Below, one piece after another: positions 1 through 64,000 of a stretch of 64,000 nt of DNA. Every line of letters starts with the position of its first letter. Positions within the stretch are counted from its first letter, which is position 1. Below the pieces are notes generated by a model. The model was given only the letters and a program-made list of their open reading frames with translations, did not search any database and was not told the origin of the DNA. The DNA lies in contig JAUSNO010000020.1 in NCBI GenBank assembly GCA_030645915.1, forward strand, positions 44,301-108,300, given 5' to 3'. This DNA is from Undibacterium sp. Its GTDB lineage: Bacteria > Pseudomonadota > Gammaproteobacteria > Burkholderiales > Burkholderiaceae_D. Made by a program: the position numbers and the translations under genes.

Positions 1-127
1 ACAATTCCTGAATGACCGCATTACTATTTCGAACGCCATAAATACCCATGGCACCACCAATAGTCAACATGATTCCCATGACTGCCATCGTCGCAATTAA
101 GCGCAATTTAATTGTTAAATTCAACAT
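1..127 (-). CDS. methyl-accepting chemotaxis protein, N-terminal fragment (truncated by window edge)
   Basis: Reverse strand from 127 reads MLNLTIKLRLIATMAVMGIMLTIGGAMGIYGVRNSNAVIQEL, typical of an MCP first TM helix; open to the window edge. Confidence 0.7.
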   Translation of the reverse strand, partial: MLNLTIKLRLIATMAVMGIMLTIGGAMGIYGVRNSNAVIQEL

Positions 128-294
128 ATTATTTCCTATTTTCTTTTAAGACTTATTGAGAAAAGCTTTGTAAGAGAATACCAAAAAACGAGTCGTTAAA
201 AGTTGATTATGAACAATATTAGCTATGCTAAATACCAAAACCAGTATAAATAAATTTATAGATATTTAGTTAAAAACATTTATAGCAGACAAAA

Positions 295-324
295 AAAATC
301 CCCGACACGTCGGGGATTTTTATT
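295..324 (-). terminator. Rho-independent terminator downstream of cold shock gene
   Basis: ATCCCCGAC-ac-GTCGGGGAT stem flanked by A/T tracts. Confidence 0.85.
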
Positions 325-359
325 TGAGCAACTTTAACAAGTTACATCTGTGGAATCTA

Positions 360-563
360 TTAGATACCTTGGATGTTAGAAGCTTGCTTGCCTTTAGGGC
401 CAGTTGTCACGTCGAAAGAAACACGTTGGTTTTCTTTCAAAGATTTGAAACCTGCGGATACGATCGCGGAGAAATGAGCGAACAAATCTTCGCCGCCTTC
501 GTCAGGAGTAATGAAACCAAAACCTTTAGAATCATTGAACCATTTAACAATACCTGTTGCCAT
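360..563 (-). CDS. cspA: cold shock protein, CspA family
   Basis: 67 aa [34 protein letters not shown], canonical RNP1/RNP2 motifs. Confidence 0.95.
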
Positions 564-902
564 TACAATTTCCTATTATTCAGTTAATGTGGGCATGTGC
601 CCGATAGATCGTTTCAACCAAGCAAGAAATGACAGACTGATACTGCACTACCACCTAGAATCTCAACGACATGCGATTATACGCACAAATTCCCAGCAAA
701 GTAAAATTTAAATTAAAACTAACTTATTTCTCCATCATTTTCGTCGTTATCGCCAATTCTGAATTTGGCTCACACGATGAATGCAAATGGCTTTACAGTA
801 TAAAAAATATTTACCATGTTGATAATTGATTCGCATCAATATCCGCACCCACAAAATCCGGGTACAGTCATCATGCAATTCTAGTTTTCTGAGGAGAGTA
901 TT

Positions 903-2303
903 TTGATCAAATTACACTTTCTGGGCGCGTCTGGCACCGTCACCGGGTCGCGTTACCTGATAGAAACTGAAAGCCTGCGAATAATGGTTGATTGCGGCTT
1001 ATTCCAGGGATACAAACAACTACGACTGAGGAACTGGGAAAATCCTCCCTTCAATCCGAAGAGCATAGACGCTATTTTACTCACCCACGCGCACCTAGAT
1101 CATTCAGGATTTTTACCATTAATGGTAAAAAAAGGATTTCGCGGGAAAATTTACTGCACAGAAGCAACCCTTGAATTATGCAAATTATTACTGCGCGACT
1201 CAGCCCGACTGCAGGAAGAGGAAGCAGGTTATCTGAACCGGCACCACCTATCCAAGCATCCCGAAGCACTTCCGCTCTATGATAGTGACGATGTCAATCA
1301 AACTCTAAAACAATTCGTCAAAATTCAAGATCATCACAACGTCAAATTTGGTGAGAACGTCAGCGCTAAATGGATACCAAACGGCCACATATTAGGTTCA
1401 TGCAGTATTGCGTGCGACATCGAAGGAACTCACTTTTTATTCTCTGGTGATTTGGGCAGGCCCAAAGATGTCATCATGAAAAAACCGGAAATTCCTGATA
1501 GACCGGACTATCTGATTGTTGAATCTACCTATGGAAATCGTGAGCATGAGAAAACAAATCCAGCAGAACAGTTAAAGACAATCATTAACGCAACGATCCA
1601 TCGCGGCGGCTCGCTGCTCATCCCCTCTTTTGCGGTAGGGCGGGCGCAAACTTTGCTCTATTTGTTATACCAATTACGAAAAAGTAAGCAGATCCCGGAT
1701 TTTCCGATTTATCTTGATAGCCCGATGTCGGAAAGTGCAACGACTATTTATCATCGTTTTGAAGAAGATCTGAGACTTGATCCGGATGATGTTGATGGAA
1801 TGATCGGCATGACAAAATGCGTAAAAACTCCCGAGGAATCCAAAAAATTGAATTCAGAGAGATGGCCAAAAATCATTATTTCTGCCAGCGGTATGGCAAC
1901 AGGAGGTCGGGTATTACATCACATGAAGAATATGGCGCCGGATGACAAGAACGCGATTCTTTTCTGCGGTCATCAAGCTGGCGGAACGCGCGGCGAATCG
2001 TTGGTCAATGGTGCGCAGACGGTTCGAATTCACGGACAGGACATAAGGGTACGTGCCAAAATCATAAAAATTGATGGCCTGTCAGCGCATGCGGATGGAA
2101 ATGAAATCATAGCTTGGCTAAGCCACTTCAAACTGGCACCAATTCGTACTTTTATTACCCATGGAGAACCAGCCTCAGCAGATGGGTTGCGAATAAAAAT
2201 TGAAAGAGAACTCAACTGGTCATGCGAAGTCCCTGAACACCTTAGTTGTTATCACATCGAAGGACAGCAAGTGCGCCGCGCGCAGGCTCATTTAAAGAAA
2301 TAA
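903..2303 (+). CDS. MBL-fold / beta-CASP metallohydrolase (RNA-processing exonuclease type)
   Basis: 466 aa; HAHLDHSG metal motif, SGDLGR, SASGMATGGRVLHH beta-CASP motifs. Confidence 0.9.
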   Translation: MIKLHFLGASGTVTGSRYLIETESLRIMVDCGLFQGYKQLRLRNWENPPFNPKSIDAILLTHAHLDHSGFLPLMVKKGFRGKIYCTEATLELCKLLLRDSARLQEEEAGYLNRHHLSKHPEALPLYDSDDVNQTLKQFVKIQDHHNVKFGENVSAKWIPNGHILGSCSIACDIEGTHFLFSGDLGRPKDVIMKKPEIPDRPDYLIVESTYGNREHEKTNPAEQLKTIINATIHRGGSLLIPSFAVGRAQTLLYLLYQLRKSKQIPDFPIYLDSPMSESATTIYHRFEEDLRLDPDDVDGMIGMTKCVKTPEESKKLNSERWPKIIISASGMATGGRVLHHMKNMAPDDKNAILFCGHQAGGTRGESLVNGAQTVRIHGQDIRVRAKIIKIDGLSAHADGNEIIAWLSHFKLAPIRTFITHGEPASADGLRIKIERELNWSCEVPEHLSCYHIEGQQVRRAQAHLKK

Positions 2304-2400
2304 GGCACATCAGAGAAGCTGAATATAAAATTTCGGATGAGATACCCTTTGTCATTAATTCCCTCTACACTGATGGCTCGGGAATTAATGACTGTAAAAA

Positions 2401-2838
2401 ATGAAATTTAGCCATCTGTCTAACGTAACAAAAAATATCCCTTGCCAATTATTAGTCATAGGGATGTCAATGATGACACTGTTCACCAGTGCATCTCATG
2501 CCGCACCTTTACTTAAATGTTCAGTCAGTTATGCAGGCAGTACACAGATTATTGAGACGAGCATAACAAGCAAACCGTATGATGTCGCATCAGTCGATAT
2601 TGGCGAGCGTTTTCGCTTTAAAGCGATAATGGTCGGCGTTGGCAATCAGATTGACTACATCAAGCTTTATGCGTATTTTCAAACGCGCCAAAACGATATT
2701 CCCATTCATCAGGCTACCTATTTACCGCCGTTCACTTCATCAAACGCGCCACTTAAGCTAACACCATTCAATCATCTCTATGCTGGCGAGGTGGAGCGCG
2801 AATTACAATATCAATGCACCCTGCAAGGAACAGCGTAA
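2401..2838 (+). CDS. secreted hypothetical protein
   Basis: 145 aa with N-terminal signal-like segment; stop overlaps the next start (TAATG). Confidence 0.6.
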   Translation: MKFSHLSNVTKNIPCQLLVIGMSMMTLFTSASHAAPLLKCSVSYAGSTQIIETSITSKPYDVASVDIGERFRFKAIMVGVGNQIDYIKLYAYFQTRQNDIPIHQATYLPPFTSSNAPLKLTPFNHLYAGEVERELQYQCTLQGTA

Positions 2839-3833
2839 TGAAGAAAATACTCTATTGCCTTTGCGTCAGCATTTTTTTATTATCAGAATTGGCAAACGCA
2901 GCTGAACAAGATGACAAAACGGTCAGTATTTTATTTGCAGGCGACATTGTGCTCGATGGCAAGCCCGGCAAAGAAGTGGAACAAGGCAAAGACCCCTTCA
3001 GCGCTTTTTCTGCAATATTTGCCCAAGCTGACATTCGCATTGCCAACCTTGAATGTGTGGTCGCCACAACGGGAGATGCTGCCGAGAAAAATTTTACGTT
3101 CCGCGCCCATCCTCGTACTCTCAAGATATTAAATCGCCATTTCGATGCAGTCACTATAGCAAATAATCATTCTGGTGATTTTGGGCGCAATGCGTTTAAG
3201 GAGATGCTGGGATTATTGGATCAACATAAGCTGGGGCGATTTGGTGGCGGCCACAACTTGAAAGAGGCGCATACGCCATTGATCATTGAACGCAAAGGAT
3301 TGCGTATTGCCCTACTTGGTTACGATGAATTTATGCCGCGTAGCTTTGAGGCAGACTTCGACGCTGCAGGTGTTGCATGGAGCGAAGATGAACAAGTGGT
3401 GAGCGATATTAAATTTGCCCGACTACATTACAAAGCTGATCTGGTTATTCCTTTCATGCACTGGGGATGGGAAAATGAATTAACTGCAGGCAACAGGCAG
3501 CGTCAACTTGCCCGTACGATGATTGATGCCGGTGCTGACGCGGTCATAGGTACACACCCACATGTGGTGCAAGATGTAGAGCAATATCAAGGCAAGCCAA
3601 TTATTTACAGCATTGGAAATTTTATGATGGATGCGTTGGACAATGATGCACAAACCAAGGGCTGGGTTCTGCGCCTGAAATTGAATCGTCAAGGTGTGCA
3701 GTCGTGGGAAACACGGCTGGCCCAAATTAATTCGGAAGGAATTCCTAGCCCTGTTCCTGAAGCAAAAACACCTTGCTGGGATAAGAAAATGGATAAGGTC
3801 AGTCTGTGTAAAAATCAGCTAAATTGGCACTAA
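2838..3833 (+). CDS. CapA family protein (poly-gamma-glutamate synthesis CapA-like metallophosphatase fold)
   Basis: SILFAGDIVLDG, NLECVV, ANNHSGDFG, GTHPHVVQ, YSIGNF motifs; signal peptide; start moved to ATG 2838. Confidence 0.85.
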   Translation: MKKILYCLCVSIFLLSELANAAEQDDKTVSILFAGDIVLDGKPGKEVEQGKDPFSAFSAIFAQADIRIANLECVVATTGDAAEKNFTFRAHPRTLKILNRHFDAVTIANNHSGDFGRNAFKEMLGLLDQHKLGRFGGGHNLKEAHTPLIIERKGLRIALLGYDEFMPRSFEADFDAAGVAWSEDEQVVSDIKFARLHYKADLVIPFMHWGWENELTAGNRQRQLARTMIDAGADAVIGTHPHVVQDVEQYQGKPIIYSIGNFMMDALDNDAQTKGWVLRLKLNRQGVQSWETRLAQINSEGIPSPVPEAKTPCWDKKMDKVSLCKNQLNWH

Positions 3834-3904
3834 GGACTCGTTAGGGAATAACCTGAGTTTTCTATTTCTTGACAAGCTCTAACTGAGTGATCGACTTTCT
3901 TCAA

Positions 3905-4231
3905 TTATTTTTTTGCATGCGTTACGGCTAAAACCAAATCAGTCAATGCGACTGCAACACAGGGCAAAATCAGGCCACTTTCTTTTTCTTCCTGACTCAG
4001 GCCAGGCCACGTTATCCGGTAAGCGACCTGCCCGCTGACCAGCGTGCACATGCACGTACGGCAAGTGCCGTTACGGCATGAATTTGGTAATGCGATTCCG
4101 TTCGCCAATGCGGCCTCCAGAACGCTGAGGTGCGGCGATGCGTAAAATTGCCATCCCTCACGCTGCAACTCAATCGTAAAGTCTTGATGTTTTTGTTCAC
4201 TGTTCATCAGGAAATTGCCTAAACAAAACAC
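3905..4231 (-). CDS. 2Fe-2S ferredoxin-type protein
   Basis: CRNGTCRTCMC cluster plus downstream C (LPCVA); likely start at MNSEQKHQ. Confidence 0.85.
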   Translation of the reverse strand: MFCLGNFLMNSEQKHQDFTIELQREGWQFYASPHLSVLEAALANGIALPNSCRNGTCRTCMCTLVSGQVAYRITWPGLSQEEKESGLILPCVAVALTDLVLAVTHAKK

Positions 4232-4407
4232 ACTTTAAAATCATCAAACATCCCACATCGACGCTTAAATCGACGATGTAGCGTCTTCGATCAAAAATAC
4301 GTTTGCAAATTGAATCAAATACCCATTGATGTTAAAACAGATACCTTGTCTTTAGTGATTATTATGACTATATTTGAATTCCGACATTAACTTTCAGGAG
4401 CTTAGAA

Positions 4408-4746
4408 ATGGTCGCAGCTGAATTACTAAGACAACAATCCAAACGTCAAGAATATGCAGAACGAAGAAACAGAAATGTTTCATTTTTCACATTAAAACAA
4501 CTGGCTCCTTGGGAAGTCGTGGATGGCGAGATGCTGGAAGAAGGATATGCGTCCGAAGATGCCATGCCATCAGGAAAAATGCGGGAAGTTTGTCCTTATT
4601 GCACCAATACTCCACTCGCATTGATTTTGCGTCATAAGCACGTAAAACGTGCGCACTTATTTTGTCAAAACTGTACCAGGTGTTTTGATGCCCTCTTTCC
4701 GGATGGGACTTCAGCATTAGCGATTGGTGCAGTAATGCTGCCCTAA
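4408..4746 (+). CDS. small CxxC zinc-ribbon-like hypothetical protein
   Basis: 112 aa with CPYC...CQNCTRC. Confidence 0.6.
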   Translation: MVAAELLRQQSKRQEYAERRNRNVSFFTLKQLAPWEVVDGEMLEEGYASEDAMPSGKMREVCPYCTNTPLALILRHKHVKRAHLFCQNCTRCFDALFPDGTSALAIGAVMLP

Positions 4747-4760
4747 TTTAATGTGACGTG

Positions 4761-4798
4761 ATGCGCCTCCCAAGACATTTCCATGTCTGGAGGCGCAT
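4761..4798. terminator. bidirectional hairpin between convergent genes
   Basis: ATGCGCCTCC-ca-AGACAT-ttcc-ATGTCT-g-GAGGCGCAT near-perfect inverted repeat between the + gene ending 4746 and the - gene ending 4830; no strong T-tract. Confidence 0.5.
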
Positions 4799-4829
4799 AG
4801 ATGTTATTGCTCTATTTCAACATTTTGCA

Positions 4830-5138
4830 TCAAACCACATTTTGTAAACGCATCGCCACGCCCATGTCACCGGAGACCTTAAGTTTCCCGGCCATAAAAC
4901 CACTTACCGCATTTAACTCGCCGGATAACATTGCGCTCAAGTCCTCTAGGACAAGTGCCACAGTACAGATCGCATCCAAGTTCTCATTGCTGACGATATG
5001 CGGTGTAGTCAGCGCATCCACATACACTACTCCATCATCACCACAATCAAATTTTAGTGTCGCGTTTAAGCTGCTCTCTTCGCCTAATTTTGTTCGAATC
5101 GCGACAGTACATTCTTGTAGATTCACATTATTCTCCAA
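4830..5138 (-). CDS. SCP2 sterol-binding domain-like small protein
   Basis: 102 aa, ends in LSGELNAVSGFMAGKLKVSGDMGVAMRLQ pattern typical of SCP2. Confidence 0.6.
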   Translation of the reverse strand: MENNVNLQECTVAIRTKLGEESSLNATLKFDCGDDGVVYVDALTTPHIVSNENLDAICTVALVLEDLSAMLSGELNAVSGFMAGKLKVSGDMGVAMRLQNVV

Positions 5139-5179
5139 AAAAATTAATCATATTAACGACAGTCTTGCGCCATCAATTT

Positions 5180-5845
5180 TTATTTCAACACACAGGTAAG
5201 CATCCAGAAATAATCATTTCTAAATATTCTGATATCTCTTGCCGCGAGACCGATTCTTTTCCTCAAGAAACTATCTGTCGGAAAATTCTTGACTATCTCA
5301 ACACGGCTACCATCTTCCTGCATTCTCAACTGATAAGTATTACCCTCCAGATCAGTACGCGCCACCGTTGTACTGCTGCCTTCCACATAATTATTATCCA
5401 TCAACACCAAAACACTGCCCTTGCCCGCGACCTTCGCAAATTGCGCCAGCACGTCAGCTTGTTCTTCACGTTTAATATGCGACCATAAAAATCCGGCGAA
5501 GCATGCCGAATATTGTCCTGCCGTTGCCGATGGCATTGCAAAAGTATCTGCCAAGGAAAACTGCACGCGTCCGGGTGGATACGTCTTACTCTGCGCGATA
5601 TCAAGCATCGCCTGATTGATGTCAGTAGCATGTACAGAAGCAGCCACAGGTGCATATCGTTCAGTCCAATAACCGGTACCACAAGCGACTTCTACAACGC
5701 GATGATCTTTTAATACGGCACAGACACGCTCCTGAAGTGATTTCAGATCAGCTTGTCGCTCTGGTTTTTGATAAATACTTTCGTAAGTTTTGGCACGTTG
5801 TGCGTAATATTTACTCATCGCTTCATGCATCATTTTTTCCTTCAA
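5180..5845 (-). CDS. class I SAM-dependent methyltransferase
   Basis: VVEVACGTGYWTERYAP motif I. Confidence 0.85.
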   Translation of the reverse strand: MKEKMMHEAMSKYYAQRAKTYESIYQKPERQADLKSLQERVCAVLKDHRVVEVACGTGYWTERYAPVAASVHATDINQAMLDIAQSKTYPPGRVQFSLADTFAMPSATAGQYSACFAGFLWSHIKREEQADVLAQFAKVAGKGSVLVLMDNNYVEGSSTTVARTDLEGNTYQLRMQEDGSRVEIVKNFPTDSFLRKRIGLAARDIRIFRNDYFWMLTCVLK

Positions 5846-5907
5846 CTTTTATCAACTTTTAAGCGGAGTTCAACGACCCCGGCATTATCCAATAGGTTAC
5901 AAATTTC

Positions 5908-6849
5908 TCACAAATCGTAGGTATCTTTACCACCCTGCATCACCTGATCAATCAGCTTACGGTTCAGTGTCGGTGTAAGCAATTCGATGAAAGTGTAAAT
6001 ATAACTGCGCAAATAAGCGCCCTGCCTGACGGCAACACGAGACACATTCATCCCGAACAAATGTCCTACTGAAATGGATCTTAAATTTAAATCCCGATCT
6101 GCGTCGAAAGCCATTCCGGCAATAATACCGACACCCATACCAAGTTCAACATAGGTTTTTATGACATCTGCATCAATTGCTTCCAACAATACATCTGGCT
6201 TCAAATGGCGAATTTCAAACGCATGATCAATCTTGCTACGTCCGGCAAAAGCAGCATCGTATGTAATCAACGGGTAATGGGCAATTTCTTCCAAAGTAAT
6301 CGATTTGGACTTTAATAAAGGATGATCTACCGGCACCACCACCACATGCTCCCACTGATAGCATGGGAGAGAAACCAACCCATCCATTCCTGCAATAGCC
6401 TCGGTGGCAATTGCCAGATCTGCCTGATCGCGCATGACCATTTCAGCAATTTGTTTTGGATTTCCTTGCAGCAACGACAATCTTACCTTGGGATATTTTT
6501 GCATGAATGCCTGGACTACTTTCGGCAAAATATATCTGGCCTGGGTGTGAGTCGTAGCAATCGTAAAACTTCCGCTATCCTGTGCTGCGAATTCTTTACC
6601 GATGCGTTTTAAACCATCGATTTCCTGCATGATAAGTTCTACCGACTTCAAGACGGCGCGCCCTGGTTCGGTCAATCCCCGGATGCGTTTGCCGTGTCGG
6701 GCAAAAATATCGACACCCAATTCTTCTTCAAATTCGATAATCGCCTTGGAAACGCCAGGCTGTGAGGTGAATAGCGCCTTGGCGGCCTCTGTCAGGTTGA
6801 AATTCTGCCTGACTGCTTCGCGAACAAAGCGCAATTGGTGTAGATTCAT
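5908..6849 (-). CDS. cysB: LysR-type regulator, CysB family
   Basis: MNLHQLRFVREAVRQNFNLTEAAKALFTSQPGVSKAIIEFEEELGVDIFARHGKRI, CysB-like N-terminus. Confidence 0.85.
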   Translation of the reverse strand: MNLHQLRFVREAVRQNFNLTEAAKALFTSQPGVSKAIIEFEEELGVDIFARHGKRIRGLTEPGRAVLKSVELIMQEIDGLKRIGKEFAAQDSGSFTIATTHTQARYILPKVVQAFMQKYPKVRLSLLQGNPKQIAEMVMRDQADLAIATEAIAGMDGLVSLPCYQWEHVVVVPVDHPLLKSKSITLEEIAHYPLITYDAAFAGRSKIDHAFEIRHLKPDVLLEAIDADVIKTYVELGMGVGIIAGMAFDADRDLNLRSISVGHLFGMNVSRVAVRQGAYLRSYIYTFIELLTPTLNRKLIDQVMQGGKDTYDL

Positions 6850-7052
6850 GAATGAGCTCTAAAAGTGCTTAAATGTGGCATCAAAAAACTGATCGTCTTA
6901 TGCTTTTCTGCGGATTATCCGGTGCATGCTTATGCTTTTATGTCCCCACAGAAGGCATTTGATATGCATTCAGTAGTATATAGAGCCTCAGAGAAGATTT
7001 CCACGCTTACAATGGCGTTTGCCTTGAACACCCTTCGATTTGCCTATTAAAT

Positions 7053-9305
7053 ATGCGTATACCGACCATTTTTTTACTTTCCCTCGTTTTTCTCCTTTCC
7101 GGAACTGCCGCAGCCGAAAGATTGGCGGTCAATGCTGAAGATACCAATCCACCAAAAATTTGTTTGGTACTTTCGGGAGGAGGAGCCCGTGGTTTCGCAC
7201 ATATTGGTGTATTAAAAGAACTTGAAGCAATGCACGTCCCTATTCATTGCATCGCGGGAACCAGTATGGGGGCGGTTGTGGGTGGACTCTACGCAGCAGG
7301 GCTATCTGCCAGCGAAATTGAACTACGTCTCAATAAATTGCAGTTAAACGATATCGCGCTTGATCGCGTAGAACGACGCCTATTGCCGCAAGCATTGAGA
7401 GAAGAAGACAATCGATATCCATTTGGTGCAACTCTTGGCCTCAGTGCAAGTGGAGTGCGCTTGCCAACCGGTGTAGTGCAGGCAACACAATTTTTAGAAT
7501 TGCTGCACAACTGGACCGCGCATTTGAAATCCGACATTAGCTTCGATAAATTGCCCATTCCATTTCGTGCAATTGCCACCAATCTTGAAAACGGCCAAAT
7601 GGTTGTTTTTGACAGAGGACCGTTACATGTCGCTATCCGTGCCAGTATGGCCGCCCCCGGCGTATTCGCCCCCGTCGAAATTGATGGCCGATTGTTAACC
7701 GATGGCGGTCTGGTGCGTAATCTGCCGGTTGATATTGCTCGCGATATGGGTGCGGACGTCATCATTGCGGTCAATATCGGAACGCCATTGCTGCCACGCG
7801 ATCAGCTCAGGTCTTTACTCAACGTGAGTCAGCAAATGGTCAATATTCTGACAGAACAAAATGTTGAACTGCAAAAGGCCGCATTACGCCCGAAAGACAT
7901 TCTGATTGAACCCGATCTGGGCAACATCAGTTTTATGGATTTCGAACGATCTGCAGAAGCGTCTGCAGTCGGTGAAAATGCCGCCATCGCGATGCGATAT
8001 CAACTGCAGACCTTAAGCTTATCTCCCGAGCGGTATGCAGCAGATCAGAAACGACAACCGCATACAGAACTACCTAGCATCAAAATCAGTTTTGTCGAGA
8101 TTAACTCTAACGGCATCATTCCAAAAAAAGAAATCAGTCGTCAGGTAGCGATCGACAATGGAAGCCAATACAGTGCGGAAGAAATCAATCGCAAGCTGGC
8201 CTTACTCAATATTTCTCGGGAATATGATGGAATAAGCCATGAGTTAATTCAACGCGATGGTGCATACGGTGTTCTTATCAATGCAAATGAACGCAAATGG
8301 GGGCCGCATTTTCTAAGATTCGGCTTAGCGCTATCAAGCGGATTTGAAGGCGCCGGGGGATATCGTTTGCAAGTCGGTCACCGCTATCCCTGGCTAACAG
8401 AGGGCGGACTGGAATGGCGCAACGATATCGAGTTTGGCAACAATTTGGGACTACATACAGAATTGCGCCAGCCACTGTTCGAACAAGACGGCATCTTTGC
8501 GGCGCCTTACGCAGACATAAAAAAAAGTACGCGTAATATTTATTTTGGAGACACCCGCATAGCTGAATATTCATTCAGGCGCGACAAAATTGGCTTGGAC
8601 CTAGGGATTCCGCTCGGTGACAGAAGCACAATGGGAGAGATCCGGATAGGATTAGGCGCCAATCAATATCGCGTTCGTCCCAAATTGGGAGGCATACTAA
8701 TCAGCAGTACAGAAGGAGAAATAAACACGGTTGAATTGCCACGAGCCGCGCTTCAACAAGTTGGCATAAAATCCTCCATCATTATTGACCAACTGAGTGA
8801 TGCAACATTTCCTAGATATGGTTACGAATTTGATAGCGAGCTTTTTTTCGGGATGAATAAATCAGGCGATAATTATAAGGAATTTGCGATCAATGGAACC
8901 TGGGCAGAGAGTATCAACAGCCACAGCATCAACCTCAAATTAGGAGGTGCCGGACTATTTCAATCCAGTAAGGAAGTGCGTGGAATTGGTCCCACATTAG
9001 GAGGTTTCCAACAATTATCTGCCTATCAACCGGATCAGTTTACAGGTAACTACATGCTTTATGGCAGTGCCACTTATTTGTATCGCGCACTTAAGTTTGA
9101 TCTGGCCGGCCAAAGTCTGTTTGTAGGTAGTTCGCTGGAAATCGGCAACGTCTGGAATAAAGGTCATGATATTTCATTTGGATCAACGCGCAAAAGCGCC
9201 AGTTTGTTTACCGGCTTCAATAGTTTTATGGGGCCTATCCATCTTGGCTTTGCCCTGGGACCATCTGGAGCGAGGAACATATTTTTCCAGCTAGGCCGAC
9301 AATAA
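7053..9305 (+). CDS. patatin-like phospholipase with C-terminal POTRA/Omp85-type barrel (type Vd secretion, PlpD-like)
   Basis: GGGARGFAHIGVL, GTSMGAVVGG, DGG motif; signal peptide; C-terminal barrel ending FFQLGRQ. Confidence 0.9.
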   Translation: MRIPTIFLLSLVFLLSGTAAAERLAVNAEDTNPPKICLVLSGGGARGFAHIGVLKELEAMHVPIHCIAGTSMGAVVGGLYAAGLSASEIELRLNKLQLNDIALDRVERRLLPQALREEDNRYPFGATLGLSASGVRLPTGVVQATQFLELLHNWTAHLKSDISFDKLPIPFRAIATNLENGQMVVFDRGPLHVAIRASMAAPGVFAPVEIDGRLLTDGGLVRNLPVDIARDMGADVIIAVNIGTPLLPRDQLRSLLNVSQQMVNILTEQNVELQKAALRPKDILIEPDLGNISFMDFERSAEASAVGENAAIAMRYQLQTLSLSPERYAADQKRQPHTELPSIKISFVEINSNGIIPKKEISRQVAIDNGSQYSAEEINRKLALLNISREYDGISHELIQRDGAYGVLINANERKWGPHFLRFGLALSSGFEGAGGYRLQVGHRYPWLTEGGLEWRNDIEFGNNLGLHTELRQPLFEQDGIFAAPYADIKKSTRNIYFGDTRIAEYSFRRDKIGLDLGIPLGDRSTMGEIRIGLGANQYRVRPKLGGILISSTEGEINTVELPRAALQQVGIKSSIIIDQLSDATFPRYGYEFDSELFFGMNKSGDNYKEFAINGTWAESINSHSINLKLGGAGLFQSSKEVRGIGPTLGGFQQLSAYQPDQFTGNYMLYGSATYLYRALKFDLAGQSLFVGSSLEIGNVWNKGHDISFGSTRKSASLFTGFNSFMGPIHLGFALGPSGARNIFFQLGRQ

Positions 9306-9403
9306 AATTGGCGTCTTCCATAGACGGAAAATTCAAGCGGTGAGTGGGACTCTTACTTCAATTCCCACCCCGGGATGACGAAACGACACAAATAGCCTGC
9401 GCA

Positions 9404-10393
9404 TTAATTGTGGTGATACTCCACCACGCTTTGGTCGATTGCGCCAAAAATAGATTTCCCATTTTTATCCAGCATTTCAATCCTGATGCTGTCGCCAAAT
9501 TTCATGAAGGGCGTAGTTGGCGCGCCATCTGCGATCATTTCCAGTGCACGTTTCTCTGCGATACAGCTAAAACCTTTTTTTGCATCCTTGTTAGAAACGG
9601 TGCCTGATCCAATGATAGTGCCGGCGCGTGCATGACGTGTCTTGCACAAATGCGTGATCAGTTGCGGGAAAGAAAAAACCATATCCACACCTGCATTTGG
9701 CTGGCCGACCAAAACATTGTTCCAGGTCGAGCGCAAGGGCAAATGTACTTTGCCGTCTTTCCAGGCGTCGCCAAGTTCATCCGGTGTAACAGCAACGGGT
9801 GAAAAACTGGACGCCGGTTTCGACTGAAAAAATCCAAATCCTTTCGCCAGTTCTGCCGGAATCAGATTGCGCAATGAGACATCATTCACCAGCATCAATA
9901 ATCGAATATATTGCGCAGCGTGCTGCACCTTCACGCCCATAGGCACGTCGCCTGTGACCACCGCCACTTCGCTCTCAAAATCGATGCCCCACTCTTCTGA
10001 CTCCAGCGCTACATCATCCATAGGGCCAATGAAATCATCGCTGCCGCCCTGGTACATAAGCGGGTCATGCCAGAAGCTGTCCGGCATATCCGCGTTGCGC
10101 GCCTTGCGCACCAACTCTACATGATTGACATAGGATGAAGCGTCAGCCCATTGAAACGCACGCGGCAACGGCGCCATGCATTTTTTCGGATCAAACTCAA
10201 AACTGCTGGAAGCTTTACCCGCATTCAGTTGTTCATACAATGAAATGAGTTGGGGCGAAATAAAATTCCAGTCATCTAAAGCGGATTGCAGCGTCGGGGC
10301 AATCCAGTCGGCAATCTGCGCTGTTTTCAAATCACTTGAAACGACAAGTAGTTGGCCGTCGCGAGATCCATCGTTGAGTGTGGCTAGTTTCAT
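9404..10393 (-). CDS. fumarylacetoacetate hydrolase family protein
   Basis: DFESEVAVVTGDV, GTIIGSGTVSN, GDSIRIEM motifs. Confidence 0.9.
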   Translation of the reverse strand: MKLATLNDGSRDGQLLVVSSDLKTAQIADWIAPTLQSALDDWNFISPQLISLYEQLNAGKASSSFEFDPKKCMAPLPRAFQWADASSYVNHVELVRKARNADMPDSFWHDPLMYQGGSDDFIGPMDDVALESEEWGIDFESEVAVVTGDVPMGVKVQHAAQYIRLLMLVNDVSLRNLIPAELAKGFGFFQSKPASSFSPVAVTPDELGDAWKDGKVHLPLRSTWNNVLVGQPNAGVDMVFSFPQLITHLCKTRHARAGTIIGSGTVSNKDAKKGFSCIAEKRALEMIADGAPTTPFMKFGDSIRIEMLDKNGKSIFGAIDQSVVEYHHN

Positions 10394-10583
10394 AGGGAAT
10401 ATTTGGTCGGCGGTGAGAAGTCAAAAATATGTCAGCGTATAACAACAAACGAGACGATTTTACACTATGACAAACCAACTTCTACCTGACGCTATCATCG
10501 ATAAAAATAAAGTGTGTATGATCGTTCAGACTAAACCAATAAAAAATATTGCATCATTTTCATCAATGATAAGGGAGACCAAA

Positions 10584-12290
10584 ATGAATCTTAGTAACCT
10601 CAAAATCAGTGTGCGCTTGTGGCTAGCTTTTGGCAGCACCATGCTCATCATGTTGCTGATGGTCGCCATCAGCACCACCCGCCTCAATACCATCTCTGAA
10701 AAAAACAAACAAATCCTGGATAAGAATGCGATTGGCGTGGCAAGTGCTTTAGAGATTTCTTCCATCATCCAGGAGAACGGCAGCAGAACAATCGAACTCT
10801 TCATCACTCCCGATCCCCAGGCGCGGGCAAAGCAATATCTCGCGGTAGACACCAACAAGAAAAAAATCGACAGCCTGATGATAAAGCTAGGAAAATTAGC
10901 TGAAACATCAAAAGAAAAGGAAGCCTTAAAAGCACTCACTAATTCAAGCGCAAATTTTAGCGCAACCTTCGCCAAAGTTGCCGATCTGATCGAGCTATTT
11001 GAACGTGAAGAAGCCGTAGCAATGATGGAAAAAACTGTTTTTCCGGCCCTCAACGCTGCATTGACTGACATCGCCACGGTTGTCACCTTGCAAAAAAATG
11101 AGATGGATGAAAACGGCACGACGATCAAAAACGACATCTCTTTTTCACTTAAATTAATGTTGATTGCCGGCGCGTTGGCAACCATCATCAGTGCCGCGTT
11201 TGCAATATGGATCACGCGCTCAATTACCATTCCTCTCAATAATGCAATCGAGGTGGCCAAAAGAGTCGCTGATGGAGATTTGACCGGAAAAATCGAAGTA
11301 ACATCCCGGGATGAAACGGGCGAACTGTTAAGTGCATTGGCAGACATGAACAACAGCCTGGTGATGACCATCGGTCAAGTCCACCTGAGCGCTGAAACGA
11401 TTTCAACGGCATCAGGAGAAATCGCAGCGGGCAATCTTGACTTATCTTCCAGGACAGAATCGCAGGCAAGTTCACTGGAAGAAACCGCATCGTCAATGGA
11501 AGAATTGACTTCTACCGTCAAACAGAATGCAGACAATGCCAGACAAGCCAACTCACTGGTTATTTCTGCCTCGGATGTGGCGATCAAGGGTGGCAATGTT
11601 GTCGGCCAGGTTGTCACAACAATGAGCTCCATTAAAGATAGCTCACGCAAGATCGTCGATATCATCAGCGTCATTGATGGCATCGCCTTCCAGACCAACA
11701 TTCTTGCACTGAATGCCGCAGTCGAAGCAGCGCGTGCTGGCGAACAGGGTCGCGGCTTTGCCGTGGTGGCGAGCGAAGTGCGCAATTTGGCGCAACGCAG
11801 CGCCAGTGCCGCCAAAGAGATTAAATCGTTGATTGACGACTCCGTCGAGAAGGTCGATTTGGGCAGCAAGTTGGTCGATCAGGCGGGCCAGACCATGGAT
11901 GAGATCGTCACATCCGTCAAGCATGTCGCCGACATCATGAGCGAGATTACAGCGGCCAGCCAGGAACAGAGCGCGGGCATCGAGCAAGTCAATCTTGCCA
12001 TTACGCAGATGGATGAAATGACCCAACAAAACGCCGCACTGGTAGAGCAAGCAGCCGCTGCAGCCGAAAGTATGCAGGAACAAGCAGCTGCCTTAGCGCA
12101 GGCCATCGGTGTCTTCAAACTGGATGCGGGCGGCAGAACCCCAACCGCGGTCGTATCCAAAACAGCACGCGCTCCGGAAGCCAGGCCCGCAACCAAAGCT
12201 ATGGCAATCAAAAAATTAGGCAACAACAAAACCGCATCATCCAACACGTCATCTGCGACGACATCTAGTGATGATTGGGAAGAGTTTTAA
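10584..12290 (+). CDS. methyl-accepting chemotaxis protein
   Basis: 4HB sensor, HAMP, signalling hairpin IDGIAFQTNILALNAAVEAARAGEQGRGFAVVASEVR; start moved to ATG 10584. Confidence 0.95.
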   Translation: MNLSNLKISVRLWLAFGSTMLIMLLMVAISTTRLNTISEKNKQILDKNAIGVASALEISSIIQENGSRTIELFITPDPQARAKQYLAVDTNKKKIDSLMIKLGKLAETSKEKEALKALTNSSANFSATFAKVADLIELFEREEAVAMMEKTVFPALNAALTDIATVVTLQKNEMDENGTTIKNDISFSLKLMLIAGALATIISAAFAIWITRSITIPLNNAIEVAKRVADGDLTGKIEVTSRDETGELLSALADMNNSLVMTIGQVHLSAETISTASGEIAAGNLDLSSRTESQASSLEETASSMEELTSTVKQNADNARQANSLVISASDVAIKGGNVVGQVVTTMSSIKDSSRKIVDIISVIDGIAFQTNILALNAAVEAARAGEQGRGFAVVASEVRNLAQRSASAAKEIKSLIDDSVEKVDLGSKLVDQAGQTMDEIVTSVKHVADIMSEITAASQEQSAGIEQVNLAITQMDEMTQQNAALVEQAAAAAESMQEQAAALAQAIGVFKLDAGGRTPTAVVSKTARAPEARPATKAMAIKKLGNNKTASSNTSSATTSSDDWEEF

Positions 12291-12348
12291 TACTATGTAT
12301 GCAGTTCAATGACGGCCATGTCGCAGAGATCAGTACAAATTCTAAAAT

Positions 12349-12432
12349 GAGCACGCCCAACACGCACCATCCATGCGGGTTTCCAGCCACCCTGCCCTGC
12401 AAGCCATATGCAGAGCGCGCTCTGGGCATGGC
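12349..12432. repeat. dispersed intergenic palindromic repeat, copy A
   Basis: gagcacgcccaacacgcaccatccatgcgggtttccagcc...ctgcaagccatatgcagagcgcgctctgggcatgg; shares core with copies B-F. Confidence 0.65.
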
Positions 12433-12528
12433 TGTTTTTAGTTTTCCTCAATAGAAAGCCATTGAAAAGCTTCATTCTCATGCCGTCTAAGATGCCGAGA
12501 TTATCTATCAATCCCCATAAACAATCTC

Positions 12529-13053
12529 ATGAAAATTCTCGACACGGAACGCCTCAACTTAAGCATCATCAGCCTTGACGATGCAGCTTTTTATTTGGAG
12601 TTGATCAATGACCCCAGCTGGATCGCCAACATCAGCGATAAGGGAATCCGCACTTTGGAGGCCGCGAGGGAATCCATCTTAAGCGGCCCAGTCGCTTCGC
12701 AGCGTACCAACGGTTTTAGCTTGTATGTGGTGCGACGCCAGGACGACAATGTGGCGATGGGTTTATGCGGTCTGATCAAGCGCGACGTTTTAAAAAATGT
12801 CGATATCGGCTATGCTTTTTTGCCTGGCTATGCAGGCCAAGGCTATGCACTGGAAGCAGCGAAAGCCGTTGTCCAATATGCAAACGCAGCTCTGGGCTTA
12901 GCCAAACTCGCGGCGATTACGTCGCCAAGCAATCAGCGCTCGAATCATCTTTTACAAAAATTGGGGTTTATTCTGGAAGAAGTGCTGGTGCTGCCGGGGG
13001 AAGAACGCATGACCAATTTGTATGGCCTGACATTCACCCCCAGAGTCATTTGA
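12529..13053 (+). CDS. GNAT family N-acetyltransferase (RimJ/RimL-like)
   Basis: IGYAFLPGYAGQGYALEAAKAVVQYA, SNHLLQKLGF motifs. Confidence 0.9.
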   Translation: MKILDTERLNLSIISLDDAAFYLELINDPSWIANISDKGIRTLEAARESILSGPVASQRTNGFSLYVVRRQDDNVAMGLCGLIKRDVLKNVDIGYAFLPGYAGQGYALEAAKAVVQYANAALGLAKLAAITSPSNQRSNHLLQKLGFILEEVLVLPGEERMTNLYGLTFTPRVI

Positions 13054-13056
13054 GAC

Positions 13057-13524
13057 TTACAGGAACCTGTCGAGTATCTTGCGACTATGCTTATCAATCC
13101 CATGCATATCGCGGATGAGAAAGTGTATACCGTGATTATCTGCAATGAGTAACGAAGCTGCGCCGATACGGCGGATGTCTTCTTCGCCCTTCAGCACAAA
13201 ATCTGTCTCGCCTCTGTCGGTTTTGACATGCCAGGTGCACGGTGTAGCAAAACTGGTCACGCTAACGATACGTGCAATTTCCGGCATAAATTCGCGCCCT
13301 GCCAACTCCTGCGCAATCAAACTGCGGATGGCATCGGGCAGATCGGCCAGCCTGTCTATCCAAGCGACTTCCTGACCGTCCTGCAACACCAGTGAGATGC
13401 CTTCGTCCGGTGATTGGATAGGAAATGCCCGCACCGGACTGACATTTTCATGCACCTGGCCATCCACCGTAGTCAATACCAAATGATCAAACGCATTACG
13501 CGATAGTTGAAAATTGATTTGCAT
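13057..13524 (-). CDS. DUF1854 protein, cyanophycin-metabolism associated
   Basis: 155 aa; 2-bp gap to the ABC transporter gene and next to cphA genes, the arrangement known for this family. Confidence 0.75.
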   Translation of the reverse strand: MQINFQLSRNAFDHLVLTTVDGQVHENVSPVRAFPIQSPDEGISLVLQDGQEVAWIDRLADLPDAIRSLIAQELAGREFMPEIARIVSVTSFATPCTWHVKTDRGETDFVLKGEEDIRRIGAASLLIADNHGIHFLIRDMHGIDKHSRKILDRFL

Positions 13525-13526
13525 AT

Positions 13527-15782
13527 TTATTCGCCCCCTACTTTGGCATTGCGCGCTTGTGCTTCATACAGGCGGAAGTAAGCGCCTTCGCGCGCCATCA
13601 ATTCATCATGGCTGCCCACTTCGACTACCTGCCCTCTATCGAGCACGACCAATCTATCCGCCTTATGCAAGGTGGAAAGGCGATGTGCGATGGCGATCGT
13701 GGTGCGGCCCTTGACCAAATTATCCAGCGCTTTTTGTATCTCTTTTTCAGTCTCTGAATCGACCGACGAGGTCGCCTCATCCATGATCAGGATGCGCGGA
13801 TCGATCAGCAAGGCGCGCGCGATCGAGATGCGCTGACGTTCACCGCCAGACAAACCCTGACCCCGCTCGCCAACCATGGAGTCATAACCCTGCGGCAAGC
13901 GCAAGATGAATTCATGCGCATGCGCAGCCCTTGCAGAAGCGATGATTTCTTCACGCGTGGCATGGGGTTTTCCGTAAGCGATATTGTCGGCAATAGTGCC
14001 GAAGAACAAGAACGGTTCCTGCAGCACCAAGCCGATATTGCTACGGTAATCTGAAATGCCAAAGGACCGGATATCGACACCATCGAGCAAAATGGCACCT
14101 TCGGACACATCGTAAAAACGGCAAATCAAATTGACCAGCGTGCTCTTGCCTGAACCGCTGTGACCGACCAGTCCTATCATTTCGCCCGGCTTGATATTGA
14201 GATTAATGCCGCGGTTGACGGCGCGGTTGCCGTAACGGAAACCAACTTCGCGCAAGTCAATCTGACCTTTGATTTCTTTCGGCTTCACCGGATGAGAGGG
14301 TTCAGGAACACTCGACACATGGTCAAGAATATCAAAAATACGCTTGGCCGCCGACGCCGATTTCTGTGTTACTGAAACAATGCGGCTCATGGAATCGATG
14401 CGGCCATAAAAATTACCAATGAAAGCGACTGCCGCCACCAGCGAACCCACGGTAATTTCATCGTGCGATACTTGCCAGATGCCGAACGCCCACACCACCA
14501 GAATACCCAAATCCGTCAAAAACGATACCGTTGGCGAGAACAATGACCATACTTTATTGAGCTTATCGTTGACGGCCAGATTGTGTTTATTCGCTTCGCG
14601 GAAGCGGGTCGCTTCGCGTTTCTCCTGAGCAAAGGCCTTGACGACGCGGATGCCGGGAATGGTGTCAGCCAAGACATTGGTGACTTCGCCCCAGACCCTA
14701 TCGATTTTCTCAAAGCCGGTGCGCAACTTGTCACGCACCAGATGAATCATCCAGGCAATAATGGGTAATGGCAGCAAGGTGACCAGGGCGAGCTTGGTAT
14801 TAATTTGCATCAAGGCGACGACCGTCATCAGGAACATTAATACGTCGGTCGCAAAATCAAGCAGATGCAAGGACAGATAGACACAAATACGGTCACTCTC
14901 GCTACCAACGCGCGACATCAGATCGCCGGTACGTTTGCCGCCAAAATATTCCAGCGATAGCTTTAATAAATGCTCATAGGTAGTGGTGCGTAAATCAGCA
15001 CCGATGCGCTCGGATACCAGCGCGAGGATGTAGGTTTTACCCCAGCTAAGCAACCACGCCACGATTGCCGACCCTAACAAGCCGCCGATATACAAGGTCA
15101 CTAACTGCGGATCGACATGTTGACCATTTTGGTAGGGAATCAGCACCTCATCCGTGAGCGGCTTGGTCAGGTATCGCGGAATCATGTGCGCTGCAGTACC
15201 GAGCAACATCAAGGTAAAACCTGCCGCCAATTGCCAGCGATACGGCTGCGCAAAACGCCACAGTCTGAACAAGGTCCAGGTTGACGGCGGTGTATAAATC
15301 ACTTTGGTGCAGACCGGGCATTCGTCCTGATCAGGTTCCAGAATTGCCTTGCAACTTGGGCAAATATTTTGTTCGGTATGTTCGACGGGCAAACCGGTGA
15401 GATGACTTTCGAGTTGTTCCTTGAACTGATCGAGCAATCGTATGGCAAGAAGATTTTGTCCCAGAGTGAAGCGCCAGCTCGCTAAACGCCCTTGCTCATT
15501 CAACAATTCCAAATGGCCAACGCCAGCGTGATCATGGTGGCGCAACTGCAAACCTATTGCATAAGCCCAATCGCGCCACACAGTTTCACCCGGGGCCTTT
15601 GCCAGCAAGCGTCTGTCGGTAACGACAATGACACCTTTGACAAAATGCAGGCGCGCATCAAGGTCAACCTCTACCGCGCTTAAAACGTTTTCTCCGCTGG
15701 CGAGCTGCATGCCCACGTCGGAACGCCAAATCTCAGGGAGCGTCACCAGTGATTGATTGGCAATTAATTGTTTAGTTATCAT
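13527..15782 (-). CDS. ABC transporter (fused permease/ATPase) with N-terminal domain and Cys4 zinc-ribbon, cyanophycin-associated
   Basis: 751 aa; GHSGSGKST Walker A, LSGGERQR signature, MDEATSS; N-terminal NICPSCKAILEPDQDECPVCTK ribbon. Confidence 0.9.
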   Translation of the reverse strand: MITKQLIANQSLVTLPEIWRSDVGMQLASGENVLSAVEVDLDARLHFVKGVIVVTDRRLLAKAPGETVWRDWAYAIGLQLRHHDHAGVGHLELLNEQGRLASWRFTLGQNLLAIRLLDQFKEQLESHLTGLPVEHTEQNICPSCKAILEPDQDECPVCTKVIYTPPSTWTLFRLWRFAQPYRWQLAAGFTLMLLGTAAHMIPRYLTKPLTDEVLIPYQNGQHVDPQLVTLYIGGLLGSAIVAWLLSWGKTYILALVSERIGADLRTTTYEHLLKLSLEYFGGKRTGDLMSRVGSESDRICVYLSLHLLDFATDVLMFLMTVVALMQINTKLALVTLLPLPIIAWMIHLVRDKLRTGFEKIDRVWGEVTNVLADTIPGIRVVKAFAQEKREATRFREANKHNLAVNDKLNKVWSLFSPTVSFLTDLGILVVWAFGIWQVSHDEITVGSLVAAVAFIGNFYGRIDSMSRIVSVTQKSASAAKRIFDILDHVSSVPEPSHPVKPKEIKGQIDLREVGFRYGNRAVNRGINLNIKPGEMIGLVGHSGSGKSTLVNLICRFYDVSEGAILLDGVDIRSFGISDYRSNIGLVLQEPFLFFGTIADNIAYGKPHATREEIIASARAAHAHEFILRLPQGYDSMVGERGQGLSGGERQRISIARALLIDPRILIMDEATSSVDSETEKEIQKALDNLVKGRTTIAIAHRLSTLHKADRLVVLDRGQVVEVGSHDELMAREGAYFRLYEAQARNAKVGGE

Positions 15783-16116
15783 CGTAAAACAAACTCCAGC
15801 TCAAGCGCTCGCCAATGAGAGGCGGGCACTTTAAAATAAAATGAATAAGAGACTTACAACGATATTTGAACCGTTCAACGTAAAACAGGTGCTAAACCAG
15901 CATACGATGTGCCACACCTTGTCACGGGAACAGTAATTTACGGTATTCTATCGGAAGAAAAAAATCAGACAAAAAAACTGACCCACATAATAAGCTGCTC
16001 TTACCAGCAGATAGAAGTATATCAGCAAGGATTGTCAGTAAATTCCTCAAGATACGACGCTTATAAAAGAATTAAGGATAGTCCAACCAACTATCCGGCC
16101 ATGAAAAATTAAATAC

Positions 16117-18297
16117 ATGACAACGAAGAAGAAAAACATAGAATTTCTCCGTGTAACTCATCTACGCGGACCGAACATCTGGACATATCGCCCTGTAATT
16201 GAAGTGTGCCTCGATATCGGCGAATTAGAAAATTGTCCATCCAATACTTTGCCTGGCCTGTATGAACGCTTGATCGCCGCATTACCTGGCTTGATCGAAC
16301 ATCGCTGCGGGGTCGGCGAACGTGGCGGTTTTCTTGAAAGACTACGTGAAGGCACCTGGGCCGGACATATTCTGGAACACGTTGTTCTTGAATTGCAGAA
16401 CATGGCCGGCATGCGTACCGGTTTTGGCCAAACCCGCTCCACGGGCGAAGCTGGCGTGTACAAAATGGCATTTCGCACCAGACAAGAACAAGTTGGCCGC
16501 GCTGCACTCAACGCCGCCCGCGACTTGCTGATGGCGCTGATTGAAGATCAAGCCTATGACCTCGATGGCAAATTGGCTGAATTACGCGAACTGGTCGATG
16601 ATCTTTGTCTCGGACCCAGCACAGCGCATATCGTTGAAGCAGCGACTGAGCGCCAGATTCCTTCCATACGCTTGACCGATGGCAATCTGGTTCAGCTTGG
16701 TCACGCATCAGCACAAAGACGCATCTGGACCGCAGAGACTGACAGCACCAGCGCAATAGCGGAAAGCATCGCCAGCGACAAAGACCTCACCAAAACTCTA
16801 CTGCAATCGTGCGGCGTACCTGTGCCTGAAGGCAGCCTGGTCAAGAGCGCGGAAGAAGCCTGGGAAGAAGCACAGGACATCGGTGTGCCGGTGGTCATCA
16901 AGCCTTATGACGGCAATCACGGCCGCGGTGTATCACTCAATTTGATGACCGAAGCAGATGTGGTTGCCGCCTACCATCTGGCCGCACGCAAAGGTGATAG
17001 TAAAAGCGTCATCGTTGAACGCTATATCACTGGCAATGAACATCGCCTGCTGGTAGTCGGCAATAAAGTAGTCGCGGCGGCAAAAGGCGAAGCATTATGG
17101 ATTGTTGGCAATGGCAAATCCAATATCATCGAATTGGTCGATAATCAAATCAATACCGATCCGCGTCGAGGCACGGGTGAAGATTCGCCCCTGAACGTGA
17201 TTGCTCCGCAGCACGGCGCAGAACATATTCTGGAGCTGGAACGCCAGGGCTTAACTGCTTATTCGATTCCGCTCGATGGTCAAAAAGTGTTGATACAACC
17301 GAATGGCAATGTCGCCTTTGATGTCACCGATGAAGTCCATCCAGAAGTAGCCAGAGCCGCAGCGCTGGCAGCCCGTATCGTTGGTCTGGATATTGCCGGA
17401 ATCGATCTGGTGGCAGACGATATTTCACGTCCGCTGGAAGAGCAACGTGGCGCCATTATCGAAGTCAATGCCAGCCCAGGCCTATTGGCGCACTTAAAAC
17501 CGGCAGAAGGTACACCGCGTCCAGTCGGTACCGCCATCATCGCCAACCTGTTTGCACCTGACGAAAGTGGCCGCGTCCCCATCGTTGGCGTTGCAGGTAC
17601 ACGCGGTACCAGTCTGATCGCACGCCTGATCGCATGCATACTCAGCGTCAGCGGCAAGCATACCGGCGTCGCTTGCGCACAAGGGTTATTTCTGGATCAG
17701 AGACACGTTGTCAAAACCGATTGCTCAAACTGGGATGCAGGCCAGCGTCTATTACTTAACCGCTCGGTGCAAGCCGCTGTTTTTGAAACCAACGCACGCA
17801 TGATACTCAAGGACGGTCTGGCCTATGACAAATGCACCGTTGGCGTAGTGACCGATATGGACGGGCATGCCGATCTGGCTGAGTTTTATATTACTGAAGC
17901 AGATCAGATGTTCAAGGTGATGCGAACACAAATCGATGTCGTGTTGCCACACGGTGCGGCGGTACTCAATGCAGGCAATCCGCAAGTGGTTGAACTGGCC
18001 GAACTATGCGACGGCAAGGTCATTTTTTACGGTCTGGATGCAAATGCTGAAGCAATCGCCAATCATCGTAGCAAGGGCGAACGTGTCGTGTTCTTGCGCG
18101 ACAACAGCATTGTCCTCGCTAGCGGCAAAGATGAAACAGCTTTACTCCCCTTGTCCTCGCTTAAACCGATCAAAGCAGATCAGCCAGAAACGGTGATGGC
18201 GGCAGTGGCCGCTGCGTGGGCACTGGACATCTCACCCGATTTGATAGGTGCAGGGCTCAGATCATTTGATTCCACACCAAAGAAAACAAGTTACTAA
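16117..18297 (+). CDS. cyanophycin synthetase-like protein, truncated/degenerate Mur-ligase domain (CphA'-type)
   Basis: 726 aa; RVTHLRGPNIWTYRPVIE N-domain, ATP-grasp motifs (VVIKPYDGNHGRGV, IIEVNASPGLLAHL); P-loop replaced by GTRGTSLIARL; C-terminal ligase domain absent. Confidence 0.9.
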   Translation: MTTKKKNIEFLRVTHLRGPNIWTYRPVIEVCLDIGELENCPSNTLPGLYERLIAALPGLIEHRCGVGERGGFLERLREGTWAGHILEHVVLELQNMAGMRTGFGQTRSTGEAGVYKMAFRTRQEQVGRAALNAARDLLMALIEDQAYDLDGKLAELRELVDDLCLGPSTAHIVEAATERQIPSIRLTDGNLVQLGHASAQRRIWTAETDSTSAIAESIASDKDLTKTLLQSCGVPVPEGSLVKSAEEAWEEAQDIGVPVVIKPYDGNHGRGVSLNLMTEADVVAAYHLAARKGDSKSVIVERYITGNEHRLLVVGNKVVAAAKGEALWIVGNGKSNIIELVDNQINTDPRRGTGEDSPLNVIAPQHGAEHILELERQGLTAYSIPLDGQKVLIQPNGNVAFDVTDEVHPEVARAAALAARIVGLDIAGIDLVADDISRPLEEQRGAIIEVNASPGLLAHLKPAEGTPRPVGTAIIANLFAPDESGRVPIVGVAGTRGTSLIARLIACILSVSGKHTGVACAQGLFLDQRHVVKTDCSNWDAGQRLLLNRSVQAAVFETNARMILKDGLAYDKCTVGVVTDMDGHADLAEFYITEADQMFKVMRTQIDVVLPHGAAVLNAGNPQVVELAELCDGKVIFYGLDANAEAIANHRSKGERVVFLRDNSIVLASGKDETALLPLSSLKPIKADQPETVMAAVAAAWALDISPDLIGAGLRSFDSTPKKTSY

Positions 18298-18422
18298 CCG
18301 ACTTAAATAGACGCAAATCAGTGCGTGCCATATCGATGATATCGCGCACGACAAATAACTCAGGCAGCGTCGATTGACGAACAATTTTTTGGCGTAACCG
18401 CCAGCAGATAGGATAAAGGTTT

Positions 18423-21002
18423 ATGGAAGTATCACGTATACGGGCACTGCGCGGCCCCAACCTCTGGAGTCACCATACCGCTGTTGAAGCGCTTGTTACC
18501 TGCACTCCTGCAGAATGTTCTATTGCCGACCTGCCTGATTTTGAAGTCCGGCTGCGCGCGCGTTTTCCAGAAATTGGCCCCCTGCAATCGACCGGCCACA
18601 ATGAAGCCATCGCGATGGCGCACGTGTTTGAACTGGCCACACTTGGCCTGCAAGCGCAAGCGGGTTGCCCTGTTACCTTCAGCCGTGCCACACAGACTTT
18701 AGAGCCTGGTGTCTTTCAAGTCGTCGCAGAATATTCTGAAGAAGCCGTGGGTCGGCTCGCTGTTGAATTGGCAGAAGCCTTATGCGCTGCCGCCTTAAAC
18801 GATACGCCCTTCGATCTGCCAGGCGCCCTCACCCAGCTGCGCGATCTGGATGAAGACGTCCGGCTTGGCCCATCGACAGGCTCTATCGTTGATGCGGCCA
18901 TCGCCCGTAATATTCCGTTCCGCCGCCTCACCAATGGCAGCCTCGTTCTATTTGGCTGGGGTAGTCGCCAGCGCAAAATACAAGCGGCCGAAATGGATGG
19001 CACCAGCGCCATCGCAGAGGCCATCGCGCAGGATAAAGAACTCACCAAAAAACTGCTCGATGCCGCTGGCGTTCCCGTGCCTTTGGGTCGTACCGCCATC
19101 GACATGGATGATGCATGGGCAATCGCCTGCGAAATCGGCTTGCCGGTGGTGGTCAAGCCAAAAGATGGCAACCAAGGTAAAGGTGTCACGGTCAACGTCA
19201 CGACACGCGAACAACTCAATGCAGGCTATGTAGCCGCAGCTGAATTCAGGGATGACATTCTGGTAGAGCGCTACCTGCCCGGCAATGATTTCCGTTTACT
19301 GGTGGTTGGCAATAAGCTGGTTGCAGCCGCGCGACGCGATCCTCCGCAAGTGGTTGGCGATGGCCAACATTCTGTGCGCGAACTGGTTGATCAGGTGAAT
19401 AAAGATCCACGCCGCGGCACTGGCCACGCTACCTCGCTGACCAAAATCCGTTTTGACGATATCGCTTTGGCCAGTTTAGCCAAGCAGGGCTATCAGGCTG
19501 ATTCAGTGCCGCCAAAGGGCAAGCGCGTCATCCTGCGCAATAACGCCAACCTCTCTACAGGCGGATCTGCCACCGACGTCACTGACGACGTGCATCCGGA
19601 AGTCGCCGCCAGCGCGGTCGCGGCTGCGCAAATGATAGGCCTGGATATTTGCGGCGTCGATCTGGTTTGCGACAGCGTATTGAAGCCAATCGAAGAACTC
19701 AACGGCGGTATCGTTGAGGTCAACGCGGCACCAGGTTTGCGCATGCATTTATCCCCGTCGTTTGGCAAAGGCAGGCCAGTTGGCGAAGCCATCGTTTCAG
19801 CCATGTTTGCCGATGGCGATGATGGTCGCATTCCTATTGTTGCGGTCACTGGCACCAACGGAAAAACGACTACGGTCCGGTTGATCGCGCACCTGCTGAC
19901 AGCCAGCGGCCTGCGCACCGGCATGACCAATACGGATGGTGTGTATATCGAAGGTCGCCGTATTGATAGCGGCGACTGCAGCGGCCCACGCAGCGCCCGT
20001 AATGTTTTGCTTCACCCAGATGTCGATGCTGCGGTATTCGAAACAGCGCGCGGTGGCGTATTGCGCGAAGGCCTGGCTTTCGACCGCTGCCAGGTGGCGG
20101 TTATTACCAATATCGGCACTGGTGATCATCTCGGCTTAAATTACATTACGACAGTAGAAGATCTCGCCGTGCTCAAGCGCGTCATCGTGCAAAACGTCGC
20201 CGATAACGGCGTCGCTGTCTTGAATGCAGCCGACCCTATCATCGCGGGCATGGCCAATAATTGCACAGGCACGGTGACCTTTTTCGCAGCTGACAGCCAA
20301 CTCCCTAATATGGCAACACATCGCGCCCAAGGGCGCCGCGTGGTGTACGTGGATGGCGACTCGCTGGTTGCTGCCGAAGGCAAAGCCATCAACAAAATCG
20401 CACTGTCTGAAATACCGATCACGCGCAACGGCGCAATTGGCTTTCAGGTCGAAAATGTCATGGCATCCGTTGCTGCGGCTTGGGGCGTAGGAATAAGCTG
20501 GGACGCGATACGCCTGGGCCTCAAAACCTTTGCGAATGAAAGCGACAATGCGCCAGGTCGTTTCAACGTCTTCAATTATCGCGGTGCCACGCTCATCGCA
20601 GATTACGGCCACAATCCGGATGCGATTTCTGCCTTGGTGCAAGCGGTTGAAAGCATGCCTGCCAAACGCCGCTCGGTGGTCATCAGCGGCGCAGGCGACA
20701 GACGCGATCAGGATATCCGCCAGCAAACCGAGATCCTCGGCAATGCCTTTGATGAAGTTGTTCTGTACCAGGATCAATGTCAACGCGGCCGTGCCGATGG
20801 TGAAGTCGTTGCGTTGTTAAGAGCTGGCCTGACGAATGCGACACGCACTACTTCCATCAAGGAAATCAATGGCGAATTCATCGCTATCGATACAGCCCTG
20901 GCGAGTTTATCGGAGGGCGATTTATGCCTGATACTGATCGATCAGGTAGAAGAAGCATTGGCACATATCGCCAAACGCATCGCGGAATCTACGTCAGACT
21001 AA
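18423..21002 (+). CDS. cphA: cyanophycin synthetase
   Basis: 859 aa; RALRGPNLWSH, VVVKPKDGNQGKGV, VTGTNGKTTTVRL, YGHNPDAI. Confidence 0.95.
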   Translation: MEVSRIRALRGPNLWSHHTAVEALVTCTPAECSIADLPDFEVRLRARFPEIGPLQSTGHNEAIAMAHVFELATLGLQAQAGCPVTFSRATQTLEPGVFQVVAEYSEEAVGRLAVELAEALCAAALNDTPFDLPGALTQLRDLDEDVRLGPSTGSIVDAAIARNIPFRRLTNGSLVLFGWGSRQRKIQAAEMDGTSAIAEAIAQDKELTKKLLDAAGVPVPLGRTAIDMDDAWAIACEIGLPVVVKPKDGNQGKGVTVNVTTREQLNAGYVAAAEFRDDILVERYLPGNDFRLLVVGNKLVAAARRDPPQVVGDGQHSVRELVDQVNKDPRRGTGHATSLTKIRFDDIALASLAKQGYQADSVPPKGKRVILRNNANLSTGGSATDVTDDVHPEVAASAVAAAQMIGLDICGVDLVCDSVLKPIEELNGGIVEVNAAPGLRMHLSPSFGKGRPVGEAIVSAMFADGDDGRIPIVAVTGTNGKTTTVRLIAHLLTASGLRTGMTNTDGVYIEGRRIDSGDCSGPRSARNVLLHPDVDAAVFETARGGVLREGLAFDRCQVAVITNIGTGDHLGLNYITTVEDLAVLKRVIVQNVADNGVAVLNAADPIIAGMANNCTGTVTFFAADSQLPNMATHRAQGRRVVYVDGDSLVAAEGKAINKIALSEIPITRNGAIGFQVENVMASVAAAWGVGISWDAIRLGLKTFANESDNAPGRFNVFNYRGATLIADYGHNPDAISALVQAVESMPAKRRSVVISGAGDRRDQDIRQQTEILGNAFDEVVLYQDQCQRGRADGEVVALLRAGLTNATRTTSIKEINGEFIAIDTALASLSEGDLCLILIDQVEEALAHIAKRIAESTSD

Positions 21003-21030
21003 TCTCGACTAGTTGAAATTCAGAATCAAC

Positions 21031-21092
21031 AGCGCACTGTTCATGCGCCTTTTCAAGGCATTTAGCCCTAAAAGGCGCATGGATAGTGCGCT
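21031..21092. repeat. dispersed intergenic palindromic repeat, copy B (compact hairpin)
   Basis: AGCGCACTGTTCATGCGCCTTTT...AAAAGGCGCATGGATAGTGCGCT, 23-position arms with 2 wobble-compatible differences, between convergent cphA and uvrB. Confidence 0.75.
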
Positions 21093-21099
21093 ATTGTTT

Positions 21100-23193
21100 T
21101 TACTTTCCAACGATAGCAGCCAAATTATCACCGCCACCCGCACCGAATAGTTGCTGCTTCAGATGCGCCAGCTGATCGCGCACCACACCCGCTTTTTCAA
21201 ACTCCAGATTCTTGGCGTGATCCATCATGAGTTTTTCCAGTCGTTTTATTTCACGGCTGATTTGCTTCTCGCTCATCATCTCGTACTTGGCCTGCTCTTG
21301 CGCCACGGCCAATTCTTCGCGCGCTTCTTGCTGGTTGTACACACCATCGATGATGTCCTTGATTTTCTTTTTAATCCCGGTCGGCGTGATATTGTTTTCC
21401 AGATTAAACGCGATTTGTTTATTCCGACGGCGTTCAGTTTCGTCTATCGCCCGTCGCATGGAATCAGTGATCCTATCCGCGTATAAAATCGCCGTGCCGT
21501 TCAGGTTACGCGCGGCACGGCCTATGGTTTGAATCAGGCTGCGTTCCGAGCGCAAGAAGCCTTCCTTATCGGCGTCCAGAATCGCTACCAACGACACTTC
21601 AGGAATATCCAGACCTTCACGCAAGAGATTAATCCCGACCAGCACATCGAAAGTCCCCAGACGCAAATCGCGCAAGATCTCGACGCGTTCTACAGTATCA
21701 ATATCGCTGTGCAAATAGCGCACCTTGATCCCGTTATCGCTCAAAAATTCAGTGAGTTGCTCAGACATGCGCTTGGTCAAGGTGGTCACCAAGACGCGTT
21801 CATGCTTCTTCACCCTATCGGTGATTTCCGACATCAGATCATCGACTTGTGTCATCGCTGGCCGCACCTCGATGCGCGGATCCACCAGGCCGGTCGGACG
21901 CACCACCTGCTCAACCACCTGATCGGCGTGCAGTCTTTCGTACTCAGCCGGCGTGGCCGAGACGAAAACTGTCTGGCGCATCTTGCTCTCGAATTCTTCA
22001 AACTTCAGCGGCCGGTTATCAAGTGCCGACGGCAACCTGAAACCATAGTCAACCAGATTGGTTTTGCGTGAACGATCGCCGTTATACATGGCATTCAGCT
22101 GACCGGTCAATACATGCGATTCGTCTAAAAACATCAGTGCATCGGCAGGCAAATAATCGACCAGAGTTGGTGGTGGCTCGCCAGGCAATGCACCGCTTAA
22201 ATGCCGCGAATAATTTTCAATTCCCTTGGTAAAACCTATCTCCGCCATCATCTCCAGATCAAAGCGGGTGCGCTGCTCTATGCGCTGCTCTTCGATTAAT
22301 TTATTCTCACGTCGATAAAACTCAAGGCGTTCACGCAACTCTATTTTGATGGTTTCAACAGCACGCAACACGGTCTCGCGCGGCGTCACATAATGCGAGC
22401 CCGGGTACACCGTAAAACGCGGGATTTTCTGTTTCACACGCCCCGTCAACGGATCGAATAGCTGCAGATTCTCAATCTCATCATCAAACATTTCCACCCG
22501 CAGCGCCAGCTCTGCATGTTCAGCAGGGAAAATATCGATGGTATCGCCACGCACACGGAAAGTGCCGCGACTAAAATCTATTTCATTGCGCGTGTATTGC
22601 ATCTGTATCAAACGCGCGATCAAATCACGTTGACTGACCTTGTCCTTGGCGCGCAAGGTCAGGATCATCTTATGGTATTCCTTAGGATTACCGATACCGT
22701 AAATCGCCGACACCGTCGCCACGATAATCACGTCGCGCCTTTCCATCAGCGACTTGGTGCACGACAGGCGCATCTGTTCTATGTGCTCGTTGATTGCCGA
22801 ATCTTTTTCAATAAACAAATCGCGTTGCGGAACGTAGGCTTCAGGCTGGTAATAATCGTAGTAACTGACGAAATACTCGACCGCATTGCGCGGGAAAAAT
22901 TCACGAAATTCACTATACAACTGCGCTGCCAGGGTCTTGTTCGGCGCAAAAATGATCGCCGGACGCCCGGTGTGCGCAATCACATTGGCCATCGTGTACG
23001 TTTTACCCGATCCGGTCACGCCCAGCAAAGTCTGAAAAGACAGACCGTCATTGATACCCTCTACCAATTGTGCAATCGCGGCGGGCTGATCCCCAGCCGG
23101 CTCAAACAATTGGCACAGTTGATAAGGTGAATCAGGGAAAGTAACGAATTTTGGCTCGTCGATTACACCAGAAACCTCTTTTAATTCAGCCAT
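21100..23193 (-). CDS. uvrB: excinuclease ABC subunit B
   Basis: [37 protein letters not shown] domain at C-terminus. Confidence 0.97.
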
Positions 23194-23296
23194 TTACTTC
23201 CTACCTTTGTTAAAATAGTCGACTGAAAAGTGCTTTTACACATCCTTCCAACCTCACTGCCATTCAATTTGCAGCCAATTTTTCAATATTATCACG

Positions 23297-24511
23297 ATGA
23301 CCGCTCACGCTTCCTCCCCTCTATTTTCCGCCATAGAAATGGCACCTCGCGACCCTATCCTCGGTATCACCGAAGGATTCAACGCTGATAAAAACCCGGC
23401 CAAAGTCAATCTTGGTGTCGGTGTTTATTATGATGACAATGGCAAGGTACCACTACTGGAATGCGTTAAAAAAGCAGAAGCAATCCTGATGGAAAAATTT
23501 GCTCCACGTACGTATTTACCGATTGAAGGGTTAGCCGCTTACGACAAGGCCGTACAAGAACTGGTATTTGGTGCCGATAGCGCCGTAGTACAAGAGAAAC
23601 GTGCAATTACGGCGCAAGCCATTGGTGGTACCGGCGCACTAAAACTGGGCGCTGACTTCTTGAAACGCTTTGCGCCTGATGCACAAGTCTGGATCAGCGA
23701 CCCAAGCTGGGAAAACCACCGCGCCCTGTTTGAATCAGCCGGTTTTACAGTCAACAACTATCCCTACTACGATGCGGCAACGCGCGGTGTAAATTTTAAA
23801 GGCATGCTAGAGGCTTTAAACACCATGCCAGTAGGCTCTATCGTTCTGCTGCACGCTTGCTGCCACAACCCGACTGGCGCCGATCTGAGCGACGATCAAT
23901 GGACTCAAGTGATTGAAGCGGTCACCGCACGCGGCTTGGTTCCATTCCTCGATATGGCTTATCAAGGTTTTGGCGATGGTATCGAAGCCGATGGCAAAGT
24001 GGTACGCCGCTTTGCTGAAGCGGGCGGCGCGTTGTTCGTCTCCAACTCATTCTCCAAATCATTCTCCTTATATGGCGAACGCGTTGGCGCTCTCAGTATC
24101 GCAGCCTCCAGTGCGGACGAAGCAGCGCGCATCATGTCGCAATTAAAGCGCGTGATTCGCACCAATTATTCCAATCCACCCATTCACGGCGGTCAAGTGG
24201 TTGCCACTGTTCTCTCCACACCAGAACTGCGCCAATTATGGGAAGAAGAGCTGGCCGGCATGCGCGTGCGCATCCGCGAAATGCGCGCAGCCTTCGTCGC
24301 CAAACTCAAAGAGAAAGCGCCTGCACACAATTTTGATTTCGTCACCCAGCAACGCGGCATGTTCTCTTATTCTGGCTTAACCAAAGCACAGGTAGAAAAA
24401 CTGCGCGACAACAATTCCATCTATGCAGTCGATACGGGACGCATCTGTGTAGCGGCCCTGAACAAGCGCAATATTGATGCAGTTATTGACGCGATCACCG
24501 CCGTTTTATAA
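23297..24511 (+). CDS. aromatic amino acid/aspartate aminotransferase, class I
   Basis: LGVGVYYDDNGKVPLL, NPTGADLS, SNSFSKSFSLYGERVGAL. Confidence 0.92.
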   Translation: MTAHASSPLFSAIEMAPRDPILGITEGFNADKNPAKVNLGVGVYYDDNGKVPLLECVKKAEAILMEKFAPRTYLPIEGLAAYDKAVQELVFGADSAVVQEKRAITAQAIGGTGALKLGADFLKRFAPDAQVWISDPSWENHRALFESAGFTVNNYPYYDAATRGVNFKGMLEALNTMPVGSIVLLHACCHNPTGADLSDDQWTQVIEAVTARGLVPFLDMAYQGFGDGIEADGKVVRRFAEAGGALFVSNSFSKSFSLYGERVGALSIAASSADEAARIMSQLKRVIRTNYSNPPIHGGQVVATVLSTPELRQLWEEELAGMRVRIREMRAAFVAKLKEKAPAHNFDFVTQQRGMFSYSGLTKAQVEKLRDNNSIYAVDTGRICVAALNKRNIDAVIDAITAVL

Positions 24512-24572
24512 GGCACGGCGACCAAAAACTTTTGACAAGATGGGCAAAGATGCATATAATCTTTGTCTCTGT

Positions 24573-24648
24573 TCCCTGATAGCTCAGTTGGTAGAGCGAC
24601 GGACTGTTAATCCGCAGGTCCCTGGTTCGAGTCCAGGTCGGGGAGCCA
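24573..24648 (+). tRNA. tRNA-Asn(GTT)
   Basis: TCCCTGATAGCTCAGTTGGTAGAGCGACGGACTGTTAATCCGCAGGTCCCTGGTTCGAGTCCAGGTCGGGGAGCCA, CCA encoded, anticodon GTT. Confidence 0.97.
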
Positions 24649-24721
24649 CAGAATTCATATCCCCAGTGAACGCCTTAACAGCGCCACTTAAAAGTTTCAA
24701 GAAGAGTAAGATTTCTTCTAT

Positions 24722-24797
24722 TCCCTGATAGCTCAGTTGGTAGAGCGACGGACTGTTAATCCGCAGGTCCCTGGTTCGAGTCCAGGTCGGGGAGCCA
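24722..24797 (+). tRNA. tRNA-Asn(GTT), identical second copy
   Basis: Same 76-nt sequence as 24573-24648. Confidence 0.97.
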
Positions 24798-24800
24798 AAA

Positions 24801-24834
24801 TAAAAAGCCTTGCAGAAATGCGAGGCTTTTTTGT
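24801..24834 (+). terminator. Rho-independent terminator after tRNA-Asn pair
   Basis: AAAAGCCTTGCA-gaaa-TGCGAGGCTTTTTTG. Confidence 0.85.
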
Positions 24835-24914
24835 TTTTACAAATGACTTAATTGTACCCTTCTACATTCAAAAGTTATGAAGCTTTTACTCCTACACCTG
24901 GCACTCAACCAAGT

Positions 24915-25001
24915 GAGCATGCCCAGAGCGCACTGTTTACGGGGCTTTCAAGCCTATCCTATCGTGCCTGCAAGCCGCACGGGTATTGCGTGACGGGCAT
25001 G
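24915..25001. repeat. dispersed intergenic palindromic repeat, copy C
   Basis: gagcatgcccagagcgcactgtttacgggg...cctgcaagccgcacgggtattgcgtgacgggcat; terminal ATGCCC/GGGCAT inverted. Confidence 0.6.
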
Positions 25002-25108
25002 ACCCTTATTTATCAACACAGCTTTTAGTTTGACGCACAGGGCGACAAATACCACGATTGCGTTTTTTTAACGATCAAGATGACGGAACTCATAACCGTT
25101 TCGAGATA

Positions 25109-25138
25109 AAAAAAGCCGTCACATCGGACGGCTTTTTC
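25109..25138 (-). terminator. terminator downstream of ilvC
   Basis: AAAAAGCCGTC-acatcg-GACGGCTTTTT. Confidence 0.85.
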
Positions 25139-25188
25139 ATGCAGCGGCAATAATAAACATGCGCTGCGATATCAGTAATCAACCAATA

Positions 25189-26238
<1,050 letters not shown>

Positions 26239-26262
26239 TTAAATTGAGTTAAAACAGTTACT

Positions 26263-26754
26263 TTATACTTTTAAGATGCGTTCGCCGCGTCCTATACCTG
26301 AGCCACCAGTACGCACTGTTTCCAGGATTGCCGTGCGGTCTATCGAATCGATAAAGGCGTCCAGCTTGCCTTTGTTACCAGTCAATTCTATGGTGTAGAT
26401 TTTTTCAGTGACGTCAATGATGCGACCTCGAAAAATATCCGCAGTGCGTTTCATTTCTTCACGTTCTTTACCTACAGCCCGCACCTTGATCAACATCAGT
26501 TCACGTTCTATGTGCGCACCTTCGGTCAGATCAACCACCTTGACCACCTCGATCAGGCGATTCAGATGTTTGGTAATCTGCTCGATGATGTCATCCGAAC
26601 CGGACGTGACTATTGTCATGCGCGACAAGGTGGCATCTTCAGTTGGCGCTACCGTCAAGGTTTCAATGTTGTAACCGCGCGCAGAAAATAAGCCGACCAC
26701 ACGTGACAAAGCACCGGCTTCGTTCTCAAGCAATACAGAAATGATATGTCTCAT
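26263..26754 (-). CDS. ilvH: acetolactate synthase small subunit
   Basis: 163 aa MRHIISVLLENEAGALSRVVGLFSARGYNIETLTVAPTED. Confidence 0.96.
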   Translation of the reverse strand: MRHIISVLLENEAGALSRVVGLFSARGYNIETLTVAPTEDATLSRMTIVTSGSDDIIEQITKHLNRLIEVVKVVDLTEGAHIERELMLIKVRAVGKEREEMKRTADIFRGRIIDVTEKIYTIELTGNKGKLDAFIDSIDRTAILETVRTGGSGIGRGERILKV

Positions 26755-28469
26755 TACAGATCCTCCGAACCAAGCAACATTTCAGTCAGACCCTTACCTG
26801 CCTTGACCATAGGCCAGACATTTTCGGATTGATCGGTAATGAAATTCATGAATACCAGCTTGTCCTTCATGGCAAATGCCTCTTTTAAGGCACCGTCCAC
26901 ATCTGCAGGATTTTCTATCTTCATGCCGACATGACCATAGGCTTCAACAAGTTTGGTGAAATCTGGTAAAGAATCCATGTAAGACTCAGAATAGCGGCCG
27001 TTGTAGTCGATCTGCTGCCATTGACGCACCATACCAAGCGCGCGATTATTTAACAAAATAATTTTTGGCGTCAGATGGTATTGCTTACATGTCGCCAGCT
27101 CTTGAATACACATTTGTATCGAGGCTTCACCAGTAATACAGGCAACTGTCGCGTCCGGATTCGCCATTTGTACGCCCATCGCATAGGGCAAGCCAACGCC
27201 CATAGTGCCGAGACCACCGGAGTTAATCCAGCGCCGCGGTTTATCAAAGCGATAGTATTGCGCGGCCCACATCTGATGTTGACCTACATCGGATGTAATG
27301 AACGCGTCACCCTTGGTAATTTCCCACACTTTTTGGACAACGGATTGCGGTTTGATGACTTCAGTTGAGGTTGCGTATTTAAGGCAATCACGTTTGCGCC
27401 ATGCATTGATCTGCGTCCACCAATCAGCCAAGGCTTTTGTGTTTGGTTTAGTTTCAGCAGCATTGAGCTGAGCCAAAAACTCTATCAGCACATCTTTTAC
27501 GTTGCCAACAATTGGGATGTCAACTTTGACGCGTTTGGAAATTGACGACGGATCAATATCGATGTGAATAATTTTTCGCGGATAGGAAGCAAAATGCTTA
27601 GGGTTGCCAATGACTCGGTCATCAAAACGCGCACCAATCGCTATCAACACGTCGCAATGCTGCATCGCCATGTTGGCTTCATAGGTACCATGCATACCTG
27701 GCATTCCAACGAATTTTTCATCGGAAGCACGGTAAGCGCCAAGCCCCATCAGCGTATTGGTGCAAGGGAAACCAAGCAGATCAACGAGTTTATTTAACTC
27801 TGGCGCAGCGTTCGCAAGAATCACGCCGCCACCGGTATAAATCATAGGTCGTTCAGCCTGCAATAACAACTGCACAGCTTTACGAATCTGACCCGAATGT
27901 CCTTTATCCACTGGCTTATACGAACGCATCTCGACTTCTTTTGGATACGCATAAGTAGTTTTGTGGTTACTGATATCTTTAGGAATATCAATCAACACTG
28001 GACCAGGACGGCCAGTCGTAGCGATAAAAAACGCCTTCTTTACTGTCGCAGCTAAATCTCGAACGTCTTTCACCAAAAAATTGTGCTTGACGCAGGGGCG
28101 TGTAATGCCGACGGTGTCACATTCCTGGAACGCATCCTGGCCGATGGCATGACTCGGCACCTGACCGGAAATGATCACCATAGGGATAGAATCCATATAG
28201 GCGGTAGCTAGGCCAGTGACAGCATTAGTCACGCCGGGGCCGGAAGTCACCAAAGCGACGCCAACTTTATGGGATGAACGGGAGTAAGCATCAGCGGCAT
28301 GAATTGCAGCCTGCTCATGACGGACAAGAATATGTTGAAACTTATCCTGATTGAAAATTGCATCGTAGATATAGAGTACGGCACCGCCCGGATATCCGAA
28401 CACATGCTCAACACCCTCTTCGGCAAGACATTTGACTAATATCTCTGCGCCTGTAAATTCTGAACTCAT
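26754..28469 (-). CDS. ilvI: acetolactate synthase large subunit, biosynthetic type
   Basis: TPP enzyme; EGVEHVFGYPGGAVLYIYDA; start moved to MSSEFTGAE; overlaps ilvH by 1 nt. Confidence 0.95.
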   Translation of the reverse strand: MSSEFTGAEILVKCLAEEGVEHVFGYPGGAVLYIYDAIFNQDKFQHILVRHEQAAIHAADAYSRSSHKVGVALVTSGPGVTNAVTGLATAYMDSIPMVIISGQVPSHAIGQDAFQECDTVGITRPCVKHNFLVKDVRDLAATVKKAFFIATTGRPGPVLIDIPKDISNHKTTYAYPKEVEMRSYKPVDKGHSGQIRKAVQLLLQAERPMIYTGGGVILANAAPELNKLVDLLGFPCTNTLMGLGAYRASDEKFVGMPGMHGTYEANMAMQHCDVLIAIGARFDDRVIGNPKHFASYPRKIIHIDIDPSSISKRVKVDIPIVGNVKDVLIEFLAQLNAAETKPNTKALADWWTQINAWRKRDCLKYATSTEVIKPQSVVQKVWEITKGDAFITSDVGQHQMWAAQYYRFDKPRRWINSGGLGTMGVGLPYAMGVQMANPDATVACITGEASIQMCIQELATCKQYHLTPKIILLNNRALGMVRQWQQIDYNGRYSESYMDSLPDFTKLVEAYGHVGMKIENPADVDGALKEAFAMKDKLVFMNFITDQSENVWPMVKAGKGLTEMLLGSEDL

Positions 28470-29023
28470 AATATGTATTCCTTTCAAGGTCCATAGGAGA
28501 TTGATCGGATGTTCTTTCCTGGCGAAACTGCGTTGCTAGGCTATTATCTGACATTCCTTTTTGTGCTTTTACGCCATCCTTGGTACGTCCGTTGGACATA
28601 TTTCCAGATAACGCTTAAGGCGACTCGTTCAGTCAGTGATTAAGCTTTACAACAACAAATTTCTCACGCTTATGGCATGGGTTAGAACAAACAGCTAATT
28701 AAAGCGTACCTGTTGACGACGACATTGTGGGTCGAATCAAACAGGTATTTACTGCTCCGAGATTTTGGAGCGGAATGGTAAGGTACTGCGTTGCAGCATT
28801 TTGGTCAAGTTAAATTCAATATTCTGGGTGGCAAAATACTTGCCTGTTCGGTTACTTTAATAAAAAAACAGGACACAAAAGATATTTTTTGCTAGCATAA
28901 GCGCAAATTTTCTTCGGAACTTTGTTGAAAATGCGTTATAGAAATATAAAATTGACGCAATTCTCAATAAATTCTCTCTATTTAAATACAAATACCAACG
29001 TTTCTCATGGCGAACGCCAACTA

Positions 29024-29593
29024 ATGGCTACAGATAAAGAATTATCCAATTTCCTTGAAGGTGTGGAGCGCCGCGCATTCAAGCATGCGCTCTACACTGT
29101 GCGCAATGAAGAATCTGCCTTGGACATTGTCCAGGACTCGATGATAAAACTCTCTGAAAAATATGGTGACAAACCTCCAGCAGAATTGCCTTTATTATTT
29201 CAACGCATTCTCCAAAACACGATATTGGATTTTTTTCGCAGGGAGAAAGTACGCAATACCTGGGTAAGTTTATTCTCCAGCATCACTCCAAATAATCAAG
29301 AAGATGACAATTTTGATTTACTGGAAAGCTATACGGCAGAAGATGGGACAGAAGCTGCTGAATCAACAGCGGATAAGCATGAGCGAGAACAAGTACTCAA
29401 TCTTATCGACGCAGAAATACAAAAACTTCCGGCACGTCAACGAGAAGCCTTCCTCATGCGTTATTGGGAAGACATGGACGTGGCTGAGACAGCTACGGCA
29501 ATGGGCTGCTCGGAGGGAAGTGTAAAAACACACTGTTCTCGTGCTACACATGCATTGGCGGCATCACTCAAGGCGAAAGGAATACACTTATGA
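29024..29593 (+). CDS. RNA polymerase sigma factor, sigma-70 family (ECF-like)
   Basis: EESALDIVQDSMIKL region 2; LPARQREAFLMRYWEDMDVAETATAMGCSEGSVKTHCSRA region 4; likely start ATG 29024. Confidence 0.9.
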   Translation: MATDKELSNFLEGVERRAFKHALYTVRNEESALDIVQDSMIKLSEKYGDKPPAELPLLFQRILQNTILDFFRREKVRNTWVSLFSSITPNNQEDDNFDLLESYTAEDGTEAAESTADKHEREQVLNLIDAEIQKLPARQREAFLMRYWEDMDVAETATAMGCSEGSVKTHCSRATHALAASLKAKGIHL

Positions 29594-30006
29594 ACTATTC
29601 AAAAGAAACAAAAGATCTCGATTTCGCCTATAAAGTGCGACGTGCACTAAACGAGTCAGCTGAAAATTTACCAGAATCAACATTAGATCGCTTAAGTAAT
29701 GCACGGAAAATTGCCCTTGCTCGCAAAAAACAGGAAAATCCAAGCGCTGTATTTATATCAAAAGGTATCCTCGCCGGCAATTCAGGGCTGTCCTTTAAAG
29801 GACCAAACTCATGGTTTGGTAAGTTAGGTGTTATCTTGCCTATGCTTGTGTTAATGCTAGGCTTGTTTAGCATTTATGAGTATGAGCAACAGCAACGAAT
29901 CAATGATCTAGCAGAAATAGATGCAGCGGTTCTAGTTGACGAATTACCTCCAGATGCCTATCTGGATACCGGTTTTAGTGCTTATTTAGATAAAGCAGAG
30001 GAGTAG
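29590..30006 (+). CDS. DUF3619 family membrane protein (putative anti-sigma)
   Basis: 138 aa, single TM (LGVILPMLVLMLGLFSIYEY), ATGA overlap with sigma factor gene. Confidence 0.75.
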   Translation: MNYSKETKDLDFAYKVRRALNESAENLPESTLDRLSNARKIALARKKQENPSAVFISKGILAGNSGLSFKGPNSWFGKLGVILPMLVLMLGLFSIYEYEQQQRINDLAEIDAAVLVDELPPDAYLDTGFSAYLDKAEE

Positions 30007-30008
30007 GC

Positions 30009-30677
30009 GTGCATTTTTTTAGCATGACAACAAAGATTCAACAATTAGGTTTTATTCTCATTTTCGGAACAATTTTCGAGGTGACGTCAATTGCTTGTGC
30101 GGCTGACATTACGCCTAGTCTTCCGTCTGCGCACAAAATCACACCACCCCAAGTCACTACAGAAAATGCAAAACCCTTGTGGGCAGCCTTAACGCATCAA
30201 CAAAGATTGGCATTAGCGCCACTTGCTCCAGTCTGGGACAAAATGGACGAGATTCGCAAAAAAAAATGGCTAGAAATTGCGAATAAATATGCTGCAATGA
30301 AACCGGACGAACAATCTCGGGTTCAGGAGCGCATGCAAATTTGGATGAAACTCACGCCAGAACAGCGTATGCAAGCGAGGGAAAACTTTGCTCGCACAAC
30401 TCAAATTAAGCCAGAACGAAAGTCTGCCCAATGGCAAGAATATCAACAACTGAGCGATGATCAGAAAAAACATCTTGCCAATGTAGCAAACAAACAAAAA
30501 AGCATAACTAACTTACCACCAGAATCACAACGAAGCGTAAAACCCTTGGCTCCCATAAAAACTGGACCAAAATCTGCTCCACTGACTCCTCTGCCGCAAT
30601 TAACGCAACCAGGTCAGGCTAAGCCGACTCCTGTAGGTGCCTCAAACATCCCTGCGTCGCAAACAATGGCGAAGTAA
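30009..30677 (+). CDS. DUF3106 domain protein, exported
   Basis: 222 aa; signal-like N-terminus; WAALTHQQRLALAPLAPVWDKMDEIRKKKWLEIANKY repeats. Confidence 0.75.
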   Translation: MHFFSMTTKIQQLGFILIFGTIFEVTSIACAADITPSLPSAHKITPPQVTTENAKPLWAALTHQQRLALAPLAPVWDKMDEIRKKKWLEIANKYAAMKPDEQSRVQERMQIWMKLTPEQRMQARENFARTTQIKPERKSAQWQEYQQLSDDQKKHLANVANKQKSITNLPPESQRSVKPLAPIKTGPKSAPLTPLPQLTQPGQAKPTPVGASNIPASQTMAK

Positions 30678-30697
30678 CTGTATCTCAAGAAAAATCA

Positions 30698-31201
30698 ATG
30701 CACTCAACAGCTACACCAACACTCAAACGTCGTTTGATTTGTATGATTTATGAGGCGTTACTTTTATTCGGCGTCATTTTTATTGCCGTTTTGCTGTTTG
30801 ACGTCTTAACGCAAAGTAAGCAAGCACCAAGCATGCGTCATTTACGTGAATTATGGATATTTTTGATCATTGGGCTCTACTTTGTCTTCTTTTGGATCAG
30901 AACCGGTCAGACACTGGCAATGAAAACTTGGAGGATTCGATTGGAAGATAAGGACAATCGTAAGCTCCCACTCATCAAAGCATTAGTACGATATTGTTTG
31001 GCATGGATGTGGTTCTTACCCGCATTAGCTATTGCGTCGCAACTAAAATTAAGTCCCTGGAACAGTTTAATTATTGTTGCCGTTGGTTTTTTACTGTGGG
31101 CATTTACGGCGATCCTTGACAAAGATAAACAATTCCTCCACGACAAATTGGCGAAGACTCGCTTGGTACATGTCGATGTAGAATCGCCTTCAAAAAAATA
31201 G
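30698..31201 (+). CDS. RDD family membrane protein
   Basis: KRRLICMIYEALLLFGVIF ... LAMKTWRIRLEDKDN ... DKQFLHDKLAKTRLV. Confidence 0.85.
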   Translation: MHSTATPTLKRRLICMIYEALLLFGVIFIAVLLFDVLTQSKQAPSMRHLRELWIFLIIGLYFVFFWIRTGQTLAMKTWRIRLEDKDNRKLPLIKALVRYCLAWMWFLPALAIASQLKLSPWNSLIIVAVGFLLWAFTAILDKDKQFLHDKLAKTRLVHVDVESPSKK

Positions 31202-31407
31202 TAACGCGCAATTAAACACATTTTCGCAAGAAAATACTGTGCTTTTTTTGCAGTTGACGTGTTCAATGTTATTCTATGACAATGTTCTTACTGCATGAAA
31301 TAAATGCCCGCCTTCATTCATCTGCGCCCGCGTCCCTAATCGTCATCGTGTGATAAATGGAAGGTTTTCCTGCCGATGGGCAGTGACAGATCGATTAAGA
31401 GAATAAA

Positions 31408-32076
31408 ATGCAACACAAAGCTCCTCGTCGTACCCGAGAACGCATACTTGAACTATCACTTCGCCTATTCAATGAGTTCGGAGAACCGAATATCACGACA
31501 ACGGTCATCGCCGAAGAAATGAATATTTCACCAGGAAACCTTTATTACCATTTCCGAAACAAAGATGACATCGTCAACTCAATTTTCGTTGAGTTTGAAA
31601 ATGAAATCAATAAAAAACTTGCATTCCCAGAGGGACGCAAGGCAAATATTCAAGATATATGGACGTATCTGCACCTCACATTTGAGCTGGTGTGGCGTTA
31701 TCGATTTTTTTATCGCGACCTGAATGATTTACTTTCTCGCAATCGAAAACTGGAACTCAATTTCAAACAAATTCTGACCCATAAAATCAAAGTCGCTACT
31801 GAATTATGTCTCGGCTTAAGAATTGATGGAGAGTTTGAAGGAACCGATATGGACATTGATGCACTTGCAACCAATATGGTTGTTGTTGCAACTTATTGGT
31901 TATCCTATGAATATGTACGAAACCCAAGAAAATATACTGAACTACAAACCATGTCGGAATCTTTAGCGCGAGGCTGCTATCAGGTTATCGTTCTCATCAG
32001 CCCATATTTGCGTGGTGATACCAAAATTGTATTTGAAAGACTATCGCAAGATTACTTAAGCAAGATGAAGGTCTGA
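31408..32076 (+). CDS. TetR/AcrR family transcriptional regulator
   Basis: RTRERILELSLRLFNEFGEPNITTTVIAEEMNISPGNLYYHFRNKDDIV. Confidence 0.93.
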   Translation: MQHKAPRRTRERILELSLRLFNEFGEPNITTTVIAEEMNISPGNLYYHFRNKDDIVNSIFVEFENEINKKLAFPEGRKANIQDIWTYLHLTFELVWRYRFFYRDLNDLLSRNRKLELNFKQILTHKIKVATELCLGLRIDGEFEGTDMDIDALATNMVVVATYWLSYEYVRNPRKYTELQTMSESLARGCYQVIVLISPYLRGDTKIVFERLSQDYLSKMKV

Positions 32077-32090
32077 ACGGACAATTATTG

Positions 32091-32672
32091 ATGAAATCCA
32101 TTTGCGTATATTGCGGTTCATCCAAAGGTTCATCTGAAGTCTACGGGATAGCTGCCCGCCAATTGGCTGCAAGCATGCTCAAGTACCAATTATCGCTGGT
32201 GTATGGCGGTGGAAACGTCGGTTTAATGGGAATCATTGCAGATGAGGTCATGCATCTTGGGGGGCATGTCACTGGGGTAATACCGCAGGCCCTTATGGAT
32301 AAAGAAGTGGGTCACGTGAATCTCAGTGAACTGCATATCGTTCGAAATATGCATGAACGCAAGGCCTTGATGGCTGAATTATCTGATGGCTTTATCGCGA
32401 TGCCCGGCGGCATAGGCACATTAGAAGAGCTGTTTGAGATGTTCACCTGGTTGCAATTGGGGTTTCATGAAAAACCGCTAGGTCTTCTCAATGTAAATGG
32501 GTTTTACGATAGCTTGATTTTATTTTTAAAACAGACTGTCCAGAAACATTTTTTGAAACAGGAACATCTCAATCTTCTAATTATAGAATCTGACCCCGAC
32601 CGACTCCTGCAGAGGCTCAACGAATTTACACCTCCGCATTTGAACAAATGGCTTAACAAAGACGATATTTAA
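32091..32672 (+). CDS. LOG family protein, TIGR00730 (cytokinin riboside 5'-monophosphate phosphoribohydrolase-like)
   Basis: VYGGGNVGLMG, MPGGIGTLEELFEMFTWLQLG motifs. Confidence 0.92.
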   Translation: MKSICVYCGSSKGSSEVYGIAARQLAASMLKYQLSLVYGGGNVGLMGIIADEVMHLGGHVTGVIPQALMDKEVGHVNLSELHIVRNMHERKALMAELSDGFIAMPGGIGTLEELFEMFTWLQLGFHEKPLGLLNVNGFYDSLILFLKQTVQKHFLKQEHLNLLIIESDPDRLLQRLNEFTPPHLNKWLNKDDI

Positions 32673-32907
32673 AACGCCAAACACTACTCTCCTACATCGT
32701 CAGTTCAGGATTTTCAAGAAGAATCGCCTCCCCCCTAATCAACTGATATGACAAGTAAGCGGTGAGTAGCCAATGTACAAATCGAGCTAGATATTGCCAG
32801 AGGCATCAGATGGCATTATGCGTAATTTTCACCAACAAGGTAGGGCTTCTTAGCAATTAAGAGGTAAAATACGGCTTCGATCGCACTCTAAACGGCAATA
32901 CAAAACC

Positions 32908-33117
32908 ATGAAATTTTCCAAGCAATTTCAGCTTTATGAATCCGAAGCTACGCAATTCATCAAAAGTCTCAAGGAAGCCAATCCCAAACTTGAACAAGGT
33001 CAACGTGAAGGACGTGCACTGCTTTGGGACAAGACACCGATAGACCTTGAAACGTTAAGGAGTGTCGATGAGTCCCGCATCAACCAACAAGCCTATGTGT
33101 ATCAAAACAAAAACTAG
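32908..33117 (+). CDS. DUF3460 family protein
   Basis: 69 aa, MKFSKQFQLYESEATQFIKSLKEANPKLEQGQREGRALLWDK; upstream of scpA. Confidence 0.75.
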   Translation: MKFSKQFQLYESEATQFIKSLKEANPKLEQGQREGRALLWDKTPIDLETLRSVDESRINQQAYVYQNKN

Positions 33118-33139
33118 TTTTACCTAGATTCCCTACGCA

Positions 33140-34874
<1,735 letters not shown>

Positions 34875-34875
<1 letters not shown>

Positions 34876-35768
34876 TGTGGCAAACGCTTCTTCATACGCT
34901 ATTTTTTGGCTCTGCCTTTGCCTTATTTAATCCATTTGCCAACGCAACAGTAACAACATTAGATGATGCGCAGCGTAGAATCACTCTTAACAAACCAGCT
35001 CAACGGATCATCAGTCTGGCCCCCCACGCAACTGAACTACTGTTTGCGGCAGGCGCTGGCCCGCTGATTGTCGGGGTCAGCGAATACAGTGATTATCCAG
35101 AACAAGCAAAAAAAATAGCCTCCATCGGAAATATCTTTGCATTGGATCTGGAGCGCGTCATTGCACTCAAGCCCGATCTGGTCGTCGTCTGGGGAACCGG
35201 GAATGCCAAACTACTTAGCAATAAATTACGCGACAATCATATTACTGTCTTTGAGAGCGAACCTCACAATTTTGAGACGATAGCCACTTCAATGGAGCGT
35301 TTGGCGATACTCACAGGAACAGAGCCTATTGGCAAAGTCGCGGCGACAAAATTTCGCAACCGGCTAGAATCATTACGCCAGACCTACAAGCTAACAGAAG
35401 GTCAAAAATATGTGCGCGTGTTTTACCAAGTCTGGCGAAAACCGCTGATGACACTCAATGATCAGCATTTAGTGTCATCAGCTATTCGCTTATGCGGTGG
35501 ACAAAACATTTTTGCCGGCATGAAAGAAATCAGTCCGACCATCAGCGTTGAAGCGGTGCTCTCATCCAACCCTCACGCTATTATCGCCAGCTCTGGCGAA
35601 AAACAAGACGTGCTGGCTGACTGGTTGCAATTTCCGGGACTACTGGCAGTAAATAAGGCTAACTTATTTACCATTAACGGTGACTGGATGAATCGATCAG
35701 GCCCGCGCATACTCGATGGCACAGAAGTATTATGCAAGAATCTCACCAAAGTCAGAACCACACTTTAA
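34875..35768 (+). CDS. periplasmic cobalamin/corrinoid-binding protein, BtuF-like (copy 1)
   Basis: 297 aa, signal peptide, QRIISLAPHATELLFAAGAGPLIVGVSEYSDYPEQAKKI; start overlaps panC stop. Confidence 0.8.
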
Positions 35769-35793
35769 AGAGCGAATGGACTCGTCGCATCAT

Positions 35794-36612
35794 TCAATTC
35801 CAATCGCGCGGATCAACCTGATAATACGCTCTTAGCTGATCAAATAAATGAGGATGATATCGCGCCAATTGCGTTGTTTTTTCAAAGAAAGTTTCAGTCG
35901 CCACCGCAAAAAATTCTGCTGGGTTGGTCGCGCCATAATAATCCAGTACGCTTTCGGTTTGCGTTTCTGCAGAATGCTGAAGCATCGCAAATTCACGGGA
36001 CATTGTCTCGGACCAACTGCGATAGCGGGCCTTGTTGTTCAATAGCGGCGCGCCATTGGTACGACCCGATTCACTATCTAACTGATGCGCAAATTCGTGT
36101 AATACAACGTCATGTCCGTCGGGCAAATTGCCATTGTTTTTCTGCACGTGATCCCACGCCAAAATTACCCGTCCATCACTCCATGACTCACCAGATAACG
36201 TTTGATTACCATGGGTCACTATCCCGCCCACGCCAGTTTCGATGCGAGGCGCAATAAATGCGGATGGATAAACCAGGATCATTTTTAAGTCAGGATAGAC
36301 GCGAGTCGATCGGTTTAACAGCAACATGCTGGCTTTGCCGGCAATCGTCAACCTCACCTCATCCGTGATTTCAAATCCATCGCACCCGAGAAATTTTTTC
36401 TCATACAAGAATTGTTTGATCAAACGTTTCAATTGCAACTGCAAATCTGTCGGCATTCTTGAATAAACAGGAATATTTTTTCGCAATATTTTAGAAAAAT
36501 GCGCAGGAAATGGTCGCGCAATGGCACGTTGCAAAAGAAATTTTGGTAATGCAAATGCTACCAAAAGACCAAAGAGAGTCACAGTAAAAATACCAAATAA
36601 GGTCATCATCAA
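35794..36612 (-). CDS. mtfA: zinc-dependent peptidase, MtfA (M90) family
   Basis: VVLHEFAHQLDSESGRTNG, EFFAVATETFFEKT. Confidence 0.9.
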   Translation of the reverse strand: MMMTLFGIFTVTLFGLLVAFALPKFLLQRAIARPFPAHFSKILRKNIPVYSRMPTDLQLQLKRLIKQFLYEKKFLGCDGFEITDEVRLTIAGKASMLLLNRSTRVYPDLKMILVYPSAFIAPRIETGVGGIVTHGNQTLSGESWSDGRVILAWDHVQKNNGNLPDGHDVVLHEFAHQLDSESGRTNGAPLLNNKARYRSWSETMSREFAMLQHSAETQTESVLDYYGATNPAEFFAVATETFFEKTTQLARYHPHLFDQLRAYYQVDPRDWN

Positions 36613-36818
36613 ATATACCTGCTATCAGTTGCCAAATACATACATTCTTTCTCAAATTGTTACTTAACTTTTTTATATGGATCTAAGTTTTATCCTGAGA
36701 AGGAGATGGGTCGATTTTTTTGAAAATCAATAGAGGTGAAAAAACCGGGTGCAAAAAAACAAGCACGATTAATGCAGATACAATAACCGCCATTCTTCTC
36801 TGTTCCCACCTTTTTTGA

Positions 36819-37712
36819 TTGTCTCTAATGCGCAAAGGCATACTCTACGCGACTGCATGCTATACCGCATGGGGATTATTTCCGCTGTATTTCAAAGCAT
36901 TAAGTGAAATACCTCCTATGGAAATTTTATTCCACCGGATGTTATGGGCGTTGATATTTTTAGTCATGGTTCTCGCATGGCGCAAGCAATGGTCATGGAT
37001 ACCGCTCCTATTCAAACAACCAAAACTGATTGCCGGTTTTGCAACCAGCGCTGTACTGCTGTCTGCCAACTGGTTTATCTATATCTGGGCAATCAATAAC
37101 GACCGGGTGGTTGATGCCAGCCTAGGCTACTTCATGACCCCCCTGGTGAATGTATTGCTCGGCTACGCGCTTTTGCATGAACGCATGCGTCGCATTCAAT
37201 GGTGGGCTGTAGGAATAGCCGCTAGCGGTGTTTTATGGCTGACGTTTCAAACTGGCCACCCGCCGTGGATAGGCTTGTCGCTGGCCTTTTCTTTCGGCAT
37301 ATATGGCCTATTGAGAAAAACAGCTGCGTTGGGCGCATTGGAAGGCCTATCGCTTGAGACCTTTTTACTATTCCCGTTTGCCCTGGCCTACTTATCCATA
37401 TTGACGATCAACGGGCAAAGCGCGTTTCTTCATAACAGCGGACCAACCCAGCTGCTACTCCTTGCAGCTGGCCCCATCACGGCTATCCCTCTCTTGCTAT
37501 TCGCTGCCGGTGCTCGCCGCATTCCTATGGCCACCTTGGGCTTACTCCAATACATCTCGCCCTCGATACAACTTTTGCTTGGCGTATGGCTGTATCACGA
37601 GCCATTCAGCATTGAAAGATTAATAGGATTTGCCGCTATTTGGCTTGGATTGATCGTGTATTCAGCCGAAGGACTGCGTTACACGTTCATGAGAGAGAAA
37701 AAACAAAATTAA
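36819..37712 (+). CDS. rarD: EamA family transporter RarD
   Basis: GILYATACYTAWGLFPLYFKALSEIPPMEILFHRMLWALIF; likely start ATG 36828. Confidence 0.92.
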   Translation: MSLMRKGILYATACYTAWGLFPLYFKALSEIPPMEILFHRMLWALIFLVMVLAWRKQWSWIPLLFKQPKLIAGFATSAVLLSANWFIYIWAINNDRVVDASLGYFMTPLVNVLLGYALLHERMRRIQWWAVGIAASGVLWLTFQTGHPPWIGLSLAFSFGIYGLLRKTAALGALEGLSLETFLLFPFALAYLSILTINGQSAFLHNSGPTQLLLLAAGPITAIPLLLFAAGARRIPMATLGLLQYISPSIQLLLGVWLYHEPFSIERLIGFAAIWLGLIVYSAEGLRYTFMREKKQN

Positions 37713-37752
37713 ATACCAGATATGACTTATTCAAGACAAGAGAATCGCTGTC

Positions 37753-38187
37753 CTACTCCATGCTTTTAATCCATTGCTCGGCGTCTTCCAAGGACTGAAA
37801 TATCTTGAAGGGCCAATCTACCGCAGCATAATTCTGAGCGGCTATCGGCCCGGTGAATGCCGCACCCTCAAGATTTTCAGGGATAACGTAAGCCGTGGCC
37901 TTATGAGCGAGTCCTGCCCCTTTTAACATCACCAGCAACTGTCCATGCGCCGCCATCACTTCGGGTGATGCCAAAACACTTTCAGTAAAAGTAACGATTT
38001 CAAAAAATGGCCCTTGCGACGCCACATTACTCAGAAACTCTCCTTCAAGCGTTGCCAAGGCTGTGGTTAGTTCGATATTGAATGGCCCGCAAGCATTAAC
38101 GCAAATAGTCTGCCCGTTCAAATGCATTTCTACACGTCCATGCAGCCTGAATTGATCTTGTTGATAATGGTCAGTGGTATTTTTCAT
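37753..38187 (-). CDS. hypothetical protein, STAS/SpoIIAA-like size and pattern
   Basis: 144 aa intact ORF with coherent composition; no diagnostic motif. Confidence 0.55.
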   Translation of the reverse strand: MKNTTDHYQQDQFRLHGRVEMHLNGQTICVNACGPFNIELTTALATLEGEFLSNVASQGPFFEIVTFTESVLASPEVMAAHGQLLVMLKGAGLAHKATAYVIPENLEGAAFTGPIAAQNYAAVDWPFKIFQSLEDAEQWIKSME

Positions 38188-38377
38188 TGGTTAATGTTTT
38201 ATTATCTAGTCTCATTTTTCATTGAATCGTGATGTATTCACATCAAAAATTCTGTCTCTCGTCAACTATACAACGCGGTCAGAGCAATGCGTTTATTTTA
38301 TACATCAACGTTGGCATCCTGCACATCGATCATCGTGAGTTTAAATCAAAGGTCTCGTTTCATGCTAGAGTAACGGC

Positions 38378-38483
38378 TCGCTAGGGGTCCTGAAATAAAG
38401 AAAACACACGCTTTGCTGATGTTCTTTATCTTGGGTGAGAGAGTCCCTTCTACCTGATCTGGATAATGCCAGCGAAGGGAAGC
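38378..38483 (+). promoter_or_regulatory. TPP riboswitch (THI element)
   Basis: CTAGGGGTCC...GGTGAGAGAGTCCCTTCTACCTGATCTGGATAATGCCAGCGAAGGGAAGC, near-consensus THI box. Confidence 0.95.
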
Positions 38484-38559
38484 GCAAAGACTTTTCTTCC
38501 TTTGTTTGCTCCCGCGCTGCGCAGTGTCCCAACACAGCAAATCGCAAAAAGAGCAAACA

Positions 38560-40719
38560 ATGTCAAAACCTTATCTCATGTTCTCCATCATCGCTGCATC
38601 CATTGCGCAAGCATTTGCCATGACGCCCGTTGCCTTTGCACAAAATACCGACAATTCGCTTGCTGAAGTGGTTGTCACTGGCAGCAGAATTGACAAGGTG
38701 AACAGTACCAAGGCCAGCGGATTTATCGATACGCCTTTGCTGGAAACCCCACTTTCCGTTACGGTGTTTACCCAGGCACAGATGCAAGACTTGCTGATAC
38801 GCCAGACCAGCGATGCGATGAAATTCGATGCCAGCGTTAACGATGCGTACAACGCTGTCGGTTATGCAGAACAGTTCTCGATCCGTGGCTTTGCATTGGA
38901 CAATTCATCAAGTTACCGCAAGGATGGCTTCGCGGTTCCCGGCGATGCGTCCATACCATTGGAAAATAAAGAACGTATCGAGGTATTGAAGGGGATTGCC
39001 GGCTTCCAGGCTGGTTTTGCGACACCAGGTGGCATCCTGAATTACGTGACCAAGCGTCCTACCAGCACGGTCATGCGCTCCGTCACGCTGGAAGCCAGCG
39101 AGCGTGGCACCCTGTATGGCGCGGCCGATCTGGGCGGCATGTCTGATGACAAGCGATTCGGTTACCGCATCAATGCCTCAGGCGAACGTTTGCGCTCCTA
39201 CATCAAGGGTGCAAATGGCGAGCGTCAGTTTGTTTCGGCTGCATTCGATTGGCATTTGAGCAGCCAGGCCTTGCTACAAATGGATCTCGACTATCAGCAT
39301 AAGTCGCAATTAACCGCACCCGGTTTCCAGCTCAGCAACGGCATCGAGCTACCGCGCGGCATTCAAGCTGACATGATGCTCAACGATCAGCCATGGGCCA
39401 GGCCGGTTGATACCCGCAACAGCAATATCGGCCTGCGATTTGAATATCAGTTCAATACTGATTGGCAAGCATCAATTGCGGCAAACAAACATGAATTCAA
39501 GCGTGACGATTACACCGCCTTTCCTTATGGCTGCAGCTCAGCAAACCTGTATCCCGGCTATTGCGCCAATGGCGACTACGATGTGTACGACTATCAAAGC
39601 GTCAATGAAGCCAAATCGCAACTCGGCACGCAGGCATTGATCAACGGTAAATTCCTGACAGGCGCGCTCAAACATACATTCGCCGCGGGTTTATCTCACT
39701 CAGAACGTCGCGATTATTTTGGTGACTATGTGTATGCGTGGGCAGGCGTCAGTAACCTCTATCACCCAGCCGTGGTAGTGCCAGAGCCAGGTAATAAAAC
39801 GGGCGACATCCTGTTACGCCGCACGGATAAAGAATGGTCGGCATTCATGCAAGACATCATCAGCATCAACGACAGCTTAAAACTGCATGTAGGCTTGCGT
39901 CACCTGAACATTCAGCGCACGCAACTGGTCAACATTGGTACCGACATCCCTGACCTGGTTAACCGCGGTTATGAGCGCAATTACCTGCTTCCTAGTCTGG
40001 CCTTGGTCAACAAGCTTGGCGACAATTGGTCGACGTACGGCGCGTATTCGGAAGGTCTGGAGCACGGTGGCCTGGCGCCAATTCACACCACCAATGAAAA
40101 CCAGTTCATCGATCCGGCAAAATCAAAACAAGTTGAATTCGGTGTAAAGGCAGATCTGCAAAAAGATCTTAGCATTTCTGCCGCTGTGTTTCGCATCCGG
40201 AAACCGCTGGAATATACCCAAACCAATAGCGATGCCAGCACGACCTATGTCAGCAATGGCGAGGCTATACACACAGGATTGGAATTCTCCGCACAGGGCA
40301 AGTTAAACCAGGACTTCCGCATAGGTGCCAGCATGACTGCCATCGACACCAAGCAAAAAAATACGGGCGACCTCACTTTGGATGGCAAGCACGTCACCAA
40401 CGTACCATCGACCAAATCCACCTTGTGGCTCGATTACACAGTGCAGCAAGTCAAAGGCCTGGGCTTGAGCGCAGTCTGGCAGCATTCCGGCAGCAAGGCT
40501 TTTAGCCCCGACAATAGCGTAACGGTACCGGCTTACCATGTGCTCAATTTTGGTGCAAGATACGCAACGCAAATGGCCGGTAGCGCTGTGACCTTGCGCG
40601 TCCATGTTGACAATGCACTTAACAAATTTTACTGGCGTGACGTGACGCAATCTTTGGGTGGCTATCTATTTCCCGGTGCACCGCGGACTTACAAGGTATC
40701 AGCCCAGTTTGATTTTTAG
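38560..40719 (+). CDS. TonB-dependent outer membrane receptor under TPP-riboswitch control
   Basis: Plug domain (EVVVTGSRIDK, LETPLSVTVFT), C-terminal LRVHVDNALNKFYW...YKVSAQFDF; start moved to ATG 38560. Confidence 0.92.
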   Translation: MSKPYLMFSIIAASIAQAFAMTPVAFAQNTDNSLAEVVVTGSRIDKVNSTKASGFIDTPLLETPLSVTVFTQAQMQDLLIRQTSDAMKFDASVNDAYNAVGYAEQFSIRGFALDNSSSYRKDGFAVPGDASIPLENKERIEVLKGIAGFQAGFATPGGILNYVTKRPTSTVMRSVTLEASERGTLYGAADLGGMSDDKRFGYRINASGERLRSYIKGANGERQFVSAAFDWHLSSQALLQMDLDYQHKSQLTAPGFQLSNGIELPRGIQADMMLNDQPWARPVDTRNSNIGLRFEYQFNTDWQASIAANKHEFKRDDYTAFPYGCSSANLYPGYCANGDYDVYDYQSVNEAKSQLGTQALINGKFLTGALKHTFAAGLSHSERRDYFGDYVYAWAGVSNLYHPAVVVPEPGNKTGDILLRRTDKEWSAFMQDIISINDSLKLHVGLRHLNIQRTQLVNIGTDIPDLVNRGYERNYLLPSLALVNKLGDNWSTYGAYSEGLEHGGLAPIHTTNENQFIDPAKSKQVEFGVKADLQKDLSISAAVFRIRKPLEYTQTNSDASTTYVSNGEAIHTGLEFSAQGKLNQDFRIGASMTAIDTKQKNTGDLTLDGKHVTNVPSTKSTLWLDYTVQQVKGLGLSAVWQHSGSKAFSPDNSVTVPAYHVLNFGARYATQMAGSAVTLRVHVDNALNKFYWRDVTQSLGGYLFPGAPRTYKVSAQFDF

Positions 40720-40898
40720 ATTGAATGCGCTAAATCAATAGAAAAAATTGCTCTAATTTCTATGTCTATCTAACCGAACTAGCCTGTTTGATCAGTGAAA
40801 CTGCATTTAGCGCATACTCTGCTTGTCAAGAACGGCTAAGCCGTGGATAATCCCGACCTCGCATCTCTTTCGAGTACCTATTTGTATCCGAAGAAAAC

Positions 40899-40926
40899 AG
40901 CCCGCTTTCACCAGCGGGCTTTTTCT
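40899..40926 (+). terminator. Rho-independent terminator
   Basis: AGCCCGCT-ttcacc-AGCGGGCTTTTTC. Confidence 0.88.
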
Positions 40927-41032
40927 TCCACCTTGCAATGAATTTATTGCCTTGTAAATGATGTAAATGTGCTCGCTTTTGTTCTTGCCATCGCAACCCG
41001 AAGGCATTTGTTGTCGTATTCGATTTCGTTAC

Positions 41033-43744
41033 ATGAAAAACAGCATAACTAATTCCACTCCAAGCACTCCTGAAAAAGCAGCCTCAACGCTTACCCTGGG
41101 AACAAAAACCATCCAGCGAAAACCAGCAACAGCACCAGCATCAAGGACTGTTGTCTTGCCGGTCGTCAGCCAGAACACAGAATCGATGGGGCAGACAGAG
41201 CAAGCAGACACGACAGTGGCAGCTCCTGTAGTGACCGTCGTGGTCACTAAACGCCGTTCGAGACTAGCGGCGGTTGCGGTGGAAGCATTGCCTGAAAATG
41301 CTGGCGAACCGGCAACAGCGGTCGTCGCTGACATGCTGCCAGCCGAGGTCAATGCAACAGAAATTGAAACGGCATCAGTCATTAACGAAAAAATCGAAGA
41401 AATCGCCTGCGAGACAATAGCAACGCCTGTGCAAAATGCGGCAGAAATCGACACTGAAGTTTCGCCGCTAGAAAACGTACCAGCGGTGGCAAAACCAGCT
41501 GTTGTGGTGACAAGAAAAGTATCTAAATTAATCAAAAAACCAGTTGAAGTTGCGGCGCCAGTCGCAGAATTGACAGTGCCGGAAGTCACTGCGCCGCCGA
41601 AAGCGAGCATTGCAAGCAAAACGCGTATCGCCACAGAAAAATCTAGCCCGGCGCTAGCGGCTGCTACGCTTGCCGACATCGACACTTCCGGCTATGTCAT
41701 GCCGATGTTTCGAGAAGCCGCCAAGCGTGGCCGCAAACCTTCCTCACCTCAGGTGTACAACGAAGAGATTCACGCACTCAACGCGGTCGAATCTTCAGAG
41801 CTGAAACGTGCAGCACGCTCCAAGGCAACCAAAAAATCCGGTGCAGGCGCGGTGGTCAACGAGGCCGCCACCAAAGAACAGTTGGAACAAGTACGCCTGC
41901 GACTGACCAAGTTAATTCAGCTAGGCAAGGATCGCAGCTATCTTACCCATGCCGAAATCAACGATCACTTGCCAGACAATATCGCCGATCCGGACATGAT
42001 CCTGGGCATCATCAGAACCTTGAATGATGTCGGCATTGCAGTCTATGATCAAGCGCCGGACGCCACCATGATGCTGTTGACTGACAACGTAGCGGCCGCC
42101 GTCAGCGATGACGATGCAGAAGCCACTGCCGCTGTCGCGCTCTCTACGGTTGATTCTGACTTTGGCCGCACCACTGATCCGGTACGCATGTACATGCGCG
42201 AAATGGGCGGCGTCGAACTGCTCACGCGCAGCGGCGAAATCGAAATTGCCAAGCGTATAGAAAACGGCCTGAAAGACATGCTGCAAGCGATCTCCGCTTG
42301 CCCGTCTACGCTGCAGGAAATGCTCGCCATCGCTGACAAGATCGCCAGTGACGAGCTTGCCATCGACGACATCGTCGATGGTCTGCATGATCCGGATGAA
42401 AAAGACCATGTGGCATTGAATCTGCCGATAGTCGCCGCCGACGCAGAAGCGGAAGAACTGGAAGAGGAAGATGACGAGGATGAAGAGGCCAGCGCAGAAA
42501 AGGCCAACGCCATCAGCGCCGAACAACTCTTGCAACTGAAAACCACGGTCCTGAAAAAATTTGCAACGATCGCAGTGCAATTTGAAAAAATGACGGCAGA
42601 GCATGCCAAGGGCAGCTACCAGTCAGCTGCCTACAAGACAGCGCAAGAAGCCATCTCCAGCGAATTGTTAGGCATACGCTTTAGCGTCAAGACCACAGAA
42701 AAACTTTGCGACATCTTGCGCAAGCAAATGAGCGAACTGCGCCAGACCGAAAAGAAGATGCTGGATTTATTCGTTAATAAATGCGGCATGCCACGGCAGC
42801 ATTTTATTGCTGAATTCTTGCACAACGCCACCAATCCTGGCTGGCTGGAAACCGAGATAGTCAGCACGCAAGCCTATGCCGTGCTGCTCAAGCGCCATAT
42901 CCACGCCGCCAGAGAATTGCAAGGCAAGCTCATTCATCTTGAAGAGCAAGTAAAATTGCCGCTGAGTGATTTACGCATCGTCAATAAACTGATGGTCGCC
43001 GGAGAAAAGCGCGCCAGAGACGCCAAGAGCGCCATGACCGAGGCTAACTTACGCCTGGTGATCTCGATTGCCAAGAAATATATCAACCGCGGCATGCAAT
43101 TTCTCGATCTGATCCAGGAAGGTAATATCGGCCTGCTCAAGGCAGTCGACAAATTTGAATACCGTCGCGGCTACAAGTTTTCTACCTATGCTACCTGGTG
43201 GATCAGGCAAGCGATTTCGCGCGCGATTGCCGATCAGGCGCGCACCATCCGCGTGCCGGTCCACATGATAGAAACGATCAACAAGCTCAATCGCATCAAG
43301 CGTCAGTGGATGCAACAAACCGGTACCGAACCAGACTCGGCGACGATCGCAGAGAAGATGGAACTGCCGGAAAACAAAGTGCGCGAAATCCTGAAAATCG
43401 CCAAAGAACCGGTTTCACTGGATGTGCCTATCGGTGACGACGGCGATTCGCAACTGGGTGACTTCATTGAAGACAGCATGACCCTCTCGCCAGTGGCCGC
43501 AGCAATGCAAGCTTCAGTGCAGGGCAAGCTGAAAGAGATTCTCGATTCGCTCAGCCCGCGTGAAGCCAAGGTATTGCGCATGCGCTTCGGCCTGGAAATG
43601 GCCAGCGATCACACCCTGGAAGAAGTCGGCAAGCAGTTCGATGTCACACGCGAACGCATACGCCAGATCGAAGCCAAGGCGATGAAAAAACTCCGCCACC
43701 CGTCACGCTCGGACCAATTGAAGAGCCTGCTGGAAAGCCATTAA
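41033..43744 (+). CDS. rpoD: RpoD-family (group 1-like) sigma factor with long Ala/Val-rich N-terminal extension
   Basis: Regions 1.1 ([12 protein letters not shown]), 1.2 ([11 protein letters not shown]), 2 ([27 protein letters not shown]), 4 ([43 protein letters not shown]); start moved to ATG 41033. Confidence 0.9.
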
Positions 43745-43802
43745 GATCGCCTGCCGGGGTCTGCTATACGCATGGTGAGCACCAGAGCGCAAAATCAAAA
43801 CA

Positions 43803-43880
43803 GGCACCCTGCCAGCACGCACTATCCATGCGCCTGCTGGCAGCATCAAGGCTGCAGCCCGCATGGGCATTGCGTCAGCG
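43803..43880. repeat. dispersed intergenic palindromic repeat, copy D
   Basis: CAGGCACCCTGCCAGCACGCACTATCCATGCGCCTGCTGGCAGC...GGCTGCAGCCCGCATGGGCATTGCG. Confidence 0.7.
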
Positions 43881-43962
43881 AGGTAGTGTTTTTTAAAAAT
43901 TACCGGGTTGCGTGATACTCAAAGCTTCAATGTATCCCAAACATGTATCCCAAACACTCTAG

Positions 43963-44511
43963 CTAACTGGCCAGAAACGACAGGGTGAATTGCACCTGTT
44001 CCACCCGCTCTGCCAGACTACCTTCCACCAGCAAGAACGGTATTTCCCTCTCCTCCAAAATACGCAAAAGCTCTTCGTGAATATGCTGGCGGACCGCCGC
44101 AGATTCGCGCTGCAAACCATCTGCGCTCCAGGGAAAATCGGGGGCCGTCACCAGCGTAAAGTCGTAGGTATGGGATTGTTCCAGCTGCGCCAAAGCGGCA
44201 TCAGCCTGCTGAAAATAATGCCGGCTGTAGATCGCCGTCATCAATGGGCTGGTATCGCAAAAAAGCCAGTCCCTGGCGCGCAAGGCGAATTCTTTTTCTC
44301 TTTGCACTTGGGTGGCAGCGATGAGAATTTGCTCTTCCTCTTTCGGTACGCGCTGTTGGGTATCGACAAATTCACGCAGATATTCTGGCACCCAGACAGT
44401 CTGATAATGCGCTGCCAATGCTTCAGCCAGGATGGATTTACCGGATGATTCTGCACCAAGAATCGCGACTCGCGTTATGGGCAATGCTATTGGCAATATT
44501 ATTGCTGACAT
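43963..44511 (-). CDS. NadR-like ribosylnicotinamide kinase domain AAA/P-loop protein
   Basis: RVAILGAESSGKSILAEALAAHYQTVWVPEYLREFVD. Confidence 0.85.
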   Translation of the reverse strand: MSAIILPIALPITRVAILGAESSGKSILAEALAAHYQTVWVPEYLREFVDTQQRVPKEEEQILIAATQVQREKEFALRARDWLFCDTSPLMTAIYSRHYFQQADAALAQLEQSHTYDFTLVTAPDFPWSADGLQRESAAVRQHIHEELLRILEEREIPFLLVEGSLAERVEQVQFTLSFLAS

Positions 44512-45233
44512 GCTTTACCCCATGCGCGCCAGCCCATCATCGCCATCACCACAAACACGGCATACAAGATAGCAGTGAGCATCAGGCCTTTATAAATATA
44601 GAGGCCGACATACAGTACGTCGACTATGATCCAGACGAGCCAGTTTTCCCTCTTTTTGCGCGATAACAGCACTTGCCCCAGCAAGCTGCCTGCGGTTAAA
44701 AAACCATCGGCATACGGTACATCCGTATCGGTAAAGGATTTCAAAAACCAGGCCAGCGCTGCAAAACCCAGCAGCCACGCAAGCAGGGACACACCCCGGC
44801 CCTGCATCGTCAGAGAAGAAACCGTCAGCACCTTACGCTCACTATCTCCCCATAGCCAGAGATGCCAACCCCAGATCGACACCAGAATGAAAACGAATTG
44901 CAAGCCCATATCGCCATACAGACGGGCATCTAAAAACACCATGGCATACAGACCGGAAGACAGGATGGAAAACAGCCAGGCCCAGTGCAACTGGCGGATA
45001 TTGAGCGCAACAGTGATGGCGGATAAAATGAAAGAAACTAATTCCAGTGGCGTGGTGCTAAAGCCTGACAGCAAGGGTAAGGTTTGATTCATGCGGTGAT
45101 TGAAGTCTTCAGGTTGAATCTTGATAGAATAGCGAACAGTTGGCGAACGAATCGGATACAAAAAAACGCAAGCGCAAAAGAATGGCGCCATTATCACTGA
45201 TAAGAACAGCATTGTCATTGCTGGCGAAAGCAA
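44499..45233 (-). CDS. pnuC: PnuC family nicotinamide riboside/vitamin transporter
   Basis: LELVSFILSAITVALNIRQLHWAWLFSILSSGLYAMVFLDARLYGDMGLQFVFILVSIWGWHLW; likely start at MNQTLPLL. Confidence 0.87.
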   Translation of the reverse strand: MLSPAMTMLFLSVIMAPFFCACVFLYPIRSPTVRYSIKIQPEDFNHRMNQTLPLLSGFSTTPLELVSFILSAITVALNIRQLHWAWLFSILSSGLYAMVFLDARLYGDMGLQFVFILVSIWGWHLWLWGDSERKVLTVSSLTMQGRGVSLLAWLLGFAALAWFLKSFTDTDVPYADGFLTAGSLLGQVLLSRKKRENWLVWIIVDVLYVGLYIYKGLMLTAILYAVFVVMAMMGWRAWGKACQQ

Positions 45234-45292
45234 AAGCCAGATGACCGTTCACACAAGTCAATTGATTCATTTAAAAAAACTCAACCACCACC

Positions 45293-45781
45293 ATGAAAAA
45301 ACAACCTGGTTTTACGCTGATAGAAATGATGGCGGTGATCGCCATCATCGCCATTCTGGCGGCAATGGCAGTGCCATCTTATCTATTCAAGGTAATTCGT
45401 GAGCAGATAGAAGGGTCTATTCCATTGACCGACGTCGTTAAAAAACCGATCGCGCTCGCCTGGCTCACTACCCAGACTTTTCCCGCAGATAATGCTGCGG
45501 CCGGATTGCCCAGCCCGGACAATTTCGTCAATAATTATGTCAGCAGCGTTGCGATACAAGATGGGGCGATTAACATCACTTTCGGCAATCGTGCCAGCGG
45601 CCCGCTCAAAGGAAAAATATTGACGCTGCGCCCAGCGGTAGTGACGGATGCGCCTATCGTGCCTGTTACCTGGGTCTGTGCCGGAGCCGAGGCACCGGAC
45701 AAGATGACCATCATGGGAGTGGATAAAACCTCGATAGAGCAAAATCACCTGCCCCTGGCTTGTCGGCGCAGGGGCAAGTGA
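45293..45781 (+). CDS. type IV pilin-like protein
   Basis: KKQPGFTLIEMMAVIAIIAILAAMAVPSY, prepilin N-terminus; C-terminal Cys pair. Confidence 0.9.
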   Translation: MKKQPGFTLIEMMAVIAIIAILAAMAVPSYLFKVIREQIEGSIPLTDVVKKPIALAWLTTQTFPADNAAAGLPSPDNFVNNYVSSVAIQDGAINITFGNRASGPLKGKILTLRPAVVTDAPIVPVTWVCAGAEAPDKMTIMGVDKTSIEQNHLPLACRRRGK

Positions 45782-45857
45782 AGACACCACTACAAGCGAG
45801 GGAAACGCAGATTTATTCCGTTCGCCCTGACGGTTTTGAATTGATCTGCACTACAGC

Positions 45858-48110
45858 CTAGAATTTATGTTCCAGCATGGCGCGGACAGCAACCGTGGTC
45901 GGCGTGGTCGTGGTACGCATCAAAGAACCTTTTGCGTCAACGTAGGTCGTCGCCGAGATATTATCCTGATGCAGCACGTTACCTAAAGAGACACGCAGAT
46001 TGGTCTTAGGATCAAACTTCCACAGCGCATACAAATCCAATACCCGTTTTGGTATTGAGTACGCACTCTGTTCAACCGAGATGCGCACTGGCCCGCCATT
46101 TTGAAAACTGTAGTTACCGCCCAAAGTCAGCGGCAATTGATCGAGTTTGTAATCAATGCCGACATTCGCGCTGATCGGTGTTTGTGAATCAAGACGATTA
46201 TTCGGGCCGGGCACAGAACTCAAATTCGACCAGTTAAACGAGAGATTGGAGCGAAAATCAATCGCTGGCGCATCACTCATGATAGAGCGCAAAGGGAACT
46301 TAGCCTCTAGCTCTATACCGCGGGTAGTCGCGATGCCGTCATTGATCGGCATCGCGATCCAGACACCGGTCGCATCGGATATGTCGGTGCGCGTGATGTC
46401 TTCAATCCTGCGCATGAAAACACTGGCACTGAGCATGCCACCGTCCGTCAGGTAGTGCTCGAATGCGGCATCCAGTCCCCAGGCCAGTTCTGGCTTCAAA
46501 TTAGGGTTACCCATACGATCGGGGCTGGTGGCTTTATTGTCATTCGAAATAAACCGTCGCGGGATCAAGCTACCGGTATCAGGCGCTTTATAAGTACGGG
46601 TTAAACCCAGACGCACCTGATCATTCTTGCTATCAGGGAGTTTCCATAAAGTTTGCAGGATCGGGCTCCAGACGCTGGACTTGTTATTCACTTCCGCATA
46701 AGAATTTCCCTTGCTGCTGGTGTCCAGCCCTTCCCAGCGCAAACCGGCGTAGATCGACCAGTTTTTTGAGACGTTCCATTCGTCTTGCACAAACAAGGCT
46801 AGCCGCACCACTTCAGCATCAAAAGTCTCATCGAGATTAATCGGATTGATGACAGGATCATTTACTTCAGGTTTGAAAACTTGATCATGCTGGGTACGGT
46901 TTTCGTTACGCTTGCTCAGCGCGCCATCCCAGCCAGCGGCAATTGAATGATCGGTAACGAAGGGAGCAGTATATTTGCCGCCCCAGGTGAAGCCCTGATC
47001 GCTGGCGCCGGAACTGGCCTTGCGATCCAGCGTTTGCAGGTGCTTTGCGTTATAGCCTTGGTAACCCACATCCGAACTGCGCTTGTTATAACTGACACCC
47101 AATTTCACATCGAGCTTGGCACTGTCTGCCAGCTTACGTATCCAGTTGAGATTGCTGCGTATCATGGCAAATTCAGATTCGATTTGCGTCAGGTCGCTGG
47201 CGTACAAAGGCAAATCGCCGCTACTCACCTGTTGATTGAAGCCAGAAAAACGATTCGCGTGCACAAAACTTTGCGAGGTCACGGTATCGCCATTTTCCAG
47301 GTTCCAATTCACCCGTGGCGAAAAACCAAGGCCGGTAAATGTCCCCCAATCCTTGGAGTCGGTATGCCGATCCAGCGTAGGAGTGCCATTGGCACCCTTG
47401 CCTATCTCATCGCTGCTGGAAGGACGCTCATATTTTCCGGAATTGAGATTGCCCGAGATGGAATACGACATGCGCCCAAGCTTGTCGGAAAACTGCAGAC
47501 TGACGTTAGCGCCGTATTTGCCACCCTCTTCCTGCATGCCCACTTTCAATTCACGCTGTGCCGTGACGATGGCCTTTTTCAGCACGATATTGATGGCACC
47601 GGCGATGGATTGCGTACTCAACTCGGCGGTGGCGGAACGAATCACCTCGATGCGCTCGATATTGTCGGGCGAAATGGAATCGAGCGAAAACCCCGGCGGG
47701 CTAGGCTCACCATTGAGCATGATCTGGGTGTAACCGGCCCCTAGGCCCCGCATGCGTATGCTGCCGCCGCGACCCTGTACGCCACCGATGGTCACGCCAG
47801 GCAAACGCTTTAATACATCGCCGATATTGGTATCGCCATAACGCACGATCTCTTCCTGCGTCACCACAATCTTGCTGGCGGTATCCTGACGGCGCTCGTC
47901 ATACCCTTTGGCGCCGCTGATCTCCACTTTTTGCAGCTTATCGGCAGCTGGCTTGGCCAGATTGGCTGGCTTAGTTTGCTTAGTTTGCTTAGGCAGAGCC
48001 TCAACTGCATCCTCCTTCGTGGCTTGTTGCGCATGCGTACTGGAGCCGTACGCCAACAAGAGCGAAAAAGGCAATAAAGCCAGGCGAAATGGGGACGAAA
48101 GTATAGGCAT
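45858..48110 (-). CDS. TonB-dependent outer membrane receptor
   Basis: 750 aa; signal peptide, plug (GDTNIGDVLKRLPGVTIGG, IRMRGLGAGYTQIMLNG), C-terminal F. Confidence 0.92.
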   Translation of the reverse strand: MPILSSPFRLALLPFSLLLAYGSSTHAQQATKEDAVEALPKQTKQTKPANLAKPAADKLQKVEISGAKGYDERRQDTASKIVVTQEEIVRYGDTNIGDVLKRLPGVTIGGVQGRGGSIRMRGLGAGYTQIMLNGEPSPPGFSLDSISPDNIERIEVIRSATAELSTQSIAGAINIVLKKAIVTAQRELKVGMQEEGGKYGANVSLQFSDKLGRMSYSISGNLNSGKYERPSSSDEIGKGANGTPTLDRHTDSKDWGTFTGLGFSPRVNWNLENGDTVTSQSFVHANRFSGFNQQVSSGDLPLYASDLTQIESEFAMIRSNLNWIRKLADSAKLDVKLGVSYNKRSSDVGYQGYNAKHLQTLDRKASSGASDQGFTWGGKYTAPFVTDHSIAAGWDGALSKRNENRTQHDQVFKPEVNDPVINPINLDETFDAEVVRLALFVQDEWNVSKNWSIYAGLRWEGLDTSSKGNSYAEVNNKSSVWSPILQTLWKLPDSKNDQVRLGLTRTYKAPDTGSLIPRRFISNDNKATSPDRMGNPNLKPELAWGLDAAFEHYLTDGGMLSASVFMRRIEDITRTDISDATGVWIAMPINDGIATTRGIELEAKFPLRSIMSDAPAIDFRSNLSFNWSNLSSVPGPNNRLDSQTPISANVGIDYKLDQLPLTLGGNYSFQNGGPVRISVEQSAYSIPKRVLDLYALWKFDPKTNLRVSLGNVLHQDNISATTYVDAKGSLMRTTTTPTTVAVRAMLEHKF

Positions 48111-48243
48111 GAAGATGGCGGAGTAAAAGGAGAATGGCGCTTCGACCGGACAGCAACCCTAAAGTTCCTGCCGATCAACTGTCGAAACAATATGATACAA
48201 AGGCGTAAGAGTACCCTAAGCACTCCTTACTCTAGACGGAAGT

Positions 48244-49692
48244 CTACATCTCCAATCGCGTCAATGCCGCCAATAGAGGGGCGCAAGCATCGGCTACCCT
48301 ATCCAGACTTTGTTCGCGCAAGGCTGCCAGGTCAAGCTTCACCTCACTCTTCAATCCGGCCCACGCCAGCAAGGCGGCGCAGGCGTCCGGATGATCGAAC
48401 AGGCCATGCAGATACGAACCCAGAATCTGATCGTCGGGCGAGCGCGTACCCTCCTCTTCGCCATTGATCATGAACACCGGCTGGGTGTCGCTGCTGGCGT
48501 AAGTCAAGCCCATGTGAATCTCATAGCCCTCAACCCTCGCCGCTTTATCCCGACCGAAAGCGCACACACCGGTGACTTGCTGCAGGCGTTTTTCTTGCGT
48601 CAGTTCTGTCGTGATATCGAGCAAACCCATGCCAACCGAATCGCCAGGCTGGCCTTCTACCCCATGAGGATCTTTCACCACATGCCCCAGCATCTGATAG
48701 CCGCCGCAAATACCGATGACTTTGCCGCCGTAGCGCAGATGCTTGTCGAGCACTTCCTGCCAGCCTTGCGCTTTGAGAAAATCCAGATCGGCACGGGTGT
48801 TTTTACTACCGGGCAGGATGATCAGATCAGCGGAAGGAATGGCGTGCCCCGGCCCGATGAATTGCAGATCGACATCCGGATGAAAGCGCAGCGCATCAAA
48901 ATCCGTGTGATTCGAGATGCGCGGAATCGCCGGCACGATGATGCGAAATTTGCCGGCATTATTCTGGCTGGATTGGATCGCATCTTCTGCATCGAGCATC
49001 AAGCCATGCAGGTAAGGCAGCACCGCCAGCACCGGCTTGCCCGTCTTTCTTTCCAGCCAATCGAGGCCAGGTTCCAGCAAACTGATGTCACCGCGAAAGC
49101 GATTGATGACAAAGCCGATGATGCGATTTTGCTCGGACGCCGACAGGCAATCAAGCGTGCCGACAAAATGCGCGAACACCCCGCCGCGGTCAATATCCGC
49201 CACCAGAATAACCGGGCAATCTACCGCCTCGGCAAAGCCCATGTTGGCGATATCGCGCTCACGCAGATTCACTTCAGCCGGGCTGCCCGCGCCTTCGACA
49301 ATAATGGCATCGTACTGACTTTGCAGGCGCACATAAGATTCCAGCACGGCTTGCATCGCGATGGTCTTGTACTGATCGTAATCCCGCGCATCCATATCAG
49401 CGCGCACCTTGCCGTGGATGATGACTTGCGCCCCGGTGTCCGACGACGGCTTCAGCAGAACCGGATTCATGTCGGTGTGTGCCGGCAAGCCTGCCGCCAG
49501 CGCCTGCAATGCCTGGGCACGGCCGATCTCGCCGCCATCCACCGTCACGGCACTATTCAAGGCCATGTTCTGCGGCTTCATCGGCACCACCTTCACCCCC
49601 TGCCGGTGCAGCAGCCGGCACAGTGCTGCCACGACGGTAGTCTTGCCTGCATCGGAGGTGGTGCCTTGCACCATCAGTGTGGAAATTTTCAT
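48244..49692 (-). CDS. cobQ: cobyric acid synthase
   Basis: [46 protein letters not shown]; start moved to ATG 49692. Confidence 0.96.
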
Positions 49693-49827
49693 GGGTTTTC
49701 GCTTTAAATGCATTTGCGTGGAATATCAACAATACCTGTCAATTTAACATACTGCCATCCAGTATATTTTCACTACACTGATATAACGTGCGCAATTGGC
49801 ATATTTTTATTTAAATTTATGGGAGTA

Positions 49828-50625
49828 TCACTTATAGCCTTGCTGCCAATCCGCAATCATCTTCTGCAATTGCGGCAAGCCGTGGGTGATCGCGGATGGC
49901 CCCGGCGATAGGATATCGGCTGATTTTATTTCAAGCACCCTGCTGTTTTTCAAGGCTGGTATCTGTTGCCAGCCTGCGCGTTCTGCCAGGGTTTCCGGGC
50001 GAAATTTTTTGCCGCACCACGAGCCTATGATGATGTCCGGCGCACGCAGAACTACCTCGTCAGGGTCGGCGATGATGCGCTCTTTGGCGCTGTGATGTTG
50101 CGCCAGATCGGCGAAGGCGTCTTCGCCGCCGGCGATGCTGATCAGCTCGGAAACCCAGCCTATGCAGCTCATCATCGGGCTGTCCCACTCTTCAAAATAT
50201 ATTTTGGGCTTGCGCGTCCACTGTGCTGCCTGGGTTTTGGCGTCAGCTATTTGCTGCTGCAGGCTGGCGATGAGTTGCGCGCCCTGCTCTTGCCTGTCAA
50301 CCAGCGTGGCCAGCACGGCGATCATGCGCAGGATGCCCGCGACATCTCTTTGGTTGAAGGCGTGCACCTCGATACCTGCACTGATTAAATCCCGGCTCAT
50401 CTCGGCTTGCATGTTCGAATACGCGATCACCAGATCTGGCTGCACGGCGAAAATGCGATCGAGCTTGGCGGATGAAAACCCGCTGATCTTAGGTTTCTCT
50501 GCGCGCGCCCGCGCTGGTCTGGTGGTGTAGCCGGAGATACCGGCGATGTATTCTTCTGCCCCCAATGCATATAGGACTTCTACCGACTCGGTAGAGAGAC
50601 AGGCAATCCTTTGGTAGTGGCTCAT
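49828..50625 (-). CDS. cobalamin-binding-type substrate-binding protein lacking a signal peptide (copy 2)
   Basis: 265 aa; RIACLSTESVEVLYALGAEEYIAGISGYTTRP, COG0614-like; ATGA overlap with btuF. Confidence 0.8.
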   Translation of the reverse strand: MSHYQRIACLSTESVEVLYALGAEEYIAGISGYTTRPARARAEKPKISGFSSAKLDRIFAVQPDLVIAYSNMQAEMSRDLISAGIEVHAFNQRDVAGILRMIAVLATLVDRQEQGAQLIASLQQQIADAKTQAAQWTRKPKIYFEEWDSPMMSCIGWVSELISIAGGEDAFADLAQHHSAKERIIADPDEVVLRAPDIIIGSWCGKKFRPETLAERAGWQQIPALKNSRVLEIKSADILSPGPSAITHGLPQLQKMIADWQQGYK

Positions 50626-51521
50626 GGTTTTTCTCCGCGGTGCTTGCGGGCGTTATCCATTGCTTCACACACGGCTTTGGCACCGTCGATAATGCGCGGG
50701 CCTGCACGATTGAGCTGATCGCCATCGATCGCCACCAGGTTGCGGTTTTTGACTGCCAGCATCGTGCCGAATGTTTTCCATTGCTCGATGCCGCTGACAC
50801 CCTGATTTTCGCTGTCGCCGGACAAGATCAGTTCCGGATTTTCCTGTATCACGGCCTCGGTGCTGAGCGTGGGAGCCGCCGCGCTCAGGTGGCCGAAAAT
50901 ATTTTTTCCACCGCAGACGCGGATCACATCGCTGACGATGTTTTTGTCGTTAAGGGTAAAAATCGGCTTACCCCAGACTTGATAAAAGGTGCGTACGGTG
51001 CTCTGCTTCTGGTAGCGCGCGCTGAGTTGCGACAGCTGCTGGCTAAACGCGCCAGCAGCCGCCTGCGCTTGTTTTTCGGTGCCAAATAAACTGCCTAGCT
51101 TGAGCAGGGTTTCGGGTATTTGTTCCAGCTTATGCGGTTCACTAAAATAGTAAGGAATGCCCGATTTGCGTAAGGGTTCCAGCTGGCGCTCAAAAGCGCC
51201 GTGCATCCAGACCACCAGCAGATCAGGCTTCATGGCGATGATGCGCTCGATATCGAGCTGGCGGTTATCGCCGACACGCGGTATCGCCTTGGCTGCTTCC
51301 GGGTAATCGCTGTACTTGACAGTGCCAATGATTTGCTCGCCGGCACCGGCGGCAAAAATCATTTCCGTCACATGCGGAGACAAGCTGATGATGCGTTTGG
51401 CCGGACTGGCCAGGGTGATGACGTTGCCCGCATCATCGGTCACACTGATGGCGGCATGCGCCTGCGAGGCTATCGCCTGCACGATCAGAAACAAGCTGGC
51501 TAACATCAATTTATGCATCAT
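50622..51521 (-). CDS. btuF: periplasmic cobalamin-binding protein BtuF (copy 3)
   Basis: Signal peptide MMHKLMLASLFLIVQAIASQAHA; KRIISLSPHVTEMIFAAGAGEQIIGTVKYSDYPEAAK. Confidence 0.88.
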   Translation of the reverse strand: MMHKLMLASLFLIVQAIASQAHAAISVTDDAGNVITLASPAKRIISLSPHVTEMIFAAGAGEQIIGTVKYSDYPEAAKAIPRVGDNRQLDIERIIAMKPDLLVVWMHGAFERQLEPLRKSGIPYYFSEPHKLEQIPETLLKLGSLFGTEKQAQAAAGAFSQQLSQLSARYQKQSTVRTFYQVWGKPIFTLNDKNIVSDVIRVCGGKNIFGHLSAAAPTLSTEAVIQENPELILSGDSENQGVSGIEQWKTFGTMLAVKNRNLVAIDGDQLNRAGPRIIDGAKAVCEAMDNARKHRGEKP

Positions 51522-52552
51522 TTTTTTGTCCACGTATCTATTCCTGTTGTTGATGCCGTCGTTAATGCTGCTGTGAGTTTTTGCCACCCGGCCTCATCGG
51601 GTGGCAAGCCAAACCGCAAGCCGCGGGCGGCATCGCGAAACAATCTGACCCAGATGCCCTGCCCGGCCAGATGCTGCCAGAGCTGTTCTGTCTTGCCCTG
51701 CAATGCGGCATCACTGCACCACTGAAACAGGTGCGTACCGCTGGAAGAAAAACCGTGTTCTTGCAACAGGCGATGCAAACGTGTGCCTGCCATCTGCAAA
51801 TAGAGGCGCGTATCGATCTGCCATGCACGATCTTCTAACGCGGCATGGGCGATCTGTTGTGCAGGCCCGCTGATAGTCCAGGGGCCGAGCATATTTTGCA
51901 ATTGGATTAACAGGGAAGTCTGGGCCGCGACGAAGCCCAGACGCAAGCCTGCCAGGCCAAAAAATTTGCCGACCGAGCGCAGCACGATCAAGCCGGGCTG
52001 TGCCGTCGATGAGGCTACGCTAAGCTCACTTGCGGTATCGCCGAAAGCCTCATCGACGATCAGCCAGCCCCCGCGCCCGGCCAGTTGCGCCGCCCAGTCC
52101 AGCAAGGTCTGCGCAGCGATCGTTTCGCCGGTAGGATTATTCGGATTGCAGAGCACCATCACGTCGGCTGTCGCGACCGCAGCGCCCAGCTGATCGTAAC
52201 AACACTCTTGCACCTGATGCGCATGCTGACGCCATTGATGCGCATGCTCGGCGTAAGATGGCGCGGCCACCACGACCCGCGATGCGCCATAGTTCAGCGA
52301 ACGCAAACGCGGCAAAGCCTGTATCGCCGCCTGTGTGCCGGCCACCGCCAGCATGGCGGGTGCGCCATAGAATTCTTGTGCGGCACGAGATAAGGCTGGC
52401 AGCGTTTCCGGCAACCTGTGCCAGGCTTGGTCGGCGACGACCGGCACCGGGTAATAACGCGGATTGATACCGGTAGAGAGGTCGAGCCAATGCGCCACCG
52501 GCCTGTCATAAAGTCGTGCCGCTTCTTGCAAATTGCCGCCGTGTTCTAGCAT
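51518..52552 (-). CDS. cobC: threonine-phosphate decarboxylase (CobD/CobC type)
   Basis: HGGNLQEAARLY, DLSTGINPR, CNPNNPTGE, RSVGKFFGLAGLRLGFV. Confidence 0.93.
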   Translation of the reverse strand: MLEHGGNLQEAARLYDRPVAHWLDLSTGINPRYYPVPVVADQAWHRLPETLPALSRAAQEFYGAPAMLAVAGTQAAIQALPRLRSLNYGASRVVVAAPSYAEHAHQWRQHAHQVQECCYDQLGAAVATADVMVLCNPNNPTGETIAAQTLLDWAAQLAGRGGWLIVDEAFGDTASELSVASSTAQPGLIVLRSVGKFFGLAGLRLGFVAAQTSLLIQLQNMLGPWTISGPAQQIAHAALEDRAWQIDTRLYLQMAGTRLHRLLQEHGFSSSGTHLFQWCSDAALQGKTEQLWQHLAGQGIWVRLFRDAARGLRFGLPPDEAGWQKLTAALTTASTTGIDTWTKK

Positions 52553-52649
52553 AAAGATTCCGCGTTATCAGAAATAAAAGGAATAAAAAGGGGTAACGAT
52601 TGCCTCAGGCATTGTCAGGATCAGGTATATCGATAAAAAATCAAAAAAT

Positions 52650-52742
52650 GGCATGCCCAGCACGCCCTATCCATGCGCCTTTTCAGCCTGTCTGGCTTGC
52701 AGCCCGCATGGATAGGGCGCTCCGCCTAGGGCGTGCTGGCGG
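52650..52742. repeat. dispersed intergenic palindromic repeat, copy E (best preserved)
   Basis: GGCATGCCCAGCACGCCCTATCCATGCGCC...GGCTTGCAGCCCGCATGGATAGGGCGCTCCGCCTAGGGCGTGCTGGC. Confidence 0.8.
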
Positions 52743-52774
52743 TGCCTGTATTTCAATTTCCCTGCAATCCGTCA

Positions 52775-53767
52775 TTACATGAACAGCACCCACGCCAGCA
52801 GGCAACCCATCCACAATAAGCTGGCGCGCAAGACCAGCGACCAGGCACGCTGAATGTCTGGCGCTGTCGCTGCCTTTCCTGCCCCCAGCGACGGCCTGAT
52901 CTCTGGCACGCCATCGTAGGTCGCCGCGCCGCCCAGAGCCAATCCCAGCGCACCTGCGCCGGCCGCCATGACCGGGCCGGCATTCGGGCTAGGCCAGGCC
53001 GGTGCCTGCTGGCGCCAGCATTGCAACGCCAGCCGGGTATTGCCGAGCGCGGCATACGATAAGGCGGTGAGTCTGGCGGGCAGGTAATTGAGTACGTCGT
53101 CCACCCGCGCCGCTACGCAGCCGAAGCGCAGCAGGCGTGGGCTGCGGTAGCCCCACATGGCATCGAGGGTATTCGACAAGCGGTATAGCAAGGCCCCGGC
53201 ACCGCCGGCAATGACGAACCAGAACACCGTGCCGAACACCGCATCGCAGCCATTTTCCAGCAAGGATTCGGCGCTGGCCTTGGCCAGATCTTCTTCGCTG
53301 GCATTGCCGGTATCGCGGCTGACGATGTAGGAAGTCAGGCGTCTGGCTTCATCGATGTCGCCAGCTTCAAGCGCCTGTTGTATCGGCGCGGTATGGTCGT
53401 GCAGGCTACGCAAACCCAGGCAGAAATACAGCAACACCGCATGCAGCAATGGCGCCAGCCAGAGGCTGATATGGGCGCACCAGAGCAGCAGGATCTGGCT
53501 GGCGATCACCACAGGCAAGACCACCAGCATCCAGGCCAGAGCGCCCCGGATACGACCCGCGCCGGGGGTATTCCAGCGCCGCTCGATGGCATCGGCCAGC
53601 TTGCCAAAGCCGACCAGAGGATGCCAGCGTTGCGTTTCGCCCAGCATCAGATCAAGCGCCAGACCCAGCACCGCGCACAAGACCAGCAGATTCACGCTGA
53701 GCATCAACATGGCGGCTGCTTTAAATGCAGTGGCAAGCCAGCGGCAACCCAGCTTACCTGCTCGCAA
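52775..53767 (-). CDS. cbiB: adenosylcobinamide-phosphate synthase
   Basis: LALDLMLGETQRWHPLVGFGKLADAIERRWN, YIVSRDTGNASEEDLAKASAESLLENGCDAVFGTVFW; true start likely near 53710. Confidence 0.93.
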   Translation of the reverse strand: MRAGKLGCRWLATAFKAAAMLMLSVNLLVLCAVLGLALDLMLGETQRWHPLVGFGKLADAIERRWNTPGAGRIRGALAWMLVVLPVVIASQILLLWCAHISLWLAPLLHAVLLYFCLGLRSLHDHTAPIQQALEAGDIDEARRLTSYIVSRDTGNASEEDLAKASAESLLENGCDAVFGTVFWFVIAGGAGALLYRLSNTLDAMWGYRSPRLLRFGCVAARVDDVLNYLPARLTALSYAALGNTRLALQCWRQQAPAWPSPNAGPVMAAGAGALGLALGGAATYDGVPEIRPSLGAGKAATAPDIQRAWSLVLRASLLWMGCLLAWVLFM

Positions 53768-54261
53768 CGCGCGGCCACCGCCTGATTCAGGCGCCCCGCC
53801 TCATCGACAAACCAGCGCGAGATCGCCCCATGCGGAATGATGCCCATGCCGACCTCGTTCGAAACCATGATGACATCGCCGGCTACCGTTTCCAGTGCCT
53901 GCAAAAACGCCGCGCGCTGCTGAGAAAAAATCGCCGGTGGCGTGATGTGGCCAACCTCAGGATAATCGGCAGTATCGGCAAACAGACAGTTCGACAGCCA
54001 TAAGGTCAGGCAATCGATCAGGATCAGATTATCGCTAGTGCTCGCTTGCAGCAGCGTCTGGGCGAGGCCGGTCGTACACTCGAGCGTACGCCAGTCTGCC
54101 GGACGGCGCTGCCGGTGATGCGCGATGCGCGCCTGCATCTCGGCGTCGCCCGCCTGTGCGGTGGCGAGATAAATCACCGGCTTGCCAGAGGCGATGGCGA
54201 GCTGTTCTGCATAAGCGCTTTTGCCCGAGCGTGCGCCACCGAAAATAAGGGTACGGGTCAT
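53704..54261 (-). CDS. cobU: adenosylcobinamide kinase/guanylyltransferase
   Basis: TLIFGGARSGKSAYAEQLA, VSNEVGMGIIP. Confidence 0.95.
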   Translation of the reverse strand: MTRTLIFGGARSGKSAYAEQLAIASGKPVIYLATAQAGDAEMQARIAHHRQRRPADWRTLECTTGLAQTLLQASTSDNLILIDCLTLWLSNCLFADTADYPEVGHITPPAIFSQQRAAFLQALETVAGDVIMVSNEVGMGIIPHGAISRWFVDEAGRLNQAVAARCEQVSWVAAGLPLHLKQPPC

Positions 54262-54276
54262 CGCAACTTTTTCTCT

Positions 54277-55578
54277 TTAAGGTTTTTTTAAAAACAGCGC
54301 GGCGGTGGCTGCCGGATTGGAAGCGAAGTAGGCATGGAAATACGATGCCTGCAAATTGCCGACCTGATAAATCGCTTCGCCCGCTTCCTTATTGGCGTGT
54401 TTGATGGTGCGGGAAAGCGGCTTGAGGCTGGTTTCAAAACGTGAATAATGAAAGGTGTGCCCGCGCAATTCACCCTGCTTTGTTGTCAATGCCTGCCCAC
54501 CCAAAGCGGCCAGCCGTTGCTGCATGATCACTTGCCCGTCCAGCAAACCTGCCATGTTCCAGCGCACATTTTTTTGATCAGTCAATGATTCTGTCAGCGC
54601 CATCATGCCGCCGCATTCAGCCAGGATAGGCATGTCTGCTGCGTGTGCTGCACGGATTGATGCTTGCCAGAGTGTTGCGCTACTAAGCGTCTGCGCATGC
54701 AGCTCAGGGTAGCCGCCCGGCAAGTACACCGCATCGGCCTGTGACGGCACCGCATCGTTATTGAGCGGGGAGAAAAACACCAGCTCAGCGCCCAGATCAC
54801 GCAGGCAATCGAGGTTGGCAGGGTAGATGAAGGCAAACGCGGCATCTCTGGCGATGGCGATGGTTTTACCCTGCAATAATGATGGCGTAGCAGGCAGGTT
54901 TTTTACCTGTTCAAAATGGGTCGCTGGCAAGCTATTCCAGGCCTCCATATCGATCGACAATTCATCGGCCAGCTGATCGAGTATGGCGTCGAGTTGCCCC
55001 ACTTCTTGCGGCAACACCAGGCCAAGATGCCGCTCTGGCAACGTCACGCTTTGACGCAACAGGCTACCCAGCAAGGGAATATCGCGCATGGCATCCGCCA
55101 CCATCTTGGCGTGCCCGGCCGAGGCAATTCTATTGGCGATGACACCGGCCAGATGCACGGGGCCAAAATCACGCAAACCCAGCGCCAGGGCACCGACCGT
55201 CTGCGCCATGGCAGAGGCATCGAGCACCGCCAGCACCGGCACGCCAAAGGCATTGGCCAGATCTGCCGAGGACGGATTGCCGTCATACAGGCCCATCACG
55301 CCTTCGATCAAAATCACATCGGCCTCCAGCGCCGCCTGTGCCAGCATCGCTTGCGAAGCTGGCTGACCGACCATCCACAGATCGAGCGAATGTACCGGCG
55401 CACCGCAGGCGCGCTCCAGCATCATCGGGTCGATAAAATCGGGGCCTGTTTTAAAAATGCGTACCTTTTGCCCGAGCTTGATCAGCTTGCGCGCCAGCGC
55501 CGCGGTGGTCGTGGTCTTGCCCTGACCGGAGGCGATCGCCGAGATCAGCACCACTTTGCATGAAACCGCGCTCACCAC
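54277..55578 (-). CDS. cobB: cobyrinate a,c-diamide synthase
   Basis: ISAIASGQGKTTTTAALARKL, GPDFIDPMMLE, EGVMGLYDG, YLPGGYPELHA. Confidence 0.94.
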   Translation of the reverse strand: MVSAVSCKVVLISAIASGQGKTTTTAALARKLIKLGQKVRIFKTGPDFIDPMMLERACGAPVHSLDLWMVGQPASQAMLAQAALEADVILIEGVMGLYDGNPSSADLANAFGVPVLAVLDASAMAQTVGALALGLRDFGPVHLAGVIANRIASAGHAKMVADAMRDIPLLGSLLRQSVTLPERHLGLVLPQEVGQLDAILDQLADELSIDMEAWNSLPATHFEQVKNLPATPSLLQGKTIAIARDAAFAFIYPANLDCLRDLGAELVFFSPLNNDAVPSQADAVYLPGGYPELHAQTLSSATLWQASIRAAHAADMPILAECGGMMALTESLTDQKNVRWNMAGLLDGQVIMQQRLAALGGQALTTKQGELRGHTFHYSRFETSLKPLSRTIKHANKEAGEAIYQVGNLQASYFHAYFASNPAATAALFLKKP

Positions 55579-56192
55579 TCTATCCCCGCCTGCGCCACGA
55601 TACCGTCCTTGAAAGCGTGCTTGATGACCTGCATCTCGGTCACGGTATCGGCCACTTCAATCAGCTCTGGCGGCGCACCGCGCCCAGTGATGATGACGTG
55701 CTGCATCTCTGGCCGGGTATCGAGATCGGCAATCACTTGCTGCACATCGAGGTAGTGATATTTGAGTGCGATATTCAATTCATCGAGCAGCACCATGCCG
55801 ATCTCGGGATCGGCTAAAAATTTCTTCACCTGCTGCCAGGCCAGCTGTGCTTTCTCTACATCGCGGTCGCGGTCTTGCGTGTTCCAGGTATAGCCCTCGC
55901 CCATGGCATGGAAACTGACTTCATCGGGAAAGCGTCGCAAAAAAACTTCTTCGCCGGTAGACATGGTGCCTTTAATGAACTGCACCACGCCGACTTTCAT
56001 CCCGTGTCCCATGGCGCGCATGACCATGCCGAAACCGCTGGAACTCTTGCCCTTGCCATTGCCGCAATTGATCACCAGCACGCCGGTCTTGCGCTGCGCC
56101 GCATCGATCTTTTGATCCATCAATTCCTTCTTGCGCTGCATGCGGCGCTGATGGCGGGTGTTGATGTTGTCTGTGGTTTCTATAGTGTTCAT
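55572..56192 (-). CDS. cobO: cob(I)yrinic acid a,c-diamide adenosyltransferase
   Basis: VINCGNGKGKSSSGFGMVMRAMGHGMKVGVVQFIKG, VIITGRGAPPELIEVADTVTEM. Confidence 0.95.
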   Translation of the reverse strand: MNTIETTDNINTRHQRRMQRKKELMDQKIDAAQRKTGVLVINCGNGKGKSSSGFGMVMRAMGHGMKVGVVQFIKGTMSTGEEVFLRRFPDEVSFHAMGEGYTWNTQDRDRDVEKAQLAWQQVKKFLADPEIGMVLLDELNIALKYHYLDVQQVIADLDTRPEMQHVIITGRGAPPELIEVADTVTEMQVIKHAFKDGIVAQAGIEW

Positions 56193-56230
56193 GCGTTTTC
56201 TTGATTAGATAAAAAGTACAAAGCAAAAAA

Positions 56231-56341
56231 CTGTCCACGAAAAGCACGAAAGGCACGAAAAAGGGCAAAAAAAATACGTATTTATGTCTGTTTAGAAATT
56301 TCGCGTTTTTCTTTCGTGCTTTTCGTGTCTTTCGTGGACAA
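56231..56341. repeat. large inverted repeat with CACGAAA-type arms
   Basis: TGTCCACGAAAAGCACGAAAGGCACGAAAAA ... TTTTTCTTTCGTGCTTTTCGTGTCTTTCGTGGACA, between cobO and btuD. Confidence 0.85.
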
Positions 56342-56369
56342 GGCCTTTAATAATTATTTCCAACTCAAC

Positions 56370-57152
56370 TTAATTTTTAGGAAGAAAAATGCTTTGTTCG
56401 CCATGTTGGAAGCGTTCTATCGGGTGACCCAGGCACAGGCTGAGCTGCTCTGCCGTCATCACCTGGTGTACGGGCCCGGCTAGCCAGGAGCCGTCGCCCA
56501 TCATCAGCAAGGCATGGGTGGCGATGCGGTGCGCCAGATTCAGGTCGTGGCTGACCATCACCACGGCTTTGCCCGAAGTGCGACAAAGGCGGGAAAACAA
56601 TTGCATCACGCTGACCTGATGCGCCAGATCGAGCGCATTGGCCGGCTCGTCGAGCAGCATGAGCTGGGCATCCTGTGCCAGCAAAGCGGCAATCGCCACG
56701 CGTTGGCGTTCACCGCCAGAGAGGCTGCGCACATCGCGCTGCGCCAGATCGGCCACATCCAGCTCTTGCAGCGCAGCCATGGCGATATCGACGTCATCCT
56801 GCGATTCCCAATAATGCGCATCGTGATAAGGATGGCGGGCGCTCAATACCGTCTCGATGGCGCGGTAACCGAAAGCATCAACCCTGCCCTGCGGCAAAAA
56901 AGCGCGCTCTTTGGCCAAATCGCTCAACGCCCAGGCGGCGATGTCTTTGCCCTGCATCTGCACCTGCCCGCGATCCAATTTTTCAATCGGACGCAGCCCC
57001 GCCAAAGTGCGCAACAAAGTGCTTTTACCCGCGCCGTTGCGGCCGATCACGCACCAGCATTCACCCGCCTGTATTTGCCATTGCAGGTCCTGGAGCAAAA
57101 TACGCTCAGAAATCGCCAGACTGAGATGGGTGGTTTGCATCAGCGCCGGCAT
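56370..57152 (-). CDS. btuD: ABC transporter ATP-binding protein, cobalamin/Fe-siderophore type
   Basis: VIGRNGAGKSTLLRTLAGL, LSGGERQRVAIAALLAQD, LLLDEPANALD. Confidence 0.92.
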   Translation of the reverse strand: MPALMQTTHLSLAISERILLQDLQWQIQAGECWCVIGRNGAGKSTLLRTLAGLRPIEKLDRGQVQMQGKDIAAWALSDLAKERAFLPQGRVDAFGYRAIETVLSARHPYHDAHYWESQDDVDIAMAALQELDVADLAQRDVRSLSGGERQRVAIAALLAQDAQLMLLDEPANALDLAHQVSVMQLFSRLCRTSGKAVVMVSHDLNLAHRIATHALLMMGDGSWLAGPVHQVMTAEQLSLCLGHPIERFQHGEQSIFLPKN

Positions 57153-58303
57153 CAGCGTCTCCTCAATTGGTGCAGCTGCAGCAGGAAGACAGGCACCCCG
57201 ATGATCGCCGTGATCACACCCACCGGTAACTGCTGCGGAGAAACTATCGATCGCGCCAGCGCATCAGCCAGCACCAGAAAACTGCCGCCGGCCAGGGTCG
57301 CAGCCGGGATCAGCAAGCGATGATCAAAGCCCAACGCGAAGCGGCAGGCATGCGGAATAATCAAGCCAACAAAACCGATACTGCCAGCGCCACTGACGGC
57401 ACTGGCGGTCAGCAAGGCGGCACAAAAAAACAGGGACTTGCGCAAGACACCGATGTTGATGCCCAGCGTGCTGGCATTATCGGCATGCATGGCGGCGACA
57501 TTGATGGCGCGCGCGCGGCGAATCGCAAACGCGCCCACCGCCAGCAAGATCAGCCACGGCAGGTAACGTGATTGGGTATTGGATAAATCGCCTATCATCC
57601 AGAACACCATGCCACGCAGGCGACTGTCTGGCGCGACCGATAACATCAGCGTGACGATGGCGCCGCAGCCTGCGGCGACGATCACGCCGGTCAGCAATAA
57701 CAAGGGAGCGCTGCCTTCCGAACTGCCGCTGCCGCGAAAATCGCGGTAGGCCAAGGCGAACAGTAAGATGGCGACGCCAATAGCACCGGCAAAGGCGGCC
57801 AGGTCGACCATCCATGCCGCACCAAAAAATAAAATAGTGGCCAGTGCACCGACCGAAGCGCCGCCAGAAATGCCCAGCACATAAGGGTCGGCTAAAGGAT
57901 TGCGCAACAAGGCCTGCATCATCACGCCGGCCAAGGCCAGCGTGCCGCCAGTGACAAAACCGGACAAGGCACGCCCCAGGCGAAGCTCCAGCAAGGTGGC
58001 AGCCAGGGTGGAAGATTTACCCTGAACAAGATCCATCAGGGCATAAAAAAGCTCGGGCGCAGATAAGGAAACTGAACCTATCAGGCAGGCAAATAAAATA
58101 CTGGCAAGTGCCAACAGGCCCAACCCCCAAAGAATCAACTTTGCGCGTTGTGCGGGGTGTGCTGGATGGATCAAAGTCATCGGTCCGAGACTCCCAGTAA
58201 GGTGGCTCGTATTATTGTGCATAAATTCATGGTAGGACGCCCTCTCACGCGGATCGCTTACGCAAAAGGGCGTTATGGCAATTAAGCAATTTTCAATCGT
58301 CAA
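57152..58303 (-). CDS. btuC: FecCD-family ABC transporter permease (BtuC)
   Basis: ELRLGRALSGFVTGGTLALAGVMMQALLRNPLADPYVLGISGGASVGA; start uncertain. Confidence 0.92.
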   Translation of the reverse strand: MTIENCLIAITPFCVSDPRERASYHEFMHNNTSHLTGSLGPMTLIHPAHPAQRAKLILWGLGLLALASILFACLIGSVSLSAPELFYALMDLVQGKSSTLAATLLELRLGRALSGFVTGGTLALAGVMMQALLRNPLADPYVLGISGGASVGALATILFFGAAWMVDLAAFAGAIGVAILLFALAYRDFRGSGSSEGSAPLLLLTGVIVAAGCGAIVTLMLSVAPDSRLRGMVFWMIGDLSNTQSRYLPWLILLAVGAFAIRRARAINVAAMHADNASTLGINIGVLRKSLFFCAALLTASAVSGAGSIGFVGLIIPHACRFALGFDHRLLIPAATLAGGSFLVLADALARSIVSPQQLPVGVITAIIGVPVFLLQLHQLRRR

Positions 58304-58332
58304 CCATCTTCAGTCAACGCTAAAAAAACCAT

Positions 58333-60186
58333 CTATTTAAAGCCGTAATTCAATCCCAAAAACACATTTGACCCAGCGGTACTGTAGTTCTTTGCCAGCT
58401 CATAGTCTTTATTTAAAACGTTGTTCCAGCGCGCAATTGCAGTCATATTGGGCGCCAGATCAAAGGTTCCGTACAAATTAAGCAAGGCATAACCAGGCAA
58501 AGATTTACTATTTGCGAGGTCATCGAAACGCCTGTCAGAGAACACACTTTCAATGCCGAACTTGGCCTTGGCGATCGTGTATTCAGCTGCCAGACTGCCA
58601 TGCTGTTTAGAACGGCGTGCCAAGCGTTTTCCAGTAGTATTATCGACAGGGTCTTGCAGATCGAGCGAAGCGCGTAAGCTCAGGGCGTCCATCTGGGTAG
58701 AGGCACCCATAGTCAGGCCGGACATCGTGGCTTTATTCACATTGGCAGCGCAGCCATATTTATAATCGGGACTGACCGGACACTTATCACCGCTGGTATA
58801 CACCAGCAAGTTCGTCGCCTTATTCTGGTAATACACGGCACTAAACTGAAAAATGCTGTCATCGTAATAAACCCCAGCTTCGGCATTTTTCGCCTGTTCC
58901 GGCTTATTCGTAGCGACACCGTAACCCGGGTAGTACAACTCATTGAACGTCGGTGCGCGGAAGCTGCTGCCATAGCTGGCATTGAGACGCAAGGCATCGG
59001 TCAATCGGTAGCCGTAGGCGATGCTGCCGGTAGTGTGTTGACCGTATTGAGAGCTGTCGTCAGCACGCGCGCTGGCGCTGGCCAGGTGTGCATCACGCTT
59101 GAGCACATACGATGCCGCAACAGAATTGGTACTACGGCTAAAACTGTGCGCTAAGCTGGTCGCGTTAACTTTTTCTTCGCGACGCTCTGCCACCAGCTGC
59201 AACACATCTTTACCGATGCTGATATCGTTCTGCCAGTTCAAACTGGTTTGCGTGGTATCGATCTGGCTCTGGCCGTAAGAGGCATTGCTATAACCTTTAT
59301 CGGCAGTCTGCGCCAGCTGAACATTGCTGAGCCAATTGTTTGCCAGTTTAGCTTTTGCATTTAAAGCTAAGGTTTCTAGCTTTTGTATGCTGCTGTCATC
59401 ATAGCCCGGGCCGGAGTCAAACTGGGATTCAAGACGACTTTGCAGGAAGTTCAAACCAAGCTCAACATCCTTGACTACCATCCAACCGAGACGACCGCTG
59501 ACACTATCCAAAGAATGGCCATCCTTATCGGCGTTGAAGCTATACTTTCCCGCTGCTGGCTTGGTCGCAGAAAAACCGTCTGCCGCCTCATGTCCTGCAT
59601 TCAAGGCAAAATTTAGGTTCTCAGCAATAGCACCGGAGATACCGACATCGATCTTACGCATGCCGTAACTGCCGAGGCCTGCGGAGACAGTGGGCGTCAT
59701 TACTTTGCCACCTTTTTTAGTAAATATCTGGATCACGCCCCCCATAGCATCGGCACCATACAAACTCGACAGCGGACCATAGACAATTTCTATGCGTTCG
59801 ATTTGCGACAAGGGAATTGCCGACCAGCTAGCGCCGCCAGTGGTAGAGGAACCTATGCGTACGCCATCGACCAACACCACGTTCTGGGCATTTGCACCAC
59901 CACGCATCAAGACTGAGGCGGCAGTTCCTGGCCCGCCATTGCGATAGATTTCTATGCCACGCTGTTGCTGTAAGAGATCAACGATGCCAGAAGCGCCGGA
60001 TTTAGCGATCTCTTCAGCATCGATGACAACATTGTCGGCCAGCACATCTTTGGCAGCCTGAATCTGGCGACCGGCCGTCACGACGACGGTAGGGGCAAAT
60101 TCAGCGGCTTCAGCGAAGGCAAAAGAGGAAGGGAATACAGCGGCCACAGCTAAACTGATGGCGAGGGGTTTACATACAGAAGTCAT
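58333..60186 (-). CDS. btuB: TonB-dependent vitamin B12 receptor
   Basis: FAPTVVVTAGRQIQAAKDVLADNVVIDAEEI, VLMRGGANAQNVVLVDGVRIGSSTTGG; downstream of cobalamin riboswitch; start moved to MTSVCK. Confidence 0.93.
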   Translation of the reverse strand: MTSVCKPLAISLAVAAVFPSSFAFAEAAEFAPTVVVTAGRQIQAAKDVLADNVVIDAEEIAKSGASGIVDLLQQQRGIEIYRNGGPGTAASVLMRGGANAQNVVLVDGVRIGSSTTGGASWSAIPLSQIERIEIVYGPLSSLYGADAMGGVIQIFTKKGGKVMTPTVSAGLGSYGMRKIDVGISGAIAENLNFALNAGHEAADGFSATKPAAGKYSFNADKDGHSLDSVSGRLGWMVVKDVELGLNFLQSRLESQFDSGPGYDDSSIQKLETLALNAKAKLANNWLSNVQLAQTADKGYSNASYGQSQIDTTQTSLNWQNDISIGKDVLQLVAERREEKVNATSLAHSFSRSTNSVAASYVLKRDAHLASASARADDSSQYGQHTTGSIAYGYRLTDALRLNASYGSSFRAPTFNELYYPGYGVATNKPEQAKNAEAGVYYDDSIFQFSAVYYQNKATNLLVYTSGDKCPVSPDYKYGCAANVNKATMSGLTMGASTQMDALSLRASLDLQDPVDNTTGKRLARRSKQHGSLAAEYTIAKAKFGIESVFSDRRFDDLANSKSLPGYALLNLYGTFDLAPNMTAIARWNNVLNKDYELAKNYSTAGSNVFLGLNYGFK

Positions 60187-60399
60187 AATCAATTCGAAAA
60201 AAGGCATGCAGCCAACGTCCCCGCAGGCTGCGTGAATACAAAGTGCCACTGAACGAATGATGACGCATCATGCAACAACACCAAGCCTTGCCTGGAATTA
60301 ATGACATTGATACTGAATCGGTAAGTCGAATCTACATAGTAAATCTGAAATTGAATTTCAGATTTAAAAAATCGGTTGTCGAAATTTCCCCGTTCGCAG

Positions 60400-60590
60400 C
60401 ACTTCACTTATTCTGGCCGGTATCCGGGCTGACAAGCATCACCATCTGACCTTCCCATGCACATTGCACAGTGGTAATGAAGGATGGTTTACCGCGTGAA
60501 TCAGCTGCAAAATACAACTAATTAACGTGGCGCTTGTACACCGTTGCGGGGGCAGCACACTTTATGCAAATTCAAATCTAGCATTGTGTT
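60400..60590 (-). promoter_or_regulatory. cobalamin riboswitch
   Basis: Minus strand: GTGCTGCCCCCGCAACGGT ... ACCACTGTGCAATGTGCATGGGAAGG ... GTCAGCCCGGATACCGGCC (B12-box-like). Confidence 0.93.
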
Positions 60591-60601
60591 TCCCGTTTAA
60601 C

Positions 60602-60623
60602 CGCAGACATGGACATGTCTGCG
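60602..60623. promoter_or_regulatory. 22-bp perfect dyad, candidate operator or hairpin
   Basis: CGCAGACATG-ga-CATGTCTGCG, between PilZ gene and riboswitch. Confidence 0.5.
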
Positions 60624-60700
60624 AGCACCAAAACAGTGCCATTTTAAAGGCGGAACGCTTTGGCGGCAAGTTCAATTATCTTGCAAGTGCTTTTTCAGCA

Positions 60701-61057
60701 CTAGGCCAGTTGATCAAACCTGGTGGTAATCGATAGCCAGGCATCAAACAGGTTCTGATGCAGATTGGATATTTCAGTGAACCTGGCGCCGACCTGATAC
60801 CAGTCGCCGCTGAGCCGGATGTGCAACAGCATGACCTTGCATGGCACCTGATAGCGCAGGGAAGACGACTGATCTATGCTGGGCATTTCCATCATCAGGC
60901 GATAGGTTTTGTTCGCATCCAGTGCGATGGGAGAATGGAACAGAAAACTTCCGCTCGATATATTCACGACCTTCAATGGAATGGCATTACCGTCATCCAA
61001 TTCTATGGCGGCACGCCAAGTGACATTGGCTCTGGGGTTTTTTCGAAGCTCTATCAT
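60701..61057 (-). CDS. PilZ domain protein
   Basis: 118 aa; RKNPR (RxxxR) and VVNISSGSF region. Confidence 0.75.
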   Translation of the reverse strand: MIELRKNPRANVTWRAAIELDDGNAIPLKVVNISSGSFLFHSPIALDANKTYRLMMEMPSIDQSSSLRYQVPCKVMLLHIRLSGDWYQVGARFTEISNLHQNLFDAWLSITTRFDQLA

Positions 61058-61124
61058 GCTGCCAATTTTTTCCTGACCATGCGAGAAATGGCATTGTCAA
61101 TGATTTACTTTTTAAAACGTAACA

Positions 61125-61673
61125 TTAACACAATTTAATTTGCAATTTGATGCATTCGCCAAATTGAAGATGTTTTTTCTCTCTGGCAACCCGTGCAGCC
61201 AAATCTCCCGCCTGCATGCCAGCCTCATACGCCAACATCAGGCGCATGCTGCCTGCATGCGCAACAATGGCAACATCAGCCGGCATGTTATCTGTCAGGT
61301 CTTCCAGAAAATGAATCACTCTTGCCGCCATCGCGATAACACTCTCGCCACCACCGGGCGCGTAGCCGACGACATCGGCAGCCCAGGCGTCAATCTCTGC
61401 ACGGTCAATGGCATCCCAGCTTTGCATTTCCCATTTGCCAAAATGCATTTCCATCAGACGCGCATCAAGCACCGGAGCAGGATGCAGCAGGCTCGCCAGC
61501 CGGGCACAGCGCTGCAGGGGACTGGAAAAAACGGCAATACCGGCTGGCAGAGCACTTTGCAGTTGCGGCAGGACAGACCGGCAATGACTATCGTTGGCGG
61601 CAATGTCTGACTGGCCATAGCAAATGCCTGGTGCAATTTCTGGCCGTGGATGACGGATCAGATAAAGCTGCAT
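61125..61673 (-). CDS. histidine phosphatase family, alpha-ribazole phosphatase-like
   Basis: LYLIRHPRPEIAPGICYGQSDI, VFSSPLQRCARLA, VAHAGSMR; adjacent to cobS. Confidence 0.88.
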   Translation of the reverse strand: MQLYLIRHPRPEIAPGICYGQSDIAANDSHCRSVLPQLQSALPAGIAVFSSPLQRCARLASLLHPAPVLDARLMEMHFGKWEMQSWDAIDRAEIDAWAADVVGYAPGGGESVIAMAARVIHFLEDLTDNMPADVAIVAHAGSMRLMLAYEAGMQAGDLAARVAREKKHLQFGECIKLQIKLC

Positions 61674-61679
61674 GCGCGT

Positions 61680-62450
61680 TCAGCTAAAGCGCGGCAAGGC
61701 CAGCAAGCCGAGATAAAAAGCTACTTCCGACAATTGCTGAATAGCGCCCAGGCAATCGCCGGTATACCCGCCGATTCTGCGGACAAACAGGCGTGCCAGC
61801 CACCAGCTTGCAAGAATCAGAAAGACCATCGCGATCAAGAAATTCGCCAGCGGAATCAAGCCCAGATAGAGCAAACCGGCAATAGGCAGCATGACCGTGA
61901 GCAAGGCGATCAGCCACTCGGCAGTCGACATGTGCTGCGCCAGCGGCTTCGCCTTGCCTTCGAGCCTGGCATAGTCGAGCCGCCAGATCAGCGTGCAGGA
62001 GGCCAACCGCGACAAGGGATGGGCGATCAGCAAGGCGGGCACCACATACAGCACCGGCAAGCTCACCAGCAACGTGATTTTAAAGATCAGCATCAGCACG
62101 ATGCCGATCGCGCCATACGCCCCGACGCGTGAATCCTTCATGATCTCCAGCACCCGCTCCGGTGTCATGCCACCACCAAAGCCGTCGCAGACATCGGCAA
62201 AACCATCCTCATGAAATGCCCCGGTCAGCCAGATGCCCGCCACGGTTGCCAGCACCACAGCCACCGCTGGCGGCCACAATAGCGACGCCAATGCATATAC
62301 TGCCGCCGTCACCAACGCCACAATCCATCCAACGGCAGGAAAGTAGCGCGACGCCTGATGCAGCCAGGCAGGATCAAAACCTACCCAGCGCGGAATCGGG
62401 ATGCGGGTAAAAAATTGCAGGGCGATGAAGAATAGTCGCAGTTGATGCAT
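61680..62450 (-). CDS. cobS: adenosylcobinamide-GDP ribazoletransferase
   Basis: FFIALQFFTRIPIPRWVG, GAFHEDGFADVCDGFGGG, DSRVGAYGAIG. Confidence 0.95.
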   Translation of the reverse strand: MHQLRLFFIALQFFTRIPIPRWVGFDPAWLHQASRYFPAVGWIVALVTAAVYALASLLWPPAVAVVLATVAGIWLTGAFHEDGFADVCDGFGGGMTPERVLEIMKDSRVGAYGAIGIVLMLIFKITLLVSLPVLYVVPALLIAHPLSRLASCTLIWRLDYARLEGKAKPLAQHMSTAEWLIALLTVMLPIAGLLYLGLIPLANFLIAMVFLILASWWLARLFVRRIGGYTGDCLGAIQQLSEVAFYLGLLALPRFS

Positions 62451-62477
62451 ATGGTGCTTCTCTCAGAATGTCACTAT

Positions 62478-63560
62478 TTATTCGCTTTTTTCGCTGACCT
62501 GCGCAGAGCTAAAAGTCGCCATCTGATTCAGGAAATTGACTGCCGCCTGCACCAGCGGATAGACCAATGCCGCGCCCGTCCCTTCGCCCAGGCGCAGATC
62601 GAGTTGCAATAAGGGGCGCGCGTCCAACGCGGCCAGCATTTTGCTATGACCGCTCTCATCCGAACGGTGCGCAAACACGCAGTAATCCAAAATCGCCGGC
62701 TGCAATCTCGCCGCCGCCAATAAGGCGCTGGTGACGATGAAGCCATCGATCAGCAATATCATGCGGCGTTCGGCAGCGGCCAGCATGGCGCCGACCATCA
62801 TGGCGATCTCAAAGCCGCCGAACGTTGCCAGCACCTGCAAAGGCGTCTGCGCATCTTGATGCAGCGTCGTAGCCTGCTCAATCACATGCTGCTTGTGCAG
62901 AATGCCATCAGCATTCAAACCTGTACCCGCGCCGACACATTGCGCCACCGCAATACCGGTCAGCTTATGCATCAGTGCGGCGGCGGCGGTCGTATTGCCT
63001 ATACCCATTTCGCCGAAGCCCAGTACGTTGCCAGGCAAGTTTGCTACCAATGCCATGCCATGCTGCATGGCGCTGTGGCATTGTTCGCTCGTCATCGCTG
63101 CCTGCTGCGCAAAATTACGTGTGCCGTTCGCGACTTTCCTGTCGAGCAAATTCTCACGCGGGCCAAAATCATGATTCACGCCGGCATCAACGATGTGCAG
63201 CTGTATGCCGCATTGGTTGGCGAACACATTGATTGCCGCACCTTGCGCTAAAAAATTCTCGACCATTTGCCAGGTCACATCTTGCGGAAACGCAGAGATA
63301 TTTTCCGCCACCACACCATGATCGCCGGCAAACACGATAATCGCCGGCTGCGTTAATGTCAGTTGCGTAGTCCGCTGTATCAAACCGATTTGCTGTGCCA
63401 GGCTCTCCAGTCGCCCCAGGCTTCCCAGCGGTTTGGTTTTGTTGTTGATGCAAGCGGTCAAAACGTCTGCGAGGGCGGAATCTTGCGTGGAAAGTATGCT
63501 TGGTAGCGTCATCATAAAATAGATACAGTCAAAAAAATGGGCGAGCCAGAAAGTTGGCAA
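62478..63560 (-). CDS. cobT: nicotinate-nucleotide-dimethylbenzimidazole phosphoribosyltransferase
   Basis: NKTKPLGSLGRLESLAQQIGLIQ, VFAGDHGVVAENISAFPQDVTWQMV, GFGEMGIGNTTAAAAL; true start likely MTLPSIL. Confidence 0.96.
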   Translation of the reverse strand: MPTFWLAHFFDCIYFMMTLPSILSTQDSALADVLTACINNKTKPLGSLGRLESLAQQIGLIQRTTQLTLTQPAIIVFAGDHGVVAENISAFPQDVTWQMVENFLAQGAAINVFANQCGIQLHIVDAGVNHDFGPRENLLDRKVANGTRNFAQQAAMTSEQCHSAMQHGMALVANLPGNVLGFGEMGIGNTTAAAALMHKLTGIAVAQCVGAGTGLNADGILHKQHVIEQATTLHQDAQTPLQVLATFGGFEIAMMVGAMLAAAERRMILLIDGFIVTSALLAAARLQPAILDYCVFAHRSDESGHSKMLAALDARPLLQLDLRLGEGTGAALVYPLVQAAVNFLNQMATFSSAQVSEKSE

Positions 63561-63640
63561 GTGTAGTGCTTAACGCGCGCTTAAACAAATGATTCGACTG
63601 CTACGCCATTATTCATTTGTTTCATGTCAAGCTTTCAAAA

Positions 63641-63688
63641 GCACCATGGCCATCACGCAACACCCATGCGCCCTGCAGGCCAGATGTG
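63641..63688. repeat. dispersed intergenic palindromic repeat, copy F (3' half missing at IS30 end)
   Basis: gcaccatggccatcacgcaacacccatgcgccctgcaggccag then IS30-like sequence. Confidence 0.5.
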
Positions 63689-63693
63689 CGAAT

Positions 63694-64000
63694 TCAAGTT
63701 CGAATTGCGACGGAATTGGGTTGTAGATTAAATAGTACTTCATGTGGAGTTTTGTAACCTAATGTCTTTCTTGGCCGATGGTTAAGACGATCTTCAATGT
63801 GTTGAATTTGTCGATTGGAAAGGTTCTTGAGAGACATTCTTTTAGGAATGTACTGGCGGATCAATCCATTGGTATTTTCATTGCGTGACCGTTGTCGTGG
63901 GCGACCAGGGTCGGCAAAGAAGACCGGTAAACCCATGCTTTTGAAATGGGCAAATTCAGAACCATTATCCAAGGTGAGCGACAGAGCGGGTAAGCCATTT
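63694..64000 (-). mobile_element. IS30-family transposase, C-terminal part (runs off window)
   Basis: LDNGSEFAHFKSMGLPVFFADPGRPRQRSRNENTNGLIRQYIPKRMSL...LNHRPRKTLGYKTPHEVLF; reading frame stays open to 64000. Confidence 0.93.

Follow-up and report, generated by a model that had tools for sequence, protein, structure and literature searches.

What function underlies two cyanophycin synthetase genes that lie side by side in a bacterium, when the first of them encodes a truncated protein with a ruined Mur-ligase half? The question is posed by a window (the whole stretch of 64,000 nucleotides that was analyzed) from Undibacterium sp., whose 4.17 Mb genome has Undibacterium and other Oxalobacteraceae as its close relatives. 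Hereinafter, the upstream protein is CphA' and the downstream one CphA, and general residue numbers are those of the solved SuCphA1. The gene pair comprises the following:

16117-18297, forward strand: cphA', an ORF of 726 aa coding for a truncated cyanophycin synthetase paralogue with an N domain, an ATP-grasp G domain and a Mur core without the lid
18298-18422, forward strand: the cphA'-cphA gap of 125 bp, without a terminator-like site
18423-21002, forward strand: cphA, coding for a full-length cyanophycin synthetase of 859 aa with intact Mur-ligase and aspartate-binding residues and a lost N-domain site

Both ORFs are real, as the first-pass annotation had proposed, and the terminator-free gap is consistent with their co-transcription; across the 151 tandem pairs considered below the gap averages 63 nt (range -6 to 279). 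CphA' matches the profile NF010623 over positions 1-721 of 871 with 1026.7 bits, and both proteins pass the cut-off of this model. The equivalog model TIGR02068 is passed by CphA only, with 965.6 bits, as against 721 bits for CphA', which falls below the cut-off of 850. The neighbor had been described as a full CphA; this holds for its length and its Mur-ligase domain, but its N-domain metallopeptidase site is destroyed and the histidine at position 267 has become Q251.

The Mur-ligase half is where the truncation is most apparent:

17590-18297, forward strand: degenerate Mur-ligase core of CphA', with no GKT, no R561, no D585/H586 and no lid domain

The changes reported at first pass in comparison with the adjacent CphA are all borne out. 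The P-loop VTGTNGKTTTVRL has become VAGTRGTSLIARL, whereby K499 is replaced by T498 and the GKT is lost; ETARGGVLREGL has become ETNARMILKDGL, whereby R561 is replaced by A560 and the ETARGG motif is lost; GDHLG has become DGHADL, with D585/H586 replaced by A585/D586; and the C-terminal lid is missing, with R731, D745 and H748 all falling in the truncation. Accordingly, CphA' has neither the P-loop, R561 and D585/H586 that define the Mur-ligase site of CphA1 nor the lid. The core is nevertheless still predicted to fold, with pLDDT mostly above 80. Six upstream copies from other pairs keep the P-loop, DH and lid residues yet are without R561, and the presence of the lid changes at least three times on the tree of upstream copies; to judge from these sequences, the Mur half of the upstream copies decayed stepwise.

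The ATP-grasp domain had been described as intact in CphA', which is true of one part of its active site and not of another:

16780-17487, forward strand: ATP-grasp domain of CphA', with K222, K262, H268, R310, D430, E449 and N451 kept, R323 replaced by G324, R458 replaced by L457, and the large loop shorter by 5 aa near 17308
19173-19175, forward strand: Q251 of CphA in place of H267, giving DGNQGKG instead of DGNHGRG

CphA' keeps the DGNHGRGV motif and the residues for ATP, magnesium and the polymer end (K220, K261, H267, R309, D431, E450 and N452 in SuCphA1), but its aspartate pocket is gone. In TeCphA1, the incoming aspartate is held by N394 and R323, which contact its beta-carboxylate, and by R458, which contacts its alpha-carboxylate, with S396 adjacent (PMC9427784). 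At these positions CphA' has G324 and L457, together with a deletion of 5 aa (STGGx) in the large loop that contains S396; N398 aligns with N394. The loss of R458 can be seen in the very motif on which the claim of intactness had rested, IVEVNAAPGLRMHL having become IIEVNASPGLLAHL. CphA retains the aspartate pocket along with the Mur-ligase site and lid of CphA1.

The N domain shows the reverse distribution:

16300-16392, forward strand: predicted N-domain zinc endopeptidase site of CphA', formed by H62, C64, F72, R75, H84, E87, H88 and E92, with the motif Cx19HxxEH
18582-18647, forward strand: ruined N-domain site of CphA, with C59 replaced by S56, H83 by L71, H57 by L54 and E87 by G75, the F67-R70 loop deleted, and H67 and E70 remaining

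The residues of CphA' correspond in order to H57, C59, F67, R70, H79, E82, H83 and E87 of SuCphA1, and its motif is complete (C64-x19-H84-x2-E87-H88), matching the primer-independent subset of CphA1 enzymes. In CphA the four motif positions read S56, H67, E70 and L71, so that it lacks the zinc site. The Pfam model for the N domain scores 132.7 bits in CphA' versus 41.6 in CphA, and in the predicted structure of CphA' the active-site helix lies at the expected place (H82-96). In SuCphA1, Cx19HxxEH forms the site of a zinc endopeptidase, which cleaves cyanophycin into primers of about four units; TmCphA1, without the motif, is active but primer-dependent, and was made primer-independent in trans by SuCphA1 whose G and M domains had been inactivated, or by the SuCphA1 N domain alone (PMC9262961). 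The motif is lacking in CphA2, and not all genuine CphA1s have the site. Moreover, SuCphA1 E82Q and TmCphA1, both without a functional site, still produce cyanophycin in E. coli; hence, a separate primer-maker would be helpful but not strictly needed.

To establish how far this partition extends, we collected loci by one scan of genome contigs and three family searches (200, 369 and 399 genomes), classing the copies by gene order rather than by motif. Twelve apparent pairs, each made up of an all-in-one CphA and a separate Mur-ligase-only gene, were left out of the counts. Among the 151 tandem pairs, the N-domain site (C59, H79, E82 and H83 along with H57, F67, R70 and E87) is complete in all 150 readable upstream copies and in none of the 151 downstream ones, while the quartet is complete in 29 of 29 singletons, i.e., single-copy enzymes from other lineages. 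Conversely, R561 is kept in 0/151 upstream copies versus 145/145 readable downstream copies and K499 in 25/151 versus 146/146, and virtually every readable downstream copy retains the Mur sites (K499, R561, D585, H586 and lid D745/H748). The aspartate pocket follows suit, with R323 kept in no upstream and 151 downstream copies, and S396 in none and 150, respectively. K220, K261, R309, D431, E450 and N452 are each kept in at least 149 of the 151 upstream copies; position 267 is His in 145/151 upstream and Gln in 147/151 downstream copies. A CphA'-type copy standing alone was encountered among the collected loci only where it lies less than 1 kb from a contig end, and of the lone CphA-type copies, one belongs to a gene split into two ORFs and the others start at contig edges. 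Reciprocal site loss in linked copies with no orphans, which we propose as the mark of a split enzyme, was thus found in 151 pairs.

Two further arrangements surfaced in this collection. In addition to the usual pair, one genome (G056) carries two convergent full-length CphA-like genes (L149:3070-5679, forward strand, and 6817-9447, reverse strand) with DANQGKG and a broken N-site, which might make a different polymer or represent a duplicated primer-dependent enzyme. At many single-copy loci, the gene directly downstream of an all-in-one CphA codes for a separate Mur-ligase-only protein (about 580 aa) with intact GKT, ARGG, DH and lid motifs (L184:5803-7539, L185, L187, L188, L224, L225, L228, L229, L269, L271, L272 and L276).

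The first-pass annotation had called for a phylogeny of both copies, and this shows one ancient tandem duplication. In a tree built on the N and G domains after removal of every trait column, the 36 upstream copies form one clade (SH-aLRT 98) and the 36 downstream copies another (100), with the singletons outside both. The 151 pairs are therefore descendants of one duplication and not 151 independent events. A single CphA encoded at L273/L277 has all N, G and M sites intact together with Gln267, and its position in the tree is next to the split. This gene (L277:9446-11782, forward strand, on the same contig as L273) comes from a genome of another class with 8% contamination, and the contig ends inside it; with that limit, the enzyme may resemble the pre-split ancestor. 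No further pre-split forms were found in 48 genomes of the same class as G729.

CphA' is under strong purifying selection and is not decaying as a whole. Its dN/dS is about 0.05 overall and 0.03-0.06 per domain against the two nearest relatives, with the Mur core evolving fastest (mostly 0.04-0.12, reaching 0.12 in more distant pairs), many of the underlying dS values being near saturation. Given this constraint and the conservation in 151 pairs, the pattern of sites is not a product of chance. The predicted single-chain structure of CphA' folds well throughout (mean pLDDT 82.3) and is closer to CphA1 (TM 0.76-0.81) than to CphA2 (0.60-0.67), as is its sequence (E 7e-146 versus 1e-53).

Taken together, we consider it probable that the pair constitutes a split cyanophycin synthetase: the subunit CphA', which also has a second, altered ligase site, would generate the primers, and CphA would act as the polymerase. 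An all-in-one CphA1 would have been duplicated once in tandem, anciently, giving rise to a two-gene enzyme. The downstream CphA would add Asp and Arg to the elongating chain and, having lost the zinc site of its N domain, should be primer-dependent. The upstream CphA' would have given up the addition of Arg by its Mur ligase as well as the pocket for free Asp while keeping the zinc site, with which it could cut nascent cyanophycin to pieces of about (beta-Asp-Arg)4 for CphA to extend; trimming of some chains might thereby create more growing ends. We infer that CphA' binds zinc and cleaves the polymer, that it supplies primers to CphA and that the two proteins physically associate. Three roles had been offered for CphA' at first pass, a partner subunit, a dipeptide re-polymerizer or a primer-making enzyme, and the primer-making partner is the best supported of these, given that all readable pairs have the N-site in CphA' alone and that there is a precedent for priming in trans (PMC9262961).

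The ATP-grasp domain of CphA' would have a part in this scheme too. It may well retain ATP-Mg binding and activation of the polymer C-terminus while being unable to take free Asp, and would probably work with another acceptor (a dipeptide or some other amine) or as a holder of the polymer end. The strong conservation of its ATP/Mg residues suggests that the ligase activity of CphA' may be as important as the peptidase. At the same time, in L218, L219 and L220, three genomes from a single family, the ATP-grasp phosphate loop of CphA' is deleted or ruined while the zinc site is complete, making the latter the part that CphA' never gives up.

A stronger form of the proposal, which we hold only tentatively and deem on balance unlikely, is an obligate two-protein synthetase: neither CphA nor CphA' would make polymer efficiently alone, CphA' providing the primer cleavage as well as a second ATP-activated ligation, for which the acceptor is new, CphA adding Asp and Arg, and the ABC exporter and DUF1854 protein of the locus (see below) handling the product, all of which would be the standard betaproteobacterial form.

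Among the alternatives to the split synthetase, the one that fares best, albeit as an improbable reading, is an obligate hetero-enzyme in which each ATP-grasp site is incomplete (CphA' in its Asp pocket, CphA in H267) and only the mixed oligomer is active. It draws on the loss of H267 to Gln in nearly all downstream copies and of the Asp pocket in all upstream ones, on the inactivation of the SuCphA1 G domain and the lowered activity of TeCphA1 upon H267A mutation, and on the lack of reported cyanophycin from the R. eutropha genes. Further, His267 is present in the downstream copy of two of the three genomes with a wrecked CphA' ATP-grasp loop (L219 and L220). However, the third (L218) has Gln beside its loop-deleted CphA', and Gln also occurs in the single-copy L273 with all other sites intact; Gln267 is thus probably tolerated, and GshF-type ATP-grasp enzymes have Tyr or Phe at this position. 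The idea that H267Q is lethal to the ATP-grasp site of CphA is weakened accordingly.

Ranking next, and likewise improbable, is a CphA2-like role, in which the N-site would be secondary and the ATP-grasp domain of CphA' would re-polymerize beta-Asp-Arg dipeptides onto the polymer or attach a different amine to it. The resemblance to CphA2 raised at first pass lies in the loss of the Mur P-loop and lid in both (PMC9427784); the ATP/Mg residues are retained, and the loss of the free-Asp contacts (R323, R458 and the large loop) would open the acceptor pocket. Yet CphA' strictly keeps the Cx19HxxEH motif that CphA2 lacks and is nearer to CphA1 in sequence and fold, which together rule it out as a CphA2 orthologue. 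Moreover, the alpha-carboxylate that the lost R458 contacts would be present in a dipeptide as well, and the three genomes with a ruined CphA' ATP-grasp site keep the pair all the same. Dipeptide ligation is possible as a side activity of CphA'.

The remaining functional alternative bears on polymer breakdown and brings in the genes upstream of the pair:

13057-13524, reverse strand: DUF1854 protein, "cyanophycin metabolism-associated" (NF052234, 239.5 bits)
13527-15782, reverse strand: divergently transcribed ABC exporter, "cyanophycin metabolism-associated ABC transporter" (NF052233, 1393.5 bits)

These names are NCBIfam labels. The divergent ABC exporter and DUF1854 protein are invariant at the tandem loci, being present at 61 of the 61 pairs with at least 4.5 kb of upstream sequence, and apart from L273 none of 28 singletons has them. 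The module might function in export of a product or in regulation.

Under this alternative, which we view as doubtful and place just behind the CphA2-like role, the missing cyanophycinase would be CphA', with an N domain that serves mainly to mobilize the polymer in place of the S51 cyanophycinase that betaproteobacteria lack. A recognizable cyanophycinase is present in only 2.8% of the cphA1-bearing betaproteobacterial genomes (PMC10206079), the N domain is by nature an endo-cyanophycinase, and the module includes an exporter-type ABC transporter. Against this, the known cleavage by the N domain is slow and yields tetramers rather than dipeptides, the adjacency and order of the genes are those expected for co-expression with the synthase, and the host genome itself has one S51-family protein above the cut-off of the cyanophycinase model (G000, contig C9:25438-26148, reverse strand; 143.5 versus 126.6 bits), in which it is unlike most betaproteobacteria. 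An Asparaginase_2 (IaaA-type) gene was not found in this genome.

Finally, it is very improbable that CphA' is a relic, whether decaying or purely structural: its Mur half is degenerate, truncated and the fastest-evolving part, but the low dN/dS, that of the Mur core included, the invariant N-site, the near-invariant ATP/Mg residues and the fact that it is never lost from the pair all speak against it, and a pseudogene or frameshift is ruled out by the open frame, the low dN/dS and a gap to cphA too small to hold the lost C-terminal domain.

The split synthetase that we favor can be set against the characterized enzymes. SuCphA1 (PMC9262961) resembles CphA' in the Cx19HxxEH site with its surrounding residues and CphA in its G and M sites except for H267Q; it has all three sites in one polypeptide, whereas here they are divided over two adjacent genes. 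TmCphA1 is like CphA in keeping the ligase domains without the N-site, but has His at 267 and none of the four motif residues, while CphA has Gln and still shows the equivalents of H79 and E82. The cyanobacterial CphA2 (7ta5, 8fxh) shares with CphA' the loss of the Mur P-loop and lid and the retention of the ATP-grasp domain; it differs in lacking the N-site motif that is complete in CphA', and CphA', with its changed acceptor pocket, is much closer to CphA1.

Two neighboring cphA genes, as seen here, are also known from R. eutropha H16, Ca. Accumulibacter Group 1 and Sideroxydans, and very probably represent the pair described here. In betaproteobacteria, cphA genes in tandem go back to Fuser and Steinbuchel 2007, as cited in PMC10687191, and CphA and CphA' of R. 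eutropha H16 to Adames et al. 2013, as cited in PMC8560796. The Ca. Accumulibacter Group 1 cluster has an ABC transporter and no cphB, its tandem genes being counted as two copies and reported to be evenly expressed (PMC10687191), and those of Sideroxydans have been labeled CphA1/CphA2 (PMC5178258). In the Actinomycetota, Tetrasphaera has a long and a short form of cphA in tandem (PMC10687191). In the literature searched, which omits most subscription papers, we found no published account of the reciprocal partition of active sites. The CphA' of R. eutropha reportedly lacks much of a "J-loop", and this would agree with the deletion seen here in the large loop of CphA'. According to a review, cyanophycin was not detectable in either host with the homologues from R. 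eutropha H16; the CphA-type protein may therefore be weak, need a partner or make something else.

In one survey (PMC10206079), 903 of the 1614 complete genomes that carry cphA1 belonged to betaproteobacteria. If their synthetase is split, this could help explain the absence of cyanophycin from the R. eutropha genes, and CphA' would become an added candidate for the missing endo-cyanophycinase. The pair would also be nature's counterpart to the laboratory mixing in which the N domain of one protein primed another synthetase, and would make natural trans-priming of a polymer synthase open to experimental test.
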